A stretch of DNA of 36,231 nucleotides. Origin: Thermoproteota archaeon. GTDB lineage: Archaea; Korarchaeota; Korarchaeia; Korarchaeales; Korarchaeaceae. Location: positions 1 through 36,231 of the forward strand of contig JAOZGJ010000036.1 of assembly GCA_027491785.1 (NCBI GenBank). The letters run 5' to 3'. The notes under the pieces are model-generated. The model was given only the letters and a program-made list of their open reading frames with translations, ran no database searches and was not told the origin of the DNA. The translations under genes were made by a program, and so were the position numbers. Positions 1 through 36,231 of the stretch are shown here, piece by piece. Numbering within the stretch: the stretch's first letter is position 1; each line of letters starts with the position of its first letter.

Positions 1-34
1 GGAAGGGATCAAATCCGCATGAAGAATGAAAATT

Positions 35-1456
35 TCATGAAGATGGCCACTTCCTCCTGTGCCACTTGGTGAACGCTAGATACAGTAGAACTGCTACTAA
101 AACACCCAACACAAGCGCCCAATATGGCGACGTCGTATTCCTCTGAAGGGGGTGCTCTATAGATATACCGGCAGAAGCTACTTGGAAACCATAGCTCAGG
201 ACGATTACAGAGTAATTCCCCGGATCAACTCCCTTAAACACGATCACCTGACTTGCCTTCGGTTCTAACGTTAGGGAGCTGCGATCCACCTCCTCTCCCC
301 CCTTCCTCAGTAGGACAGCCTCGAAGTTACCGATCACCTCTCCCACATTCGTTATATTCGCCTCTATTATCCCGTTCTCTCCCCTAACAGATAGGGAGAC
401 TGGAATAGGTTTCACAGCGAAGGAAATGGAGTAGACGTTATTCGATTTATCCAAATCAATGGCATCGATTGGGTAGACCAGTGCGGTTAGAGTATGATTC
501 CCAACGCTCATGTCGACCGTTGGTACTGTAAGTTCTACAGTTCTGTCCGTCTTTGGAGGTATGGACTCCAGAATCTGCGAATTGACCACTTCATCGTCAA
601 CCTGCGTGGTAATATTCACTCTTGATGGGGAGAGCCCCCTATTATATATCCTAATTTTTCCCCTCACCGTTTCTCCCCTGAAAGCTCTGCTTGGAATGGA
701 AAGCTCCTCTATCTCCATATCGCATGACGGCTTTACCTCAACGGATATCGATGCTTGGCTGTAAGATTGTCCTTCCTTCGTTATAATAGCCTTTATCTCC
801 TCTAAACCAACGATTTTTGGAGTATATGGGAACTCCGCTAAGGAAATGGACTTAGGAAGCACATACACGCCTTTAGAGCCGACTTCCGTATCATTGATGA
901 AGAGTCTCACCTTGAGGTTCAAAGGCTCATCTGAAGGATTAGGCACATGCACCTTCACATAATACTCCTTTCCCTGAATCATTTCCCTTTCGACCTCCAT
1001 GAACGCATTAACGAAGGGTATTATAGAGAACTTCAGAGCGTAGGAGTTGTCCTCAGGCCTAGGATCTTCGTAATTTCTCGCCTTAATGGAGACCTTGAGG
1101 TCGTGGATGCCCACAGTAAGGTTTGATGTCTTCACCTTAGTCGTAATGGTCGTATAACCTCCTGCCGGTATGGGTATCGAACCTTTGGAGAGGTTACCTA
1201 TATCCCACAGCTCAATTACCTTCAATTTTTCATCTACATAGACCCTAACCTCAACTACTCCGGAGAATAGCCTACGTTCGTGGTTTCTAACGTATATAGA
1301 TAGGTATAGGGGCTCGCCTTGCTGGACCTCCCCGTTTATGGGGAATACCTTGACTGTATCTATTCCTAGGTCCCATTGACTTTGGGACATTACAGGAAGC
1401 ATATTGAGGGACAAAGCTACTAAGAGAATGATTAATCCCTTTCTCCGCACTTTCAT
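35..1456 (-). CDS. secreted, membrane-anchored CARDB-like protein
   Basis: A 473-residue extracytoplasmic protein. It opens with a signal peptide (basic MKVRRKG, then a hydrophobic run to about residue 24) and closes with one membrane helix (about 445-463) followed by a short basic tail, so the bulk should face outside. Between them are three to four beta-rich repeats of roughly 110 residues. Each has the pattern 'V..G....I.v.N.g', then a GxxTI/V segment, then a D..N.Y/V ending (for example DPRPEDNSYALKF and DLDKSNNVYSISF). That is the look of CARDB (cell-adhesion-related, Ig-like) domains. Several N-x-S/T sites fit archaeal glycosylation. There is no enzyme motif. The start is ATG with GAGGAG just upstream. 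The gene stands alone and is divergent from alaX. A role as surface or adhesion protein is inferred from architecture only. Confidence 0.7.
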   Translation of the reverse strand: MKVRRKGLIILLVALSLNMLPVMSQSQWDLGIDTVKVFPINGEVQQGEPLYLSIYVRNHERRLFSGVVEVRVYVDEKLKVIELWDIGNLSKGSIPIPAGGYTTITTKVKTSNLTVGIHDLKVSIKARNYEDPRPEDNSYALKFSIIPFVNAFMEVEREMIQGKEYYVKVHVPNPSDEPLNLKVRLFINDTEVGSKGVYVLPKSISLAEFPYTPKIVGLEEIKAIITKEGQSYSQASISVEVKPSCDMEIEELSIPSRAFRGETVRGKIRIYNRGLSPSRVNITTQVDDEVVNSQILESIPPKTDRTVELTVPTVDMSVGNHTLTALVYPIDAIDLDKSNNVYSISFAVKPIPVSLSVRGENGIIEANITNVGEVIGNFEAVLLRKGGEEVDRSSLTLEPKASQVIVFKGVDPGNYSVIVLSYGFQVASAGISIEHPLQRNTTSPYWALVLGVLVAVLLYLAFTKWHRRKWPSS

Positions 1457-1477
1457 CTCCTCTTACTCTCAAGACTC

Positions 1478-1489
1478 CTTAAATATCTT
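1478..1489 (-). promoter_or_regulatory. TATA element for the CARDB-like gene
   Basis: On the minus strand this reads AAGATATTTAAG, centred about 27 nt before the ATG at 1456. That is the usual archaeal TATA spacing for a transcript with a very short leader. Confidence 0.4.
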
Positions 1490-1568
1490 TTCTCGCTCTT
1501 AGCCTATGCACTTAACTGCAACCAACATGGTTATGTTTATCTCAGCATCACTGTAAACTGGTGGTCAG

Positions 1569-2279
1569 ATGGGTACCGAACTCCTCTATATGGATGACAG
1601 CTACCTCAGGGAATTCGATGCCATAGTCTCAGGTGTAAAACAGGATGAGATTTCTCTCAATAGGACAGCCTTTTATCCGCAAGGAGGCGGACTTCCCAGC
1701 GATACTGGAATCATTAGGAAAGGTAATGAGGAGTACAAGGTAGTTGATGTTAGGAAAGAGGGTGGCACGGTCTGGCACAAGGTTCCAGGGCACTCTCTCA
1801 CGGAGGGAGATGAGATCAGGGGAATAATAGAATGGGATAGGAGGTACAGGGTCATGAGGATGCACACGGCACTTCATGCCCTTATAGCCATAATGAATGA
1901 GAAATATGGCGTTCTCGTTACCGGAAATAAGATCTCTCCGGAGAGAAGTAGGGTAGACGTTAACTTGGAGAAGCCCAATAAGGAACTAGTCAGGGAGGCC
2001 ATAGAGGAGACGAATCGAATATTGTCCAAGGGACTTCCCGTAAAGATATACCACCTCCCAAGGGAAGAGGCCATGAAGATTCCGGGCATAGTGAAGCTAG
2101 CTAATGCCCTGCCCCCAAGCGTAGATAGGTTGAGGATAGTTGAAATAGAAGGAGTCGATATACAGGCAGATGGAGGGCCGCATGTTGCTAACACGAAGGA
2201 AGTCGGGAAAATAATATTCCTAAAGCTGGAGAATAAAGGAAGAAATAACAGGAGAATTCACTTCACTCTCGAACCATGA
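1569..2279 (+). CDS. alaX: alanyl-tRNA editing protein AlaX (AlaX-M type)
   Basis: Free-standing editing enzyme of the AlaRS/ThrRS second-additional-domain family, which deacylates Ser- or Gly-tRNA(Ala) in trans in the cytosol. At 236 aa it matches the medium AlaX class: an N-terminal beta-barrel domain with the motif FYPQGGG (residues 35-41) and the editing core. The zinc-site motif HxxxH is H99-TAL-H103, and the second metal motif near residue 200 reads QADGGPHV. In AlaRS and many AlaX proteins the latter is C-GG-x-H, so here an Asp stands where a Cys is often found and the His is kept. There is no C-terminal oligomerisation domain, so this is not AlaX-L. The ATG is preceded by GGTGGTC (1560-1566), which supports this start. 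Confidence 0.88.
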   Translation: MGTELLYMDDSYLREFDAIVSGVKQDEISLNRTAFYPQGGGLPSDTGIIRKGNEEYKVVDVRKEGGTVWHKVPGHSLTEGDEIRGIIEWDRRYRVMRMHTALHALIAIMNEKYGVLVTGNKISPERSRVDVNLEKPNKELVREAIEETNRILSKGLPVKIYHLPREEAMKIPGIVKLANALPPSVDRLRIVEIEGVDIQADGGPHVANTKEVGKIIFLKLENKGRNNRRIHFTLEP

Positions 2280-2331
2280 TAACGACAAAAGCATCAAAAC
2301 ACTTATCGCTGGGGAAGGTTGAGCCCCTCCC

Positions 2332-3255
2332 ATGAAACTGTTGGATAAAATATTATCCCTCGTGAGGGGAAGAAGGGCTCCTGAAGTCGACCTCGAAAAG
2401 GTTATGGAGAAATCTCTAAAGGGAAAAAGCCTCAGTTTTGAGGAGACAATGGCCTTCCTTAACCCCTTAGAGGGAAGATTATCTAAAGAACCTCAACTGG
2501 TTAAGGTAGATGGCAAGGTAGTATTTGTTGGCGATACCCATGGAGATTTTGAGTCATCTAAGCAAGTATTTGAGAAATTTCCAACAGAGGAGTACACGAT
2601 CATATTCCTAGGAGACTACGTCGATAGAGGGAAGCAACAACTTGAAAATGTGAACTTCCTACTGGCCAAGTACCTCCAATCCAAGGGCAAAGTCATCCTC
2701 CTCAGAGGGAACCACGAGTCTCCCGTTGTGAACATCAACTATGGTTTCATGGACCTACTTTATCATACATTTAGCTCAGAGTGGCCCTTCCTATTCATAA
2801 GGTACAATGAGGTATTCGCTAACCTTCCATATGCTGCTAAAGTAGGGAGATTGCTTGCGGTGCATGGAGGCATTGCTGAGGGACTTGAGGATTTAAAGCA
2901 GATAGAGGACCTTCCGAAGAAAGATATGATTCCCAGCAATAAGATAGCGTTTCAGATCCTATGGAACGATCCATCAGATAGGGTTGAGGAGTTCGATGAT
3001 AACGTCAGCAGAGGAGGGGATACTAGATATTATGGTAGGAAGGCCTTAGAGAGATTTCTTCGTAGGAATAAATTAGGGGGGTTGGTGAGGGCCCATGAGG
3101 CGTATCCCGAGGGATTCGCTTGGCTCTTTAAGGGCAGGACTGGCATAGAAGGCATGGATCATATACTCTTATCTATATTCACCTGCAGGTATTATGGAAT
3201 ACCTCCCACAGTGGCGGTATTCGATGGTAGCAGGATGGAGGTCATGAGGCTATGA
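2332..3255 (+). CDS. PPP-family serine/threonine protein phosphatase
   Basis: Metal-dependent phosphoprotein phosphatase of the PP1/PP2A type, 307 aa, cytosolic, with no membrane segment. All the family motifs are present in order: GDTHG (67-71), GDYVDRG (94-100), RGNHE (125-129), a later HGG and a final RAHE. The metal ligands and catalytic His therefore appear intact. The first 55 residues form a helical leader before the catalytic fold. The gene begins a tightly packed plus-strand set: its stop overlaps the start of the thioredoxin-like gene by 4 nt (ATGA), and that gene overlaps the CPBP protease in the same way. Translational coupling is therefore likely. Substrates are unknown, and no kinase lies nearby. 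Confidence 0.9.
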   Translation: MKLLDKILSLVRGRRAPEVDLEKVMEKSLKGKSLSFEETMAFLNPLEGRLSKEPQLVKVDGKVVFVGDTHGDFESSKQVFEKFPTEEYTIIFLGDYVDRGKQQLENVNFLLAKYLQSKGKVILLRGNHESPVVNINYGFMDLLYHTFSSEWPFLFIRYNEVFANLPYAAKVGRLLAVHGGIAEGLEDLKQIEDLPKKDMIPSNKIAFQILWNDPSDRVEEFDDNVSRGGDTRYYGRKALERFLRRNKLGGLVRAHEAYPEGFAWLFKGRTGIEGMDHILLSIFTCRYYGIPPTVAVFDGSRMEVMRL

Positions 3256-4001
3256 GCGAGAAATATGCAGCTTTCTTACTCCTATTCATCCTCTTACCAC
3301 TGAATGCAGCCTTAGCTCTCCCCAAGAAAGGAACGGAGGCTCCAAATTTCCTAGTACCGACCTATGGAGGAGGCTCTGCTTCCCTCTCTAGACTGAAGGG
3401 CAAGGTTGTTGTACTGATGTTCGCAGCTGAATGGTGTCCTCACTGCAGGAGGGAGATTCCAGCGCTTTCATCTGCTTGGAAGGATATGGGGTTAGAGACA
3501 GATGACGTTATTGGGATTGTTATGATGGTATCGAGCCATGAGGATAAAGCAGTTAATTTCTTTAAGGTGGCCAATCCTCCATCGAACTGGAAGCTTGTGA
3601 CAGATGCTAATTACGTGGCTGAAAAGTACGGGGTCAGCGGGGTTCCTACTACAATAATTATCGATAAAAATGGGACTGTGGCCGATGTACAGGTAGGAGA
3701 AGTACCTCCAAGTAGCGTTCTGAGAACAGTAGCTCTTCTCGCAGGTATCTCACCTCCTAAGGTTAATAATACCCAAACAAAGCTGACTAGCACTTATACT
3801 GCTTCATCTGCATCAGCATCTGCACCTGAAACTTCTACCTCTAAGGAGCAGAGCAATAAGGTGAGGGTAAGCCTAGGAGTCGTAATACTAATAGTCCTAG
3901 CCATAGTCGTCCTTCTGGTATTCGGCTTATGGTACTTCAAAACATTGAAGGAACACGAAGCTAAAAAAGCGAAGAAAAAGAAGCATAAGAAAGGCAAATG
4001 A
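3252..4001 (+). CDS. membrane-anchored TlpA/ResA-like thioredoxin
   Basis: Extracytoplasmic thiol-disulfide oxidoreductase, 249 aa. An N-terminal signal or anchor (about 5-23) is followed by an AhpC-TSA/redoxin-type thioredoxin fold with the active site W61-C62-PH-C65. The cis-proline loop is visible as GVSGVPTTIIID, near residue 135. After the fold comes a Ser/Thr/Ala-rich linker (about 177-200), a second hydrophobic helix (about 205-227), and a cytoplasmic tail made almost wholly of Lys. The domain is thus held outside the membrane by its C-terminal anchor. It is coupled by ATGA overlaps to the phosphatase upstream and the protease downstream. It probably reduces or forms disulfides in exported proteins; the partner is unknown. 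Confidence 0.85.
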   Translation: MSEKYAAFLLLFILLPLNAALALPKKGTEAPNFLVPTYGGGSASLSRLKGKVVVLMFAAEWCPHCRREIPALSSAWKDMGLETDDVIGIVMMVSSHEDKAVNFFKVANPPSNWKLVTDANYVAEKYGVSGVPTTIIIDKNGTVADVQVGEVPPSSVLRTVALLAGISPPKVNNTQTKLTSTYTASSASASAPETSTSKEQSNKVRVSLGVVILIVLAIVVLLVFGLWYFKTLKEHEAKKAKKKKHKKGK

Positions 4002-4702
4002 GAGGGCTTGATCCTGAATATGATACCAAAGTCATAAGCTACATGCTAGTTATGACATTCATAGTTGCAATAATCCCCGTATTTTATCTAAGGGCCCTAG
4101 TTTCGATAGCGGCTCTCTTCATAATAATAAGGCTAGAGAGGATACATGTCAAGCTGGGAAGCTTGCTTGATATAACAAAGGCTTCTCTTCTTGCTTTTGT
4201 AATGACGCTTCCCTTCCTCCTAATATCGGATGTGAGATTATCCGGAGGCATACCCTTAGGTGACCTATTTGACATAACATTATTCCAAATCTCCGTCTCT
4301 ACATGGGAGGAAGTGGTCTACAGGGGACCTTTGCACGAGCTAACTCTAGTATCCCTATCGTCTTCCTCCCTTCTATTCTCTCTAATACACGCGTTCAATC
4401 CTGGATACAACGCGATGGCCTTCCTAGGTATATTCATAGCCGGCTTAGCTCTCGGCATTATAAGATACTTCTGGGGACTTCTATCGACGATCTCCTTCCA
4501 CTTGACATGGAATATAGCTATCGGTCATATATGGGGATTCACTCTAAGCGGCATAAAGGAAGAGAGTATATTTATATCAATACCACACGCACCTTCCCTT
4601 CTCTCTGGCGGGTACTTTGGTCCTGAAGCTTCTATAATATCGTTTCTAGAGTTCCTCCTCATCTTCTTATTCGCCTTTCATGTAGATAGTAAAACCGGTT
4701 AG
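3998..4702 (+). CDS. CPBP-family intramembrane metalloprotease
   Basis: Polytopic membrane protein of 234 aa with the CPBP (CAAX protease / bacteriocin-processing, Abi) signature. Motif 1 is E104-E105-VVY-R109 (EExxxR), motif 2 is H131 within HAFNP, and motif 3 is H168 within FHLTWN. These supply the Glu and His ligands of the buried metal. About six to seven hydrophobic helices are visible. The ATG overlaps the previous stop in ATGA, so the gene is co-translated with the thioredoxin and phosphatase. Archaeal members are mostly uncharacterised. Known relatives cleave prenylated proteins or membrane peptides, but the substrate here cannot be read from sequence. Confidence 0.82.
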   Translation: MRGLDPEYDTKVISYMLVMTFIVAIIPVFYLRALVSIAALFIIIRLERIHVKLGSLLDITKASLLAFVMTLPFLLISDVRLSGGIPLGDLFDITLFQISVSTWEEVVYRGPLHELTLVSLSSSSLLFSLIHAFNPGYNAMAFLGIFIAGLALGIIRYFWGLLSTISFHLTWNIAIGHIWGFTLSGIKEESIFISIPHAPSLLSGGYFGPEASIISFLEFLLIFLFAFHVDSKTG

Positions 4703-4732
4703 TTTAAGGGCTACCTCCTTCCCTTTTCCTTT

Positions 4733-5575
4733 ATGTGGTTCGATCCCATATCCCTGCTATGGTGGCTATTCATCTTTTACTTGCTTATGGCGCCTCAGTT
4801 CCAGCATTGGTCCATCCAATCGGCTAGGAGGAAGGTAATGGCCTTAATTGCTAGGAAAAGGAAAAGCAGTGTCATTACTTTAATCCATAGGGAAGAGTCC
4901 ATAGGACTCTTTGGGATTCCCTTCTATAGGTACATAAACATAGATGATTCAGAGAGCGTGCTGAGGGCAATAAGGGCTACTCCCTCCGATACTCCTATAG
5001 ACCTGATAGTACACACCCCAGGTGGACTAGTATTGGCAGCGACTCAAATAGCTAGGGCTATTAAGAAGCATCCTGCTAAGACAACCGTGATAGTTCCCCA
5101 CTATGCAATGAGCGGTGGAACCCTGATAGCTTTAGCAGCGGACGAGATAATAATGGATGAAAACGCTGTACTAGGCCCGGTAGATCCTCAATTAGGTCAG
5201 TATCCAGCTCCTTCCCTAGTGAGGGTTGTCGATAAAAAAGGGCTCGATAAGGTAGATGATCAAACACTTATACTCGCTGACGTAGCTGAGAAAGCAATAA
5301 AACAAGTCAGGGAACTAGTAGCTTGGCTCTTGGAGGACAAGTTAGGGAGGGAAAAGGCAGAAAAAGTCGCTGAGATGCTTACAGAGGGAAGATGGACGCA
5401 CGATTATCCAATAACGGTTGAGGCAGCTAAGGAGCTCGGTCTACCTGTCTCCACCGATGTACCACCCGAAGTATACCAGCTCATGGACTTATTCCCACAA
5501 CCACTGAAGACCAGAACCCAGAGCGTTGAGTTCTTCCCGGCAGTTCCTCGAGGTGAAAAAGGTGGTTCTAAATGA
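4733..5575 (+). CDS. SDH-type membrane-bound serine protease (ClpP/SppA fold)
   Basis: Member of the archaeal SDH_protease family (Pfam PF01972, formerly DUF114), 280 aa. An N-terminal membrane helix (about 4-20) anchors a cytosolic ClpP/crotonase-fold domain. Visible elements are HTPGG (94-98), which forms the oxyanion region, and YAMSGGT with the probable nucleophile S127. After this comes the conserved stretch AADEI..D..A.LGPVDPQLG. Family members are membrane-bound ClpP-like peptidases, often near stomatin-like proteins, but no stomatin gene lies next door here. It follows the phosphatase/thioredoxin/CPBP set after 30 nt and could share its transcript. The start codon is the only ATG before the membrane helix. 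Confidence 0.85.
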   Translation: MWFDPISLLWWLFIFYLLMAPQFQHWSIQSARRKVMALIARKRKSSVITLIHREESIGLFGIPFYRYINIDDSESVLRAIRATPSDTPIDLIVHTPGGLVLAATQIARAIKKHPAKTTVIVPHYAMSGGTLIALAADEIIMDENAVLGPVDPQLGQYPAPSLVRVVDKKGLDKVDDQTLILADVAEKAIKQVRELVAWLLEDKLGREKAEKVAEMLTEGRWTHDYPITVEAAKELGLPVSTDVPPEVYQLMDLFPQPLKTRTQSVEFFPAVPRGEKGGSK

Positions 5576-5597
5576 TAACATCTACTACAATACAATA

Positions 5598-5608
5598 GTT
5601 ATTTTTAT
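5598..5608 (+). promoter_or_regulatory. possible TATA element before the MIP18-family gene
   Basis: The AT-rich stretch GTTATTTTTAT sits about 40 nt before the ATG at 5644. The spacing allows a start of transcription near 5630, which would leave a short leader containing GGTG. The match to a TATA box is only moderate. Confidence 0.25.
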
Positions 5609-5643
5609 TCGTCACAACTTGAATTTAGTGGTCGGTGTATGCG

Positions 5644-6066
5644 ATGGATCCAGATGAGATAAAATCCAAAGTCCTGTATGCCCTCAGGTTCGTTACAGAT
5701 CCTGAGATTCCAATAAATGTAGTAGATCTGGGCCTTATAAGGAAGCTAGAGGTTAAGGACTCTAAGGTTTACATGAAAGTCGTAATGACTGCCCCTGGTT
5801 GTCCTTATTCGGCCATGATAGTGCAGCAAGTGGAGGAGAGCATTAAAGCTGCGATACCAGAGCTAGAGGAAGTTAAAGTGGAACTTGAAGAATTTCCACC
5901 TTGGACTCCCTTTGAAATGACTGAGCAAGGGAGAGAGCAGTTTAAGAAACTATTCGGCTATGATCTGGTTGAGAGCTTTCTCAAGAGATATGGTAGTGTC
6001 GAGAACTACTACGAGTTGGTTAAGAGGTACTATGGGATAGAGGAAGGGGAGTCATCGAAGAATTAA
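5644..6066 (+). CDS. MIP18/SufT-like (DUF59) iron-sulfur assembly protein
   Basis: Small cytosolic protein (140 aa from the ATG chosen here) with a DUF59 domain in its first 85 residues. The hallmark DPEIPINVVDLGLI and the motif TAPGCPYS with its conserved Cys are both present. DUF59 proteins (SufT, MIP18/Cia2, PaaD) act in Fe-S cluster insertion or scaffold maturation. The C-terminal 55 residues are Tyr/Glu/Lys-rich and helical, beyond the minimal domain. The reading frame also has a GTG three codons upstream (5635). The ATG at 5644 is preferred because GGTG lies 6 nt before it. The gene is monocistronic by spacing. Confidence 0.8.
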   Translation: MDPDEIKSKVLYALRFVTDPEIPINVVDLGLIRKLEVKDSKVYMKVVMTAPGCPYSAMIVQQVEESIKAAIPELEEVKVELEEFPPWTPFEMTEQGREQFKKLFGYDLVESFLKRYGSVENYYELVKRYYGIEEGESSKN

Positions 6067-6171
6067 GTGAGATAAAAACAATTAAAAAGGATAAAATAGA
6101 TCCTGAAACTCATACTGCTCATTATTTTTAGTTGACTTAAGAGATCGATGAGCTGTAACATTCAAGCTAAT

Positions 6172-6184
6172 GGAAGGGCCTTCC
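6172..6184. repeat. 13-bp perfect palindrome GGAAGG-G-CCTTCC
   Basis: GGAAGGGCCTTCC lies in the 242-nt intergenic stretch between the MIP18-family gene and the lysine dehydrogenase. It has no T-run after it, so it is more like a protein-binding dyad than a terminator. The rest of the stretch is AT-rich and holds three ATTTCAT copies (near 6200, 6231 and 6252). Confidence 0.3.
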
Positions 6185-6291
6185 GGTATCGGACGTGAGT
6201 ATTTCATTCTTTATTATCAAATGCATGTAATTTCATTCAAGAATTAGATGATTTCATGCAATCTGATTTTTAAGTAATACCTTCCAACTAA

Positions 6292-6307
6292 GGAGGGGGT
6301 GTCCTCC
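6292..6307 (+). promoter_or_regulatory. hairpin sequestering the Shine-Dalgarno of the lysine dehydrogenase gene
   Basis: GGAGG (6292-6296), a 6-nt loop and CCTCC (6303-6307) form a perfect 5-bp stem. The 5' arm is also the only Shine-Dalgarno for the gene, and the 3' arm ends just before the putative ATT start at 6309. A TATA-like TTTTTAAGT lies about 30 nt upstream (near 6266-6276). The pairing is visible in sequence; a regulatory effect is inferred. Confidence 0.4.
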
Positions 6308-6308
6308 C

Positions 6309-7472
6309 ATTAGAGCAGCAGTTTTGGGTGCCGGACCTGTTGGTAAAGCAGTGGCATTCGATCTCTATGAGAGGGTTACAGGATCAGATCTAGTTATCCT
6401 AGATAGATGTCATGAATGCCTCAAAGAGGTAACAGGGTTAGTCAGCAAGGCTGAAGTGAAGCGCGTGGATCTGAGAGATGATGAGGATATATATAGAGTG
6501 ATTAAAGACGTGGATGTGGCTGTAAATGCTCTCCCAGGCAAGTTCGGGAGATATTCGTGGCTTTCTGCAATAAGAGCAGGCGTAGATCTGGTGGATATCT
6601 CCTACTCACCGGACGATCCTACCCAGTACCATGTGCAGGCAAATGACGCGGGAGTCACCATAGTACCCGATGCTGGGGTCGCACCTGGGCTGAGCAACAT
6701 GATGGCTGGCAGGGCATATGCTCAACTGGAGGAAGTGAAAGAGCTCAAGATATATGTAGGAGGTATCCCAGAGACACCAGTACCTCCCCTCGGTTACTTA
6801 GTGACTTGGAGTCCGGAAGATCTGATTGAGGAATACGTTAGGCCAGCAAGGGTCATCAATGATGGGAAAATAGTGGAGAAGCCCGCTGTTAGTGAAGTTG
6901 AGAAGATGTTAATACCGGAGGTTGGCGAGCTAGAGGCTTTCTTAACGGATGGGCTCAGAACTATGCTAAAGACGCTTAAAGGTGTGGATTTAATGGAGGA
7001 AAAAACACTTAGATGGCCTGGTCATGCTGAGAAGATAGAGCTCCTCAAAACCCTAGGATACTTGGATAAAAATACCCTCAGCCTGAACGGATCGAGCGTA
7101 TCTCCCGCTGATGTGACAGCCAAACTGTTTAGAGAGAGATTGAAAGGAGATAGCAAGGACATGGTGGTCCTCAAAGTAATTGCTAAAGGAAGGTCCAGCC
7201 TAGACAATGTGGAGATAGAGTATGTAATGGTAGATAGATACGATGAATCCACGGGTTTCAGCGCGGTGGCTAGGACCACTGCCTTCGTGGCTTCAGGTAT
7301 ATTGAAGCTCATAACGGAAGGAGCTATCCCAGGCCCTGGAGTCATACCACCTGAAATTATAGGGATGGATGAAAGCCTGTTCTCATCCATTGCCGAATGG
7401 CTGTCTTGGAGAGGAATAAAGATAGTGGAGAGGATCACGGAGTCGAGGAGGATCCCCTCGATCCCCTCTTGA
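6309..7472 (+). CDS. L-lysine 6-dehydrogenase-like (saccharopine dehydrogenase family)
   Basis: NAD(P)-dependent oxidoreductase that, in its closest family (bacterial lysine 6-dehydrogenase), oxidatively deaminates the epsilon-amino group of lysine. The N-terminal Rossmann motif is GAGPVG. Further on are NALPG, GVTIVPDAGVAPGL, YVGGIP and RWPGHAEK, which lie in the same order in lysine 6-dehydrogenase. Length (about 387 aa) also fits. The first strand of the fold, residues RAAVL, is encoded upstream of the only in-frame TTG (6324). To include it, translation must begin at ATT (6309), exactly where an ATG would be expected. The 3' end overlaps the convergent thiamine-binding gene by 38 nt. Saccharopine dehydrogenase is the main alternative. 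Confidence 0.75.
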   Translation: MRAAVLGAGPVGKAVAFDLYERVTGSDLVILDRCHECLKEVTGLVSKAEVKRVDLRDDEDIYRVIKDVDVAVNALPGKFGRYSWLSAIRAGVDLVDISYSPDDPTQYHVQANDAGVTIVPDAGVAPGLSNMMAGRAYAQLEEVKELKIYVGGIPETPVPPLGYLVTWSPEDLIEEYVRPARVINDGKIVEKPAVSEVEKMLIPEVGELEAFLTDGLRTMLKTLKGVDLMEEKTLRWPGHAEKIELLKTLGYLDKNTLSLNGSSVSPADVTAKLFRERLKGDSKDMVVLKVIAKGRSSLDNVEIEYVMVDRYDESTGFSAVARTTAFVASGILKLITEGAIPGPGVIPPEIIGMDESLFSSIAEWLSWRGIKIVERITESRRIPSIPS

Positions 7473-7761
7473 TCTTCTCCTCTACAACTCTCACTTTGTA
7501 CTCCATTGTGATGGGCTTATCTCTTCTATCATCTATTTTTATTACGGTAACAACCCTAGGAGCTCCCTTCAGGAAAGGAGACTCATGCATTTCCCTTACA
7601 ACTCTAAATAAATCATCCAAATCCCCTTCTATTATGGTAGAGGTTGGGGTCAGCCTATACTTCAACCCACTTCTCTTCACGATCCTCAGGGCCTCAGCAA
7701 CATAATCGCTCACACTCGCTCCAACTCCCAAAGGTACTACAGTTATCTCAACCATAGGCAT
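7435..7761 (-). CDS. MTH1187/YkoF-family thiamine-binding protein
   Basis: Small protein of 108 aa in the Thiamine_BP family (Pfam PF01910, MTH1187-like), a ferredoxin-like fold that forms tetramers and binds thiamine or its analogues. The pattern is typical: a beta strand VEITVVPLGVG, the D-YVAEAL helix, the strand YRLTPTSTIIEGDLDDL, then the helix V.EMHESPFLKGAPRV and a final strand VTVIKIDDRRD. The ATG at 7761 has GGTGATC 2 nt before it, which fixes the start. The C-terminal basic tail (KIKRGSRGSSSTP) is encoded in the 38-nt overlap with the convergent lysine dehydrogenase gene. No THI-box riboswitch or thiamine gene is seen nearby. Confidence 0.82.
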   Translation of the reverse strand: MPMVEITVVPLGVGASVSDYVAEALRIVKRSGLKYRLTPTSTIIEGDLDDLFRVVREMHESPFLKGAPRVVTVIKIDDRRDKPITMEYKVRVVEEKIKRGSRGSSSTP

Positions 7762-7810
7762 AGGATCACCCAGTTCGAGAATGATAGTAGGTCTGGCATA
7801 AAAATATCCA

Positions 7811-8146
7811 TTAGAGCTGGGATCCTAACTTTTTAAAAAAATCCTTATTGAGACAGACCTCAAAGTCAGATGTCTTATAGAATTTTCTTATTATAAATCG
7901 GTTCTTGTCCACTTCTGTCTCTACACTAAGTAAACCCTTCTTAGTTAATTCTTTTACATGTAAAATCAAAAGAGGCTTTGATATTCCTAGTAACTCCCTT
8001 AATTCTCTATTACTTCTCCTCTTTATGGCACATAAAGCTAAAATTTTAAGCCTTATTGGATTAGAGAAAGCCTTCATTAATGATGAGAGTTCTCCTAGCG
8101 ATAAGCGATTCTTTGATTCTTTTCTCTTTTCCTTGGTGCTACCCAA
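7811..8146 (-). CDS. ArsR-type winged-helix transcriptional regulator
   Basis: Protein of 111 aa with a winged helix-turn-helix. 'LMKAFSNPIRLKIL' (about 23-37) is the ArsR opening, followed by the recognition region 'RELLGISKPLLILHVKELTKKGLL' and a wing with 'ETEVDKNRFIIRKFY'. There is no CxC metal site of the classical ArsR/SmtB kind; the two cysteines are isolated. The reading frame has no ATG before the domain. TTG at 8146 is the only usual start codon after the in-frame stop, 9 nt past the end of the upstream membrane-protein gene, so the two are clearly one operon. It probably regulates that operon from the dyad at 8596-8613. Confidence 0.8.
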   Translation of the reverse strand: MGSTKEKRKESKNRLSLGELSSLMKAFSNPIRLKILALCAIKRRSNRELRELLGISKPLLILHVKELTKKGLLSVETEVDKNRFIIRKFYKTSDFEVCLNKDFFKKLGSQL

Positions 8147-8155
8147 CTTCTAATT

Positions 8156-8593
8156 TCACTCCCTCATTTCCTCCTTAAGTTCTCTAATTTCTTCTCTAAG
8201 CTTTTTTATCTCTTCTAGCAGATCGCGCATTACCATGGTGAGCTCATCGCCACTAGGGGCTGTAGTACCCTGAGGTAGCAGTGGCCTTCCTGGTATTAGA
8301 AAGTTTTTGACGAAATAGAATGCAATTATGAGAATAGCGACTAATATTATTAGGAAAACGAGGATGTCAAGTAAAGGTCCCAAATCTGGACCTAATGGCG
8401 GAATGAGCGGAGGTAAGGGGTCCTCTTGCTTCATTTCTTGGGCAGCTAAAGGTTGAGGTGGATCTACATTAACTCCAGGGGGATTATTTACTGGCTGAGC
8501 TAGCTGGTTTGGCGGAGATGGAGGAGCAGCAGAGACTGCTTGGATCGCTAGTAACAGAACTATAAGCAGTATTGCATAATATATGGGTCTCAT
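8156..8593 (-). CDS. secreted/membrane protein with proline-rich ectodomain and coiled coil
   Basis: Protein of 145 aa that I do not recognise as a named family. It has an N-terminal signal segment (to about residue 22), a Pro/Gln/Asn-rich stretch (about 23-70), a strong membrane helix (about 72-92, LLDILVFLIILVAILIIAFYF), and a cytoplasmic part ending in a charged heptad-like coil (about 120-145). The layout is outside proline-rich, one span, inside coiled coil. It is first in an operon with the ArsR-type regulator 9 nt downstream. The pair could act as an envelope sensor and its regulator, but that rests on context alone. Confidence 0.65.
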   Translation of the reverse strand: MRPIYYAILLIVLLLAIQAVSAAPPSPPNQLAQPVNNPPGVNVDPPQPLAAQEMKQEDPLPPLIPPLGPDLGPLLDILVFLIILVAILIIAFYFVKNFLIPGRPLLPQGTTAPSGDELTMVMRDLLEEIKKLREEIRELKEEMRE

Positions 8594-8595
8594 AA

Positions 8596-8613
8596 CTCTT
8601 ACCCGGATAAGAG
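8596..8613 (-). promoter_or_regulatory. operator-like inverted repeat upstream of the ArsR operon
   Basis: CTCTTA-CCCGGA-TAAGAG is a perfect 6-bp inverted repeat, 3 nt upstream of the operon's ATG. A TATA-like sequence (minus strand ACTTTATATTATAGG, about 8622-8636) lies just beyond it. The dyad therefore covers the expected transcription start and suits an autoregulatory operator. Confidence 0.4.
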
Positions 8614-8648
8614 ATTTATTACCTATAATATAAAGTTATCGTTATTGC

Positions 8649-8664
8649 TTAAGGAATACCTTAA
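8649..8664 (+). promoter_or_regulatory. inverted repeat overlapping the methyltransferase promoter
   Basis: TTAAGG-AATA-CCTTAA is a perfect 16-nt dyad. Its right arm runs into CCTTAAATC, the best TATA match for the gene starting at 8692 (about 27 nt away, leaderless). It could be an operator, or simply the BRE/TATA region. Confidence 0.35.
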
Positions 8665-8691
8665 ATCATCTGATATCGGACTTGTTATTAT

Positions 8692-9342
8692 ATGATGGAT
8701 GAGATTCAGAGGATCTATGACGAGATAGCTGAGAAGTTCAATCATACCAGAGGTAAGCCATGGCCTGAGGTCGAACTAGTGGAAGAAGCGCCTATTCTCG
8801 ACCTAGGTTGTGGTAACGGAAGGCATTCTGCCTACTTGGAGAAGAAGGGGTTCGAGGTTATCTGCGCCGATATATCCCTAGGCATGCTGAAGGTAGCAGC
8901 GAGGAGGTTTAGAGGAGAGAGGGTACAATGTAATGCTGTAAATCTTCCCTTCAGAGATGAATCCTTCTCTACAGTACTCTATGTAGCTACATTGCATCAT
9001 CTCCCATCCAAGGAGCTTAGATTAAGATCGCTTAAGGAAACTAGGAGAGTCCTAAAGGAGGGTGGTAAGCTGATAGTATCAGCTTGGGCACTGTTTCAAC
9101 CTAGGTTCTTCAAAAAGCTACCTCTCATCTTGCTGAATCCTGTCAGGAGGAGGGAGTTTGGTGATCTTTACGTTCCCTGGAGAACTAGGGAGAAGCTCTA
9201 TCATCGCTACTATCATCTCTTCACTAAGAAGGAGTTAATCGATCTCATAAGGGAAGCAGGTTTTCCTGAAATAACATACTATAAGAGGAGTTTTAAGTCC
9301 AAATGGTTCGCTGAGAATCATGTCGTTGTAGCGATTAAGTAA
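8692..9342 (+). CDS. Trm9-like SAM-dependent methyltransferase
   Basis: Class I methyltransferase of 216 aa. Motif I is LDLGCGNGRHS (about 42-52), followed by an acidic 'VICADIS', then 'NLPFRDESFSTVLYVATLHHL' (motifs II-III) and 'EGGKLIVSAWA'. The C-terminal element 'YYHLFTKKELIDLI' is characteristic of the Trm9/ALKBH8 group, which methylates wobble-uridine side chains in tRNA together with the small partner Trm112. No Trm112 gene is in the window. Two ATGs are adjacent (8692 and 8695). The TATA spacing suggests a leaderless transcript, which makes the first one reasonable. A small-molecule methyltransferase is the alternative. Confidence 0.72.
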   Translation: MMDEIQRIYDEIAEKFNHTRGKPWPEVELVEEAPILDLGCGNGRHSAYLEKKGFEVICADISLGMLKVAARRFRGERVQCNAVNLPFRDESFSTVLYVATLHHLPSKELRLRSLKETRRVLKEGGKLIVSAWALFQPRFFKKLPLILLNPVRRREFGDLYVPWRTREKLYHRYYHLFTKKELIDLIREAGFPEITYYKRSFKSKWFAENHVVVAIK

Positions 9343-9458
9343 CCTACTTTACATGATCAAATCAACGTATCTTTTACTCTATTAATTAGAGGCAGTGTAC
9401 TGTAATAATGTCGATAATTCCATTACCGTAGGATTATACCTTACCTCCATTAGCTATC

Positions 9459-10289
9459 ATGATGTATATGAATATTGAGAGATTCCATTTTCAGGTAGAT
9501 CCTCTAGATAAACTGTTACCTGAGGGCATACCTAGGAATAGTATGGTAGGGATCTTCGGAGAGACAGGAACTGGTAAAAGCGTTCTTCTCAACGAAATCG
9601 CCTATAGGGCGCTTCAGAGAGGTGATACCGTCTCCTTCATATTACTTGAGGATACCCCTCTCTCTAGGATAATCAATATGGAACACTTGGGCTTCGATAT
9701 AGTCCCTTATCTTGAGAAAGGGAAGCTTAGGTTCCTTGACTGCTTCTCCTATAGGTTGACTGAGAGAGGGTTCGAGTTCCCAGAACGATTTCTGGATCTA
9801 AGGGAGAGGATAAAGGGATCCGTGATAGAGGCTGAGGATCCTAGGAACGTAGATGAGATATGGTCTCACCTCGAGAGGGAGGCGAGGATGATGAGAGGGA
9901 AGGGCATGATCCTCATGGATTCCCTGACCGAGTGCCTCACAATATCGACGGATCCCGGCTCTCTTCTAGACCTTATAAAGGCATCTAAGGCTGTTGTCAG
10001 CAAATACTACTTCATCCCATTCATGTACACCTTTCACTTCGGTTTCTTCGATGAATTCAGGTACGCATTAGAAGTGGCCTCCGATGGAGTTATAGATTTG
10101 AGATTTGATCCGGATCTGATAAAGATGTATTTGGTTAAGCAGATGAGGGTTAGGAGGATGAGCGGTTCCTATCACTATCCGGGATGGATTACCTTCGAGG
10201 TGGAAAGGGGAAAGGGGCTAGTCACTGTGGAGGTGAAGAAAGGGAATGAAAAGCTCGCTAAAGGTAGCGAAAGGGGTCTTAAGAAGTAA
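9459..10289 (+). CDS. KaiC-like RecA-superfamily ATPase
   Basis: Single-domain archaeal KaiC/RadA-type ATPase, 276 aa. Walker A is GETGTGKS (34-41), preceded by the typical 'LDKLLPEGIPRNSMVGIFG'. Walker B is GMILMDSLTE (about 153-162), and 'SFILLEDTP' holds the region that activates water in the family. There is only one ATPase domain and no KaiC phosphorylation-site pair is recognisable. A TATA-like GATTATACC about 27 nt upstream suggests a near-leaderless mRNA. The basic C-terminal tail is encoded over the start of the next gene (44-nt overlap), so the ATPase and nuclease are made together. Roles in signalling or DNA metabolism are both possible. Confidence 0.8.
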   Translation: MMYMNIERFHFQVDPLDKLLPEGIPRNSMVGIFGETGTGKSVLLNEIAYRALQRGDTVSFILLEDTPLSRIINMEHLGFDIVPYLEKGKLRFLDCFSYRLTERGFEFPERFLDLRERIKGSVIEAEDPRNVDEIWSHLEREARMMRGKGMILMDSLTECLTISTDPGSLLDLIKASKAVVSKYYFIPFMYTFHFGFFDEFRYALEVASDGVIDLRFDPDLIKMYLVKQMRVRRMSGSYHYPGWITFEVERGKGLVTVEVKKGNEKLAKGSERGLKK

Positions 10290-10860
10290 GGGATATGAGA
10301 TAATTGCTGAAAATAGTCCAATTAATATCTCTGGATTCAAAGTGAGCGATGTGGATCTATTGGCGAAGAAGGACGGAGTGCTATATGCAGTAGAGGTCAA
10401 GAGTGGAAGAATAGATGTCGGAGGCCTAAGGCAAGCCTATGTAAATGCCCTCCTCCTCAATGCCAAGCCCTTAGTTATATGTAGAGGGTTTTCTGACCAA
10501 TCAGCTGAGGTACTTGCTAGAGAGCTGAGTATAGAGGTGATGGAGCTGGAAGATCTCTTCATCTCTGATCCAAGAGAGCTGAGAATATTAATTAGAGAGG
10601 AGATGAGATCTACCTTGATGGAGATCCTTCCAAGCATATTAAAGCCTCCTATTCTCGATGAAGAAGATAGAAGCGTAATCAGGGCCATAGCTAGATCTGA
10701 AAGTTTCTTGGATGCTGCTGAAAGCCTCAAGCTTGATCCTGACGAGCTGGGGAGAAAGCTGGGAGAGATGAAGAGAGAAGGTAAGATCCCGAGGTGGGTT
10801 GGAGATTACTCCCAGATCAGGGAATGGTCCTCCATGCTCGTTAAGTTCTTCGAAGATTAA
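10246..10860 (+). CDS. PDDEXK (RecB-like) nuclease with C-terminal helical domain
   Basis: Protein of 204 aa. The first about 100 residues make a restriction-endonuclease-like fold: helix 'KVAKGVLRSKGYEII', then D37 in SDVDLLA, then E50-V-K52 in AVEVKSG, and a later 'AKPLVIC' strand. This D-(E-x-K) set is the PDDEXK catalytic core. The C-terminal half (about 130-204) is helical and may be a winged helix or dimerisation part. The first helix is needed by the fold and is encoded inside the 44-nt overlap with the KaiC-like gene, so the ATG at 10246 is favoured despite the overlap. Likely a DNA nuclease in repair or defence; the specificity is unknown. Confidence 0.75.
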   Translation: MKSSLKVAKGVLRSKGYEIIAENSPINISGFKVSDVDLLAKKDGVLYAVEVKSGRIDVGGLRQAYVNALLLNAKPLVICRGFSDQSAEVLARELSIEVMELEDLFISDPRELRILIREEMRSTLMEILPSILKPPILDEEDRSVIRAIARSESFLDAAESLKLDPDELGRKLGEMKREGKIPRWVGDYSQIREWSSMLVKFFED

Positions 10861-10890
10861 CTTTTTCTCTTACCTCTCCCTTTAGACTCG

Positions 10891-11505
10891 ATGAGAAGCC
10901 TATTGATGCTACTGATAATAGTGGTGCTGATTGCTGCACTTATCATAGCATATTATGGGCATGTTGGGGAGAACCCTAGCTCTAACCCTAACCCTAACAT
11001 TTCTAGCCCAGCACCTACTACTATTAGTGGTGGGAACATGGTTAGTGGAAACTTCAACTTGAAATCGGTTTTCGGGAATATGGGGGAAATACCAGTCAAA
11101 TACACCTGCGATGGCAATGATATATCACCTCCGCTCAGCTGGGAAGGTCAGCCTAGTGGAGTCGTCAGCTACGTTTTGATAGTGGATGATCCAGATGCTC
11201 CTGGTAGGGTATTCACCCACTGGGTTCTCTACAACATACCTGCAAGCGTCAACTCACTACCTGAGAATATACCTAAACAGAAGGAAACTTCCTACGGTCT
11301 TCAAGGTAGGAATGACTTCGGGAGGATCGGATATGGTGGGCCCTGCCCTCCAAGGGGAAAGCCTCACAGATATTTCTTTAAACTTTACGCTCTAGATACT
11401 AAATTAAGCCTTCCCCCTGGAGCTAGTAAGAGAGAGATAGAAAATGCTATGAAGGGACATATAATAGCTCAAACTCAGCTAATTGGGCTTTATGGTAGGA
11501 GCTAA
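10891..11505 (+). CDS. membrane-tethered PEBP (YbhB/YbcL) family protein
   Basis: Phosphatidylethanolamine-binding-protein fold, 204 aa. A hydrophobic N-terminal segment (about 3-22) works as signal or anchor. It is followed by an Asn/Pro/Ser-rich linker (about 27-50) that spaces the domain from the membrane. The PEBP domain shows YTCDG-DISPPLSW, then DDPDAP, then THWVLYNIP, then GYGGPCPP-GKPHRYFF, with the anion-pocket Asp and His residues present. The bacterial and archaeal members have no settled function; inhibitor or lipid-binding roles have been suggested. The protein should sit outside the cell membrane. A pyrimidine-rich tract after the stop probably ends the transcript. Confidence 0.85.
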   Translation: MRSLLMLLIIVVLIAALIIAYYGHVGENPSSNPNPNISSPAPTTISGGNMVSGNFNLKSVFGNMGEIPVKYTCDGNDISPPLSWEGQPSGVVSYVLIVDDPDAPGRVFTHWVLYNIPASVNSLPENIPKQKETSYGLQGRNDFGRIGYGGPCPPRGKPHRYFFKLYALDTKLSLPPGASKREIENAMKGHIIAQTQLIGLYGRS

Positions 11506-11512
11506 TAATCAC

Positions 11513-11570
11513 TTCTTTACTTTACTTTTTCTTTCCCTACCCTTTCCTTCCTTATTTCCCTTCTCTTATT
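11513..11570 (+). terminator. pyrimidine-rich tract after the PEBP gene
   Basis: A run of almost pure C/T with several TTT and TTTTT blocks begins just after the stop codon. Archaeal RNA polymerase terminates at such T-rich stretches without a hairpin. The remaining 200 nt before the aminotransferase show a TATA-like GCTTTATTTTATC (about 11728-11740) and nothing else clear. Confidence 0.4.
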
Positions 11571-11767
11571 ACTATTCACCCATTTACTGATTATCTAGCA
11601 GCTATTAGGGCGAAGCTTAAAAAGAAGATTTTCACCACAGCCATAAGGAAAAGCCAAAAATCTCCCTATTATAGATGGAAAGGTTAGACATGGTAGCGCA
11701 TTAGAGTCGAATCTCACCAGAGATAAGGCTTTATTTTATCGCCTCACTAGTTGGGCAAGTGATCTCT

Positions 11768-13075
11768 ATGGATAAGATCTCTAGGGAGGACGTCATCCGT
11801 TTTTCGGACGAATATATGATGACTAACGTGGCGAGATGGTGGAAAGATGATCCTATAGTTATAGAATCAGGTAAAGGAGCTATACTCAGAGACATGAATG
11901 GGAGAGAGTACATAGACCTTCATGCCATGCACGCAGTGGCATCACAAGGATACTCCCATCCTAAGATAATAAAGGCCCTGAAGGAGCAGATGGAGAAGAT
12001 ATTCATTGTCGCTACTGATTTCTATAACATTCCCCAAGCCCTCCTTGCTAAAAAATTAGCTGAAATAACGCCCCCTAACCTAAAAAGAAGCTTCTTTGTG
12101 AACTCTGGGGCTGAAGCAGTAGAGACAGCCACTCTGCTTGCCAAGAGAGCGACAGGAAAACCCGGTTTCATAGCGCTCTGGCATGCTTTCCATGGTAGGA
12201 CCCATATGCCGAGAACCCTAACTGGGTTCTCTAAATATAAGAAAGGAATGGGTCCATTCCCCTATGCAGTTTTCCATGTGCCTAATTACTACTGCTACAG
12301 ATGCCCCCTTGGACTAGAGTATCCAAGCTGCAACCTCCAGTGCGCTAGGATGCTTGATGATGCTTTGAAGTACGGGGCACCCGAGGAAATAGCTGCCTTC
12401 ATAGCGGAACCCATTCAAGGGACTGCTGGGAATATAGTGCCTCCTAAGGACTACTTTAGAGTGGTCAAGAATATACTTGACCAGTATGGGATTCTCTTCA
12501 TAGATGATGAGGTTATCGCTGGATTCGGAAGAACTGGAAAGATGTTTGCAATAGAGCACTTTGGAGTTCAACCAGATATCATGACTATGGCCAAGGCCCT
12601 TGGCGGGGGATTCCCAGTATCCGCAGCTATAGCGAGTGAAGAAGTGGGCACGGCCTTCAAGCCCTTAGATCACTACTCCACCTATGGAGGCAATCCGCTT
12701 GCAATGACCGCTGCCCTTGCTGCTATTGAGGTGATAGAGGAGGAGAACCTAGTTGATAAAGCTGCAAAGAATGGCGAATACATGATTAAAAGGCTAAGGG
12801 AACTCATGGATCATCACGAGCTTATAGGAGAAGTTGATGGTAAGGGACTCCTCATAGGAATGGAGATTGTAAAGGATAGGAAAACTAAAGAGCCTGGAGT
12901 AGAAGAGACAACTAAGTTCAGGATAGAACTTAGGAAGAGAGGTGTCATAATAGGCCCACCTGGCTGGACAGGATCGAGAGTGAGGATAAATCCTCCCCTA
13001 GTTATAACTAGGGAGCAAATCGACCGCGCCATAGATGCCATGGACGATGCGCTTAAAGCGGTAGAGGGTAGGTAG
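11768..13075 (+). CDS. class III PLP-dependent aminotransferase (4-aminobutyrate-type)
   Basis: Fold-type I aminotransferase of the omega/GABA class, 435 aa. Visible are the phosphate-loop motif NSGAEAVETA, 'ALWHAFHGRT' with the ring-stacking aromatic region, FIDDEVIAGFGRTG with the Asp that contacts the PLP nitrogen, and the Schiff-base lysine K276 in TMAKALGGGFP. A CxxC...CxxxC cluster (C176, C179, C188, C192) follows 'VPNYY'. Mammalian GABA transaminase carries an Fe-S cluster on a CxxC near its active site, so a metal site is conceivable. The ATG at 11768 is preferred over GTG 11759 because GTGATC sits 3 nt upstream. Substrate is probably an omega-amino acid with 2-oxoglutarate as acceptor. 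Confidence 0.85.
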   Translation: MDKISREDVIRFSDEYMMTNVARWWKDDPIVIESGKGAILRDMNGREYIDLHAMHAVASQGYSHPKIIKALKEQMEKIFIVATDFYNIPQALLAKKLAEITPPNLKRSFFVNSGAEAVETATLLAKRATGKPGFIALWHAFHGRTHMPRTLTGFSKYKKGMGPFPYAVFHVPNYYCYRCPLGLEYPSCNLQCARMLDDALKYGAPEEIAAFIAEPIQGTAGNIVPPKDYFRVVKNILDQYGILFIDDEVIAGFGRTGKMFAIEHFGVQPDIMTMAKALGGGFPVSAAIASEEVGTAFKPLDHYSTYGGNPLAMTAALAAIEVIEEENLVDKAAKNGEYMIKRLRELMDHHELIGEVDGKGLLIGMEIVKDRKTKEPGVEETTKFRIELRKRGVIIGPPGWTGSRVRINPPLVITREQIDRAIDAMDDALKAVEGR

Positions 13076-13090
13076 ACTCCAACTAACCTT

Positions 13091-13098
13091 CTTTTTTG
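13091..13098 (+). terminator. T-run after the aminotransferase gene
   Basis: CTTTTTTG lies 16 nt past the stop. It is the kind of T-run at which archaeal transcription ends. Confidence 0.35.
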
Positions 13099-13129
13099 AT
13101 TCAATATTTGAAGCTATATGTAAAAACTC

Positions 13130-13138
13130 TATATAAAG
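13130..13138 (+). promoter_or_regulatory. TATA element 1 of the amino-acid importer leader
   Basis: TATATAAAG is a strong archaeal TATA match. It would start transcription near 13160 and give a long leader that includes the 15-codon reading frame at 13235. Confidence 0.35.
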
Positions 13139-13234
13139 CTAAAACTGGGGGTTCGCTTCGTTATTAAAAGGAATTTTTCCATCCAACCCGGATTCGAGTA
13201 GCTGAGAGTTATTATTTATTAGGAGGTAATTTGC

Positions 13235-13282
13235 ATGATTTTTAGCTTAATTGAACGAGGTTCCTCCTCCCGAATTGTCTAA
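13235..13282 (+). CDS. possible 15-codon leader peptide of the importer operon
   Basis: A short frame, ATG to TAA, encoding MIFSLIERGSSSRIV. It has the best Shine-Dalgarno of the region: AGGAGGT ends 7 nt before its ATG. The same AGGAGG (13221-13226) can pair with CCTCCT (13263-13268) inside the frame itself. No protein family can be assigned. The alternative is that the sequence is only a structured leader, or that transcription starts after it from the second TATA element. Confidence 0.3.
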   Translation: MIFSLIERGSSSRIV

Positions 13283-13295
13283 CTTTATATTATAG
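13283..13295 (+). promoter_or_regulatory. TATA element 2 directly before the importer operon
   Basis: CTTTATATTATAG lies about 50 nt before the ATG at 13339. Transcription from near 13312 would leave a leader of about 27 nt that contains GGAGGTG. Confidence 0.45.
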
Positions 13296-13323
13296 TCTGG
13301 TATAATCAGCGAAGCACCCTTTT

Positions 13324-13330
13324 GGAGGTG
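13324..13330 (+). promoter_or_regulatory. strong Shine-Dalgarno of the substrate-binding protein gene
   Basis: GGAGGTG, 8 nt before the ATG at 13339. This is the fullest match to the archaeal anti-SD of any large gene here and fits the high output needed for a binding protein. Confidence 0.6.
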
Positions 13331-13338
13331 TTATTTGT

Positions 13339-14709
13339 ATGGATGCAAAGACATGGACTATTGGAATAATATTATTAATCATAGGACTGGTAATTGGATA
13401 TTTTGCAGCAGCTCCAGGACAGGTACGTACAACTACTGTAACTAGCACGGTTCAGAGGACAGTCACGGTAACAAAAACGGCTGCAGCGACAGCACCAGCT
13501 ACTACGACAACTACTGCTCCTCCTCAAGTGATTAAGGTCGGTGTCCTGCTCCCATTGTCTGGAGGATCAGCGTTCTCAGGTCAGGAAGACCTTAAGGGTA
13601 TAAAACTTGCTGCCATGCACATAAACCAGAGCAAATATCCCAACATAAAGTTCAAGATAAAGTTGGTTATAGCAGATACTCAAACAAAGCCTGATGTCGG
13701 AGTTACTGAACTCAGAAGGCTTGACCAGGCAGGCGTAGTTGCGGTATTGGGATCATACAACTCCGCTGTAACATTGCCAGTAGCTAGTGAGGCTGAAAAA
13801 CTCCACCTTCCATTCGTCGATCCGGAGGCAGTAAGTGATGAGATAACAGCCCATGGATGGAAATACGTATTCAGAACTTGCGCTAATGCAAGCAAATATG
13901 CCTACGATACCCTCTGGGCTATGTCCGACATAGCGAAAGCCAATGGGGTTGATATAAAATCCGTGGCCTTAATATACGAGAACTCCGAGTTCGGGGTTTC
14001 TACTGCCAATGGCATCAAGAAGTATCTGAACAAGTTCTTCCCACATGCTAAGGTAGTCCACGATGAGGGCTATCCTGCTGAGGAGATCACTAGCATGGAC
14101 GACATGGTCTCCAAGCTGAAGGCTGAGAATCCAGATATCGTGTTCCACGTCGCTTATCTCAAGGACGCAGTTCTCTTTGTACAGACAATGAAGAAGTTAG
14201 GGTGGTATCCGAAGGCATATGTCGGAGCAGGGGCAGGTGGACAGACTAGGGTGGAGTTCATCCAGCAGTTAGGTAAGGACTCTAACTACGTATATACTCA
14301 GACCGAGTGGCAGCCCGATTTCCTCAACTCAAAGGCCTTAGCTAAGTGGGCTTGGATAGATAATGACTTTAAGAAGCTCTATGGGAGGTCTATGGTCGGA
14401 AGCACTGCTCTGAATTATGTAGGTACTTACGTGCTTGCAACAGCGATACAAAAGGCTCTCGACTCTGGAGCTAACCCAAGCAACCTCAAGGCATTCAGAG
14501 ATGCCATAAGAGATGCCCTCGAGACCATAAAGATACCTGCTGGCGAGCTTCCTCTCATGCCTTGGGGAGTCGATCTAACAGTACCTAACCATCAGAACCC
14601 CGAGGCAGCTGTAGCTATGGCCCAAATACTTAATGAGAAATTCAGAATAGTCTGGCCTCTGAAATTCGCTCCTGTTAAGGCAGTCTTCCCAGCTCCAGGT
14701 TGGGGCTAA
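13339..14709 (+). CDS. livK: branched-chain-type amino acid ABC transporter, substrate-binding protein
   Basis: Periplasmic-binding-protein type I of the LivJ/LivK (amide/leucine) family, 456 aa. It is tethered by an N-terminal hydrophobic helix (about 7-24), and a Thr/Ala-rich, probably glycosylated stalk (about 29-62) lifts the domain off the membrane, as in many archaeal binding proteins. The domain starts at IKVGVLLPLSG and shows the usual D-KGIKLA, AVLGSYNSAVTLP and 'VALIYENSEFG' elements. The ligand may be leucine, isoleucine or valine, or another amino acid or amide; sequence alone does not decide. It is first of the five-gene importer operon, with a T-rich stretch between it and livH that may trim downstream expression. 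Confidence 0.88.
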   Translation: MDAKTWTIGIILLIIGLVIGYFAAAPGQVRTTTVTSTVQRTVTVTKTAAATAPATTTTTAPPQVIKVGVLLPLSGGSAFSGQEDLKGIKLAAMHINQSKYPNIKFKIKLVIADTQTKPDVGVTELRRLDQAGVVAVLGSYNSAVTLPVASEAEKLHLPFVDPEAVSDEITAHGWKYVFRTCANASKYAYDTLWAMSDIAKANGVDIKSVALIYENSEFGVSTANGIKKYLNKFFPHAKVVHDEGYPAEEITSMDDMVSKLKAENPDIVFHVAYLKDAVLFVQTMKKLGWYPKAYVGAGAGGQTRVEFIQQLGKDSNYVYTQTEWQPDFLNSKALAKWAWIDNDFKKLYGRSMVGSTALNYVGTYVLATAIQKALDSGANPSNLKAFRDAIRDALETIKIPAGELPLMPWGVDLTVPNHQNPEAAVAMAQILNEKFRIVWPLKFAPVKAVFPAPGWG

Positions 14710-14719
14710 ACCTTCATCC

Positions 14720-14729
14720 TTTTATTTTT
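14720..14729 (+). terminator. T-rich partial terminator between binding protein and permease
   Basis: TTTTATTTTT starts 11 nt after the binding-protein stop and before the SD of livH. It could cause partial termination, which would give more binding protein than permease. Confidence 0.3.
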
Positions 14730-14748
14730 CCTACCGGAAGGTGATCCC

Positions 14749-15639
14749 ATGCTTGAGTTTAGTGCTTATGCGCAGCTCCTCATTTCATACGCTATACTGG
14801 GCGGGGTTTATGGCCTCACAGCTTTAGGGCTCTCTCTGATATGGGGCGTCATGAAGGCAGTTAACTGGGCTCACGGAGACACTCTCATGGTCGGTATGTA
14901 TACAGCTTATTGGACGGTCACCCTCTTAGGCATAGATCCCTACATAGCCGCGATAGTTGCCTTCCTCCTCCTAGGGCTATTGGGAATGGGAATTCATATA
15001 ATAGCTATAGAGCCCGTGATAGAGAAGCCTGGAGGTCACGAAGCCACACTTCTGACCACTCTGGGTATTTCAGTGATCTTGGAAAGCGCAGCCCTCATAT
15101 TATGGTCTCCTAGTCCTAGATCTTTCCCTAATGTATACAAAAACACATATCTCCAGTTCTTCGGTATGAGAACCAGTTTAGCTGAGGCAATAGCCTTCGT
15201 CATGTCAATAGTTTCGATAATAGCTGTGGATCAGCTCCTTAAGAGAGTTAAATTTGGGAAGGCCATAAGGGCAGTCTCTCAAAATCCCATAGGAGCTAGG
15301 GTAGTGGGAATAAACGTCCCTAAGATAAGGTTATTTACATTCGGCTTAGGGGTAGCGCTAGCTGGAATGGCTGGAGTCCTTGTTGCAACTTTCTATCCTA
15401 ACATAAGGCCTCTAGCCGGATATATTTGGGATATAGCCTCGTATGTCGTGGTAATATTCGCTGGTCTGGGTACTATATATGGAGTTATATTTGCAGGCCT
15501 AATAATAGGGATTACTGAGGGAATAGGCGCTATATTTCTCACTAACGCCTATAGGCAAATCCTCGTGTACATAGTATTCCTTTTGGTGCTACTGCTCAGA
15601 CCTCAGGGCCTATTCGGAAGGGCATTGAGGAGGGTATGA
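14749..15639 (+). CDS. livH: branched-chain-type amino acid ABC permease LivH
   Basis: Integral membrane subunit, 296 aa with about eight hydrophobic helices. Family marks are 'GLTALGLSLIWGVMKAVNWAHGD' near the N-terminus, with the LivH 'G...N.AHG' pattern. The cytoplasmic loop 'FGKAIRAVSQNPIGARVVGIN' contacts the ATPase. It ends with LRPQGLFG as usual. The ATG is set by GGTGATC (14740-14746). The stop at 15639 is 1 nt from the start of livM, so the two permeases are translated together. Confidence 0.9.
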   Translation: MLEFSAYAQLLISYAILGGVYGLTALGLSLIWGVMKAVNWAHGDTLMVGMYTAYWTVTLLGIDPYIAAIVAFLLLGLLGMGIHIIAIEPVIEKPGGHEATLLTTLGISVILESAALILWSPSPRSFPNVYKNTYLQFFGMRTSLAEAIAFVMSIVSIIAVDQLLKRVKFGKAIRAVSQNPIGARVVGINVPKIRLFTFGLGVALAGMAGVLVATFYPNIRPLAGYIWDIASYVVVIFAGLGTIYGVIFAGLIIGITEGIGAIFLTNAYRQILVYIVFLLVLLLRPQGLFGRALRRV

Positions 15640-15640
15640 T

Positions 15641-16612
15641 ATGAAACTCAGCAGGAAATTAGTTATAGCAGTTATATTATTCATAGTAGCTATGATACTG
15701 CCCTTTTTCACGAACGAGTTCGTCATCTCCATGTTCGTTCAAGCTTACTTTTGGGCATTCTTGGCTCTAAGCTGGGATGTGATAGGAGGATATGGTGGCC
15801 AGTTCTCCCTTGGTCATGCTGCATTCGTTGGGATAGGGGCTTATACATCAACGATCCTACTTGAAAGCTATGGGATATCTCCTTGGATAGGAATGTGGGC
15901 CGCTGGAGTATTGGCAGGACTTGCTGGCGCATTTGTAGGATTCACCTCCCTCAAATTGAGGGGTCCTTTCTTCGCCTTAGCTACTATAGCGTTCGCTGAG
16001 CTAGTCAGGCTATTCCTCCTATACTTCAAGGACGTAACTAGGGGTCCTCTAGGTATACTTATAACGCAAACTGGGCCTCAGAACATGGTGTTTGAGGAGC
16101 AATTCTATTACTACTACCTCATGTTCGCTCTAATGATAGCAGGCATAGTATTCCTCAGGTGGTTCGAGAACTCTAAATTTGGTATAGGCTTAGTTGCCCT
16201 AAGGGAGGATGAAGAGGCAGCTGAAGGGGTTGGTATAAATGTGTATAGGACTAAGATAATAGGAGCTACGATAAGCGCTTTCCTCACGGGAATAGGTGGG
16301 ACTTTCTACGCTCAATGGCTCCATTACGTTAGGCCAGACGTTTTAGTCAAGTTGGATTATTCCACCCAGATAGCAGCGATAGATGTAGTTGGAGGGGCTA
16401 GTAGCCCATATGGAGGGGTTATAGGTTCTCTAATACTGGTTCCCCTATCTCTCTACCTGAACTCCATATTCGGTGGAATGATAGCTGGTTTAAGCCTCAT
16501 ACTCTACGGAATAGTTCTTCTAGTGGTAGTCGTACTTGTACCTGGCGGTATCTACGAACTCCTGAGGAAGAGACTAAGAAAATATATGGGAGGGGGTGGT
16601 CAAAGCGCCTAA
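15641..16612 (+). CDS. livM: branched-chain-type amino acid ABC permease LivM
   Basis: Second permease, 323 aa, multi-spanning. 'LALSWDVIGGYGGQFSLGHAAFVGIGAY' is the LivM opening signature. The ATPase-coupling loop reads 'FGIGLVALREDEEAAEGVGIN'. The Gly-rich 'AIDVVGGASSPYGGVIGS' near the C-terminus is also typical. It begins 1 nt after livH and its 3' end lies at the start of livG. It forms a heterodimer with LivH as the membrane channel. Confidence 0.9.
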   Translation: MKLSRKLVIAVILFIVAMILPFFTNEFVISMFVQAYFWAFLALSWDVIGGYGGQFSLGHAAFVGIGAYTSTILLESYGISPWIGMWAAGVLAGLAGAFVGFTSLKLRGPFFALATIAFAELVRLFLLYFKDVTRGPLGILITQTGPQNMVFEEQFYYYYLMFALMIAGIVFLRWFENSKFGIGLVALREDEEAAEGVGINVYRTKIIGATISAFLTGIGGTFYAQWLHYVRPDVLVKLDYSTQIAAIDVVGGASSPYGGVIGSLILVPLSLYLNSIFGGMIAGLSLILYGIVLLVVVVLVPGGIYELLRKRLRKYMGGGGQSA

Positions 16613-16613
16613 C

Positions 16614-17339
16614 ATGCTTGAGGCTAAGGAGGTAACCAAGAGGTTCGGAGGGCTAGTGGCCCTCAACAAAGTAAGCTTGGAGATCAGAGAGCATGAACTC
16701 CTCGGCTTAATAGGACCCAATGGATCGGGCAAGACAACCCTCTTTAACGTAATTACGGGATATTACAAGCCTGAAGGAGGGAAGATATACTATAAAGGGG
16801 AGGACATAACGGGGCTCAGACCCCACGTAATAGTGAAGATGGGAATAGCAAGGACCTTTCAGATACCGAAGCCATTTGGTAGGCTAACCGTCCTAGAGAA
16901 CGTCATGTCAGCTGCCATGTATGGTAGGAAGGCTGCCTCCCGGAGTGAAGCGGAGACCATAGCGATGGAATGGTTGGAATATGTAGGGCTCGATAAGAAG
17001 GCGAATGTAGAGGCTAGAACGCTAAATGTCGTCGAGAGGAAGCTCATGGAATTAGCTAGGGCTCTCTCTACTGGTCCAGATCTGCTGCTGCTCGATGAGC
17101 TTGTTGCGGGATTGAACCCATCTGAAATGATGGATACTGTGAAACTAGTGAGGAGGCTTGTGGATGAGAAGGGATTGACGATAATAATGGTTGAGCACGT
17201 GATGAAGGCTGTAATGAGCATATCAGATAGGGTATTCGTTCTTCATAGGGGAGAGAAGCTAGCAGAAGGAAAGCCAGAGGAGATAGCGAAGGATCCTAAG
17301 GTCATCGAAGCATATTTAGGGGAGCCCATTAAGGTATAG
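16614..17339 (+). CDS. livG: branched-chain-type amino acid ABC transporter ATPase LivG
   Basis: Cytosolic ABC ATPase, about 241 aa. Walker A is GPNGSGKTT, followed by the LivG-type 'GIARTFQIPKPFGRLTVLENV'. Walker B is LLLLDE and the switch His lies in VEHVM. The ABC signature site reads LNVVERK in place of LSGGQ; deviation at this motif is common among LivG proteins. The frame is open back to GTG 16596, inside livM. The ATG at 16614 gives the standard N-terminus MLEAKEVTKRFGG and is chosen, with GGGTGGTC upstream. It pairs with LivF to power the importer. Confidence 0.9.
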   Translation: MLEAKEVTKRFGGLVALNKVSLEIREHELLGLIGPNGSGKTTLFNVITGYYKPEGGKIYYKGEDITGLRPHVIVKMGIARTFQIPKPFGRLTVLENVMSAAMYGRKAASRSEAETIAMEWLEYVGLDKKANVEARTLNVVERKLMELARALSTGPDLLLLDELVAGLNPSEMMDTVKLVRRLVDEKGLTIIMVEHVMKAVMSISDRVFVLHRGEKLAEGKPEEIAKDPKVIEAYLGEPIKV

Positions 17340-17374
17340 AGTAGATCAGATAATGAATGGTGGGTGGTTTTAAA

Positions 17375-18082
17375 ATGTTGCTTGAACTGAAGAACATAAA
17401 TGCCGGTTACGGGGATCTCCAAGTGCTATGGGACGTCAGCTTAGGAGTTGAGAAAGGCGAGATAGTAAGCCTCCTAGGTAGCAATGGAGCTGGCAAAACC
17501 ACGACGCTTAGGGTAATATCAGGCCTTCTCAGACCTATTAGCGGCAGTATTACCTTTAATGGAGATGATATAACGAAATATCCTAGCCATAGAAGGGTTG
17601 AAATGGGCTTATCCTTGGTTCCAGAGGGAAGGCAGCTCTTCCCAGAGATGACAGTAGTCGAGAACCTTGAAATGGGTGCCTACACTCAAAGAGCAAAGGA
17701 GAAGTTCCGAGATACAATGGAATGGGTTTTCACTCTATTCCCTAAGCTTAAGGAGAGAAAGAAACAACTAGCTGGTACAATGAGTGGTGGAGAGCAGCAA
17801 ATGCTTGCAATAGCGAGAGGATTGATGAGTAGGCCTGAGCTGCTGATGATGGACGAGCCTTCCATGGGATTAGCTCCAAAGCTCGTGCTTGAAATATTCG
17901 GCACGATAAAGAAGTTAAGGGATGAAGGAGTAACGATATTCTTGGTGGAGCAGAACGCTAAAGCGGCCTTGGACATTTCTGATAGGGCTTACATATTGGA
18001 AACAGGTAAGATCACATTGCATGGGCCCTCTAAGGAGCTCCTCGGTATGGATGAAGTTAGAAAAGCATATTTAGGTATCTGA
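17375..18082 (+). CDS. livF: branched-chain-type amino acid ABC transporter ATPase LivF
   Basis: Second ABC ATPase, 235 aa from this start. Walker A is GSNGAGKTT, the signature is MSGGEQQ, Walker B is LLMMDEP and the switch His position is VEQN, as usual for LivF (Gln in place of His). 'VPEGRQLFPEMTVVENLEMGAY' is the LivF landmark. An upstream in-frame ATG (17357) would add six residues. The ATG at 17375 is favoured because GGTGGGTGG lies before it and the family N-terminus starts here. It is the last gene of the importer; a T-run after the stop separates it from the convergent isocitrate dehydrogenase-like gene. Confidence 0.9.
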   Translation: MLLELKNINAGYGDLQVLWDVSLGVEKGEIVSLLGSNGAGKTTTLRVISGLLRPISGSITFNGDDITKYPSHRRVEMGLSLVPEGRQLFPEMTVVENLEMGAYTQRAKEKFRDTMEWVFTLFPKLKERKKQLAGTMSGGEQQMLAIARGLMSRPELLMMDEPSMGLAPKLVLEIFGTIKKLRDEGVTIFLVEQNAKAALDISDRAYILETGKITLHGPSKELLGMDEVRKAYLGI

Positions 18083-18096
18083 CTGATCTACCCTCC

Positions 18097-18101
18097 TTTT
18101 T
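18097..18101. terminator. short T-run in the convergent livF / dehydrogenase junction
   Basis: A TTTTT stretch in the 23-nt gap between two convergent genes. It is weak, and it serves only the plus strand. Confidence 0.25.
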
Positions 18102-18105
18102 ATGC

Positions 18106-19116
18106 TCACGAGACGAGCTTTAAAAGGGTATTTATAACTTCAGCCGTTGTTGAGGATCCTCCCAAATCTGGGGTCAGTGCTAGCCTCCTATCCACTAGGT
18201 CATCGACTGCCTTCCTTAACGAGATCCCCTTTTCCCTAAGCAGCGGATCCCTCTCACCTAGCCAAATGAGCATTAGGGAGGAGGCAATCACAGCTCCCAG
18301 GGGATTCGCTATTCCCTTGCCAGCTATGTCCTCCGCAGTACCGTGGATGGGTTCGAAGGCAGCGAAATCATCTCCTATTTGAGCTGATCCACAGAGCCCT
18401 AAGCTACCAACTACTCCTGCAGCCACATCAGAGAGTATATCTCCATAGAGGTTTGGTGTGACCATGACATCGAAGGCCTTATCGACCTTAACTAGCTTGT
18501 AAGCTGCCGCATCCACTATGGCATCATCAGCTACTATATTGGGATGGCCCTCAGCTACCCTATAGAAGGACTCGAGGAAGAGCCCATCAGACACCTTGAG
18601 CACGTTTCTCTTGTGTATGGCAGTTACCCTGTTCCTCCCTTCCCTCTCAGCTAGCTTGAATGCATATTCCGAAATCCTCTCTGATTTATCCCTCGTTATG
18701 ACCCTGCTAGCTACGGCTTTCTCTCCTCCTCCCTTCACCTCCTCGATGCCGGAATAGAGACCTTCGGTATTCTCCCTCACGATCACAGTATCGATTTCCC
18801 TTAATGAGATCCCTTTATAGCTCCTGAAGGGCCTTACATTCGCATAGAGATTGAACTCCCTTCTTATCCTCAGATTGACGCTGGGATAAGTCTTTCCTCT
18901 AATAGGGGTAGCTACCGGTCCCTTAAGGAGGGCATCTGCTTCTTTAATCTTCTGAATTCCATTTTCCTCCATAGGAAGACCTGTCTCATGGAAATATCTC
19001 TTTCCAGCCTTTACATACAAGAATTCAGCCTCAATCAAGCTTTCTAAGATAGAAATAGCTCCCCCTATTATCTCAGGTCCTATTCCATCTCCTTCCATGA
19101 CCGCTATCTTGATCAT
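18106..19116 (-). CDS. NAD-dependent isocitrate dehydrogenase-like (LeuB/IDH family)
   Basis: Beta-decarboxylating dehydrogenase, 336 aa. The residues that choose the substrate read S79-V-N81-L-R-I-R85. That is the S-x-N-x-x-x-R pattern by which isocitrate dehydrogenases hold the third carboxylate; isopropylmalate dehydrogenases have hydrophobic residues there. R95, R114 and Y121 complete the site, and GDILSD supplies the metal Asp residues. In the cofactor loop HGTAEDIAGKG the Asp-Ile pair points to NAD rather than NADP. The expected reaction is isocitrate to 2-oxoglutarate plus CO2. It is last in a four-gene operon, 6 nt after the LeuD-like gene. Homoisocitrate dehydrogenase is the main alternative. 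Confidence 0.78.
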   Translation of the reverse strand: MIKIAVMEGDGIGPEIIGGAISILESLIEAEFLYVKAGKRYFHETGLPMEENGIQKIKEADALLKGPVATPIRGKTYPSVNLRIRREFNLYANVRPFRSYKGISLREIDTVIVRENTEGLYSGIEEVKGGGEKAVASRVITRDKSERISEYAFKLAEREGRNRVTAIHKRNVLKVSDGLFLESFYRVAEGHPNIVADDAIVDAAAYKLVKVDKAFDVMVTPNLYGDILSDVAAGVVGSLGLCGSAQIGDDFAAFEPIHGTAEDIAGKGIANPLGAVIASSLMLIWLGERDPLLREKGISLRKAVDDLVDRRLALTPDLGGSSTTAEVINTLLKLVS

Positions 19117-19122
19117 GGCGCC

Positions 19123-19617
19123 CTACTCCCATGGGAACTTTCTCCATCTCCTATAGTAGCTTTCAATACCGCCCTCTCGGATTATCGCCATCAGTAGGGC
19201 AGGATAAGGTGGAAAGCCCTTCTCCAGTCCCCTAGTTAGGTTCCTAACTACTCCCTTCTCTAGGTCTATCTCCATTAGATCTCCATTCTCTGCCTCTATA
19301 TCAGCTTCCACAACAGGTAGTCCAACGTTTATTGCGTTTCTATAGAAAATACGGGCGAACGACTTAGCCACTATGGCACCGATCCCAACGAGCTTGAGAA
19401 GCCTGGCCGCATGCTCCCTGCTCGAGCCATAACCGAAGTTCTTTCCAGCAACTATCACATCTCCCTCCACTACCCTTTCGCTGAATCCCCGAATCACGTC
19501 ATGGAAGACGTACTTCTTCATTTCCTCCAAGGTCCTCACCTTATACTTGAGCCTCCCAGGTATGATGTGATCAGTCGTCACATCGTCTCCAAGCTTCCAA
19601 GCCCTTCCCCTTATCAT
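19123..19617 (-). CDS. LeuD-type small subunit of an aconitase-like hydro-lyase
   Basis: Swivel-domain subunit, 164 aa. It has the start 'KLGDDVTTDHIIPGR', the motif NFGYGSSREHA with the catalytic Ser and Arg, and the usual 'AKSFARIFYRNAINVGLP'. The segment after IPGR that decides substrate (YLVY-type in isopropylmalate isomerases, YLRT in homoaconitases) here reads LKYKVRT, with three basic residues. That suits a tricarboxylate better than isopropylmalate. It overlaps the large-subunit gene by 4 nt, so the heterodimer is made in equal amounts. With its neighbours it most likely isomerises citrate to isocitrate; homoaconitase or isopropylmalate isomerase remain possible. Confidence 0.78.
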   Translation of the reverse strand: MIRGRAWKLGDDVTTDHIIPGRLKYKVRTLEEMKKYVFHDVIRGFSERVVEGDVIVAGKNFGYGSSREHAARLLKLVGIGAIVAKSFARIFYRNAINVGLPVVEADIEAENGDLMEIDLEKGVVRNLTRGLEKGFPPYPALLMAIIREGGIESYYRRWRKFPWE

Positions 19618-20867
19618 GCTAAAAACCTCCTTGGATCTGTTATCTTCCCCTTAACCGCTGTAGCAGCGGCAGTTAATGGAGATGCGAGATATATTTCACT
19701 AGTTGGGTCTCCCATCCTTCCCTTGAAATTTCTAGTGGATGTGGAGAGGACAACCTCGTTCGGTCCGAGGACCCCCATATGGGCTCCTATGCAGGGACCG
19801 CATGTCGGTGGACCTATAACACATCCAGCACCCACTAGATCCCTCACTAATCCTCCCTCCAGCATTCTTATGTACACCTCCCTGGATGCAGGAGCTGCAA
19901 TGCATCTCACACCTTGGCTGACCTTCCTCCCCCTCAATATGCGGAGGGCTTGCATGAAATCCTCCAACCTACCACCCGAGCATGAACCTATGAAGACCTC
20001 ATTCACCCCTATACCTTCGAAGTCCTCCACGGGCCTCACCCTATCAACATTCCCCGGTAGCGATAAATTCGGCTTTATTTCCTCGGCCTTGAACTCCCTG
20101 ATCTCGCGATACTCAACATCTTGATCCGGCTTTAACTCTTCTAGAGGACCTTTCACCCTTCCTTTAAGCCAGTTCAGGGTTTTCTTATCGGCAGGTACCA
20201 AGCCCACCTTGGCTCCCATCTCAACGCTCATATTGGATAGAACCATCCTCGATTCCACGCTCATCTCCTCAACAGTCGATCCCAAGAACTCCACAGCCAT
20301 GTAATTAGCTCCATCACTTCCCACATTACCTATTATCTCCAGTATAACGTCCTTGGCCATTACCCAGTCCTTGAGCTTGCCATTAACTTTCACAGCCATG
20401 CTTTCCGGTATCCTGAGCCAGGTCTTCCCCTTTGCCATCGCTATCGCGGCATCTGTGCTTCCAACCCCAGTAGCGAATGCTCCAAAAGCTCCAAGCGTAA
20501 CCGTATGGCTGTCAGCTCCAAGTATAACCATGCCCGGCTTGACTAGCCCTCTTTCAGGCAGCACCTGATGGCTTATACCGTTACCAACATCGAATATCCC
20601 TACTCCACTGGAGGATGCGAAATTCCTCATCTGAATATGGAGGGCCGCAGCTTCTGAGTGAGGAGCTGGAGCTGCGTGATCTATGATGAACCTAACCCTG
20701 TCAGGATCCTCTATTCCTATGCCCAAACTCTCTAGGACATCTATTGCGAGAGGAGCCGTTCCATCATGGGCATAGACTAGGTCTACATCTAAAGCTATGT
20801 ACTCCCCAGGATGCACCTCCTTACCAGCCTTTCCAGAGAGAATCTTCTCTGCTAATGTCATTCCCAT
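19614..20867 (-). CDS. LeuC-type large subunit of an aconitase-like hydro-lyase
   Basis: The [4Fe-4S] subunit, 417 aa. It has HDGTAPLAI near residue 35, IIDHAAPAPHSEAA, GADSHTVT, GVGSTDAA, and the three cluster cysteines C296 (GSCSGGRLED), C356 and C359 (PPTCGPCIGAHMG). The first cysteine motif is SCSGGR where most relatives have SCTNGR. Architecture is the split archaeal type (LeuC/HACN), not a full-length aconitase. An ATG at 20867 has GGTGTC 7 nt upstream; a second ATG (20861) would give an ATGA junction with the synthase gene. The substrate is taken to be citrate because of the operon partners. Confidence 0.8.
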   Translation of the reverse strand: MGMTLAEKILSGKAGKEVHPGEYIALDVDLVYAHDGTAPLAIDVLESLGIGIEDPDRVRFIIDHAAPAPHSEAAALHIQMRNFASSSGVGIFDVGNGISHQVLPERGLVKPGMVILGADSHTVTLGAFGAFATGVGSTDAAIAMAKGKTWLRIPESMAVKVNGKLKDWVMAKDVILEIIGNVGSDGANYMAVEFLGSTVEEMSVESRMVLSNMSVEMGAKVGLVPADKKTLNWLKGRVKGPLEELKPDQDVEYREIREFKAEEIKPNLSLPGNVDRVRPVEDFEGIGVNEVFIGSCSGGRLEDFMQALRILRGRKVSQGVRCIAAPASREVYIRMLEGGLVRDLVGAGCVIGPPTCGPCIGAHMGVLGPNEVVLSTSTRNFKGRMGDPTSEIYLASPLTAAATAVKGKITDPRRFLA

Positions 20868-22144
20868 ATCCTGACACCATCTACGAGCTCTGGAACGTAT
20901 TTCCTAAGTATGGAGAGTATCTCCTCATCACTGAGCGGCTCTGTTCTTCCATCCTTGAAATGCTCGAGCACATCCCTATAAGCTGCATCTAGTCTAGGAT
21001 CTCCCTTCAAACTGGACCAATCCTTTATTCCGACTCTCTTGACTAACCAGTATATGAGACCAGCTCTTCCTGAGTATGGAGTTATCTCGACAGTGTATGG
21101 TAGTCCAAGCACGTCCTCCGGATTAAATGGGAGGTATATGGCTGGATTCTTCAAGAGGCCATCTATGTGTATCCCGGCCTTAGTTCTGAAGGCGTTTCCC
21201 CCCAATAGCGGGTAGAATTCCGGTACATGGAATCCCATCTTAATGAAGAGATCTCTAGCTTCCTTCAGGGCCCTTAAGTTCAGTGGAGAGTTATCCACCA
21301 GCTGCGCATGAAATACTGCCATCGCTTCCAGCGGGCAGTTCCCAGCTCTTTCCCCTATTCCTAGAAGGGTGCAATTGGATAGAGATGCTCCATAAACCCA
21401 AGCGGCTAGGTGATTGGCGACCACCAAGTGGAAATCGTTATGTCCATGGAATTCCAACTGATCGCTCTCAAGCCCCAGATCGTCCAGAAGGAGCCTTATT
21501 AACCTAGGTATGCTCCTGGGAAGGGGAGCCTCGATGAAGGGAAGGCCCATGCCTAGGGTATCAGAGAGCTTGAATCCCACCTTTACACCGTACTTTCTGG
21601 AAAGCTTGAGCACCTTATCGAGAAATGGGAGGAGGAACCCATAGATATCGCTTCTGGTTATGTCCTCCATCGCTATCTTTAGCTTAAGTCCCATCTTCAA
21701 ACCTTCCTCTATGGCCCTAAGGTACTTCTCTTGGGCAGTTGCCCTATCCATCCCGAGCTTGTGGTATATGTGGAAGTCCGATATAGATGTCAGGACTATC
21801 GTGGTATCGAGCTTGCATTCCTTTACGAGCCTTAAATCACTTACCTTGGCTCTGACCCATCCTATGGGCTTGGGATACGAGTCCCTTTCCCTTATCTCAG
21901 AGATCACCTTCCTATCCTTTGAGGTGTATGGGAAGAGCTCTATGTCCCTCAGGGTGCCGCTGTTGTTATCCAAGTCAACGAGCACGTCATAGATCTCCAG
22001 AGCCTCCTCTACCCTGAAAGGCCTACTTCCCTGCTGACCATCTCTCAAGGTCGTATCCGTTAAGATGAGCTCGTGATCAGGGGGTCTTCTCCCGAACCTA
22101 GGCACACCTATCTCCGGAAAGAACCAATTTCCATCTCCTTCCAT
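20858..22144 (-). CDS. Re-type citrate synthase-like (isopropylmalate/homocitrate synthase superfamily)
   Basis: TIM-barrel acyl-CoA condensing enzyme, 428 aa. The metal/substrate motif DTTLRDGQQ lies near residues 30-38, HGHND supplies the metal His pair, and GIGERAGNCPLEA is the superfamily signature. Between them are stretches I associate with clostridial Re-citrate synthase rather than LeuA: 'ELFPYTSKDR', 'LTSISDFHIYHKL', 'MEDITRSDIYGFLLPF' and 'AGIHIDGLLKN'. There is no LeuA C-terminal leucine-binding domain, so no leucine feedback. The expected reaction is oxaloacetate plus acetyl-CoA to citrate. The ATG at 22144 follows GGTGATG with normal spacing (the frame is open to a GTG at 22156). 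First gene of the operon. Homocitrate synthase is the alternative. Confidence 0.75.
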   Translation of the reverse strand: MEGDGNWFFPEIGVPRFGRRPPDHELILTDTTLRDGQQGSRPFRVEEALEIYDVLVDLDNNSGTLRDIELFPYTSKDRKVISEIRERDSYPKPIGWVRAKVSDLRLVKECKLDTTIVLTSISDFHIYHKLGMDRATAQEKYLRAIEEGLKMGLKLKIAMEDITRSDIYGFLLPFLDKVLKLSRKYGVKVGFKLSDTLGMGLPFIEAPLPRSIPRLIRLLLDDLGLESDQLEFHGHNDFHLVVANHLAAWVYGASLSNCTLLGIGERAGNCPLEAMAVFHAQLVDNSPLNLRALKEARDLFIKMGFHVPEFYPLLGGNAFRTKAGIHIDGLLKNPAIYLPFNPEDVLGLPYTVEITPYSGRAGLIYWLVKRVGIKDWSSLKGDPRLDAAYRDVLEHFKDGRTEPLSDEEILSILRKYVPELVDGVRIWE

Positions 22145-22179
22145 AAGCATCACCACATCGCACTTGCTTTATCGATGAA

Positions 22180-22190
22180 TTATTTATATG
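22180..22190 (-). promoter_or_regulatory. TATA element of the citrate synthase operon
   Basis: The minus strand reads CATATAAATAA, about 40 nt before the ATG at 22144. Transcription would start near 22160 and leave a short leader containing GTGGTGATG. The rest of the gap to 22376 is AT-rich with no feature I can name. Confidence 0.5.
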
Positions 22191-22376
22191 TTCCTTTTAT
22201 CGTTAGATAATATACGAAAATCGAACCAATCGATATTAGCCCTACACCGTAAACTCATTCGACGAATTACGTCAATGCTGAATACGAACTTAAAAAGTTT
22301 TCGCTCAGGATAGGTAATATATCCAATGATGGAAACTAGGAGATTCGTAAAAATTAGTAAAAATTAATTATGGAAA

Positions 22377-23966
22377 TCATCCGGCCTCAGCAGGAGCTGT
22401 AGCTGCTCCTCCCACTTGACTACCTCTCCTGAAGAGGGACAATATAGCTACTACGAGAATGGCCACCAGCAGGATGAATATACCTCCTAATACTACTGGC
22501 GATGCTATGGCTTGGCTAGAAGGCACCTGAGTTATGGTAACTGTCTGAAGGGCACTAATCGTTTTAGTAATCGTTACGACCTCCGGCCTCTTAGTGGTGG
22601 CGATGCTGGTGCTAGTTATGGTCGGGGCCTTAACCCTTACTAGGAGAGAGGATATAGCTACAGTCCCTCCTCCTGAAGCAGAGATAGTCACCTTGTAATC
22701 CCCAGGTTTTGCTCCTTTGAGACTCATGTTGAGCAAGCCCAGCTCGCCCGGTTTCAGCTTTGGGGTGATGGAATAGGATATCCCGCTCGGCATACCTATC
22801 ACACTTAGAGATGCCTCTACCGAGCTAGTTGAATTCAGATAGATAGCTATCTCAGCTTTAGGATTATCTCTTGAAAGGATTACCTCTCTCGGAGTTATTG
22901 ATAAGGATAGATTTGTTATAGGTTTCTCGACGTATACTAGAATACTCCTACTCTTAATCAGGGTGTCCCCTCTGTAAAGGTCCACAGATATACCATAAGT
23001 CCCAAGGATCGCGTTTTTAGGGATAGTGACCCAGAAGTCCAGATACTTCGTTTCCTCTAGCTTGGTGGGGTAGCGCGAGATGTACCAGCCTAAAGGCCCG
23101 GATACCTTTAGAGTCAACGGTTCCGGGCTTTTCCCACCAGGTATCCCGACCGTGACCCTGAAATAGAAAGTCCCGCCTGGCTCAGACTTGACCATTATCG
23201 GGTATACTATTAGGTTTATCTCCTCCGGCTTTGGAGCTTCTTTAACGGTTAGCGAAGCATAAGCCCTACTACAGGCGCCATTGCTGCATCCTTCCACTAC
23301 TATGCTGTAGTTCCCCGGTGACATGCTCGTAGTATCTACTCTCAGCTGCGATGTATAGGTGTAGCAGGGTATGGCCGGGCAGGAACAGGAAACGGCTCCA
23401 GGACACATGGGATTTGGATTGAATGTATAGGAGACGCAAGAGGGACATAGAAGTCTGAGATATATTGGAGAAGAGAAACCATTGTAAGGCGAAGCCTGAA
23501 CGGTGAAAAGGGCCTTTTCCCCTTTAAAGACCGACTGATGGGTCGGTGAGATCGATAGGGTGAATTCGGGCGATGGTGGGAGGACCTCAAGGGTAACATC
23601 AACGTAAACGCTTTGGGATGTGGAAGGATCCCTCCCCCTGATGGTTATCGTGTAGACACCAGGTGGTGTGTAAACAGACGTCCTCACAGTCATCACGGAA
23701 TCCGTGTCCCCAGTAGGGTTGAGCGGGTTATCAGAGAATGTTATGGAGGTGGAGGGAGGTTCAAAGAAGGCTGTGAGGTATACATCGTTTGAGAATCCGG
23801 GCGTAAGCACATTCAAGCTTATGTGAAAGTAGGCAGATTCCCCTGCCCTCACCTTCACATAGGTGGGAGTAACGCTCAGGTCGAAGTCGGCAGCATTCGT
23901 TGACACTAAAATGCCAGGTAAAAACAGGAGCATCAGAAGTAAGAACCAGAATCTTTGGCGGATCAT
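22377..23966 (-). CDS. large secreted, membrane-anchored Ig-like-repeat protein
   Basis: Surface protein of 529 aa. It has a signal peptide (to about residue 25), then four to five Ig/NEW3-like beta repeats of about 90-100 residues. Each has a 'GxxA/TYFxVxV' opening and a 'PPGxYTITIxG'-type ending (for example MSPGNYSIVVEG and LKPGELGLLNMSLKG). A Thr/Ser/Val-rich stalk (about 445-490), one membrane helix (about 492-515) and a short tail follow. One repeat carries a cluster of seven cysteines (about residues 169-200, containing CPSC and CSC), unusual among its neighbours and suggestive of disulfides or metal. There are no enzyme motifs. A cell-surface or adhesion role is inferred only. Confidence 0.68.
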   Translation of the reverse strand: MIRQRFWFLLLMLLFLPGILVSTNAADFDLSVTPTYVKVRAGESAYFHISLNVLTPGFSNDVYLTAFFEPPSTSITFSDNPLNPTGDTDSVMTVRTSVYTPPGVYTITIRGRDPSTSQSVYVDVTLEVLPPSPEFTLSISPTHQSVFKGEKALFTVQASPYNGFSSPIYLRLLCPSCVSYTFNPNPMCPGAVSCSCPAIPCYTYTSQLRVDTTSMSPGNYSIVVEGCSNGACSRAYASLTVKEAPKPEEINLIVYPIMVKSEPGGTFYFRVTVGIPGGKSPEPLTLKVSGPLGWYISRYPTKLEETKYLDFWVTIPKNAILGTYGISVDLYRGDTLIKSRSILVYVEKPITNLSLSITPREVILSRDNPKAEIAIYLNSTSSVEASLSVIGMPSGISYSITPKLKPGELGLLNMSLKGAKPGDYKVTISASGGGTVAISSLLVRVKAPTITSTSIATTKRPEVVTITKTISALQTVTITQVPSSQAIASPVVLGGIFILLVAILVVAILSLFRRGSQVGGAATAPAEAG

Positions 23967-24050
23967 TTCTCCCTCTAGTTCAGAGGGAAAAGCTCATAAA
24001 GTTTTAAGGGCTTACTGCCATTCCAAGTTATAACATTTGACGAACTTAGA

Positions 24051-25346
24051 CTACACGTAAAGGTATGCCCTATATTCTGCATCGCTGGGCCAAGAGCCAA
24101 CATCTGAAGCTTCCTTCCTCTTCAAGCTAAGGTAGGATTCCAGAGAGGCCTCATCGAATATATCTCTTAAGTAGGAGTTATCCGATTCCAACGCATCTAA
24201 GGCCTCATGAAGGCTTCTCGGGAGTCTCTTAACATCCGGGTTCGCTGAATAAACGTTTTCATCGAATGGATCTCCAGGATCTATCTTCCTTCTTATCCCG
24301 TCTAGTCCCGCGGAAAATGAGGCAGAGAACGAGAGGTAGGGATTACAGCTCGGATCTGGGACCCTAAACTCTATCCTCTTCGAGTCCCTTACGCCCTTCC
24401 TATATACAGGAACTCTCACAGCGGCGCTCCTATTTGCTCTTCCCCATACCGCGTATATTGGTGCCTCATATCCGGGTACTAACCTCTTGTAGCTGTTTAC
24501 GGTGGGGGCAACTATTGCGGATAGGGAGGCTATGTGATCCAGTATCCCCCCTATAAAGTATCTGCCTTCCTGACTCAGCTCGGCGTAGCTGTCACTTGCA
24601 TCATAGAAAACATTTCCTTCGGAATTCCATAAGCTCATATGAATATGCATTCCGTTTCCATTATCTCCCGGTACAGGCTTGGGCATGAACGTTGCTATAA
24701 ATCCCATCTCGCTAGCTACGACCTTAACAACCTTCTTGAGCCTCATCACGTTATCTGCCTCTCTCAATATGGATGATGCCTTTATTGAGACCTCAGATTG
24801 ACCTACACCAACCTCATGGTGGGTTACCTCTGGGCTCAAGCCTAACCCGGTAAGCTCATCCAATATCCTGAGCTTCAGCTCGTGTAAAGGATCGGACGGA
24901 GGGGAGAAATGGTAGTTTATCTTAGGCACACTTCCAAGCGTTGAAACAGGCTTCAAGTCATTGGTCAATACAGTGAACTCCATTTCCGGCCCGACAAAGC
25001 CTCTCATTCCTTCCCCTCTCAACACCTCCTCCATCTTAGCTGCTATGAACCTAGGATCCTTCGGGGATCTTTTGCCACCGAATGGCTCCCATATCTCACA
25101 GAGGAGGGAGAGAACTCCATCCCTTATTACGGCGGTATCCGGATCAGGGATTAGGAGGGCATCGCTCCACTGTATCTCAGAGAGCCCAACGCTACTGGCA
25201 TCGAATGCTCCGCTTCTCCTCGATTTAAACGTATTGAAAGAGAGGATCTCCCTTCTTAAGGTACCGAAGAGATCCACGTACTCTAGCTCTACGAATCTAA
25301 CTCCCTTTGATTCAGCCTCCCTCAGCACATCATCGATTGTTGGCAT
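24051..25346 (-). CDS. glnA: glutamine synthetase, type I
   Basis: ATP-dependent ligase making glutamine from glutamate and ammonia, 431 aa, cytosolic. The active-site glutamates appear as E121/E123 (GPEMEF), E178 (HHEV) and E185. The ATP/glutamate motif is GDNGNGMHIH, followed by NSYKRLVPGYEAP and RVP. The segment normally read as GQHE/GQNE is GQSE here (S184). The usual adenylylation loop (NLYDLPPEE) is replaced by 'NVYSANPDVKRLP', so control by adenylylation is unlikely. It is alone on its transcript. A TATA element 24 nt before the ATG implies a leaderless mRNA. It lies beside the operon that should make 2-oxoglutarate, its carbon precursor. Confidence 0.92.
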   Translation of the reverse strand: MPTIDDVLREAESKGVRFVELEYVDLFGTLRREILSFNTFKSRRSGAFDASSVGLSEIQWSDALLIPDPDTAVIRDGVLSLLCEIWEPFGGKRSPKDPRFIAAKMEEVLRGEGMRGFVGPEMEFTVLTNDLKPVSTLGSVPKINYHFSPPSDPLHELKLRILDELTGLGLSPEVTHHEVGVGQSEVSIKASSILREADNVMRLKKVVKVVASEMGFIATFMPKPVPGDNGNGMHIHMSLWNSEGNVFYDASDSYAELSQEGRYFIGGILDHIASLSAIVAPTVNSYKRLVPGYEAPIYAVWGRANRSAAVRVPVYRKGVRDSKRIEFRVPDPSCNPYLSFSASFSAGLDGIRRKIDPGDPFDENVYSANPDVKRLPRSLHEALDALESDNSYLRDIFDEASLESYLSLKRKEASDVGSWPSDAEYRAYLYV

Positions 25347-25364
25347 AAGTAATGGAAATGCGCG

Positions 25365-25375
25365 GATATAAATCT
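25365..25375 (-). promoter_or_regulatory. TATA element of glnA
   Basis: On the minus strand, GATTTATATCC is centred about 24 nt before the ATG at 25346. This is the distance expected for a leaderless archaeal transcript. Confidence 0.5.
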
Positions 25376-25548
25376 CTTACTGGAGAAAACGATGAAAAGA
25401 AAATAAAAACCGATTATAAGGCTTAAAAAAGGAAAATAGACCGTATTATCCGTTAGAATTAGATGACCAAGTATAGCGTAATGTATAAGTCAATGCTACA
25501 TTGATTTCAATAGTTTCAGGTCAAAAAATAAGCTAATGAGGATGAATC

Positions 25549-25565
25549 TCGTACTTCCTGTACGA
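25549..25565 (+). promoter_or_regulatory. inverted repeat upstream of the DUF763 promoter
   Basis: TCGTAC-TTCCT-GTACGA, a perfect 6-bp dyad. It is directly followed by the TATA-like CTTAAAATTTAATTT (about 25568-25582) that would serve the ATG at 25609. It is a candidate operator. The 170 nt between it and glnA are AT-rich without clear features. Confidence 0.3.
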
Positions 25566-25608
25566 AGCTTAAAATTTAATTTCCTCGCCTGGAAGGCTAA
25601 CCTTGGGA

Positions 25609-26631
25609 ATGAAGAAGGTAGGGGAAGCATACCTCCCTCTTCATAGAGGAAAAGCTCCACCATGGCTCTTCATTAGGATGAAAGAGCTTGCTAAGCTCTT
25701 AATGTCGACAATAGCCTCTGAATATGGGAGGAAGGGAATACTCGAGAGGCTAGCTGATCCCGTCTGGTTTCAAGCCTTGGGCTGCGCTCTGGGATATGAT
25801 TGGCACTCATCTGGATTGACTACCGTCTTAACTGCTGCTTTGAAGGAGGCTCTTAATGAACTGGATCTGGGTGTGATGATAGCTGGAGGAAAGGGAAAGT
25901 CAGCCCTTAGGACTCCGGAAGAGATAGAAAAGATAGCCACGAGGTACGATATAGATGCTGCCCCTCTCATTAGAGCTAGTAAACTTTCAGCCAAAGTGGA
26001 TAATGCTGCTTTGCAGGATGGTTTCAGCCTGTACCATCACTCTCTACTGATAACCGAAGAGGGGGAATGGGTCGTAATTCAACAGGGCATGAACACGCAA
26101 CTGAGGATGGCTAGGAGGTACCACTGGTTGGGAAGCAAGGTTGATAGCTTCGTGATTGAGCCCCATTATGGTATAATCAGCGAGTCAAGGCCCGATATGG
26201 TACTCAATTTGGTAGCTAGGGAGAGTGAAGGTGTCAGAAGGGCCTCAGTAGATCTGATCAAGGAGGGAACAGGTAGGCTCATGAGACTCATGAATGAGTA
26301 TAGGGTTCTGCGTATGCCTAGGAGGCTTGACTGGGATGCCCTCGAGAGGGCCTATCAATTGAATCCCTCTAGTTATGAGGAACTTCTTGGGATTAAAGGA
26401 ATAGGAAAATCTGCGTTGAGGGCTTTAGCTCTATTAAGTGAGCTTGTTTATGGGGAAAGGGCTAGTGTGAAGGATCCAGCGAAGTACTCGTTTACATTCG
26501 GCGGAAAGGATGGGGTTCCCTTCCCAGTAGATTTGAAGCTCATGGATGAGGTCATATCCTATCTCAGGGGCAAAGATCTCCCTAGACCAATAAGGACTAA
26601 TCTGAAGAACTTAGAAGAGTACTTAGTTTAA
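25609..26631 (+). CDS. DUF763-family protein
   Basis: Protein of 340 aa from this ATG, matching the archaeal DUF763 family. The start 'YLPLHRGKAPPWLFIRM', the central 'DGFSLYHHSLLI..EGEWVVIQQGMN', 'YHWLG' and 'EPHYGI' are landmarks. Near the C-terminus, 'YEELLGIKGIGKSALRALALLSELVYG' is a helix-hairpin-helix-like GIKGIG element, as in DNA glycosylases and nucleases, so DNA binding is plausible. 'SFTFGGKDGVPFPVD' follows. No enzyme activity has been assigned to the family to my knowledge. A TTG six nt upstream (25603) is the only other start nearby. The gene is monocistronic. Confidence 0.85.
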   Translation: MKKVGEAYLPLHRGKAPPWLFIRMKELAKLLMSTIASEYGRKGILERLADPVWFQALGCALGYDWHSSGLTTVLTAALKEALNELDLGVMIAGGKGKSALRTPEEIEKIATRYDIDAAPLIRASKLSAKVDNAALQDGFSLYHHSLLITEEGEWVVIQQGMNTQLRMARRYHWLGSKVDSFVIEPHYGIISESRPDMVLNLVARESEGVRRASVDLIKEGTGRLMRLMNEYRVLRMPRRLDWDALERAYQLNPSSYEELLGIKGIGKSALRALALLSELVYGERASVKDPAKYSFTFGGKDGVPFPVDLKLMDEVISYLRGKDLPRPIRTNLKNLEEYLV

Positions 26632-26636
26632 TCTAT

Positions 26637-26656
26637 CTTAGCTTAGCTTAGCTTAG
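26637..26656 (+). repeat. tandem repeat, four copies of CTTAG
   Basis: Four perfect head-to-tail copies of CTTAG start 5 nt after the DUF763 stop. They resemble a replication-slippage microsatellite next to a decayed region. Confidence 0.7.
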
Positions 26657-26756
26657 GTTATGTTTATCATCCTATTATCCCCTGTTATCACCGTAATTCT
26701 TCGGTATAGTATCTAGGAGCCTTTCTTAAGAGGGGTACCATCTAAGCTTTGCTATG

Positions 26757-27488
26757 CTAAAGAACTTGGTATCTGCATTTTACATCATAAGGTATCCCAT
26801 ATCTTTGGAGGTTCTCGCTCATGAACCTAGCAAATTCCACCGCTTCATTGAGGGAATAAATCCCCTCAGGAGCTCCATTTGGGTAATATCTCCTGATCCT
26901 CTTCGAATACCTATTGGCCCTCCAAGGCCCATCCATGTCAAGATAGTATGCTCCCTCGACCACTCAATAGCTGTTCTTATCGAGTCTAATGCGTACTTTT
27001 CGTCATATATTTTTTATTTTTTCACTCCTATCCCTGGTTTAGTAGCGTCCTCTGATCTCCTACACTATCGCTGGTCTCGATTATCAGATCATAGGAGAGG
27101 AGATAGGAGGTGTTCCTGAAGTACTTAGCAATGACTACCCACCACTCAATGAAGCCCTGAATGGCCTCCGGATCTGTCGGGTTATTCCTCAACTGATCTA
27201 CTGAGTAGCTAATGATGGGTATTATCCCTGCCTTCAAGCAGTTCCTTACTACTTCATCTAGTTCTAGGAGCGCGGTTTTATTGGAAACTAGGTCCTCATT
27301 TACCCTTATTCTCACATTAGAGAAGCCCCTCTTCTTGAAGAGCGATGGCACATTTACTCCCTTAGATCGCCAGTAGAAGTAGTAGTAATGCATCTTCTGA
27401 AGTTCATCCAATCGACGTTTATGCCTATCCCAGCATTCTCTGATAAAGGGGCGATATAGGATTTCCTGCTTTTGATCCGGAATTCCAT
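26757..27488 (-). pseudogene. broken glycoside hydrolase family 5-like gene
   Basis: Four overlapping reading frames on this strand read as successive parts of one GH5-type (cellulase-like) protein. From 27488: 'NAGIGINVDWMNF'. From about 27400 to 27028: 'LFKKRGFSNVRIRVNEDL', 'AGIIPIISYS', 'NNPTDPEAIQGFIEWW' and 'SYLLSYDLIIETSD'. From about 27013 to 26930: 'YALDSIRTAIEWSREHTI'. From about 26963 to 26757: 'GPWRANRYSKRIRRYYPNG' and 'YSLNEAVEFARFMSENLQRYG'. The frames change at least three times (near 27390, 27020 and 26935). The coding span, about 244 codons, is short for GH5, so a piece may be missing near the A-rich 27000-27030. No signal peptide is seen. The nucleophile/acid glutamates cannot be placed. 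Family assignment is by motif recall. Confidence 0.62.
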
Positions 27489-27591
27489 GTGGCGCCGCTA
27501 TGCGAGGAGTAAAGGAGGATCATCAAGATCAGTGAAAAAGCTAAGCTATGATCAGGTTAAAATGATCTTAGATAAGCCTATTTTAGAATTT

Positions 27592-27633
27592 CCAGTTTCC
27601 CTCGGATATAATCTTTTAGATATCCTAAACTGG
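27592..27633. repeat. two-tier stem-loop between the GH5 remnant and vapC
   Basis: CCAGTTT pairs with AAACTGG at the ends (7 bp). Inside it GGATAT pairs with ATATCC (6 bp) around a 10-nt loop, with a small asymmetric bulge between. A second dyad, GGTGAT-6 nt-ATCACC, lies just after at 27642-27659. The stretch 27489-27712 otherwise holds no gene I can support. Confidence 0.45.
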
Positions 27634-27712
27634 TTTGGGGGGGTGATGTACCGATCACCATCCTTTCAGTGTGGGTGAGAGATACCATACAGATTTGTCC
27701 TATATTTAATCC

Positions 27713-28156
27713 CTAATCGGCTTTAGTCCTACTCGGACTCACATATATCACGTGGATGCCTATCTCATCTAGGAGCTTCTTGATTCTCTCATGATCCTCA
27801 TCGCATGTGAGGAGTTTCGCTGGTCCACCTACCGAAGTAGCGATGAGCAAATCCATGTCTGGAATTGCTTCTCCATTAACCATGCCTCTCGCCCTTATCT
27901 CAGCAGCTCTCTTCACAGAATCCTCATCCAAGCTGTAGATCGATACCCACTTCAAGATCTCATCTAGCCACAGCCTCTCCCTTAAATCTCCATTCTTCAG
28001 CAGCAGGTAGATCGATCCCACTAGGAGCTCGTATAAGGTAAGTATGGATATGCCGATATCGCTAGCCGATTCCGATTCCTCTCTCAGGAGGTTTATGGCC
28101 CTTTTATTACCTCTTTTCAGCTCTAGGAGGAAGGAAGTATCCATGATCAACTTCAT
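27713..28156 (-). CDS. vapC: VapC-type PIN-domain toxin ribonuclease
   Basis: PIN-domain nuclease of 147 aa. The acidic metal site is complete: D6 in MDTSF, the Glu in LYELLVG, the Asp pair in PDMDLLIA, and the Asp in LTCDEDHE. This is the standard toxin layout in VapBC pairs, cutting RNA when freed from the antitoxin. The start overlaps the antitoxin stop by 4 nt, so toxin translation depends on antitoxin translation. It sits next to the decayed GH5 region, a common place for such modules. Confidence 0.9.
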   Translation of the reverse strand: MKLIMDTSFLLELKRGNKRAINLLREESESASDIGISILTLYELLVGSIYLLLKNGDLRERLWLDEILKWVSIYSLDEDSVKRAAEIRARGMVNGEAIPDMDLLIATSVGGPAKLLTCDEDHERIKKLLDEIGIHVIYVSPSRTKAD

Positions 28157-28374
28157 GGTTGTGCCTTCCTCGCTTTGAGTTCCTTCCTCAAAGTCTCCAC
28201 TATTTCCTCCAACCTATCTGAAGGTCCGCTTCTTAACGATGATTCTATTATTCTCTCAACTCTGCCTTCAATATCCCTCCTTATTAACTCGTCTATTACA
28301 TCAGAGAAGCTTCTCCTACCCTTAAGGGAAGCCAGCTTCCTGTATACGTCGTCCCTCAACGTTATCGTTTTCAT
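28153..28374 (-). CDS. vapB: VapB-type antitoxin
   Basis: Small protein of 73 aa: a ribbon-helix-helix-like N-terminus 'MKTITLRDDVYRKLASLKG' with 'SFSDVIDELIRRD', as in archaeal VapB antitoxins of the COG1753 kind, then a charged helical tail that would wrap the toxin. The reading frame is open further upstream, but the added residues (rich in Pro, Arg and Trp) are unlike the family. The ATG at 28374 lies about 29 nt after a TATA element, which supports this shorter start and a leaderless transcript. The N-terminus probably binds its own promoter. Confidence 0.85.
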   Translation of the reverse strand: MKTITLRDDVYRKLASLKGRRSFSDVIDELIRRDIEGRVERIIESSLRSGPSDRLEEIVETLRKELKARKAQP

Positions 28375-28398
28375 ATATCGTGTATTATATATTATCTC

Positions 28399-28410
28399 AT
28401 TTAAATATTT
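28399..28410 (-). promoter_or_regulatory. TATA element of vapBC
   Basis: The minus strand reads AAATATTTAAAT, centred about 30 nt before the vapB ATG. A second AT-rich stretch (ATATATAATA, about 28383-28393) lies closer and could also serve. Confidence 0.45.
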
Positions 28411-28602
28411 CTCTCTACTGCGGAGGATGCTGTCAGGTCGGCATGGTCTTTTCCACGGAGGGAACTGGAAATATGGGTAAAGCATATTCCACTAGGCATA
28501 TAAACGACGTATAGATAAACTAAATAGGAATATAAAATAAGATAAAATAAACTCTATTCCATGCGAATAAATTAATCAAGAAGCTGACATGCCCTCTTCC
28601 AC

Positions 28603-29211
28603 CTAAAGCCACTCCTCCAAGCTACTCCCCTTCCTTCTCCCACCGGTATTCAATATCTCTCCCAGCTCATTGAAATCTTTCTCCAGCAGGGGCCTTAACT
28701 TCGGGTTATATAGGGCGGCAGCTGGATGCAACGTAGGTATGATCTTTCTCCTCCTTCCGAAGATCTCCACATCAAATACTTTTCCCCTGATCCTCATTAT
28801 GGATCTCTCCTCCTTACCTGCGAGCTTCAGCAAAGTCAATGCACTATGCCTCCCCAAGGCAACTACGACCTCGGGATCTATTATCCTCAACTGCCTCTCT
28901 AGGAATGGGAGACATGCTGATATTTCTTCAGGTCTCGGATCCCTGTTGTTAGGTGGTCTGCACTTCACAACGTTCGTTATGAATACTTCCTCTCTAGTGA
29001 GCCCTATCTTCTCTAAAAGCTCCGTTAGCAGCTTACCTGCGGCCCCTACGAAGGGCCTTCCTTGGAGATCTTCGTTTCTACCGGGCGCCTCTCCAACGAA
29101 AACTATTCTGGCCCTAGGATTGCCCTCTCCCGGCACTGCATTTGTCCTAGTCAGATGAAGCGGGCAGCGTTTACATCTCCTTATCTCTTCTCCTATCTCA
29201 TCCAAGCTCAA
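28603..29211 (-). CDS. family 4 uracil-DNA glycosylase (Fe-S type)
   Basis: Base-excision repair enzyme removing uracil from DNA, 202 aa. The four cluster cysteines are C13, C16, C84 and C100, with the spacing of the family 4 (UDGa) enzymes of thermophiles. Motif A is GEAPGRNED (40-48) with the Glu typical of this family, followed by the uracil-stacking 'GRPFVG'. Motif B is HPAAALYNP. The start overlaps the nadE stop by 4 nt, so the two are one transcript. Such an enzyme counters cytosine deamination, which is faster at high temperature. Confidence 0.92.
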   Translation of the reverse strand: MSLDEIGEEIRRCKRCPLHLTRTNAVPGEGNPRARIVFVGEAPGRNEDLQGRPFVGAAGKLLTELLEKIGLTREEVFITNVVKCRPPNNRDPRPEEISACLPFLERQLRIIDPEVVVALGRHSALTLLKLAGKEERSIMRIRGKVFDVEIFGRRRKIIPTLHPAAALYNPKLRPLLEKDFNELGEILNTGGRRKGSSLEEWL

Positions 29212-29993
29212 ACTCTAACCCTTGCCACCGGAGGCATGGCCCTTTTATGCGCGCTCTTGGAATGTAGTTCCAAGATCCTATCTACGTCTTCCCCGAACAT
29301 CCCCCTCACCTCTTGAACATCCATCCTGAGATCGAAAATAGCGTGAAGTATCAGGTCTATTTTACTGTAAGAGATTCCTATCTCCTCCTCAGCTTTATGC
29401 CCTTTCCATAGCTGGGGGCTGCTTGGCTTCCTAACTATGTGCTCTGGAACTCCTAGCCATTCTCCTAACCATCTAACTTGAGTCTTGTAGAGATCCCCTA
29501 TGGGTAGGAAGTCAACTCCTCCGTCACCATATTTCGTGAAATAACCTATGAGAATTTCGCTCCTATCTCCAGTTCCTATAACGAGTAAGTTCCTACTATT
29601 AGCAAGGTAGTAGAGGAGGGACATCCTTATCCTGGCCCTGAGGTTTCCTATAGCTATCTTATCTTGGATGAAGAAATTCGATCTCTTATAAACCTCTACT
29701 ATATCGGAGATGTCCCTGTACCAGTACCTGATTCCTAAGTTTGTCGCGACACCCTTAGCATCTCTGACATCCTCTTCCGGTGTCACGCTAGAGTCCGGCA
29801 TGATCAGCCCATAAACTGAGTCCTTGCCTAGCGCTTTAACTGACAGATAAGCTACTACCGTAGAGTCAATCCCACCACTCAGCCCGACAACAACTCCATT
29901 GGTTCTAGAACCAGCTACCATGCCCCTTATGAAACCAGTAATGACTTCCGTAGCTTTCTTCCAATCCAGCTTAAGTTCCTCTAGGGAAAGCAT
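29208..29993 (-). CDS. nadE: NH3-dependent NAD+ synthetase
   Basis: ATP-dependent amidation of nicotinate adenine dinucleotide to NAD+, 261 aa. The PP-loop of N-type ATP pyrophosphatases is LSGGIDS (38-44). Further marks are 'GLIMPDSSVTPEEDVRDA', 'NLRARIRMSLLYYLAN', 'VIGTGDRSEILIGYFTKYGDGGVDFLPIGDLYKTQV' and 'KPSSPQLW'. There is no N-terminal nitrilase (glutaminase) domain, so ammonia is the direct donor. It is cotranscribed with the uracil-DNA glycosylase and divergent from the membrane-protein gene at 30041. Confidence 0.95.
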   Translation of the reverse strand: MLSLEELKLDWKKATEVITGFIRGMVAGSRTNGVVVGLSGGIDSTVVAYLSVKALGKDSVYGLIMPDSSVTPEEDVRDAKGVATNLGIRYWYRDISDIVEVYKRSNFFIQDKIAIGNLRARIRMSLLYYLANSRNLLVIGTGDRSEILIGYFTKYGDGGVDFLPIGDLYKTQVRWLGEWLGVPEHIVRKPSSPQLWKGHKAEEEIGISYSKIDLILHAIFDLRMDVQEVRGMFGEDVDRILELHSKSAHKRAMPPVARVRV

Positions 29994-30040
29994 AAAAGAT
30001 CTAGAAGCTTATCTTTTTTACATTTTTCCTGTCTTCTCAG

Positions 30041-30643
30041 ATGGTGCTTAAATTGAACTGGCTGGGGGCAATTTCGTTGGTGCTTCTGCTCTTCATCTTC
30101 CTCACTCCTTGGTGGTGGATCGAGGGTTACCTTCCTGATATGGGGTACTTTAAATATGAAGGGAATCCTTTAACATTTATCTGGTCGTCCGGGAATAGAT
30201 CTTCCTTGGGATTCGCTTTAAAGACTTTTTCTCGGCTTTCAGATGAGGGACGGCTTCCTCCAGGAGCCAAGTATAGATCCGGGCTTACCAAGTTCCTCCT
30301 GATGCTTAGCACAATGATGCTGGTCTTTGGAGGGCTTTCGGCAGCATACGCTCTAGTTAGGGAGGTAACGAATCCCTACTTCTGGGCAGCAGTACTGGTG
30401 CTTCTGGCTTTAGTCTTTTATGAGCTGGGATTTCTGGTAACGGAAGCCCCAAGAACACTTTCCCTCACTTGGGATGTAGGGAAGGAGAAGGCTTGGGTTA
30501 AATGGGGGGAAGGTATGGGGAAATACCTAGATATCGCACTGATCGTCTTGCTGATATTCGCCGGGATCATTAACAGGGCCTTCTATGAATATAGACCAGG
30601 ACCACCTAGACCTAGGAGGAAGACCGGGAGGTACTGGTGGTGA
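30041..30643 (+). CDS. four-helix membrane protein of unknown function
   Basis: Protein of 200 aa that I do not recognise. It has a first membrane helix at about 6-23, an extracytoplasmic loop of about 60 residues rich in Trp, Gly and Tyr, two helices at about 88-108 and 115-133, a short loop, and a last helix at about 167-183. It ends in a basic Pro/Arg tail (PPRPRRKTGRYWW) inside. There are no catalytic motifs. Its stop overlaps the start of the next gene by 4 nt, so the two proteins likely act together. Confidence 0.6.
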   Translation: MVLKLNWLGAISLVLLLFIFLTPWWWIEGYLPDMGYFKYEGNPLTFIWSSGNRSSLGFALKTFSRLSDEGRLPPGAKYRSGLTKFLLMLSTMMLVFGGLSAAYALVREVTNPYFWAAVLVLLALVFYELGFLVTEAPRTLSLTWDVGKEKAWVKWGEGMGKYLDIALIVLLIFAGIINRAFYEYRPGPPRPRRKTGRYWW

Positions 30644-30975
30644 ACCTGAAGGAGCTGGAGGATAAATTGGAGGAAGCGAGATCCTACCTCAAGGAAGACC
30701 CTAGTAGGTCCCTAAAGCTCATAAGGGAAATAGCTGAAGAATCTTTGAAGATCGCAGCTCCAGGATGGAACCCTGAGGAGGAAAGCCTAGCAGATTATTC
30801 TTCGAGGAGGAAGTACCCAGACTTCTTCCATGATATGGCTGATCGGATAGAGGGATCTTGGGAGTTCGCGAGGCAGGCGAACGAATCAGATGTCTTGGGG
30901 GCGCTTTCCTCAGCAGCATTCCTCCTGGAAGTTTTGAGGAGATTAAACTGGAATATTATGGAACGGAGGAAGTGA
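30640..30975 (+). CDS. small helical protein, HEPN/PaREP1-like
   Basis: About 111 aa, all helical: 'LEDKLEEARSYLKEDPSRSLKLIREIAEESLKIA' followed by two further helices and a Trp-containing C-terminus. The helix pattern recalls HEPN or PaREP1-type proteins, but the RxxxxH ribonuclease motif of active HEPN toxins is not evident. The GTG at 30640 overlaps the previous stop (GTGA), with GGAGGT about 8 nt before it; the adjacent GTG at 30637 is the other choice. The partner is the upstream membrane protein. Family assignment is tentative. Confidence 0.55.
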   Translation: MNLKELEDKLEEARSYLKEDPSRSLKLIREIAEESLKIAAPGWNPEEESLADYSSRRKYPDFFHDMADRIEGSWEFARQANESDVLGALSSAAFLLEVLRRLNWNIMERRK

Positions 30976-31027
30976 AGTGGATTGAGGTAGAGTAGAGCAA
31001 AATGGATGAAACGAAATGAAAAAGGAC

Positions 31028-31801
31028 CTAGATAAATCTCACAACTTCTTCCCCTATTATCGCATATATCTCAACGAATTTCTCGAAGTTAGTTCCCTCA
31101 ATTTTCTTCATTAAGATCTCCTGTATCTGGAAGGTACCGCTCGGATCCTTCATGTGGACCTCTATCCTCAGGGGCTTCTCCCTTCCCTTAAGGAGATCTA
31201 CTTTCTCCACAGCTAATGCGGAGTACTTATGTATATCGTGCTTTCCCATCTTAAATGGGAGCCTTGCTCTCTCCTTTTCCATATCGCAACCGTCAGCTGT
31301 TGCCACAACTCCAGCCTCTATACTAGTTGGTCTGTATCTGCCCATGTGACACATTATGGCCTCGTAGATCATGCTTGCCACCTTAACGGATTTCTCTCTG
31401 TCCACATAAGCTTCCCTTAATATCTCTTCAATGAAAGGCCTAGCTAGGAAAACGCTTAGGAGCTCATGTTCCTCCCTATGTATCGAATTACCTATGTCGT
31501 GAAGGAAGCTCGCAACCATTACTATGAGCTTTGAATCCTCGAAGCTCCTCCAATCCTCCGTGACTACGAGCTCAGATCCCAGTATATCTAGGATCTTCAG
31601 GGAGTTTCTAGTCGTTATTAGGGCATGGGTCAGTCCATGATCGTTGAACTTGAGCCTCTGAACGAGAACTATATTAGCCATATCAAGGAGGCCCCTTATC
31701 TCGGGCTTGGTTCTCAAGTAATCATAGGCCTTCAGAAGCCTCTCTGATCCATCAAGCCTTTCAATTATTTCATTATCAAGAGATCTCTCCAAGTTGTCCA
31801 T
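31028..31801 (-). CDS. HD-domain phosphohydrolase
   Basis: Metal-dependent HD-superfamily protein, 257 aa. H55 and H59 in NDHGLTHAL precede the H101-D102 doublet (SFLHDIGNSIHREEHE), with H108 and H112 after it and a later conserved Asp in 'VATADGCDME'. It could hydrolyse nucleotides or cyclic nucleotides. The C-terminal 70 residues are a small alpha/beta domain ('LRIEVHMKDPSGTFQIQEILMKK...'). It is monocistronic by spacing. A TATA-like TTTTAAAA (about 31824-31832, minus strand) sits some 27 nt from the ATG, so the mRNA is probably leaderless. Confidence 0.82.
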   Translation of the reverse strand: MDNLERSLDNEIIERLDGSERLLKAYDYLRTKPEIRGLLDMANIVLVQRLKFNDHGLTHALITTRNSLKILDILGSELVVTEDWRSFEDSKLIVMVASFLHDIGNSIHREEHELLSVFLARPFIEEILREAYVDREKSVKVASMIYEAIMCHMGRYRPTSIEAGVVATADGCDMEKERARLPFKMGKHDIHKYSALAVEKVDLLKGREKPLRIEVHMKDPSGTFQIQEILMKKIEGTNFEKFVEIYAIIGEEVVRFI

Positions 31802-31890
31802 GAGATATTAGAGGAGGATCACCTTTTAAAACTCCGAGTCTCTTCGCATGGATCTCCTTATAGATCGCACGAGAACCTATTCCGCATGCA

Positions 31891-32238
31891 TTACAGGAGT
31901 CCCAATCTCCTTAAGGCATCCTTTATCATGTCCTTCGGGGGATAGTCATGAAATTTGCCTTTCCATCTGTATATCCTACTACAAGTGGATTTGTAAACCC
32001 CTTCATCCCTGAAGTTCGGATCCACGTCGATGCCTTGGATCCTGACAGTCGGAACTCCCAGAACCCTATGTTCCTCTGCCTCCTCGTCACTAGCGAGGAC
32101 CATGTCCTCTATATAATAATCCTCTATTCCGGCCTCGGAGAAAGCAGCTCTTATCTCCTCTATCACAATATCGGCAGGACACTCTGGCGTATAGTATACT
32201 TCTACCTTTATACGCTTCCTATTTTCCTCAGTCATCAT
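31891..32238 (-). CDS. thioredoxin-fold protein (DF/DUF2703-like)
   Basis: Small protein of 115 aa. It has a strand 'KVEVYYTPECPADIVIEEI' in place of a CxxC motif (a single Cys, CPAD), then 'EEAEEHRVLGVPTVRIQGIDVDP', which is the 'GSPTIRxNGxDID' element of the DF-family/DUF2703 thioredoxin-like proteins. A final 'STCSRIYRW' supplies a second Cys, near the place where those proteins have CRxY. 'PPKDMIKDALRRLG' closes it. The family is sometimes linked to metal or mercury handling, but no such gene is near. ATG 32238 and 32235 are both possible starts; GGAGAGTG lies upstream. Confidence 0.65.
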   Translation of the reverse strand: MMTEENRKRIKVEVYYTPECPADIVIEEIRAAFSEAGIEDYYIEDMVLASDEEAEEHRVLGVPTVRIQGIDVDPNFRDEGVYKSTCSRIYRWKGKFHDYPPKDMIKDALRRLGLL

Positions 32239-32296
32239 GCATATTCACTCTCCTAAATTTTTATCTTTCGCTTGATTTGGATGGGGAGGAAAAAAT

Positions 32297-33766
32297 ATGG
32301 GAACTAATGGCGGAAGAGGTGGCATGTTGATAGGCATAGTACCTGCTAGGTTATCAACGAGGGTAGAAGCTCACTTAATAGATCTAGTCATTTTACTGGC
32401 GATATGCTCTCCACTTCTACTCGCAGCATCCTCGATAAGTCAGCTAGGAATCTTAGGATTTTCCCTCCTCTTCTCCTCCATCTTAATAATACTCATCCTG
32501 TACTTCACCCTTCTCGAAGGGTATTACTCCACAACGCCCGGAAAGAAACTATTTGGATTATTCGTAATTTCCCTTGATACCATGGGTGGATTACGATATT
32601 CTGAGGCATTCATAAGGAATCTAGTGAGGTTATCTGATATAGCTACAATCTACCTAGCTACCCTCATAACTAAGGGGAACAGGAGAATAGGAGACATGGT
32701 TGCCAATACCCTGGTAGTTTCTAGGGATCTGTTGAAGCTGGAGGTACCACTCGGATCCTCGGAGATAGCTAGCGATGTGAGGAAAGGGGTGATAGATGCC
32801 CTCGTTGAGAGATTGAGCGGTATGGATGTCTCATCCCTAGCCTCAGTTGAAGGTAGGTCCCTACTCTACAATAAACTGTTAGATGAAATGGGGGACGTAC
32901 CAGAGGCAGTTAGGCATGCTGCAGCGTTACTTCTCTCAAATCCTAGGATTTCATCCAAGTACCTGTCTCCCGAGGATGTGGTAGAAGTCTACGAGAGGGC
33001 ATCTCAACTTTGCTACCATGTGGAAAGTAGGGAGATACTGAAGCAGAGATCCGAACTGATGAAAGCGATCCTATCCATAAAAAAGAGCTCCTTGAAGTTC
33101 AGCAAGGTCTCACAGGTATTCTCGCAAACTCCCACAGAATTCAGGGAGATACTGCCATACTTCGCAATCTCTCTCCTTCTATTCTTCTCATCTCTTTACG
33201 GCGCTTACCTATGGAAGCCCAAGTGGCTTGAAACATTGCTAAAGGAGATGTTTGGTAAGAAGGTCATACCTCCATCCATAAGCCCATGGGTACTGTCGAC
33301 GGTCATATTCATGAACAACTTCAGGGTGATACTGGCTACCGTTGGGATGGCGCCCCTCCTATTCATGCCCTTCTTGGTGCTCATAGCTAATGGAGCTCTT
33401 GTGGGCCTAGTCATATCCATATCTAAGATGGGAAGCATCAGAGCCTTGGGCTTCATACTCCCTCATGGGGTTCCAGAGCTTACAGCGATATTCATCGCTT
33501 CATCCATAGCCCTAATGGTTATTAAGGAGATAATTAGCCCCTCTCAACCAGATAGAGCTTCCTCTATTGGAAATATCCTAAAGGGGAAGGTAAATCTCAT
33601 GATATTCTCCACGATCTTACTTATCTATGCAGCACTAATAGAGGGATTCATTACAAGGGAGCTTGGAAGCAGCACGATAAAAGCAGCTCTCTTCTCTCTA
33701 GTGGAAGCTATAGTTCTGTACTCCTATCTACTTCTTGGTTCTCACGTTCATAGGAATAGGAGGTGA
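32297..33766 (+). CDS. RDD-domain and SpoIIM (DUF95)-domain membrane fusion protein
   Basis: Membrane protein of 489 aa with three parts. The N-terminal RDD domain (about 15-155) shows the R in 'ARLSTRVEAHLIDLVIL', the D in that helix, 'TPGKKLFGL', and the C-terminal 'NRRIGDMVANTLVV'. A soluble helical middle (about 160-285) follows. The C-terminal half is a multi-span domain with 'FMNNFRV' and 'LPHGVPELTAIFIASSIALMV', the SpoIIM/DUF95 signature. In many genomes RDD and SpoIIM proteins are separate neighbouring genes; here they are one chain. GGGGAGGA, 6 nt before the ATG, fixes the start. Function unknown, possibly envelope or transport related. Confidence 0.78.
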   Translation: MGTNGGRGGMLIGIVPARLSTRVEAHLIDLVILLAICSPLLLAASSISQLGILGFSLLFSSILIILILYFTLLEGYYSTTPGKKLFGLFVISLDTMGGLRYSEAFIRNLVRLSDIATIYLATLITKGNRRIGDMVANTLVVSRDLLKLEVPLGSSEIASDVRKGVIDALVERLSGMDVSSLASVEGRSLLYNKLLDEMGDVPEAVRHAAALLLSNPRISSKYLSPEDVVEVYERASQLCYHVESREILKQRSELMKAILSIKKSSLKFSKVSQVFSQTPTEFREILPYFAISLLLFFSSLYGAYLWKPKWLETLLKEMFGKKVIPPSISPWVLSTVIFMNNFRVILATVGMAPLLFMPFLVLIANGALVGLVISISKMGSIRALGFILPHGVPELTAIFIASSIALMVIKEIISPSQPDRASSIGNILKGKVNLMIFSTILLIYAALIEGFITRELGSSTIKAALFSLVEAIVLYSYLLLGSHVHRNRR

Positions 33767-33837
33767 CTATTGAATCAAATAGATTGATTAAAATTGAATT
33801 GAAAGAAATTAATTGGCAAACATAGGTACGTAGTAAG

Positions 33838-33990
33838 AAAAATAGTTGTCTGTGGCGCGAGCAACGAAATACATCCTCACTGGAGCCTGGATCATCGGGG
33901 TAATGATCTGCTGAGAGAGCTACATGCTGGAAATCTGATGGAGCATTAAGGCTACTTCATCCGATGAAGGGATGGGAACAGGGAAAAAGT
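33838..33990 (+). other. GC-richer, structured island in an intergenic stretch; possible ncRNA
   Basis: The 266-nt gap between two plus-strand genes is AT-rich at both ends. In the middle it has higher GC and a near-perfect hairpin CTTCAT-CCG-ATGAAG (33955-33969). CTGA and ATGAT-like boxes occur but not at proper C/D spacing. A TATA element for the next gene, TTTATAATC (about 34000-34008), follows. Nothing here is coding. Confidence 0.25.
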
Positions 33991-33999
33991 CTCGGATCA

Positions 34000-34008
34000 T
34001 TTATAATC
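34000..34008 (+). promoter_or_regulatory. TATA element of the cytidylyltransferase fusion gene
   Basis: TTTATAATC is centred about 29 nt before the ATG at 34033, which again suggests a near-leaderless mRNA. Confidence 0.45.
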
Positions 34009-34032
34009 TAAGTATAATTTGCTATCGTAAGG

Positions 34033-35946
34033 ATGCCTCCCGCAATAATCTTGGCAGCTGGAAAGGCTACGAGAATGAAACCCTATTCATCAGAGGTGCC
34101 TAAAGCCCTCTTCGAGCTCGCACCAAACCTGACAGTCCTAGATCTCACAATAAGATGGTTGAGGGAGGAGGGAATTGACGATATAATCATAGTCACTAGG
34201 CCCAGTCTCTCAAGGTTCTTCGTAGAGAGATACGGAGAATCCGTAAGGGTGATCCCTACTGATAGGGAGGAGGGATTCGGTAACCTCTATTCCATGTTCG
34301 TTGGAATGAAGGAAGTAAACTCGTCAGAATACCTAGTTCTCATGTCAGACCACATTTTTGAGCCAGAGATCCTAAGGAGAATGATTAAAAAGGGAGGAAG
34401 AAGGGCATTTACCCTTTCTCTAGATAGGAACCCTCCTTGGGATAAATTAGAGGAGGGATTAAAGGTAGTTCTGGAAGATGGCGAGATAAAAGAGGTCGGG
34501 AAGGGAGCAATACCTCATTACGGGATAGACACTGGTATATTCTACTGCTCAGGTGGGGCTCAGGAGATAGTAGAGGAAACCATAAGGGAGCTAGGCCCAA
34601 CTGCGACAATAGCAGACGCTCTCAGGAGGGCCATATCTCGGCGAGAAATTTCCTATGTTGATGTAACTGGCCTTCTCTGGATGGATGTGGATACCCCGGA
34701 GGAGCTAGAAGAAGCTAGAAAAATGCTTCCTGCGATCCTCAGAAGAAGCTTGGTCAAGCCTGGCGACGGGCCTGTCTCTAGGTACCTGAATAGGCCCATA
34801 TCGACTAGGATCTCCGTTCACATGTTTATGAAAGGTATATACGTGAGCCCTAACATGATTTCAGCTATAGCTTTCCTCCTCATGGTTATATCCGGTCTCA
34901 TGATATGCCTGAACATAACGCTGCCAGCGGCCATCCTGATACAGTTGTCCTCTATAATAGATGGTATGGATGGAGAAATAGCCAGGCTATTCCAAACGGC
35001 CAGTAAGTTCGGAGGTCTCCTAGACTCCTTCCTAGATAGATATTCTGATCTCATCATAATAGGAGCTATGGGAACGGCGATAAGCTTCAATACCCCTTGG
35101 GAAGTGCTGATCTATGCCGTTGCATCGGGTAACGTCTTCGTGACGAGCTACGTATCCCACCTAGCTGGATGGAAATCCGAAAGTGTAGCTGGTGCTAGGG
35201 CATGGAGTCCCGCCGGAAGAGATGTCAGGCTGCTTATAGCTGCCCTTCTTACGCCATTCGGACTGTTTTGGCCCTTCATATGGTACATGGCAATAGTACC
35301 CCTGTTATTTTCCCTCTACATCCTGTCGAGGATTAGGTTTGCGAGAAAGCCTCCGGAGCTAGAAAGGAGGAAGCCCCGTCCAGAGGTCAGGGTCAAGAAA
35401 GTAAGGAGGAAGGTTACTCCTCTAGAGGCTAACTTAAAGGTTCTCATCTCCTCCTCAATAAAGCTCTTCCTGTGGATATTGATATTAAGGCTCATTTATC
35501 GCGCCTTTGCCGATATAGGTTCCATAGAGGTACTCGATATCTCGATAAAATTGTCCCTCATCTTCTACTTGGCTGAGCTCGTCGGGGTCATATACTTCGG
35601 TTATAGGATACTCTTATCAACGAAGTTCCTCTTGGATTCGCTGTCCGGCTGGCTAGCTAAGGAGATGTACTTAGTGACGGAAGTAGCTGTCAGAAGGGCT
35701 CTAGCAGATATATTTTATCTATCTCTGCTTTCTCTTCTCATATGGTTCGTTCCTAGTTACTTGAAAGCTTTCCCCCTAGGAGAAGTAGCTTCTAAGGTAA
35801 TAATAACAGTGCTTCTATTTCTATTCCTGATCTTCTTCTATGATCTAGCTAAACTTTTCTATAGGAGCTTTAAGGGCTTCTTCGATAGGCAGATAGCGAG
35901 AATTGCTGAGAGGATCTCATCTATGGCGGAGGAGCATGAGGAATGA
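34033..35946 (+). CDS. NTP-transferase / CDP-alcohol phosphatidyltransferase fusion (IPCT-DIPPS-like) with extra C-terminal membrane domain
   Basis: A 637-aa chain. Residues 1-235 are a sugar/inositol-phosphate nucleotidyltransferase: LAAGKATRMKPYSSEVPKAL, 'MSDHIF' with the metal Asp, and 'WMDVDTPEEL'. Residues about 250-435 are a CDP-alcohol phosphatidyltransferase with the D-G-x2-A-R...G-x3-D-x3-D motif complete (D310, D313, D331, D335) among about six helices. This pair is known in hyperthermophiles as the bifunctional enzyme that makes CDP-inositol and then phosphorylated di-myo-inositol phosphate, a heat-stress solute. A charged linker (about 437-465) and a third part with four further membrane helices (about 470-637) are additional. 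The partner inositol-phosphate synthase is not in the window. Confidence 0.82.
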   Translation: MPPAIILAAGKATRMKPYSSEVPKALFELAPNLTVLDLTIRWLREEGIDDIIIVTRPSLSRFFVERYGESVRVIPTDREEGFGNLYSMFVGMKEVNSSEYLVLMSDHIFEPEILRRMIKKGGRRAFTLSLDRNPPWDKLEEGLKVVLEDGEIKEVGKGAIPHYGIDTGIFYCSGGAQEIVEETIRELGPTATIADALRRAISRREISYVDVTGLLWMDVDTPEELEEARKMLPAILRRSLVKPGDGPVSRYLNRPISTRISVHMFMKGIYVSPNMISAIAFLLMVISGLMICLNITLPAAILIQLSSIIDGMDGEIARLFQTASKFGGLLDSFLDRYSDLIIIGAMGTAISFNTPWEVLIYAVASGNVFVTSYVSHLAGWKSESVAGARAWSPAGRDVRLLIAALLTPFGLFWPFIWYMAIVPLLFSLYILSRIRFARKPPELERRKPRPEVRVKKVRRKVTPLEANLKVLISSSIKLFLWILILRLIYRAFADIGSIEVLDISIKLSLIFYLAELVGVIYFGYRILLSTKFLLDSLSGWLAKEMYLVTEVAVRRALADIFYLSLLSLLIWFVPSYLKAFPLGEVASKVIITVLLFLFLIFFYDLAKLFYRSFKGFFDRQIARIAERISSMAEEHEE

Positions 35947-36042
35947 TGGTCGAACCAGCAAATGCTGTTAACGAGGGAAAGGAAAGAGGAATGGAGAGAA
36001 GAAAAGAGGTTATATTGCTATCACCAGTATAACATAAGGAAG

Positions 36043-36231
36043 ATGCTTACCCTAAAGGTCCATGATCCGGTGATAGCGAGATCTCTTGTGAGGTTCGCCC
36101 TTGAAGTCCAAAGAGCCTTCAGCGATAGGCTCGTGGCTCTCTACATAGCCAGGCATCCCTCGATCGAGATAGATGGCTACAACGCACTCATAGTGTTGAA
36201 GAACGCCAAGCCGGAGGATCAGGAACTCGCA
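36043..36231 (+). CDS. start of an unrecognised gene, cut by the window end
   Basis: An open frame runs to the last base, encoding 63 residues that begin MLTLKVHDPVIARSL. 'RAFSDRLVALYIARH' and 'IDGYNALIVLKNAKPED' have the strand-loop-strand feel of a nucleotidyltransferase-like domain, but the family's GS...D-D motif is not seen, so no function is claimed. A TATA-like GTTATATTG about 28 nt upstream and AAGGAAG directly before the ATG favour this start; the frame stays open to an earlier ATG at 35962. Confidence 0.5.
   Translation, partial: MLTLKVHDPVIARSLVRFALEVQRAFSDRLVALYIARHPSIEIDGYNALIVLKNAKPEDQELA

Follow-up and report, generated by a model that had tools for sequence, protein, structure and literature searches.

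We identified a four-gene operon in a korarchaeal genome that appears to make 2-oxoglutarate through a Re-type citrate synthase, a split aconitase and an NAD-dependent isocitrate dehydrogenase (ICDH), a reading with citrate synthesis as the main job to which we assign a probability of roughly one half (0.52). The window, the whole 36,231-nucleotide stretch of DNA that was analysed, is contig C94 of a 1.79-Mb archaeal assembly (114 contigs, 95% complete, 7% contamination), and its genus is presumably Korarchaeum, as we take its genus mate G010 to be Candidatus Korarchaeum cryptofilum. In the proposed pathway a Re-type citrate synthase of the homocitrate/isopropylmalate-synthase superfamily would join oxaloacetate and acetyl-CoA into citrate, a split LeuCD-type aconitase would convert citrate to isocitrate, from which a LeuB-type dehydrogenase using NAD would form 2-oxoglutarate by decarboxylation, for glutamate and glutamine; we infer these reactions, their stereochemistry and the link to the nearby glnA. 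The genes for the synthase, LeuC-type, LeuD-type and LeuB-type proteins follow one another on the minus strand with overlaps of 10 nt and 4 nt and a gap of 6 nt, exactly the tight packing described in an earlier note made from the sequence alone. The coordinates given there are also accurate except at the start of the synthase, where 22144 is one of three candidates (GTG 22156, ATG 22150 and ATG 22144). The features of the locus are as follows.

18106..19116, minus strand: beta-decarboxylating dehydrogenase (336 aa) with an isocitrate-type S-x-N-x-x-x-R pattern and an NAD-type HGTAEDIAG site; best PDB match and best solved relative, NAD-ICDH 6lky
19123..19617, minus strand: LeuD-type small subunit of the proposed split aconitase (164 aa; TIGR02087, 173 bits against a cut-off of 109)
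19614..20867, minus strand: LeuC-type large subunit of the proposed split aconitase (417 aa; TIGR02086, 560 bits against a cut-off of 410)
20858..22156, minus strand: synthase of the DRE-TIM/HMGL superfamily, assigned to the Re-citrate-synthase lineage (432 aa)
22157..22200, minus strand: putative AT-rich TATA-like element CATATAAATAA, read from the sequence about 35 nt upstream of the synthase GTG
22377..23966, minus strand: 529-aa secreted or membrane protein between the operon and glnA, syntenic across most of the genus
24051..25346, minus strand: glnA, type I glutamine synthetase, a conserved neighbour upstream of the operon (TIGR00653, 436 bits against a cut-off of 429)

The TATA-like element would fit a single promoter for the operon; promoter and terminator scans of the DNA gave no signal above chance level.

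The synthase has an intact active site and a pocket distinct from those of its better-known relatives. Alignment to solved homocitrate synthases (HCSs; 6ktq and 3a9i) and isopropylmalate synthases (IPMSs; 3rmj and 6e1j) recovered equivalents of all catalytic and metal residues (R12, E137, T166, H195 and H197). The site of T. thermophilus HCS His72, which together with the other pocket sites we take to line the oxo-acid side chain in HCS structures, is occupied by a tryptophan residue in the window synthase (IGWVRA), by histidine in the solved HCSs and by leucine or isoleucine in IPMSs, and the pocket reads Trp/Lys as opposed to the Leu/Glu of isopropylmalate synthase. At the Tth Ser135 site the residue is Ala, Ser or Thr, as in HCS, and His in Ignicoccus and methanogens; a small residue here was considered as a decisive mark of homocitrate synthesis and rejected, since Pyrodictium delaneyi has Thr at this site yet also encodes a true HCS. 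Pfam matches on the synthase comprise an HMGL-like domain and a short HCS_D2 stretch only, with no LeuA regulatory domain, as the earlier note had read. NCBIfam HCS models stay below their equivalog cut-offs (TIGR02146, 125 against 413.6 bits; TIGR02660, 167 against 462.9 bits), isopropylmalate models likewise fall far short of theirs, and no Re-citrate-synthase model is among the NCBIfam matches to the protein. A maximum-likelihood tree of 90 synthases, a set without the biochemically proven Re-citrate synthases (C. kluyveri, Syntrophus), places the window protein in a Trp-type clade (support 100/99) with proteins of Thermoproteia including Ignicoccus, Methanomethylicales, Eubacteriaceae and methanogens; HCS, IPMS and citramalate synthase fall outside it. 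Forcing the window synthase to group with Sulfolobus-type HCSs is rejected (AU test, delta lnL 218, p-AU 9e-60). Judged by sequence, the enzyme is not an isopropylmalate, citramalate or homocitrate synthase, and both its position in the tree and its Trp pocket support the Re-citrate-synthase type first proposed for it.

The dehydrogenase is supported by its motifs as an ICDH-like, NAD-type enzyme. The substrate motif YPSVNLRIRREFNLYANVRP (context YPSVNLRIR) is the isocitrate S-x-N-x-x-x-R pattern that the first reading of the DNA had picked out. The same site reads RSVNVTLR and SSINVAMR in solved ICDHs, FGAIRYLR in T. thermophilus homoisocitrate dehydrogenase and EVILPLR in the LeuB encoded on contig C41 of the same genome, and all the operon dehydrogenases read at this site carry S-x-N, whether linked to lys genes or not. 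In the cofactor site HGTAEDIAG, Asp-Ile indicates NAD, in contrast to the NADP-type Lys-Tyr (HGTAPKYAG) of the genome's own large ICDH. Among the NCBIfam models, PRK08997 matches at 315 bits against the ICDH equivalog cut-off of 510, homoisocitrate dehydrogenase models also stay below cut-off, and the isocitrate--homoisocitrate dehydrogenase family NF040855 matches at 253-284 bits against 680. The LeuC and LeuD proteins belong to their families by TIGR02086 and TIGR02087, both above cut-off, and the nearest solved relatives of the LeuD-type protein are small subunits of archaeal IPMI/homoaconitase. A basic LeuD loop, previously offered as evidence of specificity, did not hold up as a marker: the loop is RLKYKVRT in the window and RLKYSSGS or RLKYSVGS in genus mates, and as it changes within the genus the LeuCD substrate is not readable from it. 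At the family level, a Re-citrate synthase, a split aconitase and an NAD-ICDH are the best supported assignment, which matches the original idea in all tested sequence features save the LeuD loop.

Conservation of the locus extends well beyond the window. The synthase occurs in 15 of the 16 sampled genomes of the genus (the exception is 70% complete) and the operon is likewise conserved in 15 of 16; the synthase is also present in one genome from another genus of the family, and in 53 of 229 sampled genomes of class Thermoproteia, mostly within the same four-gene operon. The operon is not a chance arrangement, because gene order and the neighbourhood up to glnA are kept in relatives, and the linkage to glnA that had been remarked in the window recurs as a syntenic block in G001, G003, G010, G012 and G013.

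We next consider which other enzymes of the citrate cycle these genomes encode. The window's genome also has a Si-citrate synthase, a full-length aconitase (AcnA) and an NADP-type ICDH, and its subclade has Si-citrate synthase and mostly also AcnA and a 434-aa-type ICDH. Contamination as the origin of these genes was rejected, as orthologues occur at 76-88% identity in genus mates. The route to 2-oxoglutarate is therefore redundant in the window's genome, and the operon is not its only oxidative arm, contrary to the self-contained arm envisaged in the earlier note; the separate leucine set which that note proposed to look for does exist, as a true leuABCD operon with the LeuA regulatory region on contig C41. 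In G010, G011, G012 and G013 (96-99% complete) we found no Si-citrate synthase (PF00285), AcnA or large ICDH. These four genomes keep the synthase and dehydrogenase of the operon, and LeuC and Iso_dh genes each occur twice in them, once in the leucine operon and once in the present one; the LeuC/LeuD region of G013 is broken by a 407-bp deletion and a one-base frameshift relative to G010, either real or an assembly error. By gene content, no route from oxaloacetate to 2-oxoglutarate other than the operon is visible in G010-G013.

Two further archaea bear on the citrate assignment. P. delaneyi Su06 was published with most enzymes of the tricarboxylic acid (TCA) cycle but no citrate synthase (PMC5556600); its genome (G238) carries this four-gene operon and a separate His-type HCS, as does its relative G240, and the operon is therefore not needed in either for homocitrate. 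Ignicoccus uses a Re-citrate synthase according to the statement in PMC12016533 that cites Jahn 2007. Ignicoccus hospitalis (G183; PMC2614490) encodes a stand-alone Trp-type synthase along with a separate His-type HCS, an IPMS and a citramalate-synthase-like protein, and the window synthase shares a clade with the Ignicoccus protein, for which the Re-citrate evidence is at the level of the organism and not of the gene.

A role in lysine synthesis has to be weighed against this reading. The window's genome encodes a LysW cluster with LysW, LysY, LysZ, LysJ, LysK and two ligases, whose signatures are GFMKA, like ArgX (3vpb, GFMVA), and NAARV, like the bifunctional LysX of Thermococcus (5k2m); the role of this signature is described in PMC10433800. 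As LysX and ArgX are both present, giving LysW pathways for arginine as well as lysine, alpha-aminoadipate should be needed, and a LysX working on that compound requires homocitrate. Yet we found no His-type HCS in this genome; besides the operon synthase, its HMGL proteins amount to the true LeuA and a pair of paralogues whose catalytic sites are disrupted. In G022, G061, G222 and G220 the operon is located within or alongside lysX-lysYZ, and in G171 it adjoins these genes; LysX in these genomes has the Asn-Thr (AAA-type) signature where readable, and a His-type HCS is absent from all five. In G181 and G189, where a His-type HCS is likewise absent, there are two genes of the Trp type per genome, and one of those in G189 adjoins a glnA-like gene. 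It may be that homocitrate synthesis has passed to some of the Trp-type enzymes, or that these act on both oxo acids. For the window's genome a homocitrate or dual role is therefore a strong competing reading.

These observations leave two alternatives, each of which we consider unlikely when taken singly. In the first, the same four enzymes would run both oxaloacetate to 2-oxoglutarate and 2-oxoglutarate to 2-oxoadipate, for glutamate and lysine. The operon is the sole candidate for both steps in G010-G012 and G022, which have LysX but neither PF00285 nor a further HCS, its lineage-dependent placement next to lys genes or glnA and the paired Trp-type genes of G181 and G189 are consistent with two substrates, and NF040855 provides a family of dual dehydrogenases, even if its match is far under cut-off; but no residue is shown to allow both substrates, the dehydrogenase carries the isocitrate pattern, and the organisms may obtain glutamate or lysine from peptides. 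The broader form of this idea, in which one operon performs two successive elongation rounds (oxaloacetate to 2-oxoglutarate to 2-oxoadipate) and replaces citrate synthase, aconitase, isocitrate dehydrogenase and the homocitrate branch in archaea without either, is a speculative extension that we hold to be improbable. In the second alternative, the operon would serve lysine only, providing the alpha-aminoadipate/LysW pathway with homocitrate synthase, homoaconitase and homoisocitrate dehydrogenase after recruitment from the Re-citrate-synthase lineage. The classical enzymes already make 2-oxoglutarate in the window's genome, and the presence of LysX, ArgX, LysW, LysY, LysZ, LysJ and LysK with no further HCS and the lys-linked operons of relatives point the same way, but Trp replaces the HCS His, the AU test and the NCBIfam HCS models speak against an HCS, the dehydrogenase is isocitrate-type, and P. 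delaneyi and G240 retain the operon beside a true HCS. G013 has the operon and lacks LysX, which was taken as evidence against lysine and then withdrawn because of its damaged LeuC/LeuD genes; the lack of LysX together with that damage instead counts in favour of a lysine-only role. A leucine or isoleucine operon of the isopropylmalate or citramalate route is suggested by the leuABCD-like gene order and is highly improbable given the true leuABCD on C41, the Trp/Lys pocket and the S-x-N motif as opposed to EVILPLR in the C41 LeuB.

Re-citrate synthase and split pathways derived from leuABCD are known already, and the proposed 2-oxoglutarate route resembles several described systems. Re-citrate synthases of the C. 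kluyveri, Dehalococcoides, Heliomicrobium and Ignicoccus type are likewise HMGL-superfamily enzymes that have no relation to Si-citrate synthase, are frequently annotated in error as homocitrate or isopropylmalate synthase, and fall into two reported divergent groups (PMC12016533); the window's gene differs in being closely packed into one operon with genes of the LeuCD and LeuB types, in its residue at the Tth Ser135 site, which is Ala and not His, and in coexisting with Si-citrate synthase in one genome. The upper lysine branch of Thermococcus and Thermus (homocitrate synthase, LysTU and homoisocitrate dehydrogenase) draws on the same four enzyme families, and lysXYZ adjoins the operon in some relatives, but the window's synthase lies outside the HCS clade and has a Trp pocket, and the dehydrogenase here is isocitrate-type. 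The TCA operon of Dehalococcoides mccartyi (ICDH KB1_0495 with other putative TCA genes) is a similar incomplete biosynthetic branch giving 2-oxoglutarate, whereas its ICDH is mainly NADP-dependent and outside any leuABCD-like unit (PMC4720418). Methanogen AksA/D/E/F also elongate 2-oxoacids iteratively with leuABCD paralogues, yet the synthase clade and dehydrogenase motif differ and no coenzyme B role is expected here. We did not find the four-gene unit of Korarchaeum and Desulfurococcales-type archaea, with its link to a missing citrate synthase, in the open-licence papers searched, although earlier descriptions may exist.

If correct, the proposed 2-oxoglutarate route of these hot-spring archaea would fill the citrate-synthase gap published for P. 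delaneyi (PMC5556600), would give a glutamate route to Korarchaeum cryptofilum-like genomes without Si-citrate synthase, and may account for why citrate synthase is 'missing' from several related archaea. It would also mark a gene set that annotation pipelines label as leucine or lysine synthesis, and would make testable an old idea about early metabolism, that the oxidative citrate branch, leucine synthesis and lysine synthesis represent a single elongation module whose side-chain specificity has changed.

Within the window's genus, genomes carrying both an ArgX-type and a LysX-type ligase also encode a Si-citrate synthase; near-complete genomes with one or neither ligase lack it. In the window's own genome, G000, the two ligases form a pair:

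L220:1743-5464 (contig C96), ArgX-type and LysX-type ligases, adjacent to each other

Genome G013, which lacks LysX, also carries a 407-bp deletion and a 1-bp frameshift spanning LeuC/LeuD (L221:10934-12261) relative to G010, with the DNA of the two genomes 96.5% identical there. The operon is adjoined by a further block:

11759-18082 of the window, class-III aminotransferase and complete branched-chain amino-acid ABC transporter

This block is absent from the corresponding spot in G010, G012 and G013, indicating an insertion or deletion that separates subclades.

G000 also encodes LeuA paralogues at L002 (C46) and L003 (C88) that retain the regulatory region, with counterparts at L203-L207 (G001, G010, G013, G011 and G012, respectively). 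Conserved across the genus, these proteins have substituted catalytic and metal sites, with Arg12 changed to Thr or Ser and His195/His197 mostly replaced; they are probably catalytically dead and possibly regulatory.

The His-type homocitrate synthase of G064 (Methanomethylicales; L201:1489-2871) bears a fused C-terminal Lrp/RAM-like domain matching PH1519, a fusion that suggests amino-acid feedback control. The Trp-type synthase is the sole PF00682 protein of G022 (L222, L223), a 2.9-Mb relative that has a single LeuB-type dehydrogenase but LeuCD of the operon type in two sets. In G189, a distant archaeon, a second Trp-type synthase copy (L288, G189:C1:878612-879883) lies immediately adjacent to a glnA-like gene, an arrangement that would independently support a glutamine/glutamate link.
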